The notes under the pieces: generated by a model
Database searches by the model: none
What the model saw: the letters and a program-made list of their open reading frames with translations, nothing else
What the model was told of the DNA's origin: nothing
DNA from: Candidatus Palauibacter polyketidifaciens
Lineage (GTDB): Bacteria; Gemmatimonadota; Gemmatimonadetes; Palauibacterales; Palauibacteraceae
DNA length: 64,000 nucleotides
Assembly: GCF_947581785.1 (NCBI RefSeq)
Contig: NZ_CANPVO010000021.1
Coordinates: 1 to 64,000 of the forward strand
Direction: 5' to 3'
Made by a program: the position numbers and the translations under genes
In this document: piece by piece, positions 1-64,000 of the stretch
Layout of the letters: every line of letters starts with the position of its first letter
Numbering within the stretch: position 1 is the stretch's first letter

Positions 1-115
1 CGGGCAGGTGGTCCGCGCCACGCCGGACCGGATCCGTTCGCGGGCCGCGACGACGTCTGAGTTGCTGAGCATGGATTCTAGACCCAGTGACGGTAACGGG
101 GTTCCGCGACGGGCG

Positions 116-1168
116 TCAGGATGCGAGGTGCCGAAGCTGGTCGATGGCGCCGGCCGTGTCGAGATGGGTCAGGTCGATTGCGTGTCCGTCGTCACTGCCC
201 TCCTCGATCCACCGGCCGACCATCGCGCTGGGCACGGATTCACGCGGCGAGAGCACGGTGGGCGCCCGCAACTCCGCCACTCGCACGGCGTAGCAGGCGT
301 TTTCGACGGCCTCTTCCCACGCGTCCTCGACCCACGCCACCCGGCGCCGCCGCAGCACCTGCCCGTGCGCAACCGGCTGGAGCACGCGGTGCGCCTCGTC
401 GAGCCCGGGGAGTACGATGAGCCAGGAGTGCGGTTCCGCTTCCGGCTCCAGCAGGAACCGAAGCTCCTCGAGTTCCTCGATCCAGTCGAGGCGAAGTTGC
501 GCCGCCGCGGCCCGCTCGAACTCCAATCCTTCGGAGGCGGCGTCGCGCGCCTCCGTGAAGCGGTCCATGAGTTCCCAGGCGTAGTCCGGGTCGGCGAGCA
601 GGCGCCCGGCCGCTTCCGCCTGCCGCCGATAGGCGTTGAGTCCCACGCGGCGCGCGCAGGGCGCGGTGCAGAGGTCCATGTCGAACTGCATGCAGGGGCT
701 CCGCGCGGTGTCCGGCTGCACGGATTCGGCGCAACTCCGCAGCCGGAAGATCTTCTCCACGAGGCGACGGATGCGCTCGGGCAAGCGGCGACTCCAGAAG
801 GGGCCGACGTACCGGGCCTCGGCCCGGCGCGGCCGGCGCACCACGCGCAGCCGCGGGAAAGGTTCGTTCCGGCGCAGTTCCAGATACCAGCCGGCGTCGC
901 GCCGCTTCAGCGCCTTGTTGTAGGGCGGACGCTGGCCGAGGATTCGCTCCGCCTCCACGAGTCGCGCCTCGAGGTCGCTCCCGGTCGGGTGTGCCTCGAC
1001 GCCGCGGGCGATCCGCAACATCTCCGCCAGACGCTCGTTCGATGGCCCGCCGGAGTAGAAGTAGCCCCGCACGCGCCGCCGCAGGTTCACGCTCTTCCCC
1101 ACGTAGAGGGGATGCCCGTGTGCATCCACGAAGACATAAACGCCCGGGGTCGCGGGAAGATCGGGCAC
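116..1168 (-). CDS. UvrC-like stand-alone GIY-YIG nuclease (Cho-like)
   Basis: The predicted protein of about 350 residues looks like the N-terminal half of UvrC, the 3'-incising part of the nucleotide excision repair nuclease. Seen in the sequence: a GIY-YIG nuclease core at the N-terminus (GVYVF near residue 9, YVGKS near 23, conserved Glu near 68), then a four-cysteine cluster (C146, C159, C167, C171) spaced as in UvrC, then a UVR-like helix pair around residues 200-232. The RNase H-like 5' nuclease and HhH domains of full UvrC are absent, so it resembles Cho-type enzymes. The last 120 residues are less recognisable. The start is uncertain: GTG at 1168 is the first ordinary in-frame start, but it has no Shine-Dalgarno. 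A perfect AGGAGG (1206-1211) sits 7 nt before an in-frame ATC at 1198, so the protein may begin there. It is divergent from gmd. Confidence 0.8.
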
Positions 1169-1329
1169 CCATTCCGGAACCGGCGTCGCGCGCGGGATCG
1201 CGATCCCTCCTCTGTCTTCGGCCTTCGGTCTCCGGCGGTCCTGCCGCCCGCGGGAGGGGGAATGTCGGATTACGGGTTGTCTTCGGTCAAGCGGCGGCGC
1301 GGCGCTGGCCTCGCGCGCGCGGCGCCCGT

Positions 1330-1358
1330 TTGGCCGCGGCGCGCCGGCCGCGCATATT
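1330..1358 (+). promoter_or_regulatory. Candidate promoter of gmd (leaderless type)
   Basis: A -35-like TTGGCC (1330-1335) is followed after 17 nt by CATATT (1353-1358), which ends 8 nt before the gmd ATG. No Shine-Dalgarno lies between, so transcription would begin at or next to the start codon. The hexamers are only moderate matches. The same geometry occurs at lptF, recF and glpK. Confidence 0.4.
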
Positions 1359-1366
1359 CGGCCGCC

Positions 1367-2344
1367 ATGATCGCGCTCATCACCGGCATCACCGGACAGG
1401 ATGGCTCCTACCTTGCCGAGTTCCTGCTCGACCAGGGGTACGAGGTGCACGGCGTGGTGCGCCGTTCCTCCGTGGAGAAGTACGACCGCATCTCGCACCT
1501 CCGGGATCGGGTCACGCTCCACCAGGCGGACCTCCTCGACCAGTTGTCGCTCATTCGCGTCCTCGAGCGCGTAGGCCCGCGGGAGGTGTACAACCTCGCC
1601 GCGCAGTCCTTCGTCCCCACTTCCTGGGACCAGCCGCTGCTGACGGGTGAGTTCACGGCGCTGGGCGTCACGCGCATGCTCGAGGCGATCCGCGCGGTCG
1701 ACCACGCGATCCGCTTCTACCAGGCCTCCTCCTCGGAGATGTTCGGGAAGGTGCGGGAGACGCCGCAGAACGAGGACACGCCCTTCTACCCGCGGAGCCC
1801 GTACGGCGTCGCGAAGGTGTACGGCCACTTCATCACGGTGAACTACCGGGAGAGCTACGACCTGTTCGCGGCGAGCGGGATCCTCTTCAACCACGAGAGT
1901 CCCCGGCGGGGCCGGGAGTTCGTCACGCGCAAGGTGAGCTGGGAGGTCGCCCGCATCCACCACGGGCTCGTCGACCGTCTGTCGATCGGGAACCTCAAGG
2001 CGGAGCGCGACTGGGGCTTCGCGGGCGACTACGTCGAAGCGATGTGGCTCATGCTTCAGGCGGAGACGCCCGAGGACTACGTGATCGGGACCGGCGCGAC
2101 GCATTCAGTGCAGCGGCTGATCGAGATCGCCTTCGATGAGGTCGGACGCGACTGGCGCGAGCACGTCGAGCAGGATCCCGCGCTCCTGCGGCCAGCCGAG
2201 GTCGAACGGCTGTGCGCCGACCCCTCGAAGGCGAAGCGGCAACTCGGCTGGGAGCCCCGCATGTCGTTCGAGGAGTTGATCCGCCTCATGGTGCGAACGG
2301 ACGTCGAGCGGCTCGCCACCGCGGCGCCGCCGGGCCCTTCCTAG
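1367..2344 (+). CDS. gmd: GDP-mannose 4,6-dehydratase
   Basis: This enzyme converts GDP-D-mannose to GDP-4-keto-6-deoxy-D-mannose, the precursor of GDP-fucose, rhamnose and perosamine for surface glycans. It is an extended short-chain dehydrogenase of 325 residues, slightly shorter than the usual 340-370. Visible motifs are the NADP-binding GITGQDG at residues 7-13, the SSSEMFG active-site loop at 121-127 and the catalytic Y146-x3-K150 pair, followed by the family-typical NHESPRRG at 175-182. The ATG at 1367 is chosen because the motif begins directly after it; the open frame runs far upstream only because it is antisense to the GIY-YIG gene. No second fucose or rhamnose synthesis gene lies beside it, so the final sugar is unknown. 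Confidence 0.95.
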
Positions 2345-2362
2345 CGTCGCGTCGAGGCTGCG

Positions 2363-3439
2363 CTACGTCCGGAGTTTCGCGAAGAGCAGGAGTCCGGCGC
2401 CGAGGAAGATGATGTTGGGCAGCCAGGCCGCCGCCGTCGGCGACAGCGCCCCTCCGGCGCCCATCGCTTCCGCGATGCGGATCAGGGTCAGGAAGAGGAT
2501 CGTCGTGCCGAGCGCGATCCCGACCGAGGTCGGCGCGCCGCCCCGCTTGTTGCTGTGCGCAAGCGGCATCCCGAACACGGCGATCACGAGACAGGCGAAC
2601 GGAAAGGCGATGCGCTGCGCGCGAGAAGTTCTCAGCCCGTTCGTCGTGCCCCCGGACCGTTCGACGGATTCGATGAGGCGCCCCAGTTCCTGAAAGCGCA
2701 TCTCGTCCGGCTCCTTGGGTCTGGCCTGAAGCTCCTCGGGCGTCTCATCCAGCTGCCGCACGTACAACTCGCCGAACTCGTAGGCGGTTTCCTCTTCCGG
2801 GCCGCGGAACTCCCGCATCCACCCCTGCAGGAGCACCCAGCGCGAGGACACCGAGTCGTACTGCGCCGTGTTGGCCGTGATGTGTATGGTGGGGAAGTCG
2901 GGTTCCGATCCCCTCCGCTCGATCTGCACGTTGTCCATCCGGCCCTCGCGCGTGTCGAGCAGCCGGGCCTTGTACACGAGGCCGTCGTCTCCCCGGTAGA
3001 CGAAAGAGTTCCGGATCGTCTGGCTGCGGGCCTCTTCCTGCTCGAGGATTTCGGCCGATTTCCGGGTCGTCACGGCGACGAGCTCCGTGAGACCGAGCGC
3101 GACGAAACTGAGCAGCGTGGCGCCGCAGAGAATCGGTAAGACGAGCCGATAGAAGGAAACGCCGCCGGCCTTGGCGGCCGCGACCTCGAAGTTCCGGGAC
3201 ATGGAGGCCACCGCGAACACGGACCCGAGCAGGGCGGCGATCGGAAAGCCGAGCAGCGAATGGTACGGGAACTCGTACACGTAGTGGAGGATGATGTGAC
3301 CCCAGGTGGACCCCTGGTCGAGAAAGCGGTCGATGTTGTCGGCGACATCGATGACGATGAAAAGGAAGGGCACACCGAGCGCGCAGGCCGCGAAGATCCG
3401 CAGGAACTGGGAAAGGACGTACCGGTCGAGCAGTTTCAC
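2363..3439 (-). CDS. lptG: LptF/LptG-family permease (LptG-like)
   Basis: Second gene of an lptF-lptG pair. It encodes an inner-membrane permease subunit of the LptB2FG ABC transporter, which extracts lipopolysaccharide from the inner membrane and passes it to the LptC/A bridge. The protein has 358 residues, normal for the family. It has three hydrophobic helices in the first 120 residues, a soluble periplasmic beta-jellyroll region at about 125-260, and three more helices in the last 90 residues. It starts 4 nt after the upstream permease gene, so the two are co-translated. The cytoplasmic ATPase LptB is not in this window. Which of the pair is F and which is G is assigned from the usual gene order rather than from diagnostic residues. 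Confidence 0.88.
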   Translation of the reverse strand: MKLLDRYVLSQFLRIFAACALGVPFLFIVIDVADNIDRFLDQGSTWGHIILHYVYEFPYHSLLGFPIAALLGSVFAVASMSRNFEVAAAKAGGVSFYRLVLPILCGATLLSFVALGLTELVAVTTRKSAEILEQEEARSQTIRNSFVYRGDDGLVYKARLLDTREGRMDNVQIERRGSEPDFPTIHITANTAQYDSVSSRWVLLQGWMREFRGPEEETAYEFGELYVRQLDETPEELQARPKEPDEMRFQELGRLIESVERSGGTTNGLRTSRAQRIAFPFACLVIAVFGMPLAHSNKRGGAPTSVGIALGTTILFLTLIRIAEAMGAGGALSPTAAAWLPNIIFLGAGLLLFAKLRT

Positions 3440-3443
3440 GGCG

Positions 3444-4973
3444 TCAGCGCATCACTTTGGTCGAGCGGGCCAGGGCCACGAGCCCGGCGCCGCCGAACAG
3501 AACGTTCGGGGCCCACATGGCCCAAAGCGGCGAGATCCAGAGGCGGTCGGCGAGTCGCTCACCCCCGATGAGCGACACGTAGTACGCCCCGAAGATGCCC
3601 AGGCTGACGCCGACGACGAGCGCGATGCCCCCGCGTGGGAACCGGACGGCGATCGGGGCCCCGAGGAGGACGAAGACGATGCACGCGGCAGGGATCGTCC
3701 CCTTCTTGTGAATCTCGACCCAGTACTGGTTGATCCGGCGAAGGCCCGTGACTTCGCGCTCCGCATAGGACTGGAACTGGGTCGCCGCATCGAATGCGGA
3801 GTAAAAGCGGCGGGCTGCGCTCTCGGCGACCTGTGTCGTGGAATCCGGCGCGGCCGCTTCTCCGCTCGGGGGGTACGGGGATTCCTGCGCTTCCGGCTCG
3901 ATCTCGCCGGGCGCGCGCGTCTCCCGTGTCCGGGGAAGGCCGTCTCGCCGGTCCGCGAGATCGACGTCCCGGCCGCGTTCCGGGTCGGGGATCTCCTCCC
4001 TCCAGTCGACGATCTCGCTCTCCGGGGGACGGGTGCGGCCCGCCAGCCGGTCCCCGGTCCCCGACGTCGGCGCGTCCGCGAGAGGCTGCTCGAAGTCCAG
4101 CAGCATGCGGGTGATCGCCTGCGCGTACACGAGGCTCTCCGAACGCGCCGCGTCCGCCATCTGCGCACCGAGATCCGCCTCCGCGCGCATGTCCGCGATG
4201 TTCATCTCGCGATCGCCGCGTATGGCGGCGGTATCGCGCTCGAGGCCGTTCGCCACATCCGGGATCTTGAGCAGCATCTGCTCGAAGGCGATGCGACGGA
4301 AGGCGTGCGGGCGCTCGTTCATGCGCACCTGGACGACGCCGTCCTCGAGGTCGAAGTAGAGGTCTTCCCCCTCCTCGGAGAAGCCCATCCTCCCGCGGGT
4401 CGCGTAGATGGAGCGGCTCTCCTGGCCGTTCCGCTCATCATAGATCGCGACATCGTGGACGACGCTCTCTTCCCGGTCGATCATGCCCGGGTGTACGTAG
4501 ACATAGGACGGGAGCACTTCGTTGATCGTATGTTCCCGAAGGTTGAAAGTCGGCGTCTTGCGGCCGATCCCGCGGAGCAGCACCTGCAGGTGATGATTCG
4601 ACTGCGGCAGGATCGTGTTGTTGAACCAGGTCATCCCGCCGGCCAGAATGACGGCACAGACGAGGAGCGGGGCCATCACACGCGACAGGGGGATGCCGCT
4701 CGCCTTGATGGCGGTGATCTCGAAGTCGCCCTCCATCCGGCTGAAGACGTACAGGACCGCGATGAGCACGGCCATCGGGAGCGTCTGGGCAAGGATGAAG
4801 GGGATCGAGTAGATGAAAACCTCGGCGATCACGGTCCAATCGAGGTCCTTGCCGATGAGCCGCTCGAAGCGCTTGCTCACCTGATCGAGGAGGAGCAGCA
4901 CCGTGGTGCCGATGACGGCGAAGATGAACGGCCCGGCGTGACGGCGCAGGATGTAGCGGGTGAGAGTTCGCAT
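3444..4973 (-). CDS. lptF: LptF/LptG-family permease with a long periplasmic insert (LptF-like)
   Basis: First gene of the pair and the other membrane subunit of the LPS exporter. The ATG at 4973 gives 509 residues, whereas LptF is usually 350-400. The extra length is a Pro/Asp/Glu/Arg-rich, low-complexity stretch at roughly residues 280-395, between the periplasmic jellyroll and the C-terminal membrane helices. The membrane helices at both ends look normal. The start is supported by the hydrophobic N-terminus and by a promoter-like element ending 7 nt before the ATG. The open frame continues upstream to 5222, but that part overlaps the divergent glycosyltransferase gene and shows no membrane-protein character. 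Confidence 0.88.
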   Translation of the reverse strand: MRTLTRYILRRHAGPFIFAVIGTTVLLLLDQVSKRFERLIGKDLDWTVIAEVFIYSIPFILAQTLPMAVLIAVLYVFSRMEGDFEITAIKASGIPLSRVMAPLLVCAVILAGGMTWFNNTILPQSNHHLQVLLRGIGRKTPTFNLREHTINEVLPSYVYVHPGMIDREESVVHDVAIYDERNGQESRSIYATRGRMGFSEEGEDLYFDLEDGVVQVRMNERPHAFRRIAFEQMLLKIPDVANGLERDTAAIRGDREMNIADMRAEADLGAQMADAARSESLVYAQAITRMLLDFEQPLADAPTSGTGDRLAGRTRPPESEIVDWREEIPDPERGRDVDLADRRDGLPRTRETRAPGEIEPEAQESPYPPSGEAAAPDSTTQVAESAARRFYSAFDAATQFQSYAEREVTGLRRINQYWVEIHKKGTIPAACIVFVLLGAPIAVRFPRGGIALVVGVSLGIFGAYYVSLIGGERLADRLWISPLWAMWAPNVLFGGAGLVALARSTKVMR

Positions 4974-4980
4974 CGCCCCG

Positions 4981-5009
4981 AGATTACTGTGTTTTCGGGC
5001 CGTTGTCAG
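4981..5009 (-). promoter_or_regulatory. Promoter of lptF-lptG (leaderless type)
   Basis: On the minus strand, CTGACA (5009-5004) and TAATCT (4986-4981) are separated by exactly 17 nt, a good match to a housekeeping promoter. The -10 box ends 7 nt before the lptF ATG, so the transcript should start at the A of the start codon or within one or two bases. No Shine-Dalgarno is present. Confidence 0.6.
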
Positions 5010-5079
5010 CCCGGGTGGGTCTTTCCGGGGCCGCTTCCGCCCCGCGGTTTCGTCACGTTCCGCCAACTTCTGTACCAGG

Positions 5080-6141
5080 ATGCGCGCCGATAGATCCCCC
5101 CGCGGGGCGGACGCTCCGCCGCGCCGGGTCGCCATCGTGCTCATGAGCGCGGTGGGAAGCACCGTCCAGGGGATGCCCATCGTCGCGTCCCTCCGGCGGG
5201 CCTGGCCCGGCGCCCAACTCACGTGGGTGCTGCAGCCTGGCCCGGCGACGCTGATGGCCGGCCGGCCGGACGTCGACCGGACCCTTCTCTTCCACCGACG
5301 GTTCGGGGCCCGCGCCTATTCCCGCTTTCGGCGCGAGGTGGCGGGGGAGGTGTTCGATCTCGTCATCTGCCTGCAGCCGAACTTCAAGGGAGGGATGGTC
5401 ACGCGTCTCCTGCGCGCTCCGGAGCGCCTCGGCCACGATCGGGCACGCGCCCGCGACCTCAGCTGGCTGGCCACGAACCGCCGCATCCCTCGGGCTCCCG
5501 TGGCCCACATTCAGGACGAACTGTTCGAGTTCCTCGATCATCTCGGCGTTCCGCGCCGCCTGGAGTGGTGTTTTCATTTCACGGAGGAGGAACGGCGGAT
5601 GTCGGCGCGGTGGAGAGAGGAGTTCTCGCGCACGGTGCTGGCGATCGTGCCGCGGAGTTCCAACGCCCGGCGAAACTGGACCCTCGAGGGGACGGCGCGG
5701 GTAATCGACGTGGCGGCCGGCGATCTGGGCCTTCAGCCCGTCCTCCTGGGAGGAGACTCCGAGGAGGAACTGCGGGATGCCCGCCGCCTCGAGGAGCTGT
5801 GCGGGGTTCCGCCGCGCGTCGCGCTGGGAGGGACGCTGCGGGAGTTGGCGGGCCGGCTCTCCGCGAGCGACCTCGTGCTGGCGCCGGACACGGGCCCTCT
5901 GCACATGGCGGTGGCGCTGGGGACGCCGACCATCGGACTGTACGGGTACACGGATCCCGCGCGCAGCGGTCCCTACGGCCGGTTCACGGATCTCACGGTG
6001 GACCGGTTTCGCGGCTCCGCCTGCTCCGATGGTGGGCGAGCGCCGTCCCGGGCCACTCGGCCGGGGCGCATGTCGAGAATCCGCGCCGAGGACGTCGTGC
6101 TGAAGCTGGAGCGGGCCATCCGCTCATATCTGAAAAGCTGA
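5080..6141 (+). CDS. Glycosyltransferase family 9 (heptosyltransferase-like)
   Basis: Predicted cytoplasmic, membrane-associated sugar transferase of the ADP-heptose:LPS heptosyltransferase family, which builds the LPS inner core. The 353-residue protein shows a GT-B fold pattern. An N-terminal Rossmann half begins with the strand VAIVLMSAVGSTV, close to the family's usual start. The C-terminal half contains the family-typical APDTGPLHMAVALGTPTIGLYG segment. The ATG at 5080 is the first plausible start; an internal ATG at 5142 is possible. It opens a tight same-strand run with porX (10-nt gap), an ABC exporter and a lipid A-type acyltransferase, which supports an LPS role. The exact sugar donor cannot be read from the sequence. 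Confidence 0.87.
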   Translation: MRADRSPRGADAPPRRVAIVLMSAVGSTVQGMPIVASLRRAWPGAQLTWVLQPGPATLMAGRPDVDRTLLFHRRFGARAYSRFRREVAGEVFDLVICLQPNFKGGMVTRLLRAPERLGHDRARARDLSWLATNRRIPRAPVAHIQDELFEFLDHLGVPRRLEWCFHFTEEERRMSARWREEFSRTVLAIVPRSSNARRNWTLEGTARVIDVAAGDLGLQPVLLGGDSEEELRDARRLEELCGVPPRVALGGTLRELAGRLSASDLVLAPDTGPLHMAVALGTPTIGLYGYTDPARSGPYGRFTDLTVDRFRGSACSDGGRAPSRATRPGRMSRIRAEDVVLKLERAIRSYLKS

Positions 6142-6151
6142 AAGGCCGCAT

Positions 6152-7726
6152 ATGACCGAAGGGACGAAGACCGTGGCGGGCCGGATCCTCTGGGTGGACG
6201 ACGAAGTCGACCTGCTGCGTCCGCATCTCATGCTGCTGCGGTCCTCGGGATATCACGTCGATGCCGTGATGAACGGCCAGGACGCGATGGAGCTCCTCAC
6301 GGCGGCTTCCTACGACCTCGTGCTGCTGGATGAGCGGATGCCGGGGCTACGCGGGATCGAGGTTCTCGACCGCATCCGGAGTTCCGCCCCGCGGCTCCCC
6401 GTGGTGATGGTCACGAAGAGCGAAGAAGAATCGACCATGCACGAGGCGATCGGACGGCGGGCGGACGACTACATCGTCAAACCGACGAGTCCCCGGCAGG
6501 TGCTCTCGGTCGTGACCCGTCTCCTCGCCGGCCCGGCCCTGCGCCACGAACACATCACGCGCGATTTCTCGCGCCGCTTCGGCGAGTTGCGGGAGCGGGT
6601 CTCCACCGCGACGTCGTGGCGGGATTGGGCCGACCTCTACTCGGAGCTCGTCGACTGGGACCTGAGGCTGGAGGAGGCCGGCGAGTCGGGCCTGCGCGAG
6701 ATCCTCAAGGGGCTGCACACCGAGCTGAGCCGGGGGTTCTGCGACCTCGTGGCGGACCGGTACGGGGAGTGGGTGCACGAGGGCGGCGAGCGGGGGCCGA
6801 CTCTCTCGGTGGATGTGCTGCCCCGCTTCTTTCGACCGATCCTCGACGAGGACCCGGCGGCGCTGCTCGTCGTGATGGACTGCATGAGGCTGGACCAGTG
6901 GCGGGCCGTCCTCCCCATCGTCAGCGAACACTTCGAGATCGAAGAGGCGCTCTACGCGGGCCTCCTGCCGACGGCGACCCCGTTCGCGCGCAACGCGATC
7001 TTCGGAGGCATCTTCGCGGACGAACTCGCCGAGCGCCGTCCGGATTGGTGGGAGAGGGGCAGCGAGATCGGCTACAACTCGTTCGAGGACGAGCTCTTCG
7101 AGCGGCAGATCCACGAACTGACCGCGTCGCGGATCCCCGTGCACTACGAGAAGATCTTCTCGGCCCAGGAGAGCGAGCCCATGCTGGCGCGGCTCGGCGG
7201 CTACCTGTCCTCCCCCTCGGCCACGGCGCTCGTGTTCGGGTTCGTGGACATGCTCACGCATGGGAGGGCGCGGTCGCGCCTGATCTGGGAGATGGCGCAG
7301 GACACCAGCGCGCTGCGCTCGCTCACCGTGACCTGGTTCGAGCGTTCGCCGGCGCTGAAGGCGCTGCGGTTGGCTGCGCAACGGGGTGTGCGGGTCCTCC
7401 TGACGACGGACCACGGTTCGATCCACTGCAAGCGGCCGGCCACGATCTACGCCGGACGCGATGCGTCGACGAGCCTGCGCTACAAGATCGGCGACGACAT
7501 GAAGGTCGAGAATCCGGCCGCGGTCATGTCGACTTCGGACGCGGACGAATGGCGCCTGCCTCCCGGCGGGATGAAACAGACCTTCGCCCTCTGTCGCGAG
7601 GACTATTTCTTCGTCTATCCGACGAGGCTCCGGGAATACCAGAACCGGTACCGGGACAGCTTCCTGCACGGCGGCGTAAGCCCCGACGAGATGGTGCTTC
7701 CGGCCGCGCTGCTCACGCCGCGGTGA
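6152..7726 (+). CDS. porX: PorX-type response regulator with PglZ domain
   Basis: Two-domain signalling protein of 524 residues. The N-terminal receiver domain has the acidic pair D16/D17, phospho-acceptor D60, T88 and K110. After an alpha-helical linker comes a PglZ/alkaline phosphatase-superfamily domain with D243, the conserved T274-A-T276 and D420-H421 plus H425, placed where PorX proteins bind zinc. PorX in Bacteroidota works with the sensor PorY and sigma factor SigP to control type IX secretion, and its effector domain has been reported to act on (oligo)nucleotides. Here the gene sits between a GT9 gene and an msbA-like exporter, 10 nt and 4 nt away. That places it in an LPS assembly operon rather than beside secretion genes. 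No PorY or Por/Gld secretion gene is visible in the window. Confidence 0.9.
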   Translation: MTEGTKTVAGRILWVDDEVDLLRPHLMLLRSSGYHVDAVMNGQDAMELLTAASYDLVLLDERMPGLRGIEVLDRIRSSAPRLPVVMVTKSEEESTMHEAIGRRADDYIVKPTSPRQVLSVVTRLLAGPALRHEHITRDFSRRFGELRERVSTATSWRDWADLYSELVDWDLRLEEAGESGLREILKGLHTELSRGFCDLVADRYGEWVHEGGERGPTLSVDVLPRFFRPILDEDPAALLVVMDCMRLDQWRAVLPIVSEHFEIEEALYAGLLPTATPFARNAIFGGIFADELAERRPDWWERGSEIGYNSFEDELFERQIHELTASRIPVHYEKIFSAQESEPMLARLGGYLSSPSATALVFGFVDMLTHGRARSRLIWEMAQDTSALRSLTVTWFERSPALKALRLAAQRGVRVLLTTDHGSIHCKRPATIYAGRDASTSLRYKIGDDMKVENPAAVMSTSDADEWRLPPGGMKQTFALCREDYFFVYPTRLREYQNRYRDSFLHGGVSPDEMVLPAALLTPR

Positions 7727-7730
7727 TTCG

Positions 7731-9566
7731 ATGAACCCGGGCCGGAGCGGCGAGGGCGCATCCTCGTACCGGCGGCTGCTCCGGTTCCTGCGTCCCTATC
7801 GGTGGACCTTTCTCGCGAGCCTGGCACTCGGCGTGCTCGCGGCCGGACTCGAGGCGTTCAGCCTCCTCCTTCTCATCCCGTTCCTCCGCTCGCTCTTCGG
7901 CATGGGGCCTCCCCTGCCGGGCGGCGGACGGAACGCGGCGGAGCGGTTCATCGACGGGATCGCGGGGGGGTGGCTCGGCCCGGAAGCCGGACTGGACGGG
8001 CTGCGGACCGTGTGCGTGCTGGTGCTGGCCGCGCTCCTCCTCAAGAACGTCTGCATCGTCGGGGGGCGGGCCCTCTCGATACGCACGCAGGAGTTTCTCG
8101 TCCGCGACGTGCGCAACGCCGTGCACGCGCACCTTCAGCACCTGCCGCTCGCCTTCTTCGAGCGTCGGAAGGTGGGGCAGTTGATCGCGCGCGTGATCAC
8201 GGACGCCGGGGAGGCGAAGCCCGTCGTGACGGATGCGCTCGCGCAGGCCGTGCGCCAGGTCGCGACCCTCGCGGCCTACGCGGCGGCCCTGTTCGCTCTC
8301 TCGTGGAGGCTGGCGCTGATCGCCGTCATCCTGGTGCCGCTCGTGTGGCTCGGTCTGCGGCCGCTGCTCGGACGGCTGCGCGAAAGGTTCCGCCGCACCT
8401 GGGATGACCACGGCGAACTCGTCGCGGCGCTGCAGGAATCGCTGGGCGCGGTGCGGCTCGTGAAGTCGAGGGTCGCCGAGGACTTCGAGAAGACACGCTT
8501 CCGCCGCCGTTCGGACGCGTTCAGCCGCAAGCGGATCTCCGCGGCGACGACCCGGCACCTCGCCTCGCCCTTCTCCGAGGTGCTCGCATCCGTCGTGGCG
8601 CTTGGCCTTGTCTGGATCGGAGCGTCGTTCGTGGGGGGCGGCGGGTCGATCGCTCCCGAGCAGTTCGTCGCCTTCGTGACCATCGCGCTGCGCGCCATCA
8701 CGCCGGTGAAGGCGTTCGCGCAGTATCCGGCCATCGCCGCGCAGGGACTGGCCGCGGCCGACCGTTTCTTCGAGATCCTCGACCAGGACCCGGAGCCGGC
8801 CGGAGGGTCGCGGATCGCAACGGGTCCCGAGCGGGAGATCCGCTACGAGGACGTCAGCTTCGCCTACGAGCCAGGCCGGGCGGCGCTGAGCGGCGTCGAC
8901 CTCGTCATCCCGCGCGGAACCGTCGTCGCCATCGTCGGGGCGTCGGGGAGCGGGAAGTCCACGCTGGTCGACATGCTGCCCCGGTTCGCGGACCCGCAGG
9001 CGGGACGGGTCACCATCGATGGGACGGACATCCGGGAGTGCTCGGTGGACTCCCTCCGCCGGCTCATCGGTCTCGTGGGGCAGGAGGCGGCCCTCTTCCA
9101 CGACACGGTGGCCGCGAACATCGCCTACGGGGAGGACGCGCCGGATCCGGCGGCGGTCGAGGCGGCGGCGCGGACGGCCGGGGCGCACGGCTTCATCACG
9201 GGGCTGCCCGACGGCTACGGCACCGTACTCGGCGATCGCGGCGTGCGTCTGTCGACGGGCCAGCGCCAGCGCATCGGGATCGCGCGGGCCCTCTTCCGCG
9301 ACCCCCCTATCCTCATCCTGGACGAAGCCACGTCGGCCGTGGATGCCGAGACGGAGACGGCGCTCAGGACGGCGGCGGAGGGCTTTCGCGGCCGCACGGT
9401 GATCGTGGTCGCCCACCGGCTCTCAACGGTGCGCGAGGCCGACCGGATCTTCGTCCTCGAGCGCGGGCGGCTTGTGGACGCCGGCCGCCACGACGCGCTC
9501 GTCTCCCGCGGCGGGCCGTACCGCCGGCTCTTCGGCCATCAGCTCGAGTGCGTCCCGCAACCGTGA
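7731..9566 (+). CDS. MsbA-like ABC exporter (fused permease-ATPase)
   Basis: A half-transporter of 611 residues with the layout of lipid A flippases and related exporters: six membrane helices in about the first 330 residues, then a nucleotide-binding domain. Visible ATPase motifs are Walker A GASGSGKST near 402, signature LSTGQ near 507, Walker B ILILDEATS near 526 and the H-loop VAHRLST near 560. It would work as a homodimer in the inner membrane. The neighbours (an acyltransferase overlapping its stop codon and a heptosyltransferase-type gene upstream) favour lipid A-core flipping. However, MsbA and drug exporters of this family cannot be separated by eye, so no symbol is assigned. The start ATG lies 4 nt after porX. 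Confidence 0.9.
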   Translation: MNPGRSGEGASSYRRLLRFLRPYRWTFLASLALGVLAAGLEAFSLLLLIPFLRSLFGMGPPLPGGGRNAAERFIDGIAGGWLGPEAGLDGLRTVCVLVLAALLLKNVCIVGGRALSIRTQEFLVRDVRNAVHAHLQHLPLAFFERRKVGQLIARVITDAGEAKPVVTDALAQAVRQVATLAAYAAALFALSWRLALIAVILVPLVWLGLRPLLGRLRERFRRTWDDHGELVAALQESLGAVRLVKSRVAEDFEKTRFRRRSDAFSRKRISAATTRHLASPFSEVLASVVALGLVWIGASFVGGGGSIAPEQFVAFVTIALRAITPVKAFAQYPAIAAQGLAAADRFFEILDQDPEPAGGSRIATGPEREIRYEDVSFAYEPGRAALSGVDLVIPRGTVVAIVGASGSGKSTLVDMLPRFADPQAGRVTIDGTDIRECSVDSLRRLIGLVGQEAALFHDTVAANIAYGEDAPDPAAVEAAARTAGAHGFITGLPDGYGTVLGDRGVRLSTGQRQRIGIARALFRDPPILILDEATSAVDAETETALRTAAEGFRGRTVIVVAHRLSTVREADRIFVLERGRLVDAGRHDALVSRGGPYRRLFGHQLECVPQP

Positions 9567-10489
9567 CGGACCGGACGGGCCGGCATGGACCGGGCGGCGG
9601 CAGACCGCTCGCGGACGCGCTCGTGGACGGCGGAGTCGCCGGCCTGCACCTTGGATTGCGCGCCGCGCCGGAACCGGTGGCGATTGCGGCCGGCCGGGCG
9701 CTCGGGACGCTGTGTCGCGACGTTCTCCGCGTGCGTCGCGGCGTCGTCGACTCCCAGCTCGCCGCGAGTTTCCCGGCCGCGACAGCGCATTGGGTGCGCG
9801 ACACGGCTCGCGCCTGCTACCGACACTTCGGTCGGGAGGCCGCAATCCTCATGGGCCATCCGTCCCGGATCGAGCGAGCGCTGTCTCGCGTCGACGACGA
9901 GGCCGGGCTGGGCCCGCGTCTGCGCACGGCGGTCGCGGAGCGGAGCGGCGCCGTGGTCGTCTCCGGGCACCTCGGAAACTGGGAGCTCGGCGGCGCTGCC
10001 GTGCGAGCGCTCGGAGTACGCGTGACGACGGTTGTGCAGCGGCAGCGAGGCGCCTCCGGCCGTCGGCTGGGCGAGCTGCGCGCGCGGCTGGGGCTGGAGG
10101 TGCTCGACCGCGGCGCGGCGGCGCGGCCCGCACTCGACGCGCTGCGTTCCGGCCGGATCCTCGCCCTCGTGGCCGATCAGCACACCCGCAGCGGCGGCGC
10201 CCCGATCGACTTCCTCGGCCGCCCCGCCCGGACGTCGCTCGCCCCGGCGCGTTTGTGTCTCGCGGCCGATGTCCCTCTCTTCTTCGCGGCCCTCGTTCGA
10301 GACCCATCGGGGTACAGGATCGTCCATGAAGAGATCGACGGCGGTCGAACGGGCGCCGGCGGCGATCCGATCGAGATCACGAGGGGGTGGGTTCGGGTGT
10401 TGGAGAGGGAGATCGAACAGCGACCGGAGCAGTACTTCTGGTTCCACCGGCGCTGGAAGCCGGTGGCGCAACTCGGAGAGAGCGCGTGA
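9563..10489 (+). CDS. Lipid A-type lauroyl/myristoyl acyltransferase (LpxL/HtrB family)
   Basis: Predicted membrane-bound acyltransferase that adds a secondary fatty acid to lipid A or a similar glycolipid. The protein has 308 residues, normal for the LpxL/LpxM family. The catalytic H-x4-E motif is visible as HLGNWE, with His136 and Glu141. A conserved DQHTRSGG segment and a FFHRRWK-like C-terminal motif (seen here as FWFHRRWKP) follow. The GTG start overlaps the stop of the ABC exporter as GTGA, so the two are translationally coupled. That coupling suggests acylation and export are made together. Confidence 0.9.
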   Translation: MTDRTGRHGPGGGRPLADALVDGGVAGLHLGLRAAPEPVAIAAGRALGTLCRDVLRVRRGVVDSQLAASFPAATAHWVRDTARACYRHFGREAAILMGHPSRIERALSRVDDEAGLGPRLRTAVAERSGAVVVSGHLGNWELGGAAVRALGVRVTTVVQRQRGASGRRLGELRARLGLEVLDRGAAARPALDALRSGRILALVADQHTRSGGAPIDFLGRPARTSLAPARLCLAADVPLFFAALVRDPSGYRIVHEEIDGGRTGAGGDPIEITRGWVRVLEREIEQRPEQYFWFHRRWKPVAQLGESA

Positions 10490-11235
10490 TTCACATCGGG
10501 ATTCCGGTTCACAACGAGCGCGAGACCATCGGTCCGCTGCTGTGGCGCATCCGCGAACTGCTCTACGGCGAGCGGCGGCAGTTTCACGTGCTCGTCTGCG
10601 ACGATGCCTCGGAGGACGGGACGGACGAGGCGCTCGAGCGGTATCCGCGGGTGCTCCCGCTGACCGTGCTCCGCAACGAGGAGCGGCGGGGCTACGCCGC
10701 GAGCCTCGACCGGCTGATCCGGGCGACGCTTCGCCGCTCGGACTATCCGCGCCGCGACGCTTTCGTCTCCATGCAGGGCGATTTCTCCGATCCGCCCGAG
10801 CGCTTGCCGGAGATGCTTCGCCGCTTCGAAGGCGGTGCCGATCTCGTCACGGTCGCGCGTGGTGATGCGGAACCCTTCGCCCGGCGTCTGACCCGGGCCG
10901 GCGGCCGGCTCTGCGCCCGTCCGCTGCTGTCGGCTCCAGCCGTGACGGACCCTTATGCTTCTCTTCGGTTATATAGGTTGTTCGCTCTGGAACGCGCTGT
11001 CGCCGCCGGCGATGGGCCGCTGCTGCCGTACGGAGGCTGGGCCGCCAACGCCGCGCTGCTCCTGCAGGTGTGGCCGTTCGTACGAAGATTCGAGGAGATT
11101 CCGCATGATCCGCACCCCCTTCGCCGATACCGCGACGCCCGCTTCCGGGCCGGCGAGCAACTCCGGCAGCTGTTCGCCGCCGGCCGGGACCGCGCCCTGC
11201 GCGAGATCGGCCGGCAGATCGCCGAGGCGGCCTGA
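10486..11235 (+). CDS. Glycosyltransferase family 2
   Basis: Predicted GT-A fold sugar transferase of 249 residues. The N-terminus carries the GT2 opening strand IGIPVHNE (residues 4-11), the nucleotide-binding DD pair at 39-40, and a QGDFSDPPE segment near residue 97 that resembles the metal-binding and glycan-binding loop of dolichol-phosphate-mannose-synthase-like GT2 enzymes. There are no membrane helices. The GTG start overlaps the acyltransferase stop (GTGA). Within this operon it probably decorates a lipid-linked sugar, but donor and acceptor are unknown. Confidence 0.85.
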   Translation: MIHIGIPVHNERETIGPLLWRIRELLYGERRQFHVLVCDDASEDGTDEALERYPRVLPLTVLRNEERRGYAASLDRLIRATLRRSDYPRRDAFVSMQGDFSDPPERLPEMLRRFEGGADLVTVARGDAEPFARRLTRAGGRLCARPLLSAPAVTDPYASLRLYRLFALERAVAAGDGPLLPYGGWAANAALLLQVWPFVRRFEEIPHDPHPLRRYRDARFRAGEQLRQLFAAGRDRALREIGRQIAEAA

Positions 11236-11236
11236 C

Positions 11237-12076
11237 ATGCGGAGACGAAAGCTGCGCCGCGGTGCCGTAGCGTGTCTCGCGCTCCTCGCCCCGTCGCTTT
11301 CGGGTGCACCCGACCTCGCGGGGCAGAGCAACCCGGGCGACGTGGCCGATGACCTCTTCTCCGAGAGCTGGCCGTTCGAGATCGGGGAGACCTCCGAGTA
11401 CGCCGTGCTGTTCGGGCCCGTGAACTTCGGGCGCATGCACCTCCGCGTCGAAGCCCAGGATACGATCCGCGGCACGCCGGCGTACCGGCTCTCGATGGAG
11501 ATGAAGGGGAGCATTCCTTTCTACAGGATGGACGACCGCACGGTGAGCTGGCTCGCCCCCGATCCCTACCGGTCGCTTCGCTTCGAAGAGAACCTCCGGC
11601 AGGGAGGGTATCGCAGACAGCGCCGCTGGGAGCTGGATCACGAGGCCCTCGCCGCCACGAGGCAGGACTGGAACGAGGAGGCCGAGGCCTATCTTCCGCA
11701 CCGCCGGCAGCGGGATCTTCCCATGCCCCCGGGCGCGCTCGACGAGATCTCCTATCTCTACCTGATCCGGACCCTCCCGCTGGAGATCGGCCGGACCTAC
11801 GAGTTCGACCGTTACTTCGAGGAGGACGGCAATCCCGTCGTCGTCGAGGTCCTGCGCCGCGAGCGCGTGCGTGTGCCGGCGGGGACGTTCAACACGATCG
11901 TCCTGCGTCCGACCATTCAGACCGACGGCCTGTTCGGAGAGGAAGGACGGGCCGAGGTCTTCATCTCGGACGATGACCGTCGCCTCATCGTGCAGATCAG
12001 GAGCCGCATGAAGATCGGTGGAGTGGACATGTACCTTCGCGACTTCGAGCGGAACGAAGCGGAGACCGATCGCTGA
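11237..12076 (+). CDS. Secreted DUF3108-type protein
   Basis: A 279-residue exported protein whose body resembles the DUF3108 family. It has an arginine-rich N-terminus and a hydrophobic stretch ending in a GAPDLAGQ-like cleavage region near residue 30. The family motif pattern is visible: SEYAVLFGPVNFGRM near residue 53, then alternating beta strands, and the late PAGTFNTIVLRP segment typical of these proteins. DUF3108 proteins are periplasmic beta-sandwich proteins of unknown function, often near LPS or cell-envelope genes. Here the gene is the last of the six-gene envelope run, one base after the GT2 stop and before a terminator hairpin. Confidence 0.8.
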   Translation: MRRRKLRRGAVACLALLAPSLSGAPDLAGQSNPGDVADDLFSESWPFEIGETSEYAVLFGPVNFGRMHLRVEAQDTIRGTPAYRLSMEMKGSIPFYRMDDRTVSWLAPDPYRSLRFEENLRQGGYRRQRRWELDHEALAATRQDWNEEAEAYLPHRRQRDLPMPPGALDEISYLYLIRTLPLEIGRTYEFDRYFEEDGNPVVVEVLRRERVRVPAGTFNTIVLRPTIQTDGLFGEEGRAEVFISDDDRRLIVQIRSRMKIGGVDMYLRDFERNEAETDR

Positions 12077-12104
12077 CGTTCGAAACGTTTCCGGTCGAGC
12101 GACC

Positions 12105-12131
12105 GCCGCGACAGTGCGGCACTCCCTTTTT
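12105..12131 (+). terminator. Hairpin with T-tract ending the envelope operon
   Basis: A 5-bp stem GCCGC/GCGGC (12105-12109 and 12116-12120) with a 6-nt loop is followed after 6 nt by TTTTT (12127-12131). A second small palindrome, CGGTCG-AG-CGACCG, lies just upstream. The stem is short, so this is a moderate intrinsic terminator candidate. Confidence 0.4.
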
Positions 12132-12194
12132 GCCCTGGTGCATCCTAAGTTGGTCTCGACACCCGTAAAGCGACGACGACCAGCAGGAGGTGCC

Positions 12195-12461
12195 TTGAGC
12201 AAAGGAAATCATGTGCCGAATTCAAGTGACAGGGCCCGCGACGAGTTGTTCAGCCACATCCGCCGCTGTGGTGTGCTCGACGCGGAAGAAGAGCAGCGGC
12301 AAGAGTGGTTCGACGATACGATTCAGTACCTCGGAGAGCGGTATCCGGAGCTGACGCCGGCCGAGTTGTCTGTGCTGCGCACCATCGGCGAGCGGTACTG
12401 TGCCCCGGCGATCCCGCACGGGGGCGCGGCTCGGCAGTCAGAGCAGGAAGCCCCGGTTTAG
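12195..12461 (+). CDS. Small hypothetical protein
   Basis: An 88-residue soluble protein that I do not recognise. It is highly charged and helical in the middle (a run of Asp, Glu, Arg and Gln around residues 14-45, including a WFDDTIQYL stretch). The tail is rich in Ala and Gly. No signal peptide or cysteine pair is present. The start is set by a strong AGGAGG (12185-12190) 4 nt before TTG at 12195; a GTG further in is less well placed. The frame is open upstream of the TTG, but that part overlaps the terminator region and reads as non-coding. Confidence 0.6.
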   Translation: MSKGNHVPNSSDRARDELFSHIRRCGVLDAEEEQRQEWFDDTIQYLGERYPELTPAELSVLRTIGERYCAPAIPHGGAARQSEQEAPV

Positions 12462-12564
12462 CCCGATCCAGGACCACCGGCGAGGTAACGAGGTAACGTA
12501 GCCTGAACGAACCCCCGCCCCCGGACAGACCGGGAGCCACACCATCTACTGGTCGGACCGCTGA

Positions 12565-13923
12565 ATGGACCTCGGACTCGCTCTGAGGCTCGGCGCGGTC
12601 CTCGCGCTCGTAGCGGCGAACGCCTTCTTCGTTGCGGCGGAGTTTGCGCTCGTCAGCGCGCGCCGCACCCGCATCGACGAACTGGCCGATGCCGGCGACC
12701 GTCTCGCCCGCGTCGTCCGCCGGGCGCAGGACAATCTCGACCGCGCCATCTCCGGTACACAGCTCGGGATCACGCTCGCGTCGCTCGGCCTTGGCTGGAT
12801 CGGCGAGCCGGCGCTCGCGCGCTCCATCGAGCCTCTCTTCGGCGCGCTGGGCTTCGCCGCGGGGCCGGTGGCTCTCCACACGACGGCCCTCGTCGTCGCC
12901 TTCATCCTCATCACCTACCTCCACATCGTACTCGGCGAACTCGCGCCGAAGACGGTCGCGCTCCTGCGCCCGGAGACGGTAAGTCGCTATCTCGCCGGCC
13001 CTCTCCTCGCCTTCAACCGCGTCGCGACGCCGGCGATCTGGCTGCTCGATGGCTCGGCCCGGCTGTTCCTGCGGATGATCCGCGCCCCCGTGGGTGACAC
13101 GCACGGCGTCGAACATGCCCACAGCCCGGACGAGATCGAAGTGCTCGTGCGGCAGAGTCTGCGCGAAGGAATGGTGGAGAAGGACGAACAGGCGATGATC
13201 GAAGGCGTGTTCGATCTCACGCATACCGTCGTCCGGGAGGTGATGACGCCGCGGCCGGACATCGTCGCCGTCGGGGCCGGGGATCCGGCCAAGGTCATCC
13301 TGGAGGTCGCGGCGGAGTCGGGACATTCGCGTCTCCCCGTCACCGACGAATCGCTGGACGACATCGTCGGCATCATCGTCGTGAAGGACCTGCTCGCGGA
13401 AGTCCTCGCGGAGCGTCCGACGGGACTCGTCGCGCGGGACGTGATGCGCGAGGCCCTCTTCGTCCCCGAGTCGAAGGCGGTCGACGACCTGCTGGCGGAA
13501 ATGCGGGCCCGGAAGACGCACATGGCCGTCGTCGTCGACGAGTTCGGCGGCACGGACGGCATCGCCACGCTGGAGGACCTGCTCGAGGAGATCGTCGGCG
13601 AAATCTACGACGAGCACGACGAAGCGGAGGCGGGGCTGGAGGTCGGACCCGATGGGTCGGTCGGACTCGATGGCGGGGTCTCGTTCGCGGATCTGCTCGC
13701 GGGCCTGGAACTCGATGATCTCGACGAGGACGAGGAATACGACACCGTGGCCGGCTACGTGATCGGCACGCTGGGCCGAATCCCGGAGCCGGGCGACCGG
13801 GTTCCGCTGGGAAATGCGCGGCTGGAGGTCGCGGAACTCGTCGAACGGCGAATCACGCGGCTCACCCTGCACGGCGTGGACGAGAAGACGGTGGCGCGAC
13901 TGTACGAAGCCCTCGAATCGTGA
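12565..13923 (+). CDS. CNNM/CorC-family membrane protein with CBS pair
   Basis: A 452-residue protein of the hemolysin C/CorC/CNNM family, linked to magnesium and cobalt efflux or ion homeostasis. Seen in order: a CNNM membrane domain in the first 170 residues with three to four hydrophobic helices, a VFDLTHTVVREVMTPR-type segment that begins the CBS domains near residue 217, two CBS domains to about 335 containing the typical VVVDEFGGTDGIATLEDLLEE stretch, and a C-terminal CorC_HlyC domain (about 365-450) that normally binds adenine nucleotides. All parts are present. The gene stands alone between unrelated genes. Confidence 0.92.
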   Translation: MDLGLALRLGAVLALVAANAFFVAAEFALVSARRTRIDELADAGDRLARVVRRAQDNLDRAISGTQLGITLASLGLGWIGEPALARSIEPLFGALGFAAGPVALHTTALVVAFILITYLHIVLGELAPKTVALLRPETVSRYLAGPLLAFNRVATPAIWLLDGSARLFLRMIRAPVGDTHGVEHAHSPDEIEVLVRQSLREGMVEKDEQAMIEGVFDLTHTVVREVMTPRPDIVAVGAGDPAKVILEVAAESGHSRLPVTDESLDDIVGIIVVKDLLAEVLAERPTGLVARDVMREALFVPESKAVDDLLAEMRARKTHMAVVVDEFGGTDGIATLEDLLEEIVGEIYDEHDEAEAGLEVGPDGSVGLDGGVSFADLLAGLELDDLDEDEEYDTVAGYVIGTLGRIPEPGDRVPLGNARLEVAELVERRITRLTLHGVDEKTVARLYEALES

Positions 13924-14050
13924 ATGCAGCCGCGCCCGAACTTGCTGGCACGGGCATCGCGTCCGAAATTGGAAGCGCGTCCTTCAACGAAAGGCTCCGC
14001 TCTGGCTCGCCGAACACGGTCGGAAGGGTTCCTGACTTGAGGTTCCGGCT

Positions 14051-15148
14051 TTGAACCTCTCCGACTCCTGGAACTACGAGCAGTTCGACGCCGAAGCGCA
14101 ACGGCTGTACGAAGCCGGCGACTTCGATCAGGCGCTTGGCCTCCTGAAGGAGGCCCTCACCCGTTATCCCGACTCGGTCGAACTCCTCGTCTCACTCGGA
14201 TACACGCGTCTCGCCAGAGAGGAATATGCCTGGGCCCGCGCGGCCTTCGACGGCGTCCTCGGGATGGATCCGGAACACGAGGAAGCGCTGGCCGGCCTGG
14301 GAGACGTCCTGCTGAAGCTGGGGGAACGCGCGGCGGCCTTCCAGATCTTTGAAGGCCTCATCGCGCTGGGGTACGATCGGGACGTGGAACTCATGCTCTG
14401 CGTGGGCCGCAGCCTGCTGCGCGAGGGTCTCCTGCGCCGGGCGGAGCGATTCTTCCGGCTTGCCCTCGCCGCCGATCGTGAGAGCCCGGACGCCGCGCTG
14501 GACCTCGCCTTCACCTTCTACCGTGACGGCGACACCGAGGGGGCGCTGTTCTGGAGCCGCGAGGCGGTGCGCCTGGATCCCCGTTTCGCGGAGGCCCGCG
14601 CGCTCTACGGCAACGTCCTCTACGAACGCGGCGATTTTCAGGGGGCGCTCGCGCAGCTGGCGACGATCCCGGTGACGGACCTGGCGGACCCGATCGTCGC
14701 GTGGCGGGTCGTCGACCTCAAGCGGCGACTCGAAGACCTGCCATCGGACGCCGAGGAGCTGCGGCCCTACCTGCTGGCGCTGGAGGAACTGGCGCCGGAA
14801 CCGAGTCCGGAGGAACGCCTGCTGGCCGAGGTCGAAGCCCGGGCGAACGGGTTGACGGCCGGACCGGGCACAGGCCAGCTCGATCTCTTCGGCCGCCCCC
14901 CCGACGCATCGGCGGTGGAGGTACACCGCGTGCGGGCCCCGAACGGGGTGGTGTACGAAGGAGACTGGGATGGGATCGTGCGGGCCATGCGCAACGGGTC
15001 CGAGGAGCCCGGCGTCTCGCTGGCGGACTTCATGCGCAACGAGGCGATGCGGCTCCAGGCGCTGACCGGCATCGCCGTGTCCTGGCAGACCGCGCGCGCC
15101 TTCCTCGAGGACTCGGCACGGGTCGGCGCGCTCGAGATCGAACGTTAG
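14051..15148 (+). CDS. TPR-repeat protein
   Basis: A 365-residue protein whose first 230 residues are tetratricopeptide repeats with a regular 34-residue spacing, seen as A-x3-Y-x3-D-F-x2-A and similar. These build a protein-binding superhelix. There is no signal peptide, so it is probably cytoplasmic. The C-terminal 100 residues are not TPR: they begin at a GTGQLDLFG stretch and include a VVYEGDWDGIVRAMRNGSEE segment that looks like a small folded domain. The start is a TTG preceded by a weak GAGG; other starts are not better. The partner is unknown. Confidence 0.8.
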   Translation: MNLSDSWNYEQFDAEAQRLYEAGDFDQALGLLKEALTRYPDSVELLVSLGYTRLAREEYAWARAAFDGVLGMDPEHEEALAGLGDVLLKLGERAAAFQIFEGLIALGYDRDVELMLCVGRSLLREGLLRRAERFFRLALAADRESPDAALDLAFTFYRDGDTEGALFWSREAVRLDPRFAEARALYGNVLYERGDFQGALAQLATIPVTDLADPIVAWRVVDLKRRLEDLPSDAEELRPYLLALEELAPEPSPEERLLAEVEARANGLTAGPGTGQLDLFGRPPDASAVEVHRVRAPNGVVYEGDWDGIVRAMRNGSEEPGVSLADFMRNEAMRLQALTGIAVSWQTARAFLEDSARVGALEIER

Positions 15149-15168
15149 TCGCCGGGCGCCGGGCTGAC

Positions 15169-16242
15169 GTGAAAGCTTCGCTGCGCATCGCCGTCATCGG
15201 CGGCGACGGGATCGGACCCGAAGTCACCCGCGAAGCGTGTCGCGTGCTTCGGGCGGCGGCCGCGAAGGGTCTCTCCGACCTCGAACTCACACACTTTCCG
15301 CACGGCGCGGATCACTACCTCGCCACCGGAGAGACGCTGTCGGAGCAGACCTTCGAGTCTCTGAGGGATGACTTCGATGCGATTCTCTTCGGCGCCGTGG
15401 GAGATCCGCGCGTGCCCGATGGACGTCACGCGCGCGACCTCCTCCTCGGACTGCGGGTGCGGCTGGACCTCTTCCTCAATCGCCGGCCGCTCCGGCTGCG
15501 CGCCCCGGAGTTGTCGCCGCTGAGGTCCGCGGACTCGGCGCCCATCGACTTCGAGATCTTCCGGGAAAACACGGAAGGCCTATACGTGGGCATCGGCCGG
15601 GTCGAACATGAGGGCACGCCCGATGAAGTCGCGGTGTCCGAGTCGGTCGCGAGCCGGTTCGGGGTCGAGCGCATCGTGCGGCGTGCGTTCGGGCACGCCG
15701 CTCCCCGGGGACTGCGCGTCACGCTCGCGGACAAGGCGAACGCGGTGCCGCACATGTTCGGCCTCTGGCGCCGCGTGTTCGCGGAGGTCGCCGCCGGATA
15801 CCCGGGGGTGGAGTCGGAGATGCGCTACGTGGACGCGCTCGCGATGGAGATGATCCGGGTGCCGGAACGGTTCGGCGTCATCGTCACGTCGAACCTGCTC
15901 GGCGACATTCTCTCCGACCTGGGTGCCGAGATCGTCGGCGGGCCGGGGCTCGCGCCCTCCGCCAACGTGAACCCGGGCGCGCATGGACTGTATGAACCCG
16001 TGCACGGCAGCGCGCCGGACATCGTCGGGACGGGACGGGCGAATCCGATGGCCGCGGTGCTCAGCGCCGCGCTCCTCCTGCGGGATCACGGGGCGGTCGA
16101 TGCGGCCGACGCGGTCGAGGCGGCCGTGGATGCGGCGCTGGCTTCCGGCGTGCGGACCCCGGACCTCGGAGGAAGCGCGACGACGTCGCAGGTCGGAAAC
16201 TGGCTCGCGAAGCGGGTGGGCGGGGCTGATACGCCAGCGTAG
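15169..16242 (+). CDS. Isocitrate/isopropylmalate dehydrogenase family enzyme
   Basis: A metal-dependent beta-decarboxylating dehydrogenase of 357 residues. The N-terminal IAVIGGDGIGPEV motif, the substrate-binding R132-ENTEGLY segment, and the metal-binding D246/D250 in NLLGDILSDLGAE are all present, as is the GSAPDI motif near the C-terminus. Leucine-pathway LeuB proteins generally carry RELTGG at the 132 position, while isocitrate, homoisocitrate and tartrate/malate enzymes carry RENTE or a close variant. The gene is therefore named at family level. It has no leuC, leuD or leuA neighbour. The GTG at 15169 is 20 nt after the TPR gene. The NAD or NADP preference cannot be read with confidence. 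Confidence 0.88.
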   Translation: MKASLRIAVIGGDGIGPEVTREACRVLRAAAAKGLSDLELTHFPHGADHYLATGETLSEQTFESLRDDFDAILFGAVGDPRVPDGRHARDLLLGLRVRLDLFLNRRPLRLRAPELSPLRSADSAPIDFEIFRENTEGLYVGIGRVEHEGTPDEVAVSESVASRFGVERIVRRAFGHAAPRGLRVTLADKANAVPHMFGLWRRVFAEVAAGYPGVESEMRYVDALAMEMIRVPERFGVIVTSNLLGDILSDLGAEIVGGPGLAPSANVNPGAHGLYEPVHGSAPDIVGTGRANPMAAVLSAALLLRDHGAVDAADAVEAAVDAALASGVRTPDLGGSATTSQVGNWLAKRVGGADTPA

Positions 16243-16378
16243 TGCTACGTTCCATGCGCGGACCGGTCATCGGCCCCGCGCGGCCAACGGGCGGTGTCGG
16301 CGGAGCCGCATTCATGGCATTCATACATGACACGGATCCGGTCGGACGACCGGAAAGAGATGGAAGGACACTGCGAAG

Positions 16379-17578
16379 ATGAGCGACAAGAACGGCAACG
16401 GGACGGTGTTTCTCTCCGCGGCGCGGACCGCCATGGGCGCGTTCGGCGGCAGCCTCAAGGACTACTCGGCCGTGGACCTGGGCGTCGTCGCCTCGGAAGC
16501 GGCGATCGAGCGCTCGGAAGCCGAGCCCGGCGACTTCGGACACGTCGTGATGGGGAATGTGATGCAGACGTCGGCCGATGCGATCTATCTCGCGCGGCAC
16601 GTGGGACTGCGCGCGGGGCTGCCGATCGAGACCCCGGCCGTCACCGTGAACCGCCTGTGCGGCTCGGGCTTTCAGGCCGTGATCGATGGCTCGCAGGAGA
16701 TCGAACTGGGGGAGAGCGACGTCTGCCTGGTGGGCGGCGCCGAATCCATGAGTCAGGCGCCGCATATCGTGCGCGGGGCCCGCTGGGGTCTGAGGCTGGG
16801 TCCGGCGCCGAAGTTCGAGGATTCGCTTTGGGAGGCGCTCACGGATCCCTACTGCGGTTTCTCGATGGCGCAGACGGCGGAGAATCTCGCGGAGGACTAC
16901 GGGATCTCGCGCTCGGAAGCCGACGAGGTGGCGGTGCGCAGCCAGCGGCTGGCGGCGGAGGCCTGGGAGGGCGGCCGCTACAGGGACGAGGTCGTGCCGA
17001 TGATGGTGGGAAGGAAGGGAAGGGAAACGTCGTTCGAGCGGGATGAGCACCTCCGTCCCGACACGACCGTCGAAGGGCTTTCGAAGCTCCGGCCGTACTT
17101 CAAGCAGGACGGCCTCGTCACCGCCGGCAACGCGAGCGGGATCGGGGATGGGGCGGCGGCGCTCGTGCTCGCGGGCAGCGACTACGCCGCGGCGCACGGC
17201 CTGGAGCCGGCCGGCCGCCTCGTGTCCTACGCCGTGGCCGGCGTGCCCCCCCACATCATGGGCATCGGGCCCGCGCCCGCCTCGCGCGCCGCACTCGAGA
17301 AGGCCGGCCTCACCCTCGATGACATCGATCTCGTCGAAGTGAACGAGGCGTTCGCGCCGCAGTACCTGGCGGTCGAGCGCGAACTCGGTCTCGACCGCGA
17401 CAAGGTGAACGTGGACGGCGGGGCGATCGCGCTGAGCCATCCGCTCGGCATGACGGGGGCGCGGATCACCGGCCATCTGCTCCATGAGCTGCGGCGGCGG
17501 GGCGGCGGACTCGGACTCGGGGCCGCCTGCATCGGCGGCGGACAGGGCGCGGCCATCGTCGTGGAGGTCGACGCCTAG
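16379..17578 (+). CDS. Acetyl-CoA acetyltransferase-type thiolase
   Basis: This enzyme condenses or cleaves acyl-CoA (acetoacetyl-CoA synthesis or the last step of beta-oxidation). It has 399 residues, standard for thiolases. The three catalytic residues are in place: nucleophilic C94 in RLCGSGF, H354 in ALSHPLG and C384 in ACIGGGQG; the NEAFA motif is near residue 322. A Shine-Dalgarno-like GGAAGGA precedes the ATG. A 3-hydroxybutyryl-CoA dehydrogenase is encoded 2 kb downstream on the same strand, so they may act in the same four-carbon acyl-CoA pathway, though a stomatin-like pair lies between. Confidence 0.93.
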   Translation: MSDKNGNGTVFLSAARTAMGAFGGSLKDYSAVDLGVVASEAAIERSEAEPGDFGHVVMGNVMQTSADAIYLARHVGLRAGLPIETPAVTVNRLCGSGFQAVIDGSQEIELGESDVCLVGGAESMSQAPHIVRGARWGLRLGPAPKFEDSLWEALTDPYCGFSMAQTAENLAEDYGISRSEADEVAVRSQRLAAEAWEGGRYRDEVVPMMVGRKGRETSFERDEHLRPDTTVEGLSKLRPYFKQDGLVTAGNASGIGDGAAALVLAGSDYAAAHGLEPAGRLVSYAVAGVPPHIMGIGPAPASRAALEKAGLTLDDIDLVEVNEAFAPQYLAVERELGLDRDKVNVDGGAIALSHPLGMTGARITGHLLHELRRRGGGLGLGAACIGGGQGAAIVVEVDA

Positions 17579-17651
17579 CATGTCCTGATTCGGAGTCGGT
17601 GCGACGGGTTCACCGGCCCGGCTCGGCCACGAGCAGCAGGAGGGAGCGAAC

Positions 17652-18596
17652 ATGGATCCTCTGTTCTTCATTCTCGCCGGGGCGGGCGCGCTCGCGCTGG
17701 CCACGAGTCTTCGCATCCTGAAGGAATACGAACGGGCCGTCGTTTTCCGACTCGGCCGTGCACGTCCGACCCGCGGGCCGGGGCTCATCTTCCTCGTCCC
17801 GTTCGGCGTCGAGCGCATGGAGCGGGTGAGCCTGCGGATCATCGCCATGGACATCCCGCCGCAGGACGTCATCACGCGGGACAATGTGTCGGTGAAGGTC
17901 AACGCGGTCCTCTATTTCCGCGTCGCGAACCCGAAACGGGCCATCCTCGAGATCGAGGACTATCTCTTCGCCACCTCGCAGCTTGCCCAGACGACGCTGC
18001 GCTCGGTCATCGGGCAGGCGGAACTGGACGAAGTCCTCGCGGAGCGGGAGAAGTTCAACCAGATCCTGCGCGACATCATCGACCAGGGGACGGACGCCTG
18101 GGGGATCGATGTCACGGGCGTCGAGGTGAAGGACGTGGACCTGCCGAACGAGATGAAGCGCGCGATCGCGCGGCAGGCGGAGGCGGAACGCGAGCGGCGC
18201 GCAAAGGTGATCAACGCGCAGGGCGAACTGCAGGCGGCGTCGAACCTGCGGGACGCGGCGCGCCAGCTGAGCGAATACCCCGCCTCGCTGCAACTGCGCT
18301 TCCTGCAGACGGCGACGGAGATCGCGGCGGAGAACAATTCGACGACGCTCTTCCCGCTGCCGGTGGAGCTCGGGCCGTTGGCGGGTCTGTTCAAGGGATT
18401 TGCGACGGCGTCGGGCGATGCGGCGGGGGCTGACACCACGCAGGCGGCTGATGCGGCGCCCGCTCCGGTCGACGAACGCGCGCTCGAAGGCTCGGAAGGA
18501 GCGCCGCGGCTGCCCCGCGCGGAGGCCGCGGAGGACGTGCCGGAGGCGTCGGGCGAAGCGGAGGCGGTGACGAGGGAGCGCGATGCCGCCGGCTGA
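17652..18596 (+). CDS. Slipin/stomatin-type SPFH membrane protein
   Basis: A 314-residue protein with an N-terminal membrane anchor (residues 3-20), then an SPFH (prohibitin-homology) domain. The slipin motif pattern is visible: [15 protein letters not shown] near residue 22, a [10 protein letters not shown] segment near 43, and the [14 protein letters not shown] stretch near 156. A coiled-coil-forming Ala/Glu/Arg helix follows. The last 70 residues are an Ala/Pro/Glu-rich tail. Such proteins form membrane-associated rings and organise microdomains, often with an NfeD partner. No NfeD is present here; instead a protein with two C-terminal membrane helices overlaps its stop codon. The start has a clear GGAGGGAG Shine-Dalgarno. 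Confidence 0.9.
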
Positions 18597-19452
18597 CGAC
18601 AGTCGCGACAGTCCAGGCGGCTCCGGTCCTCCGGAACGCCGTCCGTCGCTCCCCCAAACGGTCACGCAGGAGCAACTCGAACGCGTGATCCGACGGGCAT
18701 CGGACCTCCAGTTCCGCAGCTCCACCCCGGTCGGCGGGGAGCTCGGGGCGGGCGACGTCGTCCAGATCGGAGCGGAAGTCGGGCTCGAGGAACGCTACGT
18801 CCGGCAGGCGCTGGCTGAGATCGAGGCCGCCTCGCTGATCCCCGATGCGCCGTCGGACGAGGGACTCGCCCGCCGGATCGTCGGTCCGGCGATCGTGAGC
18901 ACGAGCCGGGTCGTCCCCGGAAGTCCGGCGGATGTGGAGGCGAATCTCGAATCGTACCTGCGCGAAGAGGAACTCCTCCGCCAGGTACGCTCGCGGCCTG
19001 GCGGATCGCTCTGGGAGCCAGGGACCGGCCTCGTCAGCCAGGTGCGGCGCGCGATGGATGTCGGCGGCCGACGGTACACGCTCGCGAAGTCGCGTAACCT
19101 CCAGGTCAGCGTGGAAGCGCTGGAAAGCGGGTGGTCGCTTGTCACGCTGACGGCCGACATCGGTAACATGAGGGCGGAACGGCTCGGTGGCTGGTTCGGG
19201 GGAATGGGGCTGGGCGGGGCGGCCGGCGGGTTCGGCCTGTTCATGGCGACGGGAGGCGGTGTCCTGCCGCTCCTTGGAGGACTGGCGATCTTCTCGGGCT
19301 TCACGGCTGTCGCGGCGGTTTCCGCGCGGGCCGACATGCGGAAGGTCAGGCAGCGGATGGAACTCGCGCTTCAGGGTCTTCTCGACCGACTCGAACGCGG
19401 AGAGAACCTCCGCAGCGCGGAGGAACCGTGGCACCGGAAGCTTCTGCGCTGA
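18583..19452 (+). CDS. Hypothetical membrane protein coupled to the slipin gene
   Basis: A 289-residue protein I do not recognise by function. Residues about 20-95 are helical and contain an [18 protein letters not shown] stretch that resembles a small winged or helical DNA- or protein-binding motif seen in Gemmatimonadota hypothetical proteins. Two closely spaced glycine-rich hydrophobic helices follow near residues 203-250, and the tail is charged and probably cytoplasmic. The reading frame starts inside the end of the slipin gene (14-nt overlap), so the two are translated together and may form one membrane complex. Confidence 0.72.
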
Positions 19453-19524
19453 TGGGCGCGGGTTTCCGCGCGCCGAGACACGAACGGATACCCAACACAC
19501 GAACGGACACAGAGGGAGTGGACA

Positions 19525-20412
19525 TTGACTGAGATTCGGAAGGTCGGGGTCGTCGGGGCGGGACTGATGGGGAGCGGGATCGCGCAGGTCAGCGCGGCGG
19601 CCGGCTATGAGACGCTCGTGCGGGAGGTGGAGCAGGGATTCCTCGACCGAGGGATGGCCGGGATCCGTAAGACCCTCGACCGAGCCGTCCAGAAGGAGAA
19701 GCTCGGTGCGACGGACCGGGACGCGACGATGGCCCGTCTTCACCCGACGCTTGAACTGGCGGACCTGGCGGAGTGCGACCTCGTCATCGAGGCGATCACC
19801 GAGAACCTCGGCGCGAAACACGCGCTTTTCGGCGAACTCGGCGGACTGTGCGCGGCGGAGACGATCTTCGCCTCCAACACGTCGAGCCTGTCCATCACCG
19901 AACTCGCCGCGGAGACGGATCGCCCGGAACGCTTCGTCGGTCTCCATTTCTTCAGCCCCGTGCCGGTCATGCCTCTGGTGGAGGTCGTCCGCTGCGGGCA
20001 GACGGCGGAAGCGACGTTCGAGGCCGCCTTCGCGTTCGCCGGATCGCTCGGGAAGAGCCCGATCGCCTGCGGCGACAACACCGGTTTCGTGGTGAACCGG
20101 CTGCTCGTTCCCTACATGCTCGACGCGATCCGCGCGTACGAGGCCGGGGTCGCGTCGATCCCGGACATCGACAAGGGGCTGCGTCTGGGTTGCGGATACC
20201 CGATGGGCCCGTTCACGCTGGGCGACTTCGTGGGGCTCGACACGCTGTACCACATCACGGGGATCATGTACAACGAGTACAAGGAGGCGCGCTTCGCCTC
20301 TCCCCCCCTCCTGCGCCGCATGTATCTGGCCGGATACCACGGCCGGAAGACGGGGAAGGGCTTCTACGACTACAGCGGCGACGAACCGGTCGTATCCAGC
20401 TTCGTGCTGTAG
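19525..20412 (+). CDS. 3-hydroxybutyryl-CoA dehydrogenase
   Basis: NAD(P)-dependent oxidation of 3-hydroxybutyryl-CoA (or the reverse reduction), part of butyrate, PHB or fatty-acid metabolism. The 295-residue length is typical of single-domain HbdA/PaaH proteins. It has the Rossmann motif G11-A-G-L-M-G16, a conserved NTSSLSIT segment with the following HFFSPVPVMPLVE stretch containing the catalytic His, and the C-terminal 3HCDH domain with GNTGFVVNRL-type residues (here DNTGFVVNRLL). The start is a TTG behind a GAGGGAG ribosome-binding site. It is convergent with the PAP2 gene. Confidence 0.92.
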   Translation: MTEIRKVGVVGAGLMGSGIAQVSAAAGYETLVREVEQGFLDRGMAGIRKTLDRAVQKEKLGATDRDATMARLHPTLELADLAECDLVIEAITENLGAKHALFGELGGLCAAETIFASNTSSLSITELAAETDRPERFVGLHFFSPVPVMPLVEVVRCGQTAEATFEAAFAFAGSLGKSPIACGDNTGFVVNRLLVPYMLDAIRAYEAGVASIPDIDKGLRLGCGYPMGPFTLGDFVGLDTLYHITGIMYNEYKEARFASPPLLRRMYLAGYHGRKTGKGFYDYSGDEPVVSSFVL

Positions 20413-20466
20413 CGGAGGCCGTCGGACATATTCCGGCGGGTCATCCCCGGCGAAGACGCCTCCGGG

Positions 20467-21306
20467 CTATTCGCGGAAGCGGATCTGAACGCCCAGCGCG
20501 TCGCCGGCGATCAGCGGCCGGATCCGGACTCGGGCGGGCGGGGACGATCCGGAGGCCGACGCGCGCTCGACGCGGAGCCAGCCCGCGGCGGCGCTCGTCG
20601 CGCGGCCTCCGACCCACCAGCCGATGAAGCCGCCGACCACCACGTCGGACAGCCAGTGCCGGTCTCCGTAGACCCGGGCGAGTCCCGTACCCGCGGCCGC
20701 CACGTAGAAGGGAATGGCCCACCCGCCGTCGGTGACCTCGTCGACCGCGGCGGCGATGGCGAAGGCGTAGGCCGTGTGCCCGGATCCAAGGGAGGCGTTG
20801 CCCCGGAATGGATCGAAGTGCAGGACACCCCTCTCGGCTCTCGGGCGGCTTCGTCCCAGCGTCCAGTTGAGGACGGTGTTCGACATCGAGCCGGCGAAGA
20901 CCCCGAAGAAGGCCGACGTCGCCCGCCGGACTCCCCGTTCCCCGTCCAGTGCGACCCCCAGCAGAACTCCGCCCCCGGCGAGAAGGGGCGCGGTTCGCTT
21001 CCAGTCGCCGTACGTGTGGCCGCCCTCGGCGAGGTCGCGTCCCAGCGTTCCCTGATGGTCCAGCGCCAGATCCCGGACGGTCTCGTCGAGGAGGAAGGCG
21101 CCTCCGAGTACGCCCGCCGCGAGGGCGAACTCCCGCCCGCTGCGGCTCGCGCCGGACGTCTGCGCGTCAGGAGGCGCTTCTGCCGCCTGAGCGGCGAGAT
21201 GGGCCGGTGACAGGAACCATGCAAGTCCGAGCGAGGCGACAGCCCCTCGCAGGGCCCTGTTTCGCGCGATCGGGCGGCTTGCGCCGCTGCAGCCGAAGCG
21301 TGTCAT
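20467..21306 (-). CDS. Exported PAP2-superfamily phosphatase
   Basis: A 279-residue exported protein of the PAP2/undecaprenyl-pyrophosphate-phosphatase superfamily. It has a signal peptide (cleavage near residue 35 after HLAAQA) and several hydrophobic helices. The three phosphatase motifs are recognisable: LGRSRPRAERG (C1, usually K-x6-RP), GSGHTAYAF (C2, catalytic His, where PSGH is usual) and RVYGDRHWLSDV (C3, with the catalytic His). It probably removes phosphates from lipid phosphates on the outer face of the membrane. The ATG at 21306 is chosen because the longer open frame has no signal peptide in place. Confidence 0.8.
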   Translation of the reverse strand: MTRFGCSGASRPIARNRALRGAVASLGLAWFLSPAHLAAQAAEAPPDAQTSGASRSGREFALAAGVLGGAFLLDETVRDLALDHQGTLGRDLAEGGHTYGDWKRTAPLLAGGGVLLGVALDGERGVRRATSAFFGVFAGSMSNTVLNWTLGRSRPRAERGVLHFDPFRGNASLGSGHTAYAFAIAAAVDEVTDGGWAIPFYVAAAGTGLARVYGDRHWLSDVVVGGFIGWWVGGRATSAAAGWLRVERASASGSSPPARVRIRPLIAGDALGVQIRFRE

Positions 21307-21393
21307 GGACGACTTCGAAGCTGCCTGCCCGGAGGCTCGCGGGCAACCGCCCGGCGCCGCCTTCGGGGCGACGTCTCCAACGGGCAAATTTCC

Positions 21394-21422
21394 TTGCGAT
21401 ACAAGGGTTTTCGCCGTATTTT
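21394..21422 (+). promoter_or_regulatory. Promoter of recF-dciA-gyrB (leaderless type)
   Basis: TTGCGA (21394-21399) and TATTTT (21417-21422) are spaced by exactly 17 nt. The -10 ends 8 nt before the recF GTG at 21431. No Shine-Dalgarno precedes the GTG, so the message should begin at or within two bases of the start codon. This is a good sigma70-like promoter and would serve the whole recF-gyrB group. Confidence 0.6.
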
Positions 21423-21430
21423 GCGGACCT

Positions 21431-24971
<3,541 letters not shown>

Positions 24972-24980
24972 AGCTCCTCC

Positions 24981-25005
24981 CGGTCCGCTGCTCGTCGCCG
25001 GACCG
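24981..25005 (+). terminator. Hairpin after gyrB
   Basis: A perfect 7-bp inverted repeat (CGGTCCG 24981-24987 and CGGACCG 24999-25005) with an 11-nt loop sits 10 nt after the gyrB stop. It is followed by GCGGGTTTG rather than a T-run, so it may be a weak terminator or just an RNA end-stabilising stem. Confidence 0.35.
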
Positions 25006-25052
25006 CGCGGGTTTGATGGCCCGTTGATGCCCGCACCGATCCTTGTGCCAGA

Positions 25053-25075
25053 GAGGGCGGCAGGGCGTCGCCCTC
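25053..25075 (+). promoter_or_regulatory. Leader hairpin of cassette copy 1
   Basis: A 7-bp inverted repeat GAGGGCG (25053-25059) and CGCCCTC (25069-25075) with a 9-nt loop lies 12 nt before the GGGGAGGTGG ribosome-binding region of the small gene. Copy 2 has the same stem with one bulged G. Conservation in both copies suggests a 5' UTR element. Confidence 0.45.
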
Positions 25076-25097
25076 CGGGATCTCTTAGGGGAGGTGG

Positions 25098-25448
25098 ATG
25101 ATGATGAGGACGAGGAGAAGCACGAGAACGGCGGGGCCGCTCGCCGCGGCGTGGGTCTTCGCGGGGGCCCTGGCGCTCTCGCTGGCGCAGCCGTCCGAGG
25201 CCGCCGCGCAGAGCGAGTGTGGGGGGTACATCTCGGGAGGCCCGAACAATCCGGCGAGTGGAACGCTGGTGGGCTCCAGTCGCGTTACGCTCAGCCTGGG
25301 CGCCGGCGCCGGGGTCGAGCGCCTGGGCTTGAACCTCGGGCTCAACGGCGGCATCACGGTGAGCTTCAATGTCGGCACCTACCGGATGCACAATGGCGGT
25401 GCCCGGAGTTTCCGGTGCGATAACTACACGGAGTGGGACCTCCAGTGA
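25098..25448 (+). CDS. Small secreted two-cysteine protein, copy 1
   Basis: A 116-residue protein I do not recognise. It starts with repeated Met codons behind a strong GGGGAGGTGG, has a signal peptide with a hydrophobic core near residues 14-32, and a likely cleavage site after EAAAQ near residue 39. The mature part starts with one cysteine (C42) close to a GGYISGGPNNPASG segment, has a middle rich in Gly, Leu and Val in alternating order, and ends with a SFRC cysteine, so a single disulfide or cross-link is possible. The C-terminus YTEWDLQ overlaps the start of the following open frame. A paralogue lies 1.6 kb downstream. Confidence 0.65.
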   Translation: MMMRTRRSTRTAGPLAAAWVFAGALALSLAQPSEAAAQSECGGYISGGPNNPASGTLVGSSRVTLSLGAGAGVERLGLNLGLNGGITVSFNVGTYRMHNGGARSFRCDNYTEWDLQ

Positions 25449-26608
25449 CCCGCGCGCGCGGAGTCAACGGTTCGAGGTCGCGTCCCTCGGGGGCTGCGTA
25501 TTCGGCCGCGAACCGTCCCCGGCCACCGAGTTCCGCTCGGTGGCCGGGGACTGCGGCACGCACCGTCGCGCTGGGCCTGGTGGGCGCCTTCGGTCTTTCG
25601 GGATGTAACGAGGACCCGGACGCCGGCGACGATGGACGGACCTATTTCAGTGAAAGCACCACTCAGGCCTACGAAATCGGATTACCTGAAGCCCGTCTCG
25701 GCCCACTGGACGAACGCGTGAGCTTCGGCTCGATCGCCGATATACTGGCCACGCCGAGCGGCTACTTCGTCGCCGACGGGCTCGACCCGCGGATCGTTCT
25801 TCTCGACCGGAACCTCGACCCGGTGCGGATCGTCGGCAGAGAGGGGGAGGGACCGGGAGAATACAAGTTCCCGAGTCGACTGGCCCGGGCCGATGACAGG
25901 ATTCTGGCCCTCGATGGCGGGAACGGGCGAGTCGCGTATCTGACCCTCGAGGGCGATTTCGTGGCCAGCCAGCGGATTCCCGGCTTCGCAAGCGCGGTCG
26001 CCCTGCATCCGGAACTTGGGCTGCTCGTCGCGGGCAGCGAGTTTCCGGACCACTATCTGGCGCGGGTTACGGCGCAGGGGGATGCGGCGTTCGGGCGGAT
26101 CCCGGAGGAGTTGCGCGTCGACGCCGGCGGATTGTTCCGCTGGCCTGTGGATCTGGTCACGGTCACGGCCGATGGCATGATCCATGTCCTCGATGCGGAC
26201 CAACTCGCACTCGTGAGCTTTCGGCCCGACGGAGCGCTCGCGAGCGTCACCTTCCTGCCAAGAGACATGCGGGCCCGCGAATTGGAGAGCGCTCGGGAGA
26301 CCGACGAGGTATTCGGAGGGCCGACCCGGGTCCTCGGCACGCAGATGGTGACCACCCTCCGACCTCTCCAGGACGGTCGACTGTTTGCCGGGATCACGTC
26401 TGTGCGTCCGGACAGTGCGACTACGAAGGGTCTCGTGCTGGACCTGAAGCGTCTCGAGGCGATCCCTCTGATCTTCCCCGCCGACCGCGACCGACAATCG
26501 GCGCGGGGCGCTCGCGTTTACTTGGAGGGACTGGATCGGGCGATGGTCAACCCTATGGCGACTGCGAGCCTTGAAACCGCGCCGGTCGAGCTGGTAGCAC
26601 GGGACTGA
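25445..26608 (+). CDS. 6-bladed beta-propeller lipoprotein
   Basis: A protein of about 387 residues that appears to be a lipoprotein with a beta-propeller fold. A lipobox-like LSGC (Cys near residue 54) ends a hydrophobic stretch. The body contains NHL/6-bladed propeller motifs such as GREGEGPGEYKFP near residue 138, plus repeated D-G-x-hydrophobic strands, and has no catalytic signature. The start is uncertain: GTG at 25445 overlaps the small-gene stop and gives a long, Arg-rich leader before the lipobox, and this leader contains the stem-loop of the cassette. Paralogues of this family are common in Gemmatimonadota. Ligand unknown. Confidence 0.65.
   Translation: MTRARGVNGSRSRPSGAAYSAANRPRPPSSARWPGTAARTVALGLVGAFGLSGCNEDPDAGDDGRTYFSESTTQAYEIGLPEARLGPLDERVSFGSIADILATPSGYFVADGLDPRIVLLDRNLDPVRIVGREGEGPGEYKFPSRLARADDRILALDGGNGRVAYLTLEGDFVASQRIPGFASAVALHPELGLLVAGSEFPDHYLARVTAQGDAAFGRIPEELRVDAGGLFRWPVDLVTVTADGMIHVLDADQLALVSFRPDGALASVTFLPRDMRARELESARETDEVFGGPTRVLGTQMVTTLRPLQDGRLFAGITSVRPDSATTKGLVLDLKRLEAIPLIFPADRDRQSARGARVYLEGLDRAMVNPMATASLETAPVELVARD
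25515..25551 (+). other. 16-bp perfect stem-loop (cassette copy 1)
   Basis: A perfect 16-bp inverted repeat, arms 25515-25530 and 25536-25551, with a 5-nt TTCCG loop. It lies 67 nt after the stop of the small gene, and inside the predicted N-terminal leader of the lipoprotein gene. The equivalent element in copy 2 (27048-27084) differs at three paired positions, each by a change that keeps a G-U pair. No T-tract follows. Confidence 0.65.
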
Positions 26609-26647
26609 TGATGGCCCGTTGATGGCCCCCCGGATCCTAATGTCGGA

Positions 26648-26671
26648 GAGGGGCGGCAGGGTGTCGCCCTC
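26648..26671 (+). promoter_or_regulatory. Leader hairpin of cassette copy 2
   Basis: GAGGGGCG (26648-26655) can pair with CGCCCTC (26665-26671), with one unpaired G in the 5' arm and a 9-nt loop. It corresponds to the leader hairpin of copy 1 and lies in the same place before the ribosome-binding site. Confidence 0.45.
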
Positions 26672-26693
26672 CTGGACCAATCGGGGGAGGTGG

Positions 26694-26981
26694 ATGATGA
26701 TGAGGAAGAAGAGAAACTCGTGTGCGATGGGGCCACGCGCGGCGGCACGGATTTTCGCGGGGGGCCTGGCGCTCTCGCTCGTCCAGCCGTCGGAGGCTGC
26801 GGCGCAGAGCGCGTGTGGGAAGTACATCTCGGGAGGTCCGGACTATCCAGCGTCCGGGACACTGCTGGGCTCCCAGGGGTTCTCCTTCGATTTGGGCTTC
26901 GGTTTTCGCCTGACGTTCAGTGTTGGCACGTACAGGATGCATGACGGATCCAACCTCCACGTCTCGTGTGGCTTCTGGTGA
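26694..26981 (+). CDS. Small secreted two-cysteine protein, copy 2
   Basis: A 95-residue paralogue of the 25098 gene. The ATG run behind GGGGGAGGTGG, the signal peptide (hydrophobic core near residues 17-32, cleavage after EAAAQ near 38), a near-identical SACGKYISGGPDYPASGTL segment and a VGTYRMHDG motif are shared. A cysteine near the end (in SCGFW) replaces the SFRC of copy 1. The Gly/Leu/Val-rich middle is about 15 residues shorter and the C-terminus stops earlier. The signal peptide and the first mature segment are the best-conserved parts. Function unknown. Confidence 0.65.
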   Translation: MMMRKKRNSCAMGPRAAARIFAGGLALSLVQPSEAAAQSACGKYISGGPDYPASGTLLGSQGFSFDLGFGFRLTFSVGTYRMHDGSNLHVSCGFW

Positions 26982-27090
26982 GCCGCGTGCGCGGCGTGAC
27001 CGGTTCGAGGCGGCGTTCCCCGCAGGTTGAGGTTACGGCCGCGCACCGTCCCCGGCCGCCGAGTGCCGCTCGGTGGCTGGGGATGAACTC
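26978..27090 (+). pseudogene. Remnant of the cassette's downstream leader
   Basis: This stretch matches the start of the 25445 reading frame in the same phase (GTGA overlap, then RGV-x-GSR and HRPRPPS-x-ARW), but the lipobox and propeller never follow. It is either a decayed copy of the lipoprotein gene's 5' end or a conserved non-coding 3' region of the small gene, with the coding appearance incidental. I cannot separate the two. Confidence 0.35.
27048..27084 (+). other. 16-bp stem-loop (cassette copy 2)
   Basis: Arms 27048-27063 and 27069-27084 pair over all 16 positions with three G-U wobbles and a TGCCG loop. The same stem in copy 1 has A-U or G-C at those three positions, so each substitution preserves pairing in RNA. 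Confidence 0.65.
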
Positions 27091-27163
27091 ACGGTGTTGC
27101 CTTCCACTCGGACCTCGTCGGACTGAATCGAGCGGTGCTCAGAGCCTTCGGGAGTTAATGGAC

Positions 27164-27191
27164 TTGAAACCGCGCGGATCGCCTGTAGCCT
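27164..27191 (+). promoter_or_regulatory. Candidate promoter of glpK (leaderless type)
   Basis: TTGAAA (27164-27169) and TAGCCT (27186-27191) with a 16-nt spacer end 7 nt before the glpK ATG at 27199. No ribosome-binding site precedes the ATG. Confidence 0.5.
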
Positions 27192-27198
27192 GGGATCC

Positions 27199-28686
27199 AT
27201 GACCGCACCCGCCTTGATCGCGATCGACCAGGGAACGACCTCCACGCGCGCCGTCGCGTTCGATCTCGAGGGGACGGGGGTCGTCAGCGCTCAGCGCGAG
27301 TTGCCTCAGAGTTACCCGAGGCCGGGGAGGGTGGAGCACGATCCCGAGCGCATCCGGGACGACGCGGTCGGGGTGGCGCGGGAGGTCATCGAGGCCGCCG
27401 AGGCGCACGGGTATCAGGTGGCGGCGATCGGCATCACCAACCAGCGCGAGACGACCGTGGTCTGGGAACGCGCGAGCGGCCGGCCGATTCACCCGGCCAT
27501 CGTGTGGCAGGACCGGCGAACGGCGAAGGAATGTGCCGCACTTCGCGAGGCGGGGCACGAGGGGTTGATCGCGCGCCGCACCGGTTTGCGGCTCGATCCG
27601 TACTTCTCCGGCACGAAGCTGGCATGGATCCTCGACAACGTGCCGGGAGCGCGTGAGGCGGCCGGGAAGGGCGAACTGGCTTTCGGGACGATCGACACCT
27701 GGCTGCTCTGGTGCCTGACCGGAGGGCGCGTGCACGCGACGGATGCGTCGAACGCGTCGCGGACCCTCCTCTACGACATCGATGAGGGCCGGTGGCATCC
27801 GGAGCTGCTCGAACTGTTGCGTGTGCCCGCCGGAGTGTTGCCCGAGCTCCGCGATTCCGCCGGCGATTTCGGGGAAACGTCCGAGGGACTCTTCGGCCGC
27901 AAGATCCCGTTGCGGGGCGTTGCCGGCGACCAGCAGGCCGCGCTGTTCGGGCAGGCGGCGTTCGAGCCGGGTGGGATGAAGTTCACCTACGGGACGGGAG
28001 CCTTCGCGCTGCTGAACACGGGCGCGGACCGGCTCGCCTCGCGCCACGGCCTGCTCACGACGGTGGCCTGGCAACTCGGGGGAGAGCGCACGTACGCGCT
28101 CGAGGGCAGCATCTTCGTCGCGGGCGCATCGGTTCAGTGGCTGCGCGATGGACTGGGCATCATTTCCGACGCCGCGGAGACAGAAGCGCTCGCCCGCTCC
28201 GTGGATTCGACGGGTGGGGTCGTGCTGGTCCCCGCCTTCGTAGGGCTGGGCGGCATCCATTGGGATCCGGAAGCCCGCGCCGCTCTGCTGGGAATGACGC
28301 GCGACAGCGGGCGGGCCGAGATCGCGCGGGCGGCGCTCGAGGCGGTCGCCTACCAGTCACGCGAACTGATCGACGCGATGCAGGCCGACGGAGCCCCGCG
28401 ACCGGATGCCTTGCGCGTGGATGGCGGGTTCACGCGAAACGACTGGGCGATGCAGTTTCTCGCCGACATCCTCGACCTCGAGATCGGGCGCCCGGTCGTG
28501 ACGGAGACCACCGCGCTGGGGGCGGCGATGCTGGGCGGCCTGGGTGCCGGCGTATTCGCGGATCTGCCGGAGGTCGCGGCGCTGTGGCGCCACGACTGCG
28601 CGTGGCGGCCCGTCATGGACGCGGAGATGCGCGAAGCGCTCTATTCCGGGTGGCGGCGCGCGGTCGCCCGCGTGCTCACGAACTGA
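27199..28686 (+). CDS. glpK: Glycerol kinase
   Basis: ATP-dependent phosphorylation of glycerol to sn-glycerol 3-phosphate, feeding lipid synthesis or glycolysis. It has 495 residues, normal for FGGY-type GlpK (about 500). Visible motifs are the N-terminal DQGTTSTRAVAFD at 10-22, TNQRETTVVWE near 80, GDQQAALFGQ near 244 and the late GAAMLGGLGAG. The gene is not followed by glpF or glpD, so it stands alone with its own promoter. The ATG start fits the family's opening. Confidence 0.94.
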   Translation: MTAPALIAIDQGTTSTRAVAFDLEGTGVVSAQRELPQSYPRPGRVEHDPERIRDDAVGVAREVIEAAEAHGYQVAAIGITNQRETTVVWERASGRPIHPAIVWQDRRTAKECAALREAGHEGLIARRTGLRLDPYFSGTKLAWILDNVPGAREAAGKGELAFGTIDTWLLWCLTGGRVHATDASNASRTLLYDIDEGRWHPELLELLRVPAGVLPELRDSAGDFGETSEGLFGRKIPLRGVAGDQQAALFGQAAFEPGGMKFTYGTGAFALLNTGADRLASRHGLLTTVAWQLGGERTYALEGSIFVAGASVQWLRDGLGIISDAAETEALARSVDSTGGVVLVPAFVGLGGIHWDPEARAALLGMTRDSGRAEIARAALEAVAYQSRELIDAMQADGAPRPDALRVDGGFTRNDWAMQFLADILDLEIGRPVVTETTALGAAMLGGLGAGVFADLPEVAALWRHDCAWRPVMDAEMREALYSGWRRAVARVLTN

Positions 28687-28728
28687 TATTCTGGCGAACA
28701 ACACCCCCTGTAGCCGCACGAGTAGCTC

Positions 28729-29712
28729 ATGGAAACCACCGGGAGACCGACCGTCCCTGCGGCCGAGGAGATCCTCGGCGGGTATTTCCCCGTACTCGAC
28801 CACGGGTTCGTCGCGCTCGTCGACTACATGGGCTCAGACGCCGATGTAGAGGCGGCGGCTCGCGTCAGCTACGGGGCCGGCACGCGCCGCGTCAGCCAGA
28901 CTCGCGGTCTCGTGCGGTATCTGCGGCGCCACGCGCACACGACGCCGAGCGAGATGGTCGAGTTCAAGTTTCACTGCTCCATGCCGATGTTTGTCGCGCG
29001 GCAGTGGATTCGACACCGCACGGCGTCCGTCAACGAGCTCAGCGCCCGCTACAGTCTCCTGCCTCTGCTGTTCTACGAACCGGACCACGAGCAGTTCGCC
29101 TATCAGAGCCGCCTGAACAATCAGGGCCGGGAGATGGATCCCGCCCCCGGTGACCTCTATCGCAGCGCGGTCGACCGCTGGGAGCAGCTGCGGACGGAAG
29201 CGGCCGATGCCTACGGCTGGCTGCTGTCCGAAGATGTCGCCCGGGAACTCGCGCGGATCGACCTCCCCCTCTCCACTTATACGCAGTGGTACTGGAAGAT
29301 CGATCTGCACAACCTCCTCCACTTCCTTCGACTGCGCGTGGATGCGCATGCGCAGTGGGAAATCCAGCAGTACGGGCGGGTGATGGCCGGCATGCTCCAG
29401 CGGGTCGCGCCGCTGAGCTACGAGGCCTGGGTCGACTATGAAGTGTTGGGGGCGCGCCTGAGCGCGGGCGAACTCAAGGTTCTGCGGAGCCTGCTTCGCG
29501 CGGACGCCGAGTCGGAATCGATCCGCGCCGAAGGGGTCGCTACGAAGGAAGACCTCAAGGCGGCCGGTCTGGCGCCCCGCGAGATCCGCGAACTGCTGGA
29601 CAAGCTCTCCGCCGTTGAACGGCCCGACTTCACGCTCGATCTCTCGAAGATGAAGAGCGCGGAGGAAATGTCCGGAAAGATGGCGAAGGCGGTGCCGGAA
29701 CCCACCGCCTGA
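28729..29712 (+). CDS. thyX: FAD-dependent thymidylate synthase
   Basis: ThyX makes dTMP from dUMP with methylene-tetrahydrofolate and FAD, replacing ThyA. The signature RHRTASVNELSARY lies near residues 98-111, matching the RHRxxSxNxxSxRY consensus. The protein has 327 residues, longer than the usual 220-270, with extra C-terminal sequence rich in Glu, Lys and Arg (near residues 240-327). Nothing suggests that the extra part is a separate domain. The start ATG at 28729 is 42 nt after glpK; no clear Shine-Dalgarno is present. Confidence 0.93.
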   Translation: METTGRPTVPAAEEILGGYFPVLDHGFVALVDYMGSDADVEAAARVSYGAGTRRVSQTRGLVRYLRRHAHTTPSEMVEFKFHCSMPMFVARQWIRHRTASVNELSARYSLLPLLFYEPDHEQFAYQSRLNNQGREMDPAPGDLYRSAVDRWEQLRTEAADAYGWLLSEDVARELARIDLPLSTYTQWYWKIDLHNLLHFLRLRVDAHAQWEIQQYGRVMAGMLQRVAPLSYEAWVDYEVLGARLSAGELKVLRSLLRADAESESIRAEGVATKEDLKAAGLAPREIRELLDKLSAVERPDFTLDLSKMKSAEEMSGKMAKAVPEPTA

Positions 29713-29742
29713 GGGGGCCCCGACGGCGATCCGTCGTCCGGC

Positions 29743-31452
29743 TCACGCCCCTCGCGTCGCCCGACCCGGAAGCGTGCGCGCCGCGAACCATGCCAGCGAC
29801 GCAATCCACAGCGCGTAGAAAACGATCCGAACCGGGTGCAGGGCCAGCGATTCCTGGAACTGCGGGTCCACGCCTCCGACCAGCATCACCGTCCGCGACA
29901 GCTGTTCGGCCGTGAACCATCCCCACAGTATCGCGGCCCACAGAAGACTCCACCGCTTCCATGTCGGCGGCCCCAACTCGGCGGGCAGCCGGCGCACATT
30001 CATGTAGCCGACGACGAGCGTGAACAGGAACATGCTCGACATGGTGAAGGGGCCGGCGATGAGGAGCAGGAAGTCGGGCTGGAGCACATCGAGCGCCTCG
30101 CCGCCTACCCAGGACGCGGTGATGATCCCCATCGCCGCGAGCACGAAGATCGTCAGGAACACCAGGAAGGTCCGCTTCTGGGTGAAGAAGCGCGTCCTGT
30201 ATCCGAAGCGTTCGTAGAAAATGCAGCCCGTGATCCGCGTGACGGTGTCGAGGATCGCGAGTTGCGTCGAGAAGATGACAAAGGATCCGCCCAGGAGGAA
30301 CGCGACCCGAAGCCACAACCCGCCGACGCGCTCGATCGCCTCGCCCTGAAGCGTCACCATGGTGGTCAGGTCGCCGGCCAACTCGGGGTTCCCGGTTCCG
30401 AGCGTCGTCACGACGAGCATGCACGTGATGACGACGCTCAGCAGCGTCAGGAGCACGAACGTGACAAGCAGTTCCTGGTGGACGATCCTCATCCAGCCTC
30501 TGAAACGCCCGAGTTGGGTGGCATCGTTCGTGTCGAAGACGAACCCGGTCGTGCTGATGTCCTCATTGCGTCCACGGATGCCGGCGATCCGTCCCTGGAA
30601 CCGCGCCATCCCGAAGCCCTTGTCGCGCAGCCAGAGCGACTGCGCGAGGAGCAGCGTGCCCCCCGTCCCCGCATACGCCACCGCGAGGATCAGCGTCGGA
30701 AACTGATCGCCCGTGAACAGTTCAGCCGGGGCGCTACCGAAGGAGCCGGCGCCGACCACCAGTTCAAGCAGGTGCGACGGGACGAGGCCGACCACCAGAA
30801 GCGTGATGAGCAACAGGGGGAAGAACCCGGCCACCAGCGCGATCTCGCACCGTTCCAGAACGTTGTAGACGATCCGGGACACCGCGAGCCCGAACCAGAT
30901 GAAGAAGAGCATGAGCAGCGCCATCGGCTGCCACTGGATCTGCGGGCCGCCGCTGATCACGATGATCTGGCCCACGAACTCCGCCGACTGCGAGGCCCAG
31001 CCGGGCCAGAAGAAGCTCACCAGTGTCGCGACGAGGAAGAGCCACGGCCAGAACCCGAGCCGGTCGAGCCGAGCCATGCCGGCGAACGTCGACTCGCCGG
31101 TCGCGATCGTCCAGCGTTCGATTTCTCCGATGACGACGAACTGGGTCACAACGCCGATCCAGAAGAGCCACCAGATGGAGAAACCGTTCGCGGCGACGAG
31201 GTTGGGCCAGAGTAGAAATTCGCCACTGCCCAGGCCCATGCCGAGCGCGATGACGGAGGGGCCGATGACGTGCCTGAGGCGAGGCACCCGCGACATGCGC
31301 CGGACGAACTTGAAGGGCGGTCCGTGGCCGCGCCGCGGGAAGTCGGCGGTGTCCGGCGCGTCCGGTACCGTGCTCTCGTCGAGCGGTTGATAGATGCCGG
31401 CCCGGTACCGGCGTCCCTCCTCGTCGCTCGCGGCGATCGCGTCCGGCACCAT
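29743..31452 (-). CDS. Nramp-fold transporter lacking the usual metal motifs
   Basis: A 569-residue inner-membrane protein with about 11-12 hydrophobic helices after a 60-residue hydrophilic N-terminus. The overall pattern matches Nramp (NRAMP/MntH) transporters of the LeuT fold. Classical Nramp metal-binding residues are DPGN in TM1 and MPH in TM6. Here TM1 reads GLGSGEFLLWPNL and TM6 reads AYAGTGGTLLLAQS, so both metal motifs are replaced. The substrate is therefore unlikely to be handled as in MntH. The gene starts 20 nt after a predicted lipoprotein gene and is probably co-transcribed with it. It is convergent with thyX. Confidence 0.8.
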   Translation of the reverse strand: MVPDAIAASDEEGRRYRAGIYQPLDESTVPDAPDTADFPRRGHGPPFKFVRRMSRVPRLRHVIGPSVIALGMGLGSGEFLLWPNLVAANGFSIWWLFWIGVVTQFVVIGEIERWTIATGESTFAGMARLDRLGFWPWLFLVATLVSFFWPGWASQSAEFVGQIIVISGGPQIQWQPMALLMLFFIWFGLAVSRIVYNVLERCEIALVAGFFPLLLITLLVVGLVPSHLLELVVGAGSFGSAPAELFTGDQFPTLILAVAYAGTGGTLLLAQSLWLRDKGFGMARFQGRIAGIRGRNEDISTTGFVFDTNDATQLGRFRGWMRIVHQELLVTFVLLTLLSVVITCMLVVTTLGTGNPELAGDLTTMVTLQGEAIERVGGLWLRVAFLLGGSFVIFSTQLAILDTVTRITGCIFYERFGYRTRFFTQKRTFLVFLTIFVLAAMGIITASWVGGEALDVLQPDFLLLIAGPFTMSSMFLFTLVVGYMNVRRLPAELGPPTWKRWSLLWAAILWGWFTAEQLSRTVMLVGGVDPQFQESLALHPVRIVFYALWIASLAWFAARTLPGRATRGA

Positions 31453-31472
31453 CGCCCCGGATCCGGGTTCGT

Positions 31473-32276
31473 TCAAAACGTCGGCGGGTCGAAGCGTCCC
31501 TCGGGCACCGTCTCGCCCGCGGCGACGTCCTCGAAGTAGATGAAGCGGCCTCCGCCATCGAGGAGCCGGGTCATGGCGAACCGGATGTCGCCGACGGGCT
31601 CCCAGTCGGACCACCAAATGACGTCCCCGGGCGCCTCCGCCCGCCCCAGGTGATACTGCCAGGCGACCATCCGTCCGGACGCATCGAGGAAGCCCCAGTA
31701 CTGGTCCTCGGTCACACCCAGGCCCTGGTCGAAGCCGAGGTGGATCACGTCGTAGACCCTGCCGTCGGAGAGCGTGCGAGTGCCCTCATACGTGAGGTGC
31801 ACGCCCGGGTCTTCCCACTTGTAGGGCATGATCGCCCAGTAGGTGTCGTTGATAAAGGCGCCATAGCCGCGCCGGAGCGCGGAATCCCGCGCGGCGCCGG
31901 CCAGCTCCTCGCCCGCGACCCACGCGCGTCCGGACGGAACCTTCTCGAGCTCGGGATGCGGCTCGACCTCGTTCACGTTGAAGAGCAGGAGGTGGGACGT
32001 TCCGTCCTCCGCCCAGGCGACGCGATACCGTCCGTCGTACCGGTCCCACGAATGTTCGCGATTTGCCACGACCTCGCCATCGCGTTCCACGATCCAGCGG
32101 AACGACAGGTATCGCGTTCGATCCCACGCCTCCCGTCCACCGAGATTTTCGGCCAGACGCGCGGCGTGCGTGGCCGCGGGGTCGTTCGCCGCCGCCGCCG
32201 CGGTCCCTCCGTCTTCCTGCGCCCCGCCGCACGCGACGAGCGCGGACACCGCCAACACCACAATGGGTCTGTGCAT
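31473..32276 (-). CDS. Predicted outer-membrane or periplasmic lipoprotein
   Basis: A 267-residue lipoprotein I do not recognise by function. A short signal peptide ends in LVACGG (lipobox Cys near residue 16), followed by a low-complexity Ala/Gly/Thr linker. The mature part is beta-rich with many Trp and Tyr residues (for example RYLSFRWIVERDGEVV near residue 56) and a clear WEDPGVHLTYEGTRTL segment. It resembles the LolA/LppX-like or DUF6503-type outer-membrane lipoproteins in length and strand pattern, but this is only an impression. A GGAGAG ribosome-binding site supports the ATG at 32276. The Nramp-fold gene follows after 20 nt. Confidence 0.7.
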   Translation of the reverse strand: MHRPIVVLAVSALVACGGAQEDGGTAAAAANDPAATHAARLAENLGGREAWDRTRYLSFRWIVERDGEVVANREHSWDRYDGRYRVAWAEDGTSHLLLFNVNEVEPHPELEKVPSGRAWVAGEELAGAARDSALRRGYGAFINDTYWAIMPYKWEDPGVHLTYEGTRTLSDGRVYDVIHLGFDQGLGVTEDQYWGFLDASGRMVAWQYHLGRAEAPGDVIWWSDWEPVGDIRFAMTRLLDGGGRFIYFEDVAAGETVPEGRFDPPTF

Positions 32277-32363
32277 GGGATCTCTCCGGACGGGCTGCAA
32301 AAGCGAAGCCGGAAGCTAGTGTCGTGTCCCGGAAATTCGCCATGCGAGCACCGGAGACCGCTG

Positions 32364-34859
32364 TCAGCCTTCGAACTCGAACTCGGCCTGCGAGTCCTCG
32401 CCGGCTTCGCCGCGGAGTGGAGATCCGGCGCGCGCAGGGCGTCCCGAGTGCATCGGGTGTACCGCCTCGACCGCAACGCCCGCCGGCAGTCGCACGGCCG
32501 GGCGCCCGGCCTCGCGAGGAGAGCGACGGATCACGCTGGCCGCCGACGTCGCCTCCACGGAGCCATCGGACAGTTCCCACGCCACCTCGTCCGCGTCGTG
32601 TGCTTCGGTGAATCCCACGAGGCCGCCGGTCCGCTCTCGCTCGGGGAGGACGGTGAACCCCTTGCCCGCCCGTCCCTGGACCTTGAATTCCGTGAACGGA
32701 ATGCGCTTTCCGTAGCCCGCGGCGGTTGCCACGAGCAGATCGGAATCCGCGCGCGGAGCCGCCGCGGCGACCACGACATCGTCGCGCGCGAGGTCGATGG
32801 CTTTGACGCCGCGCGCCGTGCGGCCCATCACGCGGGTGACGGACTCGGGGAACCGGATCGCCTGGCCCGACCGCGTCGCGAACAGGAGGTCGCTGCTCCC
32901 TTCGGTGACGAACGCGGCCACGACCTCGTCGCCGCGCGCGATTCGGGCACCGATGATCCCTGCGCTCCGGGCGTTCGCGTACTCGGACAGCGCCGAGCGC
33001 TTCACGTGCCCCCGTCTCGTGGCGATGACGAGGAACCGGTCATCGGCGAAGGTCTCCGCTGCGAGCAGCGCGACGATCTCGTCCCCCAGCTCCAGCTCGA
33101 TGAACTCTTCCACGTGGCGGCCCCGAGAACTCCGCGTGCCCCTCGGCAGCGCCGAGACGGGTAGCGCGTGCGCGTTGCCGCGGGCCGTGATCGCGAGGAG
33201 CGTATGCGCTCCCCGCGTCAGGAACGCGTGGCGTGCGAAGTCGCCTTCGCGGGCGGACAGCACTTCGGCGCCCGCCATCCCCCCGCCGGTCGCGGCCGGC
33301 TGCGCCTTCACGTAGCCGCCGCGACTCACCAGCACCAGCTGCGCCTCGCCCCCGCCACCCTTCGACAGCCGGAACTCCGCGTCATCGTCGAGAATCTCCG
33401 TCCGCCTGGGGTCGTTGTAGCGGCGTGCGAGCTCCCGGATCTCGTCGCGGAGGAATCCCCGCCGGGCCGCCTCGTCCTCCACGAGCGCGGTCAGACGCGT
33501 GATCTCCTCCCGCAGCGCCTGCAGTTCCTCCGCCAGCCTGTCCCGCTCCAGACCCGTCAGCCGGACGAGCCGCATCGCAAGAATCGCGTCCGCCTGCCGC
33601 TCCGTGAGGCTGAACGCCGCGAGGAGTGCCTTCCGCGCGCCTGCCGGCGTCTTCGAGCCGCGGATGATGTCGATGACGCGGTCGATTTCGTCGAGCGCCG
33701 TCCGCAGCCCCTCGACGACGTGGGCGCGGTCCCGGGCGCGGGCGAGGTCGTGCGCCGCGCCGCGGCGGATCACGGAGAGGCGGTGGTCGATCCACGTACC
33801 GAGGACTGTTCTCAGGTCCAGCTCCTCGGGCTTGCCATCGACGAGCGCGAGCATGATGACGCCGAACGTGTAGCGGAGCTGCGTCTTCTTGAACAGGGTC
33901 GCGAGCACCTTCTTCGGCTTCGCGTCGCGCTTGAGTTCGATCACGAGCCGGATTCCGTCCCGGTCCGACTCGTCGCGCAGGTCGGTGATCGCGTCCGCCC
34001 GCCCGGCGCGCACGAGCTTCGTGATCTGCTCAATAACGCGCGTCTTGTTCACCTGGTAGGGAAGTTCCGTGACGATCAGCGAACTCTTCCCGAACCGACC
34101 TTCCTCCAGGTGGACCCTCGCGCGCATGTCGAGTCGTCCGCGCCCGGTCCGGTAGGCGGACTCGATGCCGGCCCGGCCCTGGATGTATGCGCCCGTCGGG
34201 AAGTCCGGCCCGGGCAGGCGGGCGAGGAGCTCGTCGCTGTCGCAATGCGGGTTCGCGACGAGGTGGTCGACCGCGGCGAGGAGCTCCCCCGCGTTGTGCG
34301 GCGGGATCTTCGTCGCCATGCCGACCGCGATCCCGTCGCTGCCGTTCAGCAGGAGGTGCGGCAGCCGGCAGGGCAGAACCACCGGTTCGGTCAGGCGCCC
34401 ATCGAAGTTGGGCCGCGTGTCGACGGTGTCGCGCTCAATGTCGGCGAGGAGGTCCATCGCGACCGGCGTCATCCGCACTTCCGTGTAGCGGTAGGCGGCG
34501 GCCGAATCGCCATCGATCGAACCGAAGTTACCCTGGCCGTCGATGAGCGGATAGCGCAGCGAGAAGTCCTGGACCATGCGGACGATGGTGTCGTACACCG
34601 CGCCATCCCCATGCGGGTGATACCGGCCCAGCACGTCGCCCACGACCGTCGCGCTTTTCTTGTGCGGGCGCGAGGGGCGCATCCCTTCCTCAAGCATCGC
34701 GTACAGGATTCGGCGGTGAACGGGCTTCAGACCGTCGCGGGCATCGGGGAGCGCACGCTGCACGATGACGCTCATCGAGTAGTCGATGAACGACTCGCGC
34801 ATCTCCTGCTCGAGCGCGCGGCGTTCGATGCGTTCGTGCTGCAGGGTGCCTTGCGTCAC
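32364..34859 (-). CDS. Type IIA topoisomerase A subunit (GyrA/ParC)
   Basis: DNA-cleaving subunit of gyrase or topoisomerase IV, 831 residues. The catalytic tyrosine is Y125 in AYRYTEVRM, and the N-terminal [16 protein letters not shown]-like segment (here [16 protein letters not shown]) is intact. The C-terminal beta-pinwheel repeats are present, seen as GYVKAQ, GNAHAL and GHVKRS. However, the QRRGGKG GyrA box required for DNA wrapping is not found in its usual place (the region reads [13 protein letters not shown]). The quinolone-determining region reads [10 protein letters not shown], with Gly86 at the position of E. coli Ser83 and Asp90 intact. The GTG start is supported by GAGGAGG 7 nt upstream. 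The gyrase/topo IV choice is unresolved. Confidence 0.9.
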
Positions 34860-34935
34860 TGCCGTGCCTCCTCTTCCACCTCAACCATCCTCGTCATCAT
34901 CATCCCGCGCCGGCCCCGGCCGGCGGGACCCTGTG

Positions 34936-35331
34936 CTACTCACACAGCAGGTCGGCGGTCGCGCGCTGCGCCTCGGAAGGCGTCGCGGGCATGGCGATCA
35001 CGAAGCCCTTGCGGTTCGCCGCGTCGGGCAGATGGATCAGCATGGGACCCGACGGGAACGGGTCCGGCGCGCGTGCCGCGAGTCCTTCCTCCGAGATCGT
35101 GAAGAGGTTCCCGGGCTCGAGGCGGGAAGCGAGCCACGCCCCGTAGGAAAGCCACGCCGCCAACGTATCGTCGCCCCCCGCTACGCCTTCCACCTCCGAC
35201 CGGTAGCGTGCAACGGCACGCTCGTAGGCTTCGCCGTCGCGCGTCTTCAACCGCAGGAGGAGTTGTCGGTAGAGGGGCTGTACGTCCTCGATCCCGTGCT
35301 CGGCCAGCGCCTGCGCGTAGGTCTCCGTCAT
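34936..35331 (-). CDS. Small hypothetical protein
   Basis: A 131-residue soluble protein that I do not recognise. The first 60 residues are helical (with repeated hydrophobic positions in LYRQLLLRLKTRDGEAYE), and the second half contains a beta-rich FTISEEGLAARAP and GPMLIHLPDAANRKGFVIAMP stretch, ending in Cys-Glu. The start ATG at 35331 is preceded by GAGAGGA; the open frame upstream adds only a charged, low-quality leader. It may be co-transcribed with the topoisomerase gene 76 nt downstream. Confidence 0.6.
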   Translation of the reverse strand: MTETYAQALAEHGIEDVQPLYRQLLLRLKTRDGEAYERAVARYRSEVEGVAGGDDTLAAWLSYGAWLASRLEPGNLFTISEEGLAARAPDPFPSGPMLIHLPDAANRKGFVIAMPATPSEAQRATADLLCE

Positions 35332-35418
35332 CCCATCCTCTCCGTCCGCGTCGCCACGCGCGTCCGTTTTCACGGGTCCGCCACACTCACATGTTCCCGG
35401 GGCGTCCGCCCGCGGGGA

Positions 35419-35664
35419 TCAGTCGTTATGGGCCAGTTCGTACTCCCGCTGCGCTCGCGTCCGTTCGCTCCCGAGCTTCGCGTCGCGTTTCTTCGCCGCG
35501 GCAAGCGACCGTTCCCTGCGGGCATCGGAGTGGACGCGCGGGAGGGAGATGAGTCGGTCCAGCTCCGCACTCCCGCATGAAGAGCACGCGGGCGTCATCG
35601 ACCCCCTCACGAGGAGTTCGAACTCGTGTGAGCACTCGCGGCACCGGTACTCGTATATCGGCAT
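35419..35664 (-). CDS. FmdB-family zinc ribbon protein
   Basis: An 81-residue protein with the FmdB zinc-ribbon signature: MPIYEYRC-x2-C-x3-F-E near the N-terminus and CSSCG at about residue 28. Four cysteines in two pairs (C8/C11 and C28/C31) would bind one zinc ion. The rest is a basic, helical tail with many Arg, Lys and Glu residues. FmdB-type proteins are widespread and of unclear function; some are proposed regulators. The ATG is supported by a GGAGGG ribosome-binding site. Confidence 0.85.
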   Translation of the reverse strand: MPIYEYRCRECSHEFELLVRGSMTPACSSCGSAELDRLISLPRVHSDARRERSLAAAKKRDAKLGSERTRAQREYELAHND

Positions 35665-35760
35665 GGACCCTCCAGTCGCGCGGTACTCCGCAGCATGCTT
35701 TTCAACGGTCCCGCGGGCAAGTCGCCGCCCGCCTCACGGATCCCCGGCGCGGTCTCCGCT

Positions 35761-35790
35761 TTGACAGACTCCGACCGCCGGTCGGATAAT
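35761..35790 (+). promoter_or_regulatory. Promoter of the Vps10-domain gene
   Basis: TTGACA (35761-35766) and GATAAT (35785-35790) are near-consensus boxes spaced by 18 nt. The ATG at 35829 lies 38 nt beyond the -10 and has a GAGAGAG ribosome-binding site, so this transcript has a normal leader, unlike the leaderless promoters in the window. Confidence 0.6.
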
Positions 35791-35828
35791 GCCGGATTGC
35801 CACCCGGATCCGCACCGAGAGAGACTCC

Positions 35829-38651
35829 ATGCCATACGCATCGCGCACCTGCGCCCCCTCGACGATCGTACTCGCGCTCTTTGCGGCCGTACTCGCGCCG
35901 TCAGCGCCCGCCCATGCCCAGGACGGAGCGCGGGATGAAGACGCGCAGGCCGTCATCAACGCCCCCGGGCACCCGCTGCTCCAGGGGTTCCGGTGGCGGT
36001 CCATCGGCCCGACGGAGCAGGGCGGCCGCGTCGACGACCTCGCGGTCCACCCCGAGGACACGCGGATCTTCTACGTCGGCTTCGCGACCGGCGGCCTTTG
36101 GAAGACGACGAACAACGGGACGACCTTCGAATCGATCTTCGACAGCCACGAGACGCACTCCATCGGCGCCCTCGCCCTCGCGCCCTCCGATCCGGAAGTC
36201 CTCTACGTGGGCACGGGCGAGGCGAACAACCGGCAGAGTTCGTCCTTCGGTTACGGGGTCTACAAGAGCACCGACGGCGGCGCCACGTTCGCGCACATGG
36301 GACTCCGGGAGACGCAGAGCATCGCGCGCGTCCTCGTCCACCCGACGAATCCCGATGTCGTGTGGGTAGCCGCGGTCGGCCATCTCTTCGGCCCGAACGC
36401 CGCGCGCGGCGTCTTCAAGTCCAGCGACGGAGGGGAGAGCTGGCGCCACGTCCTCGCGGTGGATGAGGACACCGGCGCGACGGATCTCGTCATGGACCCG
36501 TCGAATCCCGACGTCCTGTTCGCCTCCACCTATCAGCGTCGACGCAACGTGTGCTGTTTCGTCGGCGGAGGGCCCGGAAGCGGAATCTGGCGGTCCGGGG
36601 ACGGCGGAGAGAGCTGGTCGCCCGTCGAGGGAGGCGGCCTCCCCGCCGGCACGCTGGGCCGCATCGCGCTCGCCATGACGCCCGCCGATCCCGATGTCGT
36701 CTATGCCCAGATCGAAGTCGCCGCGGACCGGGAGACGCCGCTCTCCGAGGAGGAGCAGGACGAATGGCGACGGCTCGCGAGAGTCGATTCCCTCCCGCCC
36801 GACCCGCAATGGTCCGGGGTCTGGCGCTCGGCGGACAAGGGCCGCACGTGGGAGTTCCGGAGCAACGAGAACGGACGCCCCATGTACTTCAGCCAGATCC
36901 GCGTGTCCCCCGAGGATCCGGATCTCGTCTACACCGTGGATCAGCGGGTGTCGAAATCGCGCGACGGCGGCCGCACGTGGGAGGTGCTGAGCGGGTACGG
37001 TCACGTCGATCAGCACGCCGTCTGGATCGATCCGGCCGACCACGATCACCTCGTGATCGGCAACGACGGGTCGGTCGATGTGAGCTGGGACCAAGGCGAG
37101 ACGTGGGAAGCGCTGCGGCCGTGGGCCGTCGGGCAGCCCTATCACGCCTCCGTGGACATGCGGCGCCCCTACTACGTGTGTACGGGCCTCCAGGACAACG
37201 GAAGCTGGTGCGGGCCGAGTTCCGTGCGCTCGGGGCCGATCCTCTCGGAGGACTGGTATCGCGTCGGCGGCGGGGACGGGTTCTACACGCAGGTGGACCC
37301 GACGGACCCGGCGATCGTGTTCGTCGAATCCCAGAACGGGCGGCTCCGGCGCGTGGATCTGCGCGAGGGCGTCACGCGCCCCATCACGCCCCAGGCTCCG
37401 GATGAGGAGGATCCGGCGGACACGAACATCGCCCCCGCCCCGTCGCCGGACACCGGGATCCGGTGGAACTGGAACACGCCCTTCCTCCTCTCCCCGCACA
37501 ACCCGCGCACGCTGCACGCGGGCGGCAACCGCTTCTTCACGTCGCGCGACCGGGGAGAGACGTGGACGATGAGTCCGGACCTTTCGAAGGACATCGACCG
37601 GGACGCCGAGGTTCTGATGGGGGTGGCCAACCGCATCCCGCGATGCAACCAGTTCGAACGCGGGACAGAGTGCACCCTGTCGCGCAACGACGGCGTCTCG
37701 ATGTGGGGCAGCATGACGTCCATCGCCGAGTCGCCCATCGTCCCGGGCCTTCTCTGGGCCGGGACCGACGACGGCAACATCCAGGTGAGCCGCGACGGCG
37801 GGGCGACGTGGACCGAGGTGAGCCGGAATCTCCCCGGAGGTACGACGCGGCACTACGTGTCCCGGGTGGAAGCCTCTCATGTGGACGCGGCGACCGCGTA
37901 CGTCTCGATCGACGGGCACAAGAACGACGACCTGCGACCCTATGTGTACGTGACCCGCGACTACGGTGCGACGTGGGAGGACATCACGTCGAATCTGCCC
38001 TCGTTCGGAAACGTGAACACGGTCCGGCAGGACCCGCGGAATCCCCGCCTCCTCTATGTCGGCACGGAGTTCGGCTTCCACGTCTCGTTCGACGAGGGCG
38101 GCACGTGGCACGATTTCATGCCGGGCCTGCCCGTGGTCCGCATCGACGACGTGCTCGTCCACCCCCGCGAGAACGACCTCGTGCTCGCGACACACGGCCG
38201 CAGCATCTACGTGCTCGACGACGTCACGGCCCTCCAGGCGATGACTGACAGCATCCGGGCGAGCGACGCACACCTCTTCGACCCGCGTCCCGCCGTCCTC
38301 TGGAAGAACGACATTCAGCGCCGCCGCTCCCTCACGGGCGACAAGAACTGGACGGGCGAGAGCGCCCCCGCCGGTACGATGATCCAGTACTACCTGGGCT
38401 CTCCGGCCGACGTGTCGATCGAGGTCTCGGAACTCGCCACGGGGAGAGTTGTGCGCGACCTCGAGGGGACCGGCCGGCCGGGCCTGAACCGCGTCGCCTG
38501 GGATCTGCGCATGAACCCGGGCCTCCGGAATCAGGGCGGGGCCGGGCTGCCCGTGTCCCCGGGCATGTACCGCGTGACGCTGACGGTGGGGGAGGCCACG
38601 CGCTCGGCGCTCCTGGAGGTGCTGGAGGACCGCTGGCTGCAGGCGCCGTGA
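35829..38651 (+). CDS. Secreted Vps10/Asp-box beta-propeller protein
   Basis: A 940-residue exported protein. A signal peptide ends near residue 31 (AHAQ). The body is one or two Vps10/sortilin-like or BNR beta-propellers, shown by repeated Asp-box motifs of the form S-x-D-G-G-x-x-W; I count nine, including SSDGGESW, SGDGGESW, SRDGGRTW, SWDQGETW, SRDRGETW, SRDGGATW and SFDEGGTW. The C-terminal 100 residues form a FlgD-like Ig module (GRVVRDLEGTGRPGLNRVAWD), often found after such propellers. Related proteins are annotated as exo-alpha-sialidase- or glycosyl hydrolase-like, but no catalytic set is visible. It has its own promoter and is convergent with rho. Confidence 0.88.
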   Translation: MPYASRTCAPSTIVLALFAAVLAPSAPAHAQDGARDEDAQAVINAPGHPLLQGFRWRSIGPTEQGGRVDDLAVHPEDTRIFYVGFATGGLWKTTNNGTTFESIFDSHETHSIGALALAPSDPEVLYVGTGEANNRQSSSFGYGVYKSTDGGATFAHMGLRETQSIARVLVHPTNPDVVWVAAVGHLFGPNAARGVFKSSDGGESWRHVLAVDEDTGATDLVMDPSNPDVLFASTYQRRRNVCCFVGGGPGSGIWRSGDGGESWSPVEGGGLPAGTLGRIALAMTPADPDVVYAQIEVAADRETPLSEEEQDEWRRLARVDSLPPDPQWSGVWRSADKGRTWEFRSNENGRPMYFSQIRVSPEDPDLVYTVDQRVSKSRDGGRTWEVLSGYGHVDQHAVWIDPADHDHLVIGNDGSVDVSWDQGETWEALRPWAVGQPYHASVDMRRPYYVCTGLQDNGSWCGPSSVRSGPILSEDWYRVGGGDGFYTQVDPTDPAIVFVESQNGRLRRVDLREGVTRPITPQAPDEEDPADTNIAPAPSPDTGIRWNWNTPFLLSPHNPRTLHAGGNRFFTSRDRGETWTMSPDLSKDIDRDAEVLMGVANRIPRCNQFERGTECTLSRNDGVSMWGSMTSIAESPIVPGLLWAGTDDGNIQVSRDGGATWTEVSRNLPGGTTRHYVSRVEASHVDAATAYVSIDGHKNDDLRPYVYVTRDYGATWEDITSNLPSFGNVNTVRQDPRNPRLLYVGTEFGFHVSFDEGGTWHDFMPGLPVVRIDDVLVHPRENDLVLATHGRSIYVLDDVTALQAMTDSIRASDAHLFDPRPAVLWKNDIQRRRSLTGDKNWTGESAPAGTMIQYYLGSPADVSIEVSELATGRVVRDLEGTGRPGLNRVAWDLRMNPGLRNQGGAGLPVSPGMYRVTLTVGEATRSALLEVLEDRWLQAP

Positions 38652-38676
38652 GACGGCGCGCGAGCCGTGGAGTCGG

Positions 38677-39927
38677 CTATCCGCCGGCCATCGAGTCGAG
38701 GAACTCCTGGTTCGTTTCCGTGCGCTGCAGCCGCTCGATCATGAACTGAATCGCCTCGGCCGGCGGCATGTCGGAGAGGAAGTTCCGCAGCAGGTACATC
38801 CGGTTGAGTTCGACCTCGTTCAAGAGGAGTTCCTCCTTGCGCGTGCTCGAGCGGTTGAGGTCGATCGCGGGGTAGATCCGCTTGTCGGAGATCTGGCGGT
38901 CCAGGAGAACCTCGCTGTTGCCCGTGCCCTTGAACTCCTCGAAGATGACCTCGTCCATCCGGCTGCCCGTCTCGATCAGGGCCGTCGCGATGATCGTGAG
39001 GCTGCCGCCCTCTTCGATGTTCCGGGCCGCGCCGAAGAAGCGCTTGGGCCTGTGGAGCGCGTTCGCATCCACGCCGCCGGAGAGGATCTTGCCCGAGTGG
39101 GGGACCGTCGTGTTGTAGGCCCGCGCGAGGCGCGTGATCGAGTCGAGGAGGACCACGACATCGTGCTGGTATTCGACGAGCCGCTTCGCCTTCTCGATCA
39201 CCATCTCCGCCACCTGAGTGTGGCGGTCCGCGGGTTCATCGAAGGTGGATGAGATGATCTCTGCCGGAACGTTCTCCTCCATGTCCGTGACCTCTTCGGG
39301 CCGCTCGTCGATGAGGAGCACGATCACCTTCGCGTCCGGCTGGTTCTCCACGATCGCGTTCGCGATCTTCTGCAGCAGGATCGTCTTCCCGGCCTTGGGC
39401 GGCGAGACGATGAGGCTGCGCTGCCCCTTCCCGATCGGCGCGATGAGGTCGAGAATCCGCATCGACACGTCGCCGTCTTCCTGCTCGAGGACGAGCCGTT
39501 CCTCCGGATACCGCGGCCGCAGGTTGTCGAACGCGATCCGGTGCTTCGCCTTGTCCGGGTCCACGCCGTTCAGCGTCTCCACCTTCAGCAGGGCGAGGTA
39601 GCGCTCTCCCTCCTTCGGCGGCCGCACGCGGCCCTGGATGGTGTCTCCCGTCCGCATGTCGAAGCGCTTGATCTGCGACGGGGAGACGTAGATGTCGTCC
39701 GGGCCGTACAGGTAGTTCCAGTCCTGGCTCCTCAGAAAGCCGTAACCCTCCGGCAGAATCTCGAGGACGCCCTCGCCCCGGAGGACGATGTCGGAATCGA
39801 GGAGATTCTGCTCGATCCGAAAGATCAGGTCCTGTTTTCGAAGGCCCGAGAAGTTGTGAATGTCGAGTTCTTCGGCCATGTCATGAAGTTCGCCGATCGA
39901 CTTCGACTTGAGTTCGGCGATGTCCAT
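38677..39927 (-). CDS. rho: Transcription termination factor Rho
   Basis: Hexameric RNA-dependent ATPase and helicase that ends transcription. It has 416 residues, close to E. coli Rho (419). The N-terminal Rho helix domain, the cold-shock-like RNA-binding domain (with GYGFLRS near residue 63 and [10 protein letters not shown]), and the RecA-like ATPase (P-loop [38 protein letters not shown]) are all seen. The 39927 ATG has a GGAGGA ribosome-binding site 5 nt upstream. A long 107-nt leader separates it from the promoter, common for rho autoregulation, though no terminator structure was found in it. Confidence 0.97.
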
Positions 39928-40040
39928 CGCCTTCCTCCGGAAGAGAGTGAGCCGGGCTGCAGCCATGCCGCGTGCGGCATGATCGGTTCGTGAGGTGTCC
40001 TGCTTGCGGCCGGGGGATGTGGTCCGAGGTGGACCCACCG

Positions 40041-40069
40041 ACCATAATAGTGCCGCCGGGCACGGTCAA
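40041..40069 (-). promoter_or_regulatory. Promoter of rho
   Basis: On the minus strand, TTGACC (40069-40064) and TATGGT (40046-40041) are spaced by 17 nt. The predicted start site near 40034 gives a leader of about 107 nt before the rho ATG. Confidence 0.5.
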
Positions 40070-40111
40070 GGCGACCGCGCCTCAACGATCACTGCGACCC
40101 TCGAGCGCCGG

Positions 40112-40465
40112 ATGGCCAGACACAATCGCGAAGGAAGGGGACTCGACCAGCTCGGCAATCTGTGGCGGATAAGCTATCAGCCCGACTGGTTCCGTTTGTT
40201 GAAGTTGTCGCGGCCGGTGCCCGGCGGGCGCCGCTCCTCCCGCACGCTGTGCCGCAATCCGGCGCGTACGGCGGACGCGGAACCCGGCCGATCCGTGCGG
40301 ACGCGGATCACGGCTGCGGATGGGTCCGTCGACGTGGCGGTTTCCATCGAAGACCGCGACCAGGTCGTCGACCATGTCATCATCGGGATTCGCCGAAAGC
40401 GCGGCAGGAAGACGGAACTGCTCAAGTTCGCCGTCCACGGCGGCCTTCCGAAGCGGAGGATCTAG
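40112..40465 (+). CDS. Hypothetical basic protein
   Basis: A 117-residue protein I do not recognise. It is rich in Arg and Lys and has an early WRISYQPDWFRLLKLSRP stretch near residue 18. The C-terminal half has a possible two-strand motif (DVAVSIEDRDQVVDHVIIGIRR) followed by a basic tail ending PKRRI. There is no signal peptide. The ATG is the only ordinary start that leaves most of the frame intact; a ribosome-binding site is not evident. It is transcribed away from rho and toward the MCE gene, so it has its own promoter or is spurious. Confidence 0.45.
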   Translation: MARHNREGRGLDQLGNLWRISYQPDWFRLLKLSRPVPGGRRSSRTLCRNPARTADAEPGRSVRTRITAADGSVDVAVSIEDRDQVVDHVIIGIRRKRGRKTELLKFAVHGGLPKRRI

Positions 40466-40490
40466 GAAGCCGCGGGCTGGAAGGCGCGGG

Positions 40491-41474
40491 CTAGAAGACG
40501 CGGACGCGCAGCCAGCGCGACGGGTTGTAGCCGAGATCTTCCGCCAGTCCGGCGGCCGCCGTGCGCAGGGCGGAGAGTTGACGTCGGACTTCCTCATCCA
40601 TCAGCGCCCGGCCCGCCGTTCCCTCGCCGCGGTCCAGCCGCTCGGTGATCGCCGAGAGTCGCGACATCACCGCGTCCAGCGCGTCGAGCGTCGTTTCCAG
40701 ATTCTGAACGGCGCTCGCCATTTGGGGCGCGGCCTCCCAGGTCGCGAGCCGTCCCTGCACCCGTCGCGCGGCCGCACTCACGAGCGTGTCCGTCGCGAGC
40801 CCGACGAGGGAGGAGCGCCGAAGATCTCGCTGGAGCAGTTCCTCCAGCGACTCGAGACTGCCTTGCAGTCCGGCCAGCGTGCCCGGATCCTCGCGAAAGC
40901 GGGCGAGCGAGCCCTGATCCGAACCCAGCACGTCCCGCGCCTCGGTGGCGTCGACTTCGAGCGTGCGCACCGCCTGTAGCAGCGAATCCGACAGCGCCAT
41001 CACCGTCTCCGGATCGATCGGCGGACCGGAAGCTCGCAGCGTGTCCGCAAAATTCCAGGGGGGCGCGGAGCCCGAGCCCGGGTTCACGGAGAGGACGACG
41101 GGCGCCACGAGATCCGATGGCCGGACGTCCGCGGTGGCATCCGCCCGCAAGATGGGCTCGGCGACCCGGTCAATGACGGCGTCGATGATGACGTGGCTCT
41201 CGAACGGCCCATCGCGGTCGCTCTCCTCGGGAGGCTGGAAAGAGACCGACAGGACGCGCCCGACCGCCCTCCCCGCCACCCAGACCGCGGAACCCGGCCC
41301 GAGCCCCTCGGCCGAATGGGCGAGCGCCGTGATTCGCGGGCCCTCGAGCGTCGCGCGGACGATGAGCTCGATGACGGAGATTGCGGCCGAAAGGACGATC
41401 GCGCAGGCAATCAGGATCAGGCCCCGTCGGGCCCGGGTGCGCGCGGCGTCTGAAGTGAGGCCCGTCCGGATCAT
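40491..41474 (-). CDS. MCE/MlaD-domain protein
   Basis: A 327-residue envelope protein with one N-terminal membrane helix (about residues 17-40) and an MCE domain at about 45-150. The domain shows the expected segments ITALAHSAEGLGPGSAVWVAGRAVGRV and a later ADVRPSDLVAPVVLSVNPGSG. A helical, coiled-coil-forming C-terminus follows. MCE proteins form hexameric rings that move phospholipids between membranes. No MlaE permease or MlaF ATPase gene is beside it. It is divergent from ssb. Confidence 0.85.
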   Translation of the reverse strand: MIRTGLTSDAARTRARRGLILIACAIVLSAAISVIELIVRATLEGPRITALAHSAEGLGPGSAVWVAGRAVGRVLSVSFQPPEESDRDGPFESHVIIDAVIDRVAEPILRADATADVRPSDLVAPVVLSVNPGSGSAPPWNFADTLRASGPPIDPETVMALSDSLLQAVRTLEVDATEARDVLGSDQGSLARFREDPGTLAGLQGSLESLEELLQRDLRRSSLVGLATDTLVSAAARRVQGRLATWEAAPQMASAVQNLETTLDALDAVMSRLSAITERLDRGEGTAGRALMDEEVRRQLSALRTAAAGLAEDLGYNPSRWLRVRVF

Positions 41475-41631
41475 CCCTGAGCAGACCCACTTCCGGTCTC
41501 GGCGTCAAGGCGGGACCCGCCAGTTCGGGCGGTGGGGGAGATGCGGTTTGAGGCGACCTCCCCGTACCGGAGATTCGCGTGCCTTGTTGCGCCCTGCCGC
41601 GCCCATTCACGCATCACAAAGGAGAGGAACC

Positions 41632-42000
41632 ATGTCGAGAACCGTGAACCGGGTCATTCTCGTCGGAAACGCCGGCAGCGACCCCGATGTGCGCGAGACC
41701 GCTTCCGGCACCGCCGTCGCACATCTGTCGCTCGCGACCAACCGCGTGTTTCGCAAGAACGGGGAGACCCAGCGTCGTACCGATTGGCACCGGCTCACGT
41801 TCTGGCGTCGTCAGGCCGAGACCGTCGGCGAGTATGTGCACAAGGGTTCGCGCCTCTACGTCGAGGGCCACCTCGAGTACGGGTCGTTCGAACGTGACGG
41901 AATCGCGATCCCCACCGTGGACGTGGTCGTGGAGGACATGGTGATGCTGGATCCGCGACCGGACGACGCGGCGGCCGACAGCGCCGAGCTTCCGCAGTAA
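41632..42000 (+). CDS. ssb: Single-stranded DNA-binding protein
   Basis: Binds single-stranded DNA during replication and repair. The OB-fold is complete in 122 residues: NRVILVGNAGSDPDVRETASG near residue 6, the central SLATNR segment and the family's WHRLTFWRRQAETV stretch. The long flexible linker and the acidic DDDIPF-type tip that contacts partner proteins are missing: the chain ends DSAELPQ. A strong AAAGGAGAGGA precedes the ATG. With no tail it may be a specialised second SSB. Confidence 0.9.
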   Translation: MSRTVNRVILVGNAGSDPDVRETASGTAVAHLSLATNRVFRKNGETQRRTDWHRLTFWRRQAETVGEYVHKGSRLYVEGHLEYGSFERDGIAIPTVDVVVEDMVMLDPRPDDAAADSAELPQ

Positions 42001-42005
42001 ACCTC

Positions 42006-42665
42006 GTGCACCGCGCCGCAATCGGCGAACCGTCGGAGACGCTCGCCGGCGCACTGGAGACCCGCCCCAGGAACGTGCATCTTCCCGTACGTGGGGCGGG
42101 TCCGTCGACCAAATCGAAGCGGAGGCATCCGATACAGACACACGATCCGGGGTTCCTGACCCTGTCGAATCTTCTGTCCCTGAGCCGCATACCGCTCGGC
42201 CTCGCCTTCATCGTGGTCTCGGACCCCGGCGTGATGGCCGTGCTCGTGGCCACGGCCGGCGCGACGGACGTCCTCGATGGGTTCATCGCCCGGGTTAGCG
42301 GGACGCGCTCCCAGGTCGGACTCCTGCTCGACCCGCTCTGCGACAAGCTCTTCGTCCTGCTCGCTCTCTCCGGCTTCCTGGCGGCGGGCGGGCTCGACGC
42401 GGTGTCGTTCCTGATCCTGATCCTCAGGGATCTCTATACCGCCGGGTGCTATCTCCTGGCCCGGCTGGTCTCCATCATCATCCCCTTCAGGCCCCGGTGG
42501 CCGGGAAAAATCGCGACCGGCCTGCAGTTTCTCACGCTGCTCGCCCTCATTTTCAACCCTCGGTATGTTCCCGCACTCGTTTTGCTCGTCGGCGCGACGT
42601 CGGCATGGGCGATCATCGATTACGGAACTCACTGCCTCCGGCGGAAGTGGAAGAGCGCGACCTGA
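42006..42665 (+). CDS. CDP-alcohol phosphatidyltransferase
   Basis: A membrane enzyme that condenses a CDP-activated diacylglycerol with an alcohol (such as glycerol phosphate, inositol phosphate or serine). The class signature D-x2-D-G-x2-A-R-x8-G-x3-D-x3-D is exact, starting at TDVLDGFIAR near residue 80 and ending LDPLCD. Hydrophobic helices follow. The N-terminus to about residue 45 is hydrophilic and may be an artefact of a start placed too early (GTG at 42006; later GTG possible). The gene starts 5 nt after ssb, so it is co-transcribed. The substrate is not clear. Confidence 0.85.
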   Translation: MHRAAIGEPSETLAGALETRPRNVHLPVRGAGPSTKSKRRHPIQTHDPGFLTLSNLLSLSRIPLGLAFIVVSDPGVMAVLVATAGATDVLDGFIARVSGTRSQVGLLLDPLCDKLFVLLALSGFLAAGGLDAVSFLILILRDLYTAGCYLLARLVSIIIPFRPRWPGKIATGLQFLTLLALIFNPRYVPALVLLVGATSAWAIIDYGTHCLRRKWKSAT

Positions 42666-42680
42666 CGATCGCCGGATGGC

Positions 42681-43697
42681 TTGAACGGTTTGGGTTTGAA
42701 GAACGAAACGGTCGACATAACGATCATCGGCGGCGGTCCGACCGGACTCTACGGATCGTTCTACGCCGGTATGCGCGGCGTCTCGGCCCGCATCATTGAT
42801 GTCCTCCCCGAACTCGGAGGTCAGCTGACGGCGCTGTACCCCGAGAAGGATGTCTTTGACGTCGCCGGCTTCCCCCGGGTGCTCGCCAAGGATCTCGCGC
42901 GGGAACTCGTCACGCAGGGCCTGCAGTTCGACGCGGAGGTCTGCCTCGAGGAGCGCGTCCTCGCACTCAATCCGGGAAACGGCGGCTTCGATCTTCGCAC
43001 GAACAAGGGGCCGCGGCCCACGCGCACCGTCGTCATTGCCGGGGGCAAGGGCGCTTTCAAGAGCCGGACGCTGCGCGTGCCGGGGTGGGATGAGTTCCTG
43101 GACCGGGGCCTCGTGACGAACGTGAAAGACCCCGAGATGTTCCGCGGGAAACGCGTTCTCCTGGTCGGCGGGGGCGACTCCGCCTTCGACTGGAGTTGGG
43201 CGCTGCGCGAGATCGCCGGTGAACTCACGCATATCCACCGCACGAACCGCTATCGGGCCCACGAGAGCACGGTCGCGCAGGTCGAGGGTGCGCATGAACG
43301 GGGCGAACTCGAACTCCGTACCTTCTGCACCGTGACGGAGATCCACGGGGGCGACCGGGTCGAGGCCGCGACGATCCGGCACACGAAGACGAAGGAAACG
43401 GAGCGAATCGAGGTGGACGACGTCATCGCGCTGATCGGCTTCGTTCCGAACATCGGGCCGATCGCCGAATGGGGGCTCGAATTGCAGAAGAGGTGCGTTG
43501 TGGTGGACTCGCGCATGCGCACGAACATCCCCGGCGTTTATGCGGCAGGGGACATCGCCACCTACGACGGGAAGCTGGAATTGATCTCGACCGGTTTCGG
43601 AGAGGCCGCGATCGCGGTGAACAACGCGGTCCACCACATCGACCCGACCGCGAAGGTGAACCCGGGCCACTCGACCGACTACAAGGTCTTCAAGTAG
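42681..43697 (+). CDS. Ferredoxin--NADP reductase (TrxR-like)
   Basis: A 338-residue FAD- and NADPH-dependent oxidoreductase of the thioredoxin-reductase-like ferredoxin-NADP reductase family. It has an FAD Rossmann motif IIGGGPTGLYGSF near residue 15, an NADPH-binding VLLVGGGDSAFDW near 159 and the C-terminal IPGVYAAGDIA near 281. The redox-active CxxC of thioredoxin reductase is absent, which distinguishes this family. It would reduce ferredoxin or a similar carrier. Start: TTG at 42681, with further TTGs at 42690 and 42696 possible. The last 8 nt overlap the end of the convergent nuclease-ATPase gene. Confidence 0.9.
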   Translation: MNGLGLKNETVDITIIGGGPTGLYGSFYAGMRGVSARIIDVLPELGGQLTALYPEKDVFDVAGFPRVLAKDLARELVTQGLQFDAEVCLEERVLALNPGNGGFDLRTNKGPRPTRTVVIAGGKGAFKSRTLRVPGWDEFLDRGLVTNVKDPEMFRGKRVLLVGGGDSAFDWSWALREIAGELTHIHRTNRYRAHESTVAQVEGAHERGELELRTFCTVTEIHGGDRVEAATIRHTKTKETERIEVDDVIALIGFVPNIGPIAEWGLELQKRCVVVDSRMRTNIPGVYAAGDIATYDGKLELISTGFGEAAIAVNNAVHHIDPTAKVNPGHSTDYKVFK

Positions 43698-46587
43698 CGG
43701 GAGCCACCCCGTTTCCTCCGCGCTCGACCCGCCGCCCGGCGAGTTCGATGAGGCGGGCGCCGGGTCCCGCGAGGTTCTCCCTCGCCCAGTCCCGCACATC
43801 CTCCTCGTGCGTGAAGAGGATGACCTGGGTAGAGCCCGCGAGCGCGTGCAGCGTCTGCAGCACCGCCTGTTTCCGGACCGCGTCGGACGCGCCCACGACA
43901 TCGTCGAGGATGAGGGGGCACGTCTCGCCCTCCCGGGTGAGGTGCCGTGAGAGCGCGAACCTGAGCAGCAGGTAGATCTGCTCCGCGGTGCCGTGAGAGA
44001 GCAGTTCGGCGGAGCGCCAGCGCCCCCCCGGGGTCCGGACCTCGACGAGCAGATTCTCCGGGTCGATTCGGCATCCCGTGTAGCGGCCGTCCGTCACTCC
44101 GGGAAGCCATTCGAGGACCGTCCGCGTCAGAACGGGCGCGATGTCGCGCAGCACGCGCTCCTGCGCCTCTTCGAGGAATCCGATCGTGCAGTCCAGCGTG
44201 TCCTTGAGGCGGGCGATCCTCGCCTGTTTCCGCTCGGCCGCCGCCAGCGCGTCCTCCGCGTCGGCGACGCTGGGCAGATGGTGCTCACGTTCGGTGAGCT
44301 GGCCGCCGGCGCGCAGTACCTCCTCGCGGGCCGCCTCCGCTTCCCGCCTCAGATTTTCCAGCGTCTCCCCGGTCGGCCGCCCCGGCCGAGCTTTGACAAG
44401 GAGGTCCGCCCCGAGCCGGTCGACGAGCCCGCTGGCCCGGAGGCGGCGTTGCTCCACTTCGTCCGCGAATTCATCCAGCGTCCGCTCGCCGAGCAACTGT
44501 TGCAGGCGATCCCATGATTTGTTGCGTTCGCCGGCCTCCGCGAGCATCCGCTCCCGGCCCGCGCGCCACTCCTCCAGCGCGTCCGCCAGCTCCTCGGGGT
44601 CTTCGGCGGTCACGCCGATCTGCGACCCGGCTTCACGCAGCTTGTTTACGGCATCATCGGCCCGCTCCGACCGATGTGCGTGCCGCGTCTCCGCCGCCAG
44701 GCGCCTGGCCCGTTCGTCGCTCCACTCTCGGCGCTGCCCCGCGGTCCGCCGTTCGAGTTCATCCAACTCGCTCCGGGTGACGCCCCGGGTCCTCAACTCC
44801 GCGAGCGGGGCTCCGGCCGCATCCGCGAGGAGGGCATCGGCCGCGATGCGCAGCCGATCCGTCTCGGCGGCAAGTGCGTCGAAGGATGAACCGGCAAGCA
44901 GCCCCTGAAGCTCATCCCACTGCGAGCCCCGCCGCGCCGCCTCTTCCCTTCCGGCCTGCCGGGACTCGGCCTCGCGGCGCAGCGACTCCGCGAGCGCTCC
45001 CGGTTCCAGCGAACCCGCGTCCTCCCCGCCGGCGAATTCACGAAGGCGGTCGATCGCGTCGCGCCGGGTCCGCAGTTCGGCCGCGTACCGCCTGTGGGCC
45101 GAGCGTCCGGTCTCGAGTTCGCGGCGGAGACTGTCGCGCCGCACGTCCAGCGCGAGCGCGATCTCGGAGCCGTCGGCCCGCGTCCTCGCCAGTCGGTGAG
45201 ACAGGACGCCTCCCGCCCCGACCGCGAACAGGATCAGCCCCGCGGAGCGCGACTCCGGCGCCAGCAGCGCGAGGACGAGACCTCCGATCGCCACGGCCGC
45301 CGAAAGAGCCAGCCACGCCGCGGCTCGCGCGGGCGAACGTCGCCGGGGGGCCGCCGGCCGCCTCTCTTCGAGATCGGCCAGATCCCCCTCGATTTCCTCC
45401 AACCTCCGCCCCGCGGGCGGCTCGACCTCGGAAAGCGACCCCCAAGCGCGGAGCGCGTCGCGGATCTCCGCCAGGCGCGCGTCCTCCTCCGGGGAAACCC
45501 GGGGGCCGCCCTCCGGGAAGAGCGCCTGCAGCTCACGTGCACCTGCAAGGCGAGCCTCCACTTTTGCGGCAGCGGCCTCCGCGACGACCGCCCGCGCGGC
45601 CGCCAGTTCCGCATCGGCTCCCTCGATCCTCTCCTCGATCTCTCGCGCCGAGGGCCCAGTCAGCTCCACCGGATCGGGGAGGTTGCGCCACGTCGTGAGC
45701 GCTTCGGTGACCGCCCGCGTGAGCCCGCCGCCCTCGGGGATCGGGTGGGGCGCCCCCTCGGGGAACTCCTCGTGCAGGGCCCGTGCCTCCCGCAGCCGCT
45801 CCGCGTGCGTCTCCGCCTCGGCGCCCGCGAGCGCGGCCTCCGCCGCCTCCACGCGGTGGCGGGCCTCCCTCGCCGCCCTCTCCAGCGTTTCGACCTCGGC
45901 GCGACGCTCCTGAAAGTCCTGGTGCGCCTCGCGGGCCGCCTCCAGAGCCTCGCGCGCCTCCGCGACCCGCCGCGCGGTCGTCATGAGCGGCTTCGTCGGA
46001 GCCCGGGTCGATCCGACGCGTTCCCGGAGAACCTCCTCGAGCCGCTGCAGCGCGGCGGCCGCGGTCTGGTCCACGCCCGCCGTCGCCGCGGCGCGCTGCA
46101 TGTCCTCCTGCAGCGATTCGGGGTCGTCCCGGACCCTGAGGATGTCCGTCTGACGCACACAGGCGGTGGCGAGAAACGAGCGGCGGTTCAGGCCCAGCCA
46201 CCGAGAGCCGTCCGGCGCCCCGTCGAACAGGATCTCGCCCGAAAAGTCCCGTCCCGCGACGCTCATGTCCTCCGCCGAACTCTCGATCCTTCCCGCGAGA
46301 TCATGCCTCAATTCCACGCGTCGTCCGTTTTCGAGCGCGACGATGGCTCCGACTTCCCACTCGTCGTCGTCCCACGGCCTGTGGCGCTCCGCGAACCGCT
46401 TCTCCTCCTTCCGCATCGCCCCCTTGCCGCGCCGCATGCCGCAGAGCCCGGCGTACAGCGCCGCGTGCCAGGACGATTTCCCCGCCTCGTTGCGTCCGAA
46501 GACGACGTTCATGCCCGGCGCCAGTTCCAGCGTCTCATCCCGGAAGGGGCCGAAGCGATGGGCCGTCACGGACTCGAAGCGCATCAC
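43690..46587 (-). CDS. SbcC/YhaN-type SMC-like ATPase
   Basis: A 965-residue DNA-repair ATPase. It has an N-terminal P-loop half with GRNEAGKSS near residue 34, a very long central region rich in Glu, Arg and Ala that would form a coiled coil (about 200-760), and a C-terminal half with HGTAEQIYLLLRFAL signature and LILDDVVGASD Walker B. This is the SMC-like head arrangement of SbcC/Rad50 and Bacillus YhaN. A hydrophobic segment near residues 410-450 looks like a membrane hairpin, as noted for YhaN-like proteins. It starts inside the end of the nuclease gene (ATGA overlap), so the two form a unit. Confidence 0.86.
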   Translation of the reverse strand: MMRFESVTAHRFGPFRDETLELAPGMNVVFGRNEAGKSSWHAALYAGLCGMRRGKGAMRKEEKRFAERHRPWDDDEWEVGAIVALENGRRVELRHDLAGRIESSAEDMSVAGRDFSGEILFDGAPDGSRWLGLNRRSFLATACVRQTDILRVRDDPESLQEDMQRAAATAGVDQTAAAALQRLEEVLRERVGSTRAPTKPLMTTARRVAEAREALEAAREAHQDFQERRAEVETLERAAREARHRVEAAEAALAGAEAETHAERLREARALHEEFPEGAPHPIPEGGGLTRAVTEALTTWRNLPDPVELTGPSAREIEERIEGADAELAAARAVVAEAAAAKVEARLAGARELQALFPEGGPRVSPEEDARLAEIRDALRAWGSLSEVEPPAGRRLEEIEGDLADLEERRPAAPRRRSPARAAAWLALSAAVAIGGLVLALLAPESRSAGLILFAVGAGGVLSHRLARTRADGSEIALALDVRRDSLRRELETGRSAHRRYAAELRTRRDAIDRLREFAGGEDAGSLEPGALAESLRREAESRQAGREEAARRGSQWDELQGLLAGSSFDALAAETDRLRIAADALLADAAGAPLAELRTRGVTRSELDELERRTAGQRREWSDERARRLAAETRHAHRSERADDAVNKLREAGSQIGVTAEDPEELADALEEWRAGRERMLAEAGERNKSWDRLQQLLGERTLDEFADEVEQRRLRASGLVDRLGADLLVKARPGRPTGETLENLRREAEAAREEVLRAGGQLTEREHHLPSVADAEDALAAAERKQARIARLKDTLDCTIGFLEEAQERVLRDIAPVLTRTVLEWLPGVTDGRYTGCRIDPENLLVEVRTPGGRWRSAELLSHGTAEQIYLLLRFALSRHLTREGETCPLILDDVVGASDAVRKQAVLQTLHALAGSTQVILFTHEEDVRDWARENLAGPGARLIELAGRRVERGGNGVAPAT

Positions 46588-47699
46588 AGCACCTCGAGGT
46601 CGTCGCGTCCGTCGAGCGCCCGCAGTCCCATCCGCAGGACACGGCGCTCCTCATCTTCCGCCAACTCCGCTCCCATCACATCCTCGACGAACCGTCCTCG
46701 CACGGTGGGCTCCCCGCGGATCTCTTCGAGGTCGTACGCCAGGTGCAATTCGGACTTTCGGACCTGCACGGCGTCGAACGTTTCGAGCAACTGCTCGCGG
46801 ATCGTGTCCTCCTGGAGGTCGAGGGACGGCTCGAGGTCGCCGCACACCGTGAGACGCGCGAGTCCCGCGAGGCTCTCCGTCATCGCGCGCAGCGTGTCCC
46901 GAATCTGCTGGCGGCTCGTGAGGCCCGTGACATCGAGCCGCAGATCGTGAACCGGGGTGACCGCCACGACGTGGCGCTCTCGCGCGACCTCGCCCTCCGC
47001 GTCGATCGTCGCCACGACGGGTCCGCGCTCCCCCTCCTCTCCGAACTGCAGCGGGTCGGGGTTGCCCGGATAGGTGTGATGGGCGCCGTCCGCCGGCCGG
47101 TGATAGTGGCCGAGGAACGCGTGATTCAGTCCGCTTTCCGGGATCTCGGCGGTCTCGAATGGGGCGTACGGCGCCTTCCGTTCACCCTGTGCCGCGAGCC
47201 ACGACCGTTCCGCTCCGTGAAAGAGCGCCACGTGCGCCCCCGCCCCGGAGACGCGGAAGCCGTCGCCGAGGAAGTTGTCCGTGTTGGCGGGAGCGCAGTG
47301 CGCGCCCCCCCAGAGCGTGATGCCGGGCGCGAGGGAGACCGCCTGCAGCGTCGCATCCCGAAAGATGTGGACGTTCCCGCTCCATCCCTCTGTCGCGTAC
47401 GCGCTCGTCGGCCCGTACCAGTCGTGATTGCCGGGCGCGACGTAGACGGGCACCGGGTCGAGAGAGGCGAAGGTCTGCCGCAGGAAGTTCGCCGTGTCGA
47501 GCGTGACGCGATCGTGCTCGTACAGGTCGCCTCCGCAGAAGAGTGCGTCCGCGCCGGTCGAGCGCACGAGTTCCACGATCGCGAGCAGGGTGTCGCGAAG
47601 CGCCTCGCGCCGCCGCCGCGCCACGTCGCCCGTCGCCTCGCACCACGCGAACGGGGAGTCGAGATGGAGGTCGGCGAAGTGGACGATCGTCCGTTGCAC
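46584..47699 (-). CDS. SbcD/YhaO-type metallophosphoesterase nuclease
   Basis: A 371-residue Mn-dependent exonuclease subunit that pairs with the overlapping SbcC/YhaN-type ATPase. The calcineurin-like motifs are all present: FADLHLDS (D10, H12), GGDLYEHD near residue 56, PGNHDW near 92, and GHYH near 195. The C-terminal part is alpha/beta with a DLEPSLDLQEDTIREQLLETFD region for partner contact. The gene starts 2 nt after the patatin-like gene stop. It is likely a DNA double-strand break or hairpin processing complex. Confidence 0.88.
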   Translation of the reverse strand: MQRTIVHFADLHLDSPFAWCEATGDVARRRREALRDTLLAIVELVRSTGADALFCGGDLYEHDRVTLDTANFLRQTFASLDPVPVYVAPGNHDWYGPTSAYATEGWSGNVHIFRDATLQAVSLAPGITLWGGAHCAPANTDNFLGDGFRVSGAGAHVALFHGAERSWLAAQGERKAPYAPFETAEIPESGLNHAFLGHYHRPADGAHHTYPGNPDPLQFGEEGERGPVVATIDAEGEVARERHVVAVTPVHDLRLDVTGLTSRQQIRDTLRAMTESLAGLARLTVCGDLEPSLDLQEDTIREQLLETFDAVQVRKSELHLAYDLEEIRGEPTVRGRFVEDVMGAELAEDEERRVLRMGLRALDGRDDLEVL

Positions 47700-47701
47700 A
47701 G

Positions 47702-48862
47702 TCAGGTGAGAAACGCCTCGATGCGGCCCCAGTTCGCCTCCGCGTCGGAGGCTCCCAGCTCCACGAGCGCCCGGATGTACTCGCTCTCGAACAGGAGATA
47801 ACTCAGGAAGTCGGCGGTCTTGATGTCCGGCGTTCCGAGACCTCGCACGAGAAACCTGAGCGCCGGGGGAAGTTCGATCTCGAAGTCGCGGGCGAGTTTC
47901 CCGATGTCCCGCGAGGGTCTCAGGATAAGCAGGTCGACGCGGCGCAGACCCTGGCTCTCGGAGACCTCGCGGGGGAGTCGGTCGACGAGGAGGTTGATCC
48001 GGCGCAGCGCGGCGGCGTCCCAGTCCAGCGTGTCGAGAAAGACCGAGTTCAGCAGCAGGCCCAGGACTCGTGCAGGCGGGGGATATCCGGTCGTGTCCGG
48101 CGCCCGCGCCTCCAGTTCGGACCGTCGGTAACGGGCCGAGATCGTGAAGATGCGGTCCGCCCCCATGTGAATCGCGGGCGCCAGCGGCGCGGCAGTGCGA
48201 AAGCTCCCGTCCCCGTAATACTGCTGGCCGAGCTTGATGGCCGGGAACACGAGCGGGATCGACGCGGAGGCGAGGATGTGGTCCACCGAAATGTTCGTCC
48301 GCACGAGTCGGTAGTGTGCGCTCGCGCGCCCGGGCCCCGACCGCGGTTCGCCCTGTACGAAAAGGACCGTGCGGCCCGTCTGGTACGACATCGCGGTGAG
48401 GCCGACCGCTTCGAGGTCCCCCGCCCGGATCCGGGCGTCGATCTCTCCGCGGCCGACGTCGCGCTCGATGAACTCCCGCAGCGGCGACGTGTCGACGAGG
48501 CTCTGGAAACGGGGACTCAGCCCGGTCCCGCCGCCCAGCAGCGACCCTCCCATCCGCAGGCCCACCTTGAGCAGGGAAGCGGGGTTGGTGCGCAGCACTT
48601 CCTCGGTCGTGAGCGAGAGCCAGCGGCGCTTCAGTGCCTGCGTCGCGCCATGCAGGTTTCCGTTGTAGGCAGCAAGGAAACCCACGTTGATCGCGCCCGC
48701 CGAGACGCCGGTGAGGAGGGGGATCCGAAGCCCGGGCAGCTGTCTGCCGATATAGCTCAGCACGCCGGTCTGGTAGGCGGCCCTCGCGCCGCCACCCGAG
48801 AGGGCGAAGGCCAGTTTTCCCCGCGCGGCGCCGGAAGCGCCGCTCCCAGGGGCTCCCGTCAC
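47702..48862 (-). CDS. Patatin-like phospholipase
   Basis: A 386-residue lipid acyl hydrolase with the patatin catalytic dyad. The oxyanion-hole motif SGGGARAAY lies at residues 22-30, nucleophile S54 sits in GVSAG, and the Asp of the dyad is in YYGDGSF (near residue 216). There is no signal peptide, so it acts in the cytoplasm or at the inner membrane. The GTG start overlaps no other gene; it is 13 nt after the small conserved protein. Bacterial patatins cleave membrane phospholipids, which fits neighbours that deal with envelope stress. Confidence 0.88.
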   Translation of the reverse strand: MTGAPGSGASGAARGKLAFALSGGGARAAYQTGVLSYIGRQLPGLRIPLLTGVSAGAINVGFLAAYNGNLHGATQALKRRWLSLTTEEVLRTNPASLLKVGLRMGGSLLGGGTGLSPRFQSLVDTSPLREFIERDVGRGEIDARIRAGDLEAVGLTAMSYQTGRTVLFVQGEPRSGPGRASAHYRLVRTNISVDHILASASIPLVFPAIKLGQQYYGDGSFRTAAPLAPAIHMGADRIFTISARYRRSELEARAPDTTGYPPPARVLGLLLNSVFLDTLDWDAAALRRINLLVDRLPREVSESQGLRRVDLLILRPSRDIGKLARDFEIELPPALRFLVRGLGTPDIKTADFLSYLLFESEYIRALVELGASDAEANWGRIEAFLT

Positions 48863-48875
48863 GCCGGTCCCCGCG

Positions 48876-49385
48876 TCAGGACCGTCCGCCGGGTCGGCCC
48901 AGGAGTTGCCGGTGCCAGGAACGGGCCGCCGGCCGCTCGAGTTCGCCCGCCCGCAGCGCCGCCAACGTGTCGATGGTTGGATCGAAGACGGGAGTCGCGT
49001 CGCCGATCGCTCCGGTCAGCGCCCGCGCCCGGAACTCCGGTCGCGCGCAACTCTCGATTGCGCCGGACTCGTCCCGGTAGAACACGCGTGTGCTGTCGAG
49101 AAGCGAGCAGCCCAGGCGTTCCTCGAGCGCGCCCAGCCGCCGGGACATCGCGTCGATCGAGCATCCGGACGCGGGCGCCGAAGCCTCGTCCACGGCGACG
49201 ACCGCGAAACGGTCTTCGATCCATTCCACGCCCGCCCGCAGCGCCGTCCCGTGCGCGGTCCAGATGTCGACGAACGCGCGCAGGTCGACCATCAGCGCTT
49301 CGCGCTCCTCGGAGGTCAGCGGACGGTCCGCCCCGTAGATCCAGACGCGGGCGGAATCCGGAAGCGATGTCAGCGGAACACTCAT
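48876..49385 (-). CDS. Conserved small protein of a Bacteroidota-type family
   Basis: A 169-residue soluble protein that resembles a family widespread in Bacteroidota and often misnamed ABC transporter ATPase. Common features are SRVWIYxxxR-like segment (here ARVWIYGADRPLT), a WTAHG-x-x-L motif, a VVAVDE segment, an ASGCSIDA cysteine motif, a VFYRD stretch, and a final ARSWHRQLL. It has no P-loop, so it is not an ATPase. The family function is not known to me. The ATG at 49385 is chosen because the conserved motifs begin soon after. It sits between the MacB-type permease and the patatin gene. Confidence 0.75.
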   Translation of the reverse strand: MSVPLTSLPDSARVWIYGADRPLTSEEREALMVDLRAFVDIWTAHGTALRAGVEWIEDRFAVVAVDEASAPASGCSIDAMSRRLGALEERLGCSLLDSTRVFYRDESGAIESCARPEFRARALTGAIGDATPVFDPTIDTLAALRAGELERPAARSWHRQLLGRPGGRS

Positions 49386-49455
49386 GCCGGGACCATACGT
49401 CGGCCCGCGACCTCCCGCCAACCCGGGTGTGCGCGGGCTGGCAGCCCACGGCCCG

Positions 49456-50667
49456 CTATTCGTACCGAAGCGCCACGATCGGATCGAGCCGGGCCGCGCG
49501 CCGGGCGGGCCAGAGGCCGAAGAACACGCCGACCGCGGCGGCGAACACCACGGCGAGGCCGATCGCCTGCGGCGCGATGGCCATCGTCCAGCCCGCCGAC
49601 CGCGAGAGCATCTCCGCCGCGCCGTAGGCGAAGGCGACGCCGAGGATCCCGCCGGTCATGCAGAGCGTCGTGGCTTCGAGCAGGAACTGGAGCAGGACCG
49701 CCCGCCTCGTGGCGCCGAGCGCCTTGCGCACGCCGATCTCCTTCGTCCGCTCGGTGACCGACACCAGCATGATGTTCATGATCCCGATGCCCCCGACGAG
49801 GAGGCTGACCGCGGCGATCCCGGCGAGCAGCATCGTGAACGTCTGCGTTGTCTCCTGCGCCATCTCGAGGAACTGCACGCTGTCGGAGATCCAGAAGTCG
49901 TTCTCCCGTCCCAGGGGAAGGCGGTGTTCGCGCCGGAGCACGTCCTCGATCTGCACCATCGCGACGGGAATCGCCGCCTCGCTCTCGACCACGACCTTGA
50001 ACTGGCTCACGCGGTCGGTCCCCAGCAACCGGAACTGCGCCGTCTCCAGCGGGACGAAGATCTGCTCATCCTGGTTGAACCAGCCCGATCCGCCTTTTCC
50101 CTCCAGCACTCCCACGACTTCGAACGAGATGTTCCGGATCGAGATCGTTCGGCCGACGAGTTCGGCGGCTTCAGTGTTCAGCACCGCCGGCACCGCGCCC
50201 CCGAGCACGGCGACGCGCCGCCGGCCGCGGTTCTCGGACTCATCGAAGAAGCGCCCCAGTTGAAGCGTGTGGTTCTCGACGGCCACGTAATTCGGCGTCG
50301 TGCCGAGAATCCGCACGCTCGCGTTGTTGCGTCCGAACTGGACCTGCAACTGCCCCTGCATCTCGGGGGCGACCTCCGTCAGAGCCGGGGCCCCCCGCCG
50401 CACCGCCTCGACATCTTCGGTCGTCAGCCGGGCGTTCGATCCGCCGCGCACGCCGCGGAACATCCCCTGCCCGGGGCGGACCGTAAGCACGTTCGTGCCG
50501 AGCGACTCGATCTGGTTCTCGACCTGCCGCTGGGCGCCCTCCCCGAGGGCCACCATCGTGATCACGGCCCCCACCCCGATGACGATCCCGAGCATGGTCA
50601 GGAACGAGCGCAGCTTGTTGGCGCGGATCGCATCCATCGCCACGCGAAGAATCTCGAAGAAGATCAT
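49456..50667 (-). CDS. MacB-type ABC permease without ATPase domain
   Basis: A 403-residue FtsX/MacB-type permease. It has an N-terminal membrane helix near residues 19-42, a large periplasmic MacB core domain (with NVLTVRPGQGM near 60 and NYVAVENHTLQLGRFF near 128), and three C-terminal helices preceded by IGIMNIMLVSVTERTKEIGVRKALGA. MacB itself carries an N-terminal ATPase; here it is missing, and no separate ATPase gene lies between this gene and the adaptor upstream. The ATPase must come from elsewhere. It is encoded 10 nt after the adaptor gene. Confidence 0.92.
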   Translation of the reverse strand: MIFFEILRVAMDAIRANKLRSFLTMLGIVIGVGAVITMVALGEGAQRQVENQIESLGTNVLTVRPGQGMFRGVRGGSNARLTTEDVEAVRRGAPALTEVAPEMQGQLQVQFGRNNASVRILGTTPNYVAVENHTLQLGRFFDESENRGRRRVAVLGGAVPAVLNTEAAELVGRTISIRNISFEVVGVLEGKGGSGWFNQDEQIFVPLETAQFRLLGTDRVSQFKVVVESEAAIPVAMVQIEDVLRREHRLPLGRENDFWISDSVQFLEMAQETTQTFTMLLAGIAAVSLLVGGIGIMNIMLVSVTERTKEIGVRKALGATRRAVLLQFLLEATTLCMTGGILGVAFAYGAAEMLSRSAGWTMAIAPQAIGLAVVFAAAVGVFFGLWPARRAARLDPIVALRYE

Positions 50668-50677
50668 CGGACCGCCA

Positions 50678-52144
50678 TCACCTTCCCCCGATGCCCGGCA
50701 GCGCCGTCCGGCTGCGGATTCGGTCGAGGAACTCCTGCTGCGCGATGAGCGAGGTGGGGACCGCGACGATCTCCTCGCCCTCCTCGAGCCCGCGGACGAT
50801 CTGCGTGTGGTCGAAGTCGCTGAGGCCGATCATGACCGGCTTCAGGTCGAGGAGGCCGCTCGCATCGTACCTGAACACGAATGCCGGGCGGGGCTCGTCG
50901 GGCCGCCGCGCGGGTCCGCCCCCGCCGCCTCCGGGTCCGCCGCCTCCGCGGTTCCGGAACTGCTGCATCATCTGCCGCCGCTCGTCGTCGGACAGGTTCT
51001 GAATGACCCGCATCCGCTCCTGCTGCGACATCGACTGGAATTCCGACATCGGAACCCCGCCGATCATCGGCTCCTCCTCGCCCTCCGCCGATCCATCCCC
51101 TTCCGCCGCCGGCCGATCCTGGCTCTGGAAGTCGCGCAGCAGCGCGTTGACATCGGCGTCGATCTCGAGCGCCCGGACGATCTGGACGGCCTCCTGCTGG
51201 GATTTGATGCCGCTGTTCGCCACCGCGAGAACGTCCTCCTGGCGCCCGATCACGACTTCGACGTCCGCGTTCATCCCCGGCCGCAGCAGATCCTCCTCGT
51301 TGGAAATGCGCGTGAGGACGGCGAACATGGTCACGTTCTGCTCGACGACCGCCTGCGGTTCAATCTTGAGGACGGCCCCCCTGAAGGTCCGGGTGGGATA
51401 CGCTTCCACCGTGATGTCCGCCGGCAGTCCCGGCTGGAGCCGGCCGATGTCCGTCTCGTCGACGAGCATGCGCACCTGGACCTCGGTGAGATCGGCCATC
51501 CGCATCAGCACCGTGCCGCCCGTGAGGTCGCGCGTCCCCGTGACGACCTGTCCCTGCTCCACCGTCCGCTCCACGATGGTTCCGGTGATCGGGGCCCGGA
51601 GCGTCACGTCGTCCAGCTTGTCCTCGGCGAGCTCGAGGTTGGTCGTGGCGCGGACCAGGGAAGCCCTCGCGTTCGCCGCCGAGAGGATCGCGTTCTCCAG
51701 CTCCTCCGAGGTCACGATGTCGGACTCGTGAAGCGCCTCGACCCGCTCGAGCTGGCGTCCCGCGACATCGTTCTGTGCCTCCGCGACGTCGAGGTCGGCC
51801 TGGGCCTGGGCGTGCGCGTTATTCACATCGCGCGGGTCGATCCGCACGAGGAGCGTTCCCTGTTCGACGTTGTCCCCGAGTTCGACGGGCAACTGGAGAA
51901 CTTCGCCGCCGGCCTGCGACTTGACCTCGATCACGCGGATCGGTTCGACCGTCCCGGTCGCCTCGACGCTGGAGACGATGGTCTGGTGGCCCGCGGTCAG
52001 CGTCTGGAGCGTCTGCTCCGGTTCGTTGGCCTCGCCGGTCGCACAACCTGCGACCGCGAGTCCAAGCGCCGTGAGGACGGTGGCGTGGCCCGGGGAACCG
52101 CCTCGCAGGCGGAAGCGACGCCGGCAGCGTTCGAATATGGACAT
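50678..52144 (-). CDS. MacA-like periplasmic adaptor (membrane fusion protein)
   Basis: A 488-residue adaptor subunit of a tripartite efflux pump. A lipoprotein-like signal (Cys in AGCATG, near residue 33) ends the hydrophobic N-terminus. The biotinyl-lipoyl half-motif IEVKSQAGGEVLQLPVELGDNV, the helical hairpin near 95-170, and the beta-barrel domain with APITGTIVERTVEQGQVV follow. Near residue 350-430 there is an unusual insert with a MSQQERMRVIQNLSDDERRQM stretch and a Gly-rich run. The start at 52144 is the first ATG that keeps the signal sequence. It is encoded 10 nt before the permease. Confidence 0.92.
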   Translation of the reverse strand: MSIFERCRRRFRLRGGSPGHATVLTALGLAVAGCATGEANEPEQTLQTLTAGHQTIVSSVEATGTVEPIRVIEVKSQAGGEVLQLPVELGDNVEQGTLLVRIDPRDVNNAHAQAQADLDVAEAQNDVAGRQLERVEALHESDIVTSEELENAILSAANARASLVRATTNLELAEDKLDDVTLRAPITGTIVERTVEQGQVVTGTRDLTGGTVLMRMADLTEVQVRMLVDETDIGRLQPGLPADITVEAYPTRTFRGAVLKIEPQAVVEQNVTMFAVLTRISNEEDLLRPGMNADVEVVIGRQEDVLAVANSGIKSQQEAVQIVRALEIDADVNALLRDFQSQDRPAAEGDGSAEGEEEPMIGGVPMSEFQSMSQQERMRVIQNLSDDERRQMMQQFRNRGGGGPGGGGGGPARRPDEPRPAFVFRYDASGLLDLKPVMIGLSDFDHTQIVRGLEEGEEIVAVPTSLIAQQEFLDRIRSRTALPGIGGR

Positions 52145-52274
52145 CGGAATCTCGTCTCGTGTCGGGGTCCGTGAACGGGCCAGCGGGGCGGCGAAACCGC
52201 GCCGTGGTAGCACGCTGAGAGGACACTCCGCGCGGGTCCGACGTTGAAGAGATTACGGCACGCGACGCGAGCGG

Positions 52275-53636
52275 TCAGGGCTGCGGCTGGTCGAGCCTCC
52301 GGCCGAGGAGGGCCTCGATTCCCGCGAGCGCCGCCTCGTATTGGAACCGGCCGCTGACGAGATCGACCTCCGCCTGCGTGAGCGTGATCTGCGCGTCCTG
52401 GAGTTCGAGGATGGTGGCGAGGCCGAGCTGGTACCGCTCCTGCACGACCCGGAGGCTCTCCTCGCTGAGTTCGACGTTCCGCTCTGCGAGATCCACCCCC
52501 GCGAGCGCGGACTGGGCCGTCGCGTAGCGCGCGTCGAGCAGCGAGCTGATGTTCAGTCGCGCCGCCCGTTCGGATTGCCGGGCCTGGTCCGCCGAAGCCC
52601 GGGCGCGGAACACCTGCGTCTCGCGCTGGAAGCCGTTGAAGAGGGGATAGCTGCCGGAGAGCCCGATCGACCACGAACGGTTGGATGGTGGAAACTCCTG
52701 GTTCGCCCACCCGTAGCCGGCGCCGATGGAGATTGTGGGCAGGTAGCTGGAGCGCGCGCTCGACACCGCGGCCTCGGCGGCCTCGACGGCCGCGGAGGCG
52801 GCCTGCAGCGCGGGCGCCGTCACATCGGCCATCGCGAACAGTTCGTCACGCGTGAAGGGGATCGCGGCCATCGCGAGTTCCGCCTCGGCGGTCGGCCCCA
52901 CGAGGGTTTCGGAGCCGACGACCTCGGTGAGTTCGAAGGTCCGCGTGCGCGCGTTGTTCTCCGCGTTCAGCAGCGCGAGTTGCGCGTTGTTGAGGTCCAC
53001 CTGCGAACGGAGGGAGTCCGAGCGCGTCGCCCGTCCCAGCTCCAGCTGCTGCCTGACGAACTCCAGCTGGTCCGCCTGCCGCTGGACGCGGCGTTCCTCG
53101 ACGGCGACGAGTTCGAGCGCCGCGACGTTCGCCGAGTACGCCTGTTTCACCGCCTGGATGACCTGGAACTCGGCCTCGCGATAGCGGGCGTTCTGTTCGA
53201 CGATTCCAAGACGGGCGCCCTTCAGGTCCGTGAACCGGCTCCAGCCGTTGAAGAGCGTGTATCCGGCGTTGATCTGAGTGGAGTAGCTCGTCGCGACGAT
53301 CCCCTGGCTGAGGGCGTCGAGCCGTCCCGTCGATGAGTTCGAGTAACCAAAGCTCATATTGACTGACGGGAGGAGCTGGCCGATCGCGCTCAACTGGTTG
53401 TGCTCGGCCATCTCGATCTGCGAGTAGGCCTGGAGCAGCTGAGGGTTGCGGCGCAGCGCGATCTCGACCGCTTCATCGACCGTGATCTGGCGGACGTTGT
53501 CGCTCGCCTGCACCTGCGCCTCGGCCATCCGGGGCGACGCTGCCGCAAGCAGAGCCACCGGCAGCAGGACAAACCCCCATCGACGAAGACCGGCGCTCGG
53601 CCGGCCTCCGCACCCTGATCTATGTCGAATGGTCAT
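52275..53636 (-). CDS. TolC-family outer-membrane channel
   Basis: A 453-residue outer-membrane efflux protein. It has an N-terminal signal peptide (cleavage after AEAQ, near residue 41) and two pseudo-repeats of long amphipathic helices that form the periplasmic tunnel, with VDEAVEIALRRNPQLLQA near residue 53 and the second repeat near 250. A FNGWSRFTDL-type beta-strand region lies near 133. It completes a MacA-MacB-TolC pump with the two downstream genes. The ATG at 53636 is 44 nt after the Spy-like gene stop, so it is in the same run. Confidence 0.93.
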   Translation of the reverse strand: MTIRHRSGCGGRPSAGLRRWGFVLLPVALLAAASPRMAEAQVQASDNVRQITVDEAVEIALRRNPQLLQAYSQIEMAEHNQLSAIGQLLPSVNMSFGYSNSSTGRLDALSQGIVATSYSTQINAGYTLFNGWSRFTDLKGARLGIVEQNARYREAEFQVIQAVKQAYSANVAALELVAVEERRVQRQADQLEFVRQQLELGRATRSDSLRSQVDLNNAQLALLNAENNARTRTFELTEVVGSETLVGPTAEAELAMAAIPFTRDELFAMADVTAPALQAASAAVEAAEAAVSSARSSYLPTISIGAGYGWANQEFPPSNRSWSIGLSGSYPLFNGFQRETQVFRARASADQARQSERAARLNISSLLDARYATAQSALAGVDLAERNVELSEESLRVVQERYQLGLATILELQDAQITLTQAEVDLVSGRFQYEAALAGIEALLGRRLDQPQP

Positions 53637-53680
53637 CGTTTCCTCGCCCCCTCAGGGGCTGATTTGACGTCTCTCGGTTG

Positions 53681-54154
53681 TCAGTCGTTTCGCTGCGGGT
53701 CGTCGCGCTCCTGCGACCCCCGTTCACCGCCGCGCTCTCGCCCGTCGCCGTAGCGCTGCCGCAGCAACTCCCGATAGTCCTCACCCTGCTCCTCCGTCAG
53801 CACCGACTCGATCTGAGTCCGGACCGAGTCCAGCAGCGCCCGGTATTGCGGCTGAACCGCCTCGCGCAGCGCCCGCGCCTCGTCGCGGTAGTGGTCGAGG
53901 AAGTCCTCGATCCGCGACCGCTGCTCGGCCGTAAGGCCCAGTTCATCGGCAAACTGCTCGATTGTGGTCTGCCGCCCCCTCGATCGGTCATCGCGCTCTC
54001 GCGTGTCCGCAGAACTGGTCTCCGCCACCGGCTCCTGCTCTTCCGCGCCGGCGAACAGATCGAGGCGGTCCGCCGCGACGCCGACTGCAGCGCCCGTCGC
54101 GAAGACGAGCGTCAGGAGCAGCGTCGCCCGGAATCTTGAAGTGTCCATACGCAC
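53681..54154 (-). CDS. Spy/ZraP-like periplasmic protein
   Basis: A 157-residue exported protein. It has a short hydrophobic signal or anchor (residues 9-28) and an Asp/Glu/Arg-rich mature domain. Two LTxxQ motifs are visible: LTAEQ near residue 74 and LTEEQ near 119. Spy/CpxP, ZraP and CnrX share these motifs and act as periplasmic chaperones or metal and envelope sensors. The C-terminal 30 residues are highly charged and disordered. It lies between the sigma-factor pair and the TolC gene and may sense stress for the pump. Confidence 0.72.
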   Translation of the reverse strand: MRMDTSRFRATLLLTLVFATGAAVGVAADRLDLFAGAEEQEPVAETSSADTRERDDRSRGRQTTIEQFADELGLTAEQRSRIEDFLDHYRDEARALREAVQPQYRALLDSVRTQIESVLTEEQGEDYRELLRQRYGDGRERGGERGSQERDDPQRND

Positions 54155-54194
54155 CCGGTTCGTATCGCGTTTCAGCGAGTTACGGATTAGCGAG

Positions 54195-54599
54195 TTACGG
54201 ATTGATGAGCGCGGCCGTCAGCACCGCGTCGCGACTCGGCTCGATGAGGTCGATGAGCAGCGCGGGCGGGGCTTCGGCGTCCGGTGCCAGCGAGCGCACC
54301 AGCCCGACCGGCTCCGGATCCACGTCCGCGGCGAACTCGGGGGCGTCCGGCAGGGAGCTGCGATACAGCAGAACGCCGGCCGCGACGAGCAGCCCGGCGG
54401 CCAGCGGCGCGAGCGCCGCGGACCAGCTTGCGGTCACGTCGAGCCAGGAGAGGGGTCGCCGCTCGAACAGCGCTTCGGCCGCGGCCATCACGCTCCGGCG
54501 CAGGCGGCGCCGCGTGAGTTCATCGGGCCGCAGCGGCTCGAGATACTCGGCCCACGCGGGCCCGCGCCCGCCGTTCTGATCTCTCCTATTCATCGTCAT
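54195..54599 (-). CDS. Membrane partner of ECF sigma (putative anti-sigma)
   Basis: A 134-residue membrane protein with one hydrophobic helix near residues 60-80, a basic cytoplasmic N-terminus that could form the sigma-binding helices, and a short Asp/Pro-rich outside part. It has no zinc-binding HxxxCxxC. Its start overlaps the ECF sigma stop by 14 nt, so the two are translationally coupled. Topology and position, rather than motif, support an anti-sigma role. Confidence 0.6.
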   Translation of the reverse strand: MTMNRRDQNGGRGPAWAEYLEPLRPDELTRRRLRRSVMAAAEALFERRPLSWLDVTASWSAALAPLAAGLLVAAGVLLYRSSLPDAPEFAADVDPEPVGLVRSLAPDAEAPPALLIDLIEPSRDAVLTAALINP

Positions 54600-55245
54600 C
54601 CGCTCCTCCGGCGCCGGAGGCGGGCGCTTCGCCGAGAAGCCGGCGCAGCGCGTGCCTGCCGTGATGAAGGTTCGCCCTCGAAGTTCCGACTGCGATCCCG
54701 AGAATCTTCGCGATCTCCGCGTGGTCGTACCCTTCGAGGTCGTACATCATGACTGCCGTTCTCTGTCGTTCCGGAAGCTGCCCGAGTGCGTCGAGTACTC
54801 GCTTCCGTGCGTGTCTCCGCTCGAATTCACGATGCGGATCGTCCCGCGACGCCGCCGTGTCCGTCAGCTCCGAATGCGTCCGCAAGAGCTCACGCCGCCG
54901 GAGGTTCAGGCACGTGCTCCTCAGCACGCGATAGAACCACGGGCCGAAACGGCTTCCCGGCCGCAACTGCCCGATCCGCTCGAGCGCGCGAATGAACGCG
55001 GCCTGTACCGCGTCTTCCGCGTCCTGCTCGTGGCGCAGAATCGACAGCGCCACCGCGTAGGCCGGGTCCGTATATCTTGTCACGAACAGGGAAAACGCCC
55101 GCGAATCGCCGGCCTGCACGGCCTCCACGAGGCCGGGCTCGTCCGCGCCGGGATCCGGCGGCTCCACAGGTCCGGAGCCGGGGCCGGCCGCGTCGCCGGG
55201 CGATCCGTTACGCGTTCGCGTTTCCTCCGCCAAAGACATCCCCAT
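54586..55245 (-). CDS. ECF RNA polymerase sigma factor
   Basis: A 219-residue sigma factor of the extracytoplasmic function class. Region 2 (about residues 40-105) shows DSRAFSLFVTRY, the core-binding DAEDAVQAAFIRALERI, and FGPWFYRVLRSTCLNLRRR. Region 4 (about 150-205) shows LPERQRTAVMMYDLEGYDHAEIAKILGIAVGTSRANLHHGRHALRR. Both DNA-binding regions are intact. The first 35 residues are a Pro/Gly/Glu-rich leader. It is the first gene of the ten-gene minus-strand run including the efflux pump, which suggests it controls it. A possible leaderless promoter, TGCAAC-17-TGTTAC, ends 7 nt before the ATG. Confidence 0.92.
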   Translation of the reverse strand: MGMSLAEETRTRNGSPGDAAGPGSGPVEPPDPGADEPGLVEAVQAGDSRAFSLFVTRYTDPAYAVALSILRHEQDAEDAVQAAFIRALERIGQLRPGSRFGPWFYRVLRSTCLNLRRRELLRTHSELTDTAASRDDPHREFERRHARKRVLDALGQLPERQRTAVMMYDLEGYDHAEIAKILGIAVGTSRANLHHGRHALRRLLGEAPASGAGGADDDE

Positions 55246-55310
55246 CGCTTGGGTAACACGCCCTCGATGCCGGCCGTTGCACCGGCTCCGGGCGGCGTTT
55301 GCCCCGGCGC

Positions 55311-55339
55311 TTGTTCCTTCACCGTGGCCGTCGCATCTT
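55311..55339 (+). promoter_or_regulatory. Candidate leaderless promoter for the 55347 gene
   Basis: TTGTTC (55311-55316) and CATCTT (55334-55339) are spaced by 17 nt and end 7 nt before the GTG at 55347. The boxes are moderate, but the geometry repeats that of lptF and glpK. Confidence 0.35.
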
Positions 55340-55346
55340 CGGCTCC

Positions 55347-55895
55347 GTGAACAACGAAACGCAAGCCCGGCCCGCCGCCGCCGAAACGCCCGATCGAGCC
55401 CATGCTCTAGCTGGCCGAACCCTCATCCAGGAACGCATCCGCGGCATGCGAAAAGTCGTGGGGAGAAGGCTCTCGCCCGGCGACATCGTCCTCAGGAAGG
55501 CGTCTCCCGAAGTGCGGCGCCATCTCTTCGAGGAAGCGTGCGAGCTGTACTGGAACGAGATGAGCTGGGAGGAGATCACCCAGGAGGAACTCATCGGAGA
55601 CGAGGCACTCACGGAGATGATCTTCCCCGGGCTGCTCGCGCTCATCGACGCGTTCCTTCCGAAGGCTCCGAACGGGGAGCCGGATCGAGACCGCGAGCAC
55701 CGCGACGTCGTACACGATTTTCTCGATTGGCTGGCCGCCCGGCTCGTGACCCTGCGCGAGGCGCGACCCGCCGCGGAGGACGCGAGGGCGCGGAACCTCC
55801 GCCAGAAGAACGTGACCGACGCCCTCATCGACCTCATCGCGTTTCGCGTGTGCGCACTGACTTCCGACGAGATCGAGACCTACCAGAACGCCTGA
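55347..55895 (+). CDS. Conserved hypothetical protein
   Basis: A 182-residue soluble, mainly helical protein that I do not recognise. A GMRKVVGRRLSPGDIVLRKASPEV segment near residue 34 is followed by an acidic helix ELYWNEMSWEEITQEEL near 70, and the C-terminus is helical (RQKNVTDALIDLIAFRVC). There is no signal peptide. GTG at 55347 is chosen because it follows the promoter-like element; an earlier ATG at 55299 gives an Arg-rich leader that reads poorly. It is 22 nt before etfB, so it may be transcribed with the electron-transfer genes. Confidence 0.65.
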   Translation: MNNETQARPAAAETPDRAHALAGRTLIQERIRGMRKVVGRRLSPGDIVLRKASPEVRRHLFEEACELYWNEMSWEEITQEELIGDEALTEMIFPGLLALIDAFLPKAPNGEPDRDREHRDVVHDFLDWLAARLVTLREARPAAEDARARNLRQKNVTDALIDLIAFRVCALTSDEIETYQNA

Positions 55896-55917
55896 ATTCC
55901 ATTCGAAGAAAAGACGG

Positions 55918-56667
55918 ATGAATACGATCGTCTGCATGAAGCGCGTGCCGGACTCGGCCACGCGGGTGAGAGTGACCCCCGACGGCGCGGGACTGGATCC
56001 GGCCGGCGTCAAGTACGTCGTGAACCCCTACGACGAGTTCGCGCTCGAGGATGCGATCCGCCGCAAGGAAGAGGCGGGGGAGGGGAAGGTGACGGTCATC
56101 GCCCTCGGCCCCCCGGAGACCGCCGAATCGATCCGCCAGGCGCTCGCGATGGGGGCGGATGAGGGCGTCCTGCTCTCGTGCGCGGGCTCGCACGACGCGC
56201 TCTCCGTCGCGCGGACGCTGGCCGACGAGATTCGAGGCCGCGAGGTCGACCTCGTGCTGTTCGGGAAGCAGGCGATCGATGACGACAACATGCAGGTCCC
56301 GCAGATGGTGGCCGAGTTTCTGGGCCTCCCGTGCGCGACCGTCGTCGTCGGCCTCGAGATCGCGGGAGGCGATGCGACGGCGCGCCGCGAGGTGGAAGGC
56401 GGCCACGAGGTCGTCGAGTTCTCGCTGCCGGCCGTCGTCTCGACGCAGAAGGGGCTCAACGAGCCGCGGTATCCGAGCCTCAAGGGGATCATGGCGGCGA
56501 AGCGGAAGCCGCTCGAGGAACGGGAGGTGACGCTCGATGCGCCGACGATCGAATTCCTCCGCCTCGATGAACCGCCGGCGCCGGCCGCGGGCCGGATCGT
56601 CGGCGAGGGGGTGGACGCCGTGCCGGAGCTGGTGCGGGCGTTGCGCGACGAAGCGGGGGTGCTCTGA
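55918..56667 (+). CDS. etfB: Electron transfer flavoprotein subunit beta
   Basis: Beta subunit of ETF, the soluble AMP/FAD-containing electron carrier between acyl-CoA dehydrogenases and the quinone pool. It has 249 residues, standard length. The family motifs VCMKRVPDSATRVRV near residue 5, NPYDEFALEDAIR near 37, the GKQAIDDDNMQVPQMVAE segment near 116, and the LPAVVSTQKGLNEPRYPSL signature are visible. Its last base overlaps the alpha-subunit start (ATGA). It fits the window's thiolase and hydroxybutyryl-CoA dehydrogenase as part of acyl-CoA metabolism. Confidence 0.95.
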   Translation: MNTIVCMKRVPDSATRVRVTPDGAGLDPAGVKYVVNPYDEFALEDAIRRKEEAGEGKVTVIALGPPETAESIRQALAMGADEGVLLSCAGSHDALSVARTLADEIRGREVDLVLFGKQAIDDDNMQVPQMVAEFLGLPCATVVVGLEIAGGDATARREVEGGHEVVEFSLPAVVSTQKGLNEPRYPSLKGIMAAKRKPLEEREVTLDAPTIEFLRLDEPPAPAAGRIVGEGVDAVPELVRALRDEAGVL

Positions 56668-57650
56668 TGCCCGGGGCGCTGGCGTACGCCGAGATCCGCG
56701 ACGGAGAGGTGAGCCGGGCCTCGCGGGAGGCGGTCGGGCTCGCGCGGCGGATCGCTGCCGACGCGGGAGGAGAGACCCACGCCGTCGCGCTCGGTCCCCC
56801 CGGTACGGAGGCCGCGGCCGCTCAACTCTGCGGTTTCGGCGCCGACCGCACCTGGGTCGGCGAGTCGGAGGCTCTCGCGCTGTCTCAGCCGGATATCGCC
56901 GCGGCGGCCATTGCCCGGCTCGTCGAGGCCGGGGACTACGACGCCGTGATCTTCGCGGCGACCGCCCAGGGGAGGGACATCGCTCCGCGCGTCGGTGCGC
57001 GGCTCGGGCGCAGCGTGGCCTCGGAAGTCGTCGAATGCCGGCGGGAGGACGGCGCCATCGTCGTCCGCCGGCCCATGTACGCCGGGAAGGCGATCGCGAC
57101 CCTGCGCTTCACCCCGGGTCCGGCCGTGATGACGATCCGGGCCAACGTCTTCGCGCCGGCCGAGGAGAGCGCGACGGGGCAGATGTCGAGCCTGGATCTC
57201 GAGGGTCTCGAGGGCCGGGTGCGGACGACCGCGCTGGAGCAGGGGGATCGCGACCGGCTCGACGTGAGCGAGGCGACGACGATCGTCTCGGGCGGCCGCG
57301 GGATGCAGGGGCCGGAGCACTGGCCGCTGCTCGAGGCGCTCGTGGAAGCGCTCGGCGACGAGGCGGCGCTCGGCGCGAGCCGGGCGGTCGTGGATGCGGG
57401 CTGGCGGCCGCATGGGGAACAGGTGGGCCAGACCGGCAAGACCGTGTCGCCCAACCTCTACTTCGCGGTCGGGATCAGCGGGGCGATCCAGCACCTCGCC
57501 GGGATGCGCACGGCCAAGGTCATCGTGGCGATCAACCGCGATGCGGATGCGCCGATCTTCGGGGTGGCGGACTACGGTCTCGTGGGGGACGTGTTCGAGG
57601 TGCTGCCGGCGCTCACCGAGGCGGTTCGCGAAGCCCGCCAGGGCAGTTGA
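56667..57650 (+). CDS. etfA: Electron transfer flavoprotein subunit alpha
   Basis: FAD-binding alpha subunit of ETF. It has 327 residues, normal. The C-terminal FAD domain carries the family signature: [24 protein letters not shown] near residue 210 and the later [27 protein letters not shown]. The N-terminal nucleotide-fold half is typical. It overlaps etfB by one base, forming a translation-coupled heterodimer unit. Confidence 0.95.
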
Positions 57651-57666
57651 GTCCGGATCGACCGGC

Positions 57667-58707
57667 ATGAGTCTCCGGGCCGTGCGCGCGGACATCGCGC
57701 GTTGGGCGGAGCAGGGCGATCCCATCGCCGTGGCGACGCTCATCGCCGTGCGCCGTTCGGCGCCGCTGCCGCCGGGCGCGCGGTTCGCGATCTCGGCCGC
57801 CGGAGAGCTGAGCGGCTCGATCTCGAGCGGGTGCGTGGAAGGCGACCTGCACGAACGGCTCTCCGCGCTGCTGGGTGGCGGCGCGCCGGCCTCCGTCACG
57901 TACGGGATCACGGACGAAATGGCCGCGGGCGTGGGCCTCTCCTGCGGCGGGGAGATCGACGTCCTCCTCGACCACTACGATCCCGGCGACCCCGTCTGGC
58001 ATCGCCTCTGGCAGCTCCAGGAGGCCGGCGCCCCGGGTGTCCTCCTCACCGGCGCGGCGGCGCGCACGCGCTCGCGGCAACTCCTCCTCGAACCGGACCG
58101 GTCGCTGGGAACGCTCGGGTCCGCCGAACTCGACCGGGCGGCCCGCTCCCGCGTCGACGATTGGCTCGGCCGGTCGGACGCCCGCGTCGTCGAACTCGTG
58201 CGGGACGATCCGGACAGCCTCGTCTTCGTCGAGTCCTTCGCCCCTCCCCCGCGGCTCGTCATCGTGGGGGCGACCCCGATCGGGCATGCGCTGTGCGCGA
58301 TGGCGCACCACACCGGCTTCGAGGTCGTGGTCGTGGATCCGCGCGAGGCCTTCCTGCGGCCGGAGCGGTTTTCGGATGCCGCGTCGCTCGACGCGCGCTG
58401 GCCGGACGAGGCGATGGCCGCGCTCGATCTCGACCCCCGAACGAGCGTCGTCATCCTCACGCACGACGAGAAGCTGGATGAGCCCGCACTGGAGACGGCG
58501 CTCGCCTCCCGCTGCGGCTACATCGGCCTCCTCGGCGGACGCCGGACGCAGCAGCAACGTCGAGCCGCGCTCCTCGCTCGGGGGCTGGACGAGGCGGCAT
58601 GCGACCGCATCCATGGTCCGGTCGGGCTGCGGATCGGCGCCCGCTCGCCCGCGCAGATCGCCGTCTCCATCCTCGCGCAGCTCATCGCCCTCGACAGAGC
58701 GCCCTGA
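57667..58707 (+). CDS. XdhC/CoxI-type maturation protein
   Basis: A 346-residue protein of the XdhC/CoxI family, which helps insert a sulfurated molybdenum cofactor into xanthine-dehydrogenase-type enzymes. The N-terminal XdhC_CoxI domain shows SISSGCVEGDLHERL near residue 57 and GLSCGGEIDVLLDHY near 84. The C-terminal Rossmann domain has RLVIVGATPIGHALCAMAHH near 196, a VVDPREAFL segment and the final YIGLLGGRRTQQQRRAAL. The ATG at 57667 is 16 nt after etfA. No molybdenum enzyme is in the window; moeA lies 5 kb away. Confidence 0.9.
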   Translation: MSLRAVRADIARWAEQGDPIAVATLIAVRRSAPLPPGARFAISAAGELSGSISSGCVEGDLHERLSALLGGGAPASVTYGITDEMAAGVGLSCGGEIDVLLDHYDPGDPVWHRLWQLQEAGAPGVLLTGAAARTRSRQLLLEPDRSLGTLGSAELDRAARSRVDDWLGRSDARVVELVRDDPDSLVFVESFAPPPRLVIVGATPIGHALCAMAHHTGFEVVVVDPREAFLRPERFSDAASLDARWPDEAMAALDLDPRTSVVILTHDEKLDEPALETALASRCGYIGLLGGRRTQQQRRAALLARGLDEAACDRIHGPVGLRIGARSPAQIAVSILAQLIALDRAP

Positions 58708-58745
58708 CGCCGGCGCGGGATCGCGCCGCGCCGGTTCAGTCGCGT

Positions 58746-59861
58746 TCAATCACGCGCGCGCCGGATCTTCCACCGGTCCACCACGCGCCGACCCCGCACG
58801 ACCTCGAAGCGGTCGAAGTGCGCGACCGTGAGGCAGGCGTGATTCGGAAGGACGCGGACCTTCTCGCCCACGGCGAACCGCCCGGACAGGCGCCCGTGTT
58901 CCTGGCTCACGGAACGCACCTGATGGTCGCTCAGCTCCCGTCCGGACGTGTCGCGGAAGAGGCGGCCGTAGTGAGGCGGATCGTCCGGCCCCACATCCTT
59001 GGACAGAGCGAGCGCGCCGCAGTCCGCGATCGCCCCGTCGGATCCTTCGCGCGCGGAGACGACCGTCGCGAGCACCGTGACCGCGCAGTCGCTCACCGCG
59101 CACGACCCGAGCCGCGTCTGGGTGTAATCGTAAAGTGCGTAGTTCCCCGGCCGGGCCTCGTCGATTCCCTCCAGCGTCTCGACCCGGCTCATCCCGGGGG
59201 TCGAACCGAGCGAGAGCGCCCCCGGCTCGAGCCCCGCCTCGCGGAGTGCGCGACCCACTTCGACCATCACCCGTCGCTCCTCGTCCGCCAGCGCGGCGAT
59301 GGCGGCGGGCGAACCCGCTCCGTAGGTGTGGCCGGCGTGCGTCAGGCATCCGCGCAGCGACAGCCGATCCGCGCGTGAGATCCGCCTCGCGATCTCGACG
59401 ACCCGGCCGCTTTCGTGCGGGACGCCGGAGCGCCCGTAGCCACAGTCGATTTCGAGCCAGACGGAGAAGGGGGCGCCCGCGGCTTCGAGCGCCTCGACGG
59501 CCGTGGGGGAGTCCACCGTCACGCCGAGTTCGACGCGGCGGGAGAGCGCGGCCGCCTCGCCGATCCATGAGAGATTGAGGGGAAAGGCCCACAGGATGTC
59601 ATCGAAGCCCGCCTCCGCGAAGATTCGGGCCTCCGCGAGCGTGGAAACGGCGATGCCCGACGCGCCGCTCGCTCGCTGAAGTTCGGCGATCTGCACACAC
59701 TTGTGCGTCTTCACGTGGGGGCGAAGCCGAACGCCGAGGGCGTCCGTGCGTTCCTGCATGACCCGGAGGTTGTTCTCCAGGACATCGAGATCGAGGACAA
59801 GCGCCGGAGTGCGGAGATCGGACAGGTCCGGCGCGTGGGTGGCAGCGTTCCCGGCGTTCAC
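58746..59861 (-). CDS. D-threonine aldolase / D-serine dehydratase-type PLP enzyme
   Basis: A 371-residue PLP enzyme with the alanine racemase-like N-terminal barrel and a metal-binding C-terminal domain. The PLP lysine is K51 in RPHVKTHKC, the invariant segment of the DTA/DSD1 family. The metal pair is in the late PNHACLT segment (His and Cys). These enzymes cleave D-threonine or D-3-hydroxyaspartate, or dehydrate D-serine, with a divalent metal. The specific substrate cannot be read. The start is GTG at 59861. It is convergent with xdhC. Confidence 0.88.
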   Translation of the reverse strand: MNAGNAATHAPDLSDLRTPALVLDLDVLENNLRVMQERTDALGVRLRPHVKTHKCVQIAELQRASGASGIAVSTLAEARIFAEAGFDDILWAFPLNLSWIGEAAALSRRVELGVTVDSPTAVEALEAAGAPFSVWLEIDCGYGRSGVPHESGRVVEIARRISRADRLSLRGCLTHAGHTYGAGSPAAIAALADEERRVMVEVGRALREAGLEPGALSLGSTPGMSRVETLEGIDEARPGNYALYDYTQTRLGSCAVSDCAVTVLATVVSAREGSDGAIADCGALALSKDVGPDDPPHYGRLFRDTSGRELSDHQVRSVSQEHGRLSGRFAVGEKVRVLPNHACLTVAHFDRFEVVRGRRVVDRWKIRRARD

Positions 59862-60035
59862 GCAGCAAAGGTAGTTGGGGGATCACCGTTCCGCTAAGTT
59901 GCGAAGAGGGTTGCGGGCCGGTGGCGGGTCGAGTGACCGCAAAGCCGTAGAGGTCGTCTTATTCACGAAGAGAAGATCTTTCGGATCGGGCCGGAGGGTC
60001 GGGTTCCGGACGATGAACCGAGCGACGCGGATGTC

Positions 60036-60551
60036 GTGACCGCCGTAATCGAAGGCGATCGCGAGGCGTACGGTGTTCTCGTGCGCCGGTACAAGGACGT
60101 GCTGTACCGCTACGCGGAGCGCATGACCGGGCGCGCGGACGACGCCGCGGATATCGTGCAGCGCACGTTCATTCGCGGCTTTCGGAGCCTCGACCGCTGC
60201 CGTGATCGGGAACGGGTGGGAGGCTGGTTGTTTCGGATCGCCGTCAACCTGTGCAAGGATCAGTTGAAGGGGCGGGCACGGCGGGAGGTGTCGCTGGAGG
60301 CGGCCGGCCCGCTGACGGCGACGCGGGGTCTTCCCGAGGCGCGCGCCGAACGGACGGAAATACGGGAACAGATATACCGGGCCTTGCAGTCGCTGAGCGA
60401 AGAGCAGCGTGAAGCTTTCGTCCTCAAGCACGTCGAGGGCTGGTCGTACGAAGAGATGGCCGAGAGACTTGGAGCGTCGGTGTCCGCGTTGAAGATGCGC
60501 GTACATCGGGCTCGGGATCAGTTACAGGTGCTGTTAGAGAACTACCGATGA
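60036..60551 (+). CDS. ECF RNA polymerase sigma factor
   Basis: A sigma factor of 171 residues from the GTG at 60036. Region 2 has EGDREAYGVLVRRYKD near residue 6, the DAADIVQRTFIRGFRS core-binding helix and GGWLFRIAVNLCKDQLK. Region 4 has LSEEQREAFVLKHVEGWSYEEMAERLGASVSALKMRVHRARDQLQ. The frame stays open upstream to 59937, and residues before the GTG (including PSDADVV directly before TAVIEGD) look like a genuine family N-terminus. No ATG, GTG or TTG occurs there, but an AGAGG (59949-59953) lies 7 nt before an in-frame ATT at 59961, so the real protein may start there (196 residues). It overlaps its membrane partner by 4 nt. Confidence 0.92.
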   Translation: MTAVIEGDREAYGVLVRRYKDVLYRYAERMTGRADDAADIVQRTFIRGFRSLDRCRDRERVGGWLFRIAVNLCKDQLKGRARREVSLEAAGPLTATRGLPEARAERTEIREQIYRALQSLSEEQREAFVLKHVEGWSYEEMAERLGASVSALKMRVHRARDQLQVLLENYR

Positions 60552-61189
60552 ACGACGATCTGAAGCTGTACCTGGATGGAGAAATCGACCGTTCGGAACT
60601 CTCGCGGGAGTTTCGCAGGGAAGCCGAGCGGTGGGATGCCCTCCTGTCGGACGTGCGGGATTCGGGGGTGCACGGAGCTCCGGTCGGACTCGAATCGAGG
60701 GTCATGGCCGAGGTTCGCCAGGAGCGGCGTCGGCCCTTGCCGAGTCTCGTGGACTGGTGGGTGCATCCCCGCTCCGTGCGCGTCCGGCCCTGGCTGGGAC
60801 TCGCGGCGGCCGCCGTGCTTGCGACGTTCTTCCTCTTGCCGCGGGAGAACGTATACACCGAGCCGGCGGGGGCGGCGACGGCACTCGTGGGCGAAGAAGT
60901 CCACTACGTGCAGTTCCGTCTCGAGGCGCCCGGCGCGGCGTCGGTCCACGTTGCGGGCGACTTCAACGACTGGCAGCCGGAGGTCGCGCTGGCCGATCCC
61001 TACGGGACCGGCGTGTGGACCGGTCGTGTGAGGCTCCCGCCCGGCGTGCACAAGTACATGTTCCTCGTGGACGGCGAGACCTGGATCACGGATCCGCACG
61101 CGGAACGTTATGTGGAGGACGGTTACGGCAACCAGAATGCCGTGATCGCCATCACGGGCGGCGCGGGCGCCCGCTCGCTGGCTCCCTAG
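60548..61189 (+). CDS. Anti-sigma-like membrane protein with CBM48-type domain
   Basis: A 213-residue protein whose ATG overlaps the ECF sigma stop. The N-terminal 75 residues are helical and basic and could bind the sigma factor. One hydrophobic helix (about residues 81-98) would cross the membrane. The outer part at about 112-205 is a glycogen-binding or isoamylase-N-like beta sandwich, with VAGDFNDWQPEVAL near 137 and GVHKYMFLVDGETWITDP near 172, the AMPK-beta/CBM48 pattern. No zinc-binding anti-sigma motif is present. The natural reading is a sigma regulator with a carbohydrate-sensing domain outside the cytoplasm. Confidence 0.82.
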   Translation: MNDDLKLYLDGEIDRSELSREFRREAERWDALLSDVRDSGVHGAPVGLESRVMAEVRQERRRPLPSLVDWWVHPRSVRVRPWLGLAAAAVLATFFLLPRENVYTEPAGAATALVGEEVHYVQFRLEAPGAASVHVAGDFNDWQPEVALADPYGTGVWTGRVRLPPGVHKYMFLVDGETWITDPHAERYVEDGYGNQNAVIAITGGAGARSLAP

Positions 61190-61205
61190 CCAGAGCAGGC
61201 AGCCC

Positions 61206-61943
61206 GTGGCAACAGCCCTGCGGCGCCGTTCTCCCGCGGCCGTATTCCTCGTCGCCAGCCTTCTCGCGCTCGGGCCGCCGCTCGCCGGTCAGGACGCGCG
61301 CGCGCGCTTCAGCCGTCATCTGGGCGCGGTCTACGCGGCGCGTACCCTTTCCGTCATAGAGGCGGGCGTCCAGGACGGTCTGCCCCGAGGTCTCCTGATC
61401 GACAAGGCCATGGAGGGCGTGGCGAAGGGGATGTCTCCGGAGGTCGTCCTCGCCGCCGTCGACACGTTCGCCGCGGAGCTGCGGGATGCGGCGTCCGTCG
61501 TCGGTCCGGGGGCCGCGCCGATCGCGCTCGAGAAAGCCGCGGATGCCCTTCGCCGCGGTGTCGGGCGCGAGCTCCTGATGCGGCTGGGACGTGACCGGGC
61601 CGATTTTCCTCTCCTGGTCGTCTCCCTCGAGGAGTTGCTGGACGCCGGCGTGGAACGGGGTTTGGCCGAAGATCTCCTGCGCTACGCGGTGGCCGAAGAG
61701 TTCGACAGCGATGCGGTCCTCCGACTGCCCGCCAGCGTGAAACTGCTCATTCGGGAGTGCGGCGATGGTCAACCCGACTCCTGCTGGTCGCAGGCGAGCA
61801 TGAGGGAGTGCGCCCGCGTGATGCCGACGCGGCCGTGCCCGACTCGAACGCTTGCGGAGGCGGCCCGCTCGGCCGCGGCGCGGCTCCTGCTCGCCCGTTC
61901 CCCGCCTCCCCGCAGCCTGCGGACGTCTGCGACACCGGGCTAG
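61206..61943 (+). CDS. Secreted hypothetical protein
   Basis: A 245-residue exported protein I do not recognise. It has a signal peptide (cleavage after LAGQ near residue 29), then a helical domain with repeated GL/LI-rich segments (VQDGLPRGLLIDKAMEGVAKGM near residue 56, GVERGLAEDLLRYAVAEEF near 148) that resembles tandem small helical repeats. After about residue 185 the sequence loses this pattern and becomes Cys/Arg/Pro/Ala-rich, so the end may be affected by a frameshift or simply be disordered. It follows the sigma-partner gene by 16 nt and is probably in the same transcript. Confidence 0.6.
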   Translation: MATALRRRSPAAVFLVASLLALGPPLAGQDARARFSRHLGAVYAARTLSVIEAGVQDGLPRGLLIDKAMEGVAKGMSPEVVLAAVDTFAAELRDAASVVGPGAAPIALEKAADALRRGVGRELLMRLGRDRADFPLLVVSLEELLDAGVERGLAEDLLRYAVAEEFDSDAVLRLPASVKLLIRECGDGQPDSCWSQASMRECARVMPTRPCPTRTLAEAARSAAARLLLARSPPPRSLRTSATPG

Positions 61944-61964
61944 CACCCTTCCCGGTCTCTGCCG

Positions 61965-61970
61965 TATACT
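61965..61970 (+). promoter_or_regulatory. Candidate -10 box before the FabH-type gene
   Basis: TATACT is a five-of-six match to the consensus -10, but the region at the -35 position is poor (TAGCAC or AGCACC). A transcript from here would have a leader of about 80 nt. Confidence 0.3.
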
Positions 61971-62058
61971 CTCGGACTTTCCGGCGGCCGAGCCCGCCGA
62001 CGCAGGGTTTTGCCATGGGCGCTGGCCCACGGATCTCACCCGCGGATCTCGCCCACGG

Positions 62059-63141
62059 ATGATGGAGAGGGCCTTGGCAGCCAGAGTGACCGCGGCGGTC
62101 ACGGGTACCGGGAGCTACCTGCCGCCGGACAGCATCGACAACTTCCAGCTTCTCGGCATGGGCACGCTGCGCGAGTCGTTCGACGTCGGGCAGGCGCGGT
62201 CCGCGCTCAGGGGTGTCGAGGGTGCCAACGGACTATCGGCCCCCGAGGTCTTCGATCAGTGGGCGTACCAGTTGACCGGCATCCGGTCGCGCCGGCGGAT
62301 CCCGCCGGAGAGCGACCTGACGACCGAGGACATGTGTGCCCGGGCGGGGCTCGCCGCGCTGGAGGCGGCCGGACGCGAGCCGGACGAGATCGACCAGCTC
62401 TATGTCGCGACCGTGTCGCCGTCCGACGAAGTTCCGAACAGTGCCTGTACCGTGGCGACGAAGATCGGGAATCCACGATTGGGAGGATTCGCGATCAACG
62501 CGGCGTGCGCCGGCTTCGTGTACGGCGTGGGGGCGGCGTGGTCGGCGATCGTCAGCGGCATGGCGGAGCGGGTCCTGGTGGTTTCGGGCGACGCCCTCAC
62601 GCGGCTCGTGGACTACACGGACGTGCGGACGGCCGTGCTCTTCGGCGACGGAGCCGGGGCGGTCGTGCTCGAGCGGAGCGAAACGGACCACGGGGTACTC
62701 GGCCCGATGGCGGCGTCCGGCTGGTTCGCTCGCGACCCGCTGTACCTCGTCGGGCAGAGCTGGCGGGACGATCGGGACCGGATCCCCATTCTCCACATGG
62801 AAGGCGGGCCGCGGATCGTCCGCAACGCGATCGTCAAGATGGCCGAAGTGGGCGATCAGGCGCTTCAAAAGGCGGGTCTCGACTGGTCCCACGTGGATTT
62901 TGTGATCCCTCACCAGGCGAACGCGCGAATCACGCAGGGCCTCGAGCAGAGGCTGGAACTCCCGAAAGGGCGCGTCGTCCACAACATCGTCGACTACGGC
63001 AACATGTCCGCCTCGACCGTCGCCGTGACGCTCGATGAGGTCGTCCGCGGAAAGCACGGACCCGTGCCGGACCCGGCCACGATCGTTCTCACCTCGATCG
63101 GCGGCGGCTACACGATGGCGGCGGCGGTCGTCCGCATCTGA
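62059..63141 (+). CDS. 3-oxoacyl-ACP synthase III (FabH-type)
   Basis: Condensing enzyme that starts fatty-acid or related chains by joining an acyl-CoA with malonyl-ACP. The Cys-His-Asn triad is present: C150 in NAACAGF, H285 in PHQANARI and N315 in YGNMSAST. The C-H and H-N spacing is close to that of FabH. The protein has 360 residues, longer than FabH (about 317), with an extra 40-45 residues near the N-terminus (about 25-65), so a specialised KASIII-like enzyme (branched or long-chain, or OleA-like) is possible. The ATG at 62059 lies directly after a small direct repeat. It is convergent with moeA. Confidence 0.86.
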   Translation: MMERALAARVTAAVTGTGSYLPPDSIDNFQLLGMGTLRESFDVGQARSALRGVEGANGLSAPEVFDQWAYQLTGIRSRRRIPPESDLTTEDMCARAGLAALEAAGREPDEIDQLYVATVSPSDEVPNSACTVATKIGNPRLGGFAINAACAGFVYGVGAAWSAIVSGMAERVLVVSGDALTRLVDYTDVRTAVLFGDGAGAVVLERSETDHGVLGPMAASGWFARDPLYLVGQSWRDDRDRIPILHMEGGPRIVRNAIVKMAEVGDQALQKAGLDWSHVDFVIPHQANARITQGLEQRLELPKGRVVHNIVDYGNMSASTVAVTLDEVVRGKHGPVPDPATIVLTSIGGGYTMAAAVVRI

Positions 63142-63180
63142 TTCGACGGGCCGTCTGACAGCCCGCGGCGGACCCGCGCG

Positions 63181-64000
63181 TCAAGCGGGACTCGCCCACT
63201 CCCTGAGCGGAATCACGTCAACGCGGTCCCCGGCGCCGATGGCGTCCGTCCCGACGGGGATCGCGAGGAGCCCGTCGGCCAGCATCGACCCCAGGTTGCC
63301 CGAACCCTGCGGACCGCTCAGGCGAGCCGTGAGGACGCCGGACTCGGCGGATCCGATGAGCACGCGCACGAACGAAAGCACGTCCCGGGGCCCGCGCAGG
63401 TCGTGTGCCGCGACGCACTGCAGCGGTCGCCGGCAGGGGCGCGCGAACCCCGCCATCTTGCGGATCGCCGGCCTTACGAGCGTTTCGTACGTGACGAGCG
63501 CCGAGGCCGGATTGCCCGGGACCCCCCAGAACGGCCGGCCGCCGAGCAGGCCGAAGACGGCGGCGCTGCCGGGGCGCATCCGCAGGCGCCAGAAGGAGCG
63601 CTCGAAGCCGAGTTCGTCGAGTACCTGCTTCACATAGTCGTGTTCGCCGACGCTCACGCCGGCCGCGGAGACGATCGCGTCGCAGGCTCCGGCCTGCGCG
63701 AGACAACGGTGCAGGTCGTCGGGGTCGTCCCGGGCGATGCCGAGCGGCACCGGTTCCGCCCCGGAATCCGCGATCTGGGCGGCCAGCGCGTGCCCGTTCG
63801 AGTTCATGATCTTCCGCCCGGCCCGCACCTCGTCGAATTCATCGAAATCCGCGAGTTCATCTCCGTTCGCAAGCACGCCGACGCGGGGTCGCCGGCCCAC
63901 ATCCACCTGGTCGAGGCCGGCCGACGCGAGCAGCGCCACCGCCGCCGCCCCAAGTTCCTCCCCGCGCTCCACCACCGTGTCGCCCGCCTTGACATCCTCC
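63181..64000 (-). CDS. moeA: Molybdopterin molybdotransferase, 5' end outside the window
   Basis: MoeA inserts molybdate into adenylated molybdopterin. The 273 residues visible cover the C-terminal two thirds: a GVLANGDELADFDE segment (usually TGDEL), the SAAGVSVGEHDYVK motif (family GGVSVGD-x-D), and the GVPGNPASALVTYE segment. The final C-terminal beta-domain ends near ERASPA-like residues (here REWASPA). The gene runs off the window at 64000, so its start is not seen. It supports the presence of Mo-enzymes, in line with the XdhC-like gene. Confidence 0.9.
   Translation of the reverse strand, partial: EDVKAGDTVVERGEELGAAAVALLASAGLDQVDVGRRPRVGVLANGDELADFDEFDEVRAGRKIMNSNGHALAAQIADSGAEPVPLGIARDDPDDLHRCLAQAGACDAIVSAAGVSVGEHDYVKQVLDELGFERSFWRLRMRPGSAAVFGLLGGRPFWGVPGNPASALVTYETLVRPAIRKMAGFARPCRRPLQCVAAHDLRGPRDVLSFVRVLIGSAESGVLTARLSGPQGSGNLGSMLADGLLAIPVGTDAIGAGDRVDVIPLREWASPA

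Follow-up and report, generated by a model that had tools for sequence, protein, structure and literature searches.

A 16-bp hairpin kept with a small secreted-protein gene inside the downstream lipoprotein frame, a candidate intercistronic 3′-protective element

The window (the whole 64-kb stretch of DNA that was analysed) contains a predicted operon unit composed of a leader, a gene for a small secreted two-cysteine protein and a gene for a β-propeller lipoprotein, which in single-copy genomes would continue into glpK. A 16-bp hairpin is placed 66 nt past the stop of the small gene and 70-107 nt into the lipoprotein frame, and it is kept with the small gene even where the lipoprotein gene is gone. 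The best explanation, to which we give about an even chance, is that the hairpin acts as an intercistronic 3′-protective element (differential mRNA decay) and lifts the amount of the small secreted protein above that of the lipoprotein. The features of the locus are collected in Table 1.

Table 1. Features of the duplicated locus, in window coordinates
Feature	Position	Strand	Remarks
Leader of unit 1	25014..25097	+	conserved block TTGATRGCCCGTTGATG ... GATCCT plus 5′ UTR; 82% identical to unit 2
Leader stem-loop of unit 1, 9 bp	25053..25075	+	96.5% of cells paired, 16 distinct sequences
RBS AGGGGAGG of small gene 1	25087..25094	+	read from sequence; core invariant in alignment
Small gene 1, 116-aa secreted protein	25098..25448	+	signal peptide conserved (AAA/QSEC); cysteines C41, C107
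Predicted 6-bladed β-propeller lipoprotein, second gene of unit 1	25445..26608	+	GTG start overlaps small gene 1 TGA stop (GTGA)
Terminal stem 1: 16 bp, 5-nt loop, without U tract	25515..25551	+	inside lipoprotein frame
Leader of unit 2	26609..26693	+	direct repeat of unit 1 leader
Small gene 2, 95-aa paralogue	26694..26981	+	signal peptide; both cysteines retained; mature part fast-evolving
Second-lipoprotein 5′ stub, about 41 codons	26978..27100	+	tblastn against lipoprotein start, E 3e-6
Terminal stem 2, second copy of 16-bp stem	27048..27084	+	two to three G-U pairs
Second-lipoprotein 3′ stub, runs into glpK	27163..27200	+	repeat D6; 19-nt repeat before glpK = lipoprotein 3′ end

The two tandem units described in an earlier note on this DNA, each with a gene for a small secreted two-cysteine protein, a ribosome-binding site and a 16-bp stem-loop, were confirmed at 25014-25551 and 26609-27083 with all parts located. 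The direct repeats that they form, 25014-25277 pairing with 26609-26873 and 25433-25550 pairing with 26966-27083, fall in an identity range of 79-82%. In unit 1 the leader is followed by the small gene and the lipoprotein gene, and in unit 2 the leader and the small gene are followed by the stubs of a second lipoprotein gene and by glpK at 27199 (the identities of GlpK and GyrB were confirmed by NCBIfam). The lipoprotein gene had been taken to lie merely between the copies; it instead completes unit 1 as that unit's second gene, with a duplicate left as the stubs of unit 2. Because these stubs match the 5′ and 3′ ends of the lipoprotein gene, and because the TGA of the intact lipoprotein gene overlaps the glpK start as ATGA in single-unit relatives, the comparison shows that the whole two-gene unit was duplicated in tandem and that the second lipoprotein gene decayed afterwards. 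The overlap of the small gene with the lipoprotein gene suggests that the two are co-transcribed. The leader of unit 1 can be aligned across 17-18 copies in the genus, and no sigma-70 consensus promoter was found in the region.

In a midpoint-rooted tree of the small genes, many inner forks of which are weak, the second copies of G000/G004 and of G008/G010/G011 each cluster away from the first copies, a pattern that fits a single old duplication with later losses. The two copies of genome G015 group together (support 99/98), the second lipoprotein gene is less decayed there with 137 codons matched, and this pair is a separate recent duplication or the product of gene conversion. A mobile cassette was considered and rejected, the genome holding two tandem copies with none dispersed and the cassette lying always at gyrB-glpK where the locus is readable. 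A separate assembly of the same species also has the layout, with the first-copy hairpin broken by G-rich junk and an N gap. The public short-read assemblies G009 (L066), G011 (L068) and G235 (L091) fail precisely where the first-copy hairpin lies, with G-rich junk, an N gap or a contig break in its place; gene annotations that span the hairpin in these assemblies will be wrong, and hairpin counts exclude their first copies as assembly failures.

No perfect stem of at least 11 bp (loop up to 12) other than the 16-bp stem occurs in the 64 kb, and in a control of 300 130-nt segments drawn at random from the window the longest perfect stem (loop up to 10) is 9 bp. The two hairpin copies fold with z-scores of -8.7 and -4.7, with 0 of 200 shuffles folding as well, and an Rfam search returned two chance-level matches only and no family. 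From copy 1 to copy 2 the stem differs at three positions (A-U to G-U once and G-C to G-U twice), all of which keep pairing, as the earlier note had stated. It had further taken these differences to point to selection on RNA structure; such selection is supported, mainly by other evidence, whereas the pairing argument is weak, with 139 of 500 shuffles equal. Covariation was set aside as proof of structure since the 15 sequences hold too few changes, among them one double change (C-G to U-A) in G001. It had also been held that the structure would be incidental if relatives lacked the hairpin or carried disrupting changes in it; the hairpin is retained in all five old second copies, whereas non-pairing cells occur in 2 of 15 copies, within the stem in G010b and near the stem base in G008b.

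Selection on the hairpin itself is supported by the comparison of copies, because its codons have the lowest diversity of the frame, because it is retained in copies without the lipoprotein and because it occurs once per small-gene copy. The 12 codons that it covers vary less than any other 12-codon window of the lipoprotein frame, whether all sites or third positions alone are counted, with a third-position diversity of 0.03 compared with a median of 0.31. Divergence among copies is about 24% in the flanks and 3-4% in the hairpin. The old second copies that keep it are all without the lipoprotein, and where comparable their hairpins are 89-100% identical to the partner copy, compared with 56-80% for the spacer; gene conversion could account for part of this identity, but conversion confined to 37 nt would in turn call for an explanation. 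The covariance-model search of relatives proposed in the earlier note matched once at every small-gene copy that could be read; matches elsewhere are unconvincing, two weak ones lying in other genera. A genome-wide terminator or repeat was rejected on the same matches, which are convincing at this cassette alone.

The reading of the hairpin as a protective element is preferred because the hairpin carries every sequence-level feature of the protective class of E. coli, whose members lie 107 ± 56 nt into the downstream gene on average, are without U tracts and have conserved wobble positions (PMC5927463). Stem-loops that likewise have no U tract set subunit ratios in the cip-cel operon (Xu et al., PMC4423207). 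Cleavage would take place in the weakly translated downstream part of the message, 3′-5′ exonucleases would then halt at the stem, and the small-protein message would outlast the lipoprotein message, leaving the secreted protein in excess. In unit 2 the hairpin, shown to be retained, would still cap the small-gene message, though no lipoprotein lies beyond it. Counting against the protective reading are the non-significant covariation of the main hairpin together with the non-pairing cells, the finding that junction hairpins are not general among secreted-protein/propeller pairs and, if the lipoprotein starts at GTG 25445, that its own ribosomes must melt the hairpin.

The main rival, possible in a tentative way, is a partial terminator (attenuator) that would set the flow of polymerase into the lipoprotein gene and in unit 2 would end the small transcript before glpK. 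The position after a short gene, the extreme stability and the end of unit 2 at the hairpin, with glpK starting 114 nt beyond, all agree with attenuation, but a U tract after the hairpin is absent in every copy and U-tract terminators in the region are not above chance. In every intact copy, moreover, the lipoprotein frame begins ahead of the hairpin, which transcripts must therefore pass, and the hairpin is specific to this cassette and no general gene end.

It is unlikely that the hairpin controls translation of the lipoprotein, with ribosomes restarting at the overlapping GTG and the stem slowing or gating elongation or re-initiation. The start of translation is probably GTG 25445, the sole conserved ATG, GTG or TTG in frame before the lipobox, and the GTGA overlap is conserved in all intact copies, as translational control would have it. 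The spacer ahead of the hairpin has an invariant length of 66 nt across all 11 readable copies with the lipoprotein despite about 24% divergence, compared with 64-69 nt in copies without it, where the length changes in two of five; this constancy speaks for the same explanation and suggests that the lipoprotein frame matters. Selection on amino acids is absent from the spacer (pN/pS 1.05-1.14, with 0.39 for the mature propeller), which would suit a poorly constrained n-region. A 14-bp stem also encloses the propeller start codon in the distant paralogue L047. The five old second copies, however, all retain the hairpin with no lipoprotein to regulate.

Action of the element as DNA (a protein-binding palindrome, or a recombination or replication element) and not as RNA is decidedly improbable. 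The sequence is nearly invariant, loop included, and the breaks of short-read assemblies at the hairpin imply that the DNA itself folds strongly; yet the element is found after this small gene alone, two of the copy-2 changes break the symmetry of the DNA while the RNA still pairs as G-U, and the double change in G001 also stands against a DNA element. Conservation of the lipoprotein leader coding sequence (RPRPPSSARWPG) as the only cause retains hardly any likelihood although every intact copy keeps the frame open, because the third positions of the hairpin codons are also the least variable, with synonymous sites equally frozen (pS 0.03, pN 0.04), the neighbouring leader codons unconstrained and the hairpin retained where the lipoprotein is gone.

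The leader carries a second, weaker candidate. A leader hairpin had been claimed for each unit, and the 9-bp stem is present and conserved, whereas its structure is not established: folding is ordinary (z -1.5 and -0.3), and no double-sided changes occur in the 16 distinct sequences. It was rejected as a structured element for its ordinary stability and lack of covariation.

The ribosome-binding sites of the two small genes are AGGGGAGG and GGGGGAGG. Small gene 1 has an open frame in 12 of 12 genus copies, with pN/pS values of 0.40 for the signal peptide and 0.62 for the mature part; first copies are under purifying selection. The old second copies are open in five of five with a mature-part pN/pS of 0.98, and the G015 pair has a value of 1.26; in both the mature parts would be either relaxed or diversifying. 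The two small genes of G015 (L070) have signal peptides 98% identical and mature parts 76% identical, a pattern that may reflect gene conversion or diversifying selection. The protein was confirmed to be more divergent than the signal peptide and hairpins, identity between copy 1 and copy 2 being lowest in the mature part (64%) and higher in the signal peptide (80%), the leader (82%) and the hairpin (89%). Two motifs are common to the small proteins: C-x-x-Y-[IV]-[ST]-G-G close to the start of the mature part, and Y-x-M-x-[DN]-G ... C towards the end. No family was found for the small protein in Pfam, NCBIfam or PADLOC and no significant relative in the PDB, the NVEALA profile PF14055 has no match in this genome, and the AlphaFold2 model, from a shallow alignment, has a pLDDT of 43. 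Of 14 distinct secreted small proteins, 11 have a signal peptide followed by Q (AxA/Q; window 25206-25215 and relatives); the Q-rule is said to hold for Bacteroidetes and not for other phyla (PMC10653852).

The small gene is present between gyrB and the lipoprotein gene or glpK in 12 of 16 genus genomes, with the propeller also present (G009 has a contig break at the hairpin, with the propeller on another contig). It is missing from G003, G005, G012 and G013, where the propeller orthologue is missing too (Fisher p 0.0005 for co-occurrence, relatedness ignored), and the orthologue is also missing in five searched genomes of other genera in the family. The strict co-occurrence within the genus suggests that the small protein and the lipoprotein act together. 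Distant relatives of the small protein are sparse, being found in 19 of 394 phylum genomes (E 0.001), and two named ones are 'Gemmatimonadetes bacterium' metagenome-assembled genomes. Where the neighbourhood is readable a propeller gene lies directly downstream in most, several of these propeller genes matching PF17170, and in G045 (family f6) the neighbour is a transposase-like pair instead.

The match of the lipoprotein to PF17170 (DUF5128) has an E value of 1.2e-4 and 21.8 bits alone, or 22.9 bits with neighbouring matches (cut-off 22.9), and is partial, spanning 39-140 of the 321-position model. Scores of 36.1 and 23.8 were obtained for relatives that have the same small protein. The AlphaFold2 model of the propeller, with three sequences in the alignment, has a pLDDT of 33 and is unusable. 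DUF5128-like propeller genes are very numerous in some genomes of the class (G045, G064 and G072), with more than 200 first-look candidates in G045.

Another pair carried by this genome (L115), a secreted cysteine protein followed by a propeller and unrelated in sequence, has an 18-20-bp junction stem at L115:1308-1380. The stem is retained in G009 and G002, and in G004 (80% identity) one A-U is changed to G-C, a compensatory change, two G-U pairs are changed to G-C and one inner mismatch is present, which is better covariation evidence than that of the main hairpin, from few sequences. At this locus G000 and G008, which are different species, are 100% identical across the 231 bases searched, suggesting a recent exchange. 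The junction stem at L121 was found within the same species alone. Stem length in 17 secreted-protein/propeller pairs shows no overall difference from that at 42 other propeller genes (Mann-Whitney p 0.50), and stems of at least 14 bp occur in 3 of 17 pairs compared with 0 of 42 controls (p 0.02, for a cut-off picked after looking). A general rule of junction hairpins, an impression from few loci with differing window placements, failed this common-window comparison and was rejected; such hairpins are recurrent, not universal. On the reverse strand of L182:1-2901 (G048), two tandem 73-aa secreted cysteine-rich peptides are encoded directly upstream of a propeller gene. NVEALA peptides of Bacteroidota (PF14055) are small, secreted and cysteine-containing, often in tandem and near propeller genes, and the L182 layout resembles theirs.

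A wider proposal, which we regard as rather doubtful, is that the two-cysteine proteins and propeller lipoproteins of Gemmatimonadota are functional pairs (for example a ligand and its surface receptor or carrier), with a dedicated and independently re-evolved junction hairpin setting the ratio of the two, and that selection on the hairpin together with the small gene is strong enough for it to persist after the lipoprotein gene is lost. The locus offers a natural test of the protective-hairpin model outside model bacteria, with the hairpin present with and without the downstream gene in one operon and across the genus. A further point of interest is the secreted family linked to propeller lipoproteins, apparently undescribed, in which second copies change fast while the signal peptide and hairpin stay fixed. 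As far as could be found, neither the small-protein family nor its pairing with a propeller lipoprotein is described in the literature. The earlier note knew of no described system with this layout, which holds for the gene pair, whereas the placement of an intercistronic hairpin within the beginning of the following gene is already described (PMC5927463).

The hairpin is of a type known from other operons, and the RNA part is otherwise an ordinary kind of element. In common with the malE-malF class (Dar and Sorek 2018, PMC5927463), a stable hairpin follows the 5′-most gene near the start of the downstream frame, has no U tract, is conserved at wobble positions and leaves the downstream gene in the operon; here, in contrast, the hairpin outlives the downstream gene, is far stronger and more constant in sequence than is typical, and is known from sequence alone. 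The cip-cel operon (PMC4423207), a case of selective RNA processing and stabilisation, also has stem-loops without U tracts, there at the 3′ ends of highly expressed genes, and differs in encoding a complex with measured processing sites, where the present case is a secreted protein and a lipoprotein read from the DNA only. The small proteins are, like the NVEALA peptides (PF14055), small secreted cysteine peptides, but without sequence relation to them. The lipoprotein and most of the partner proteins match DUF5128 (PF17170) near or above its cut-off.
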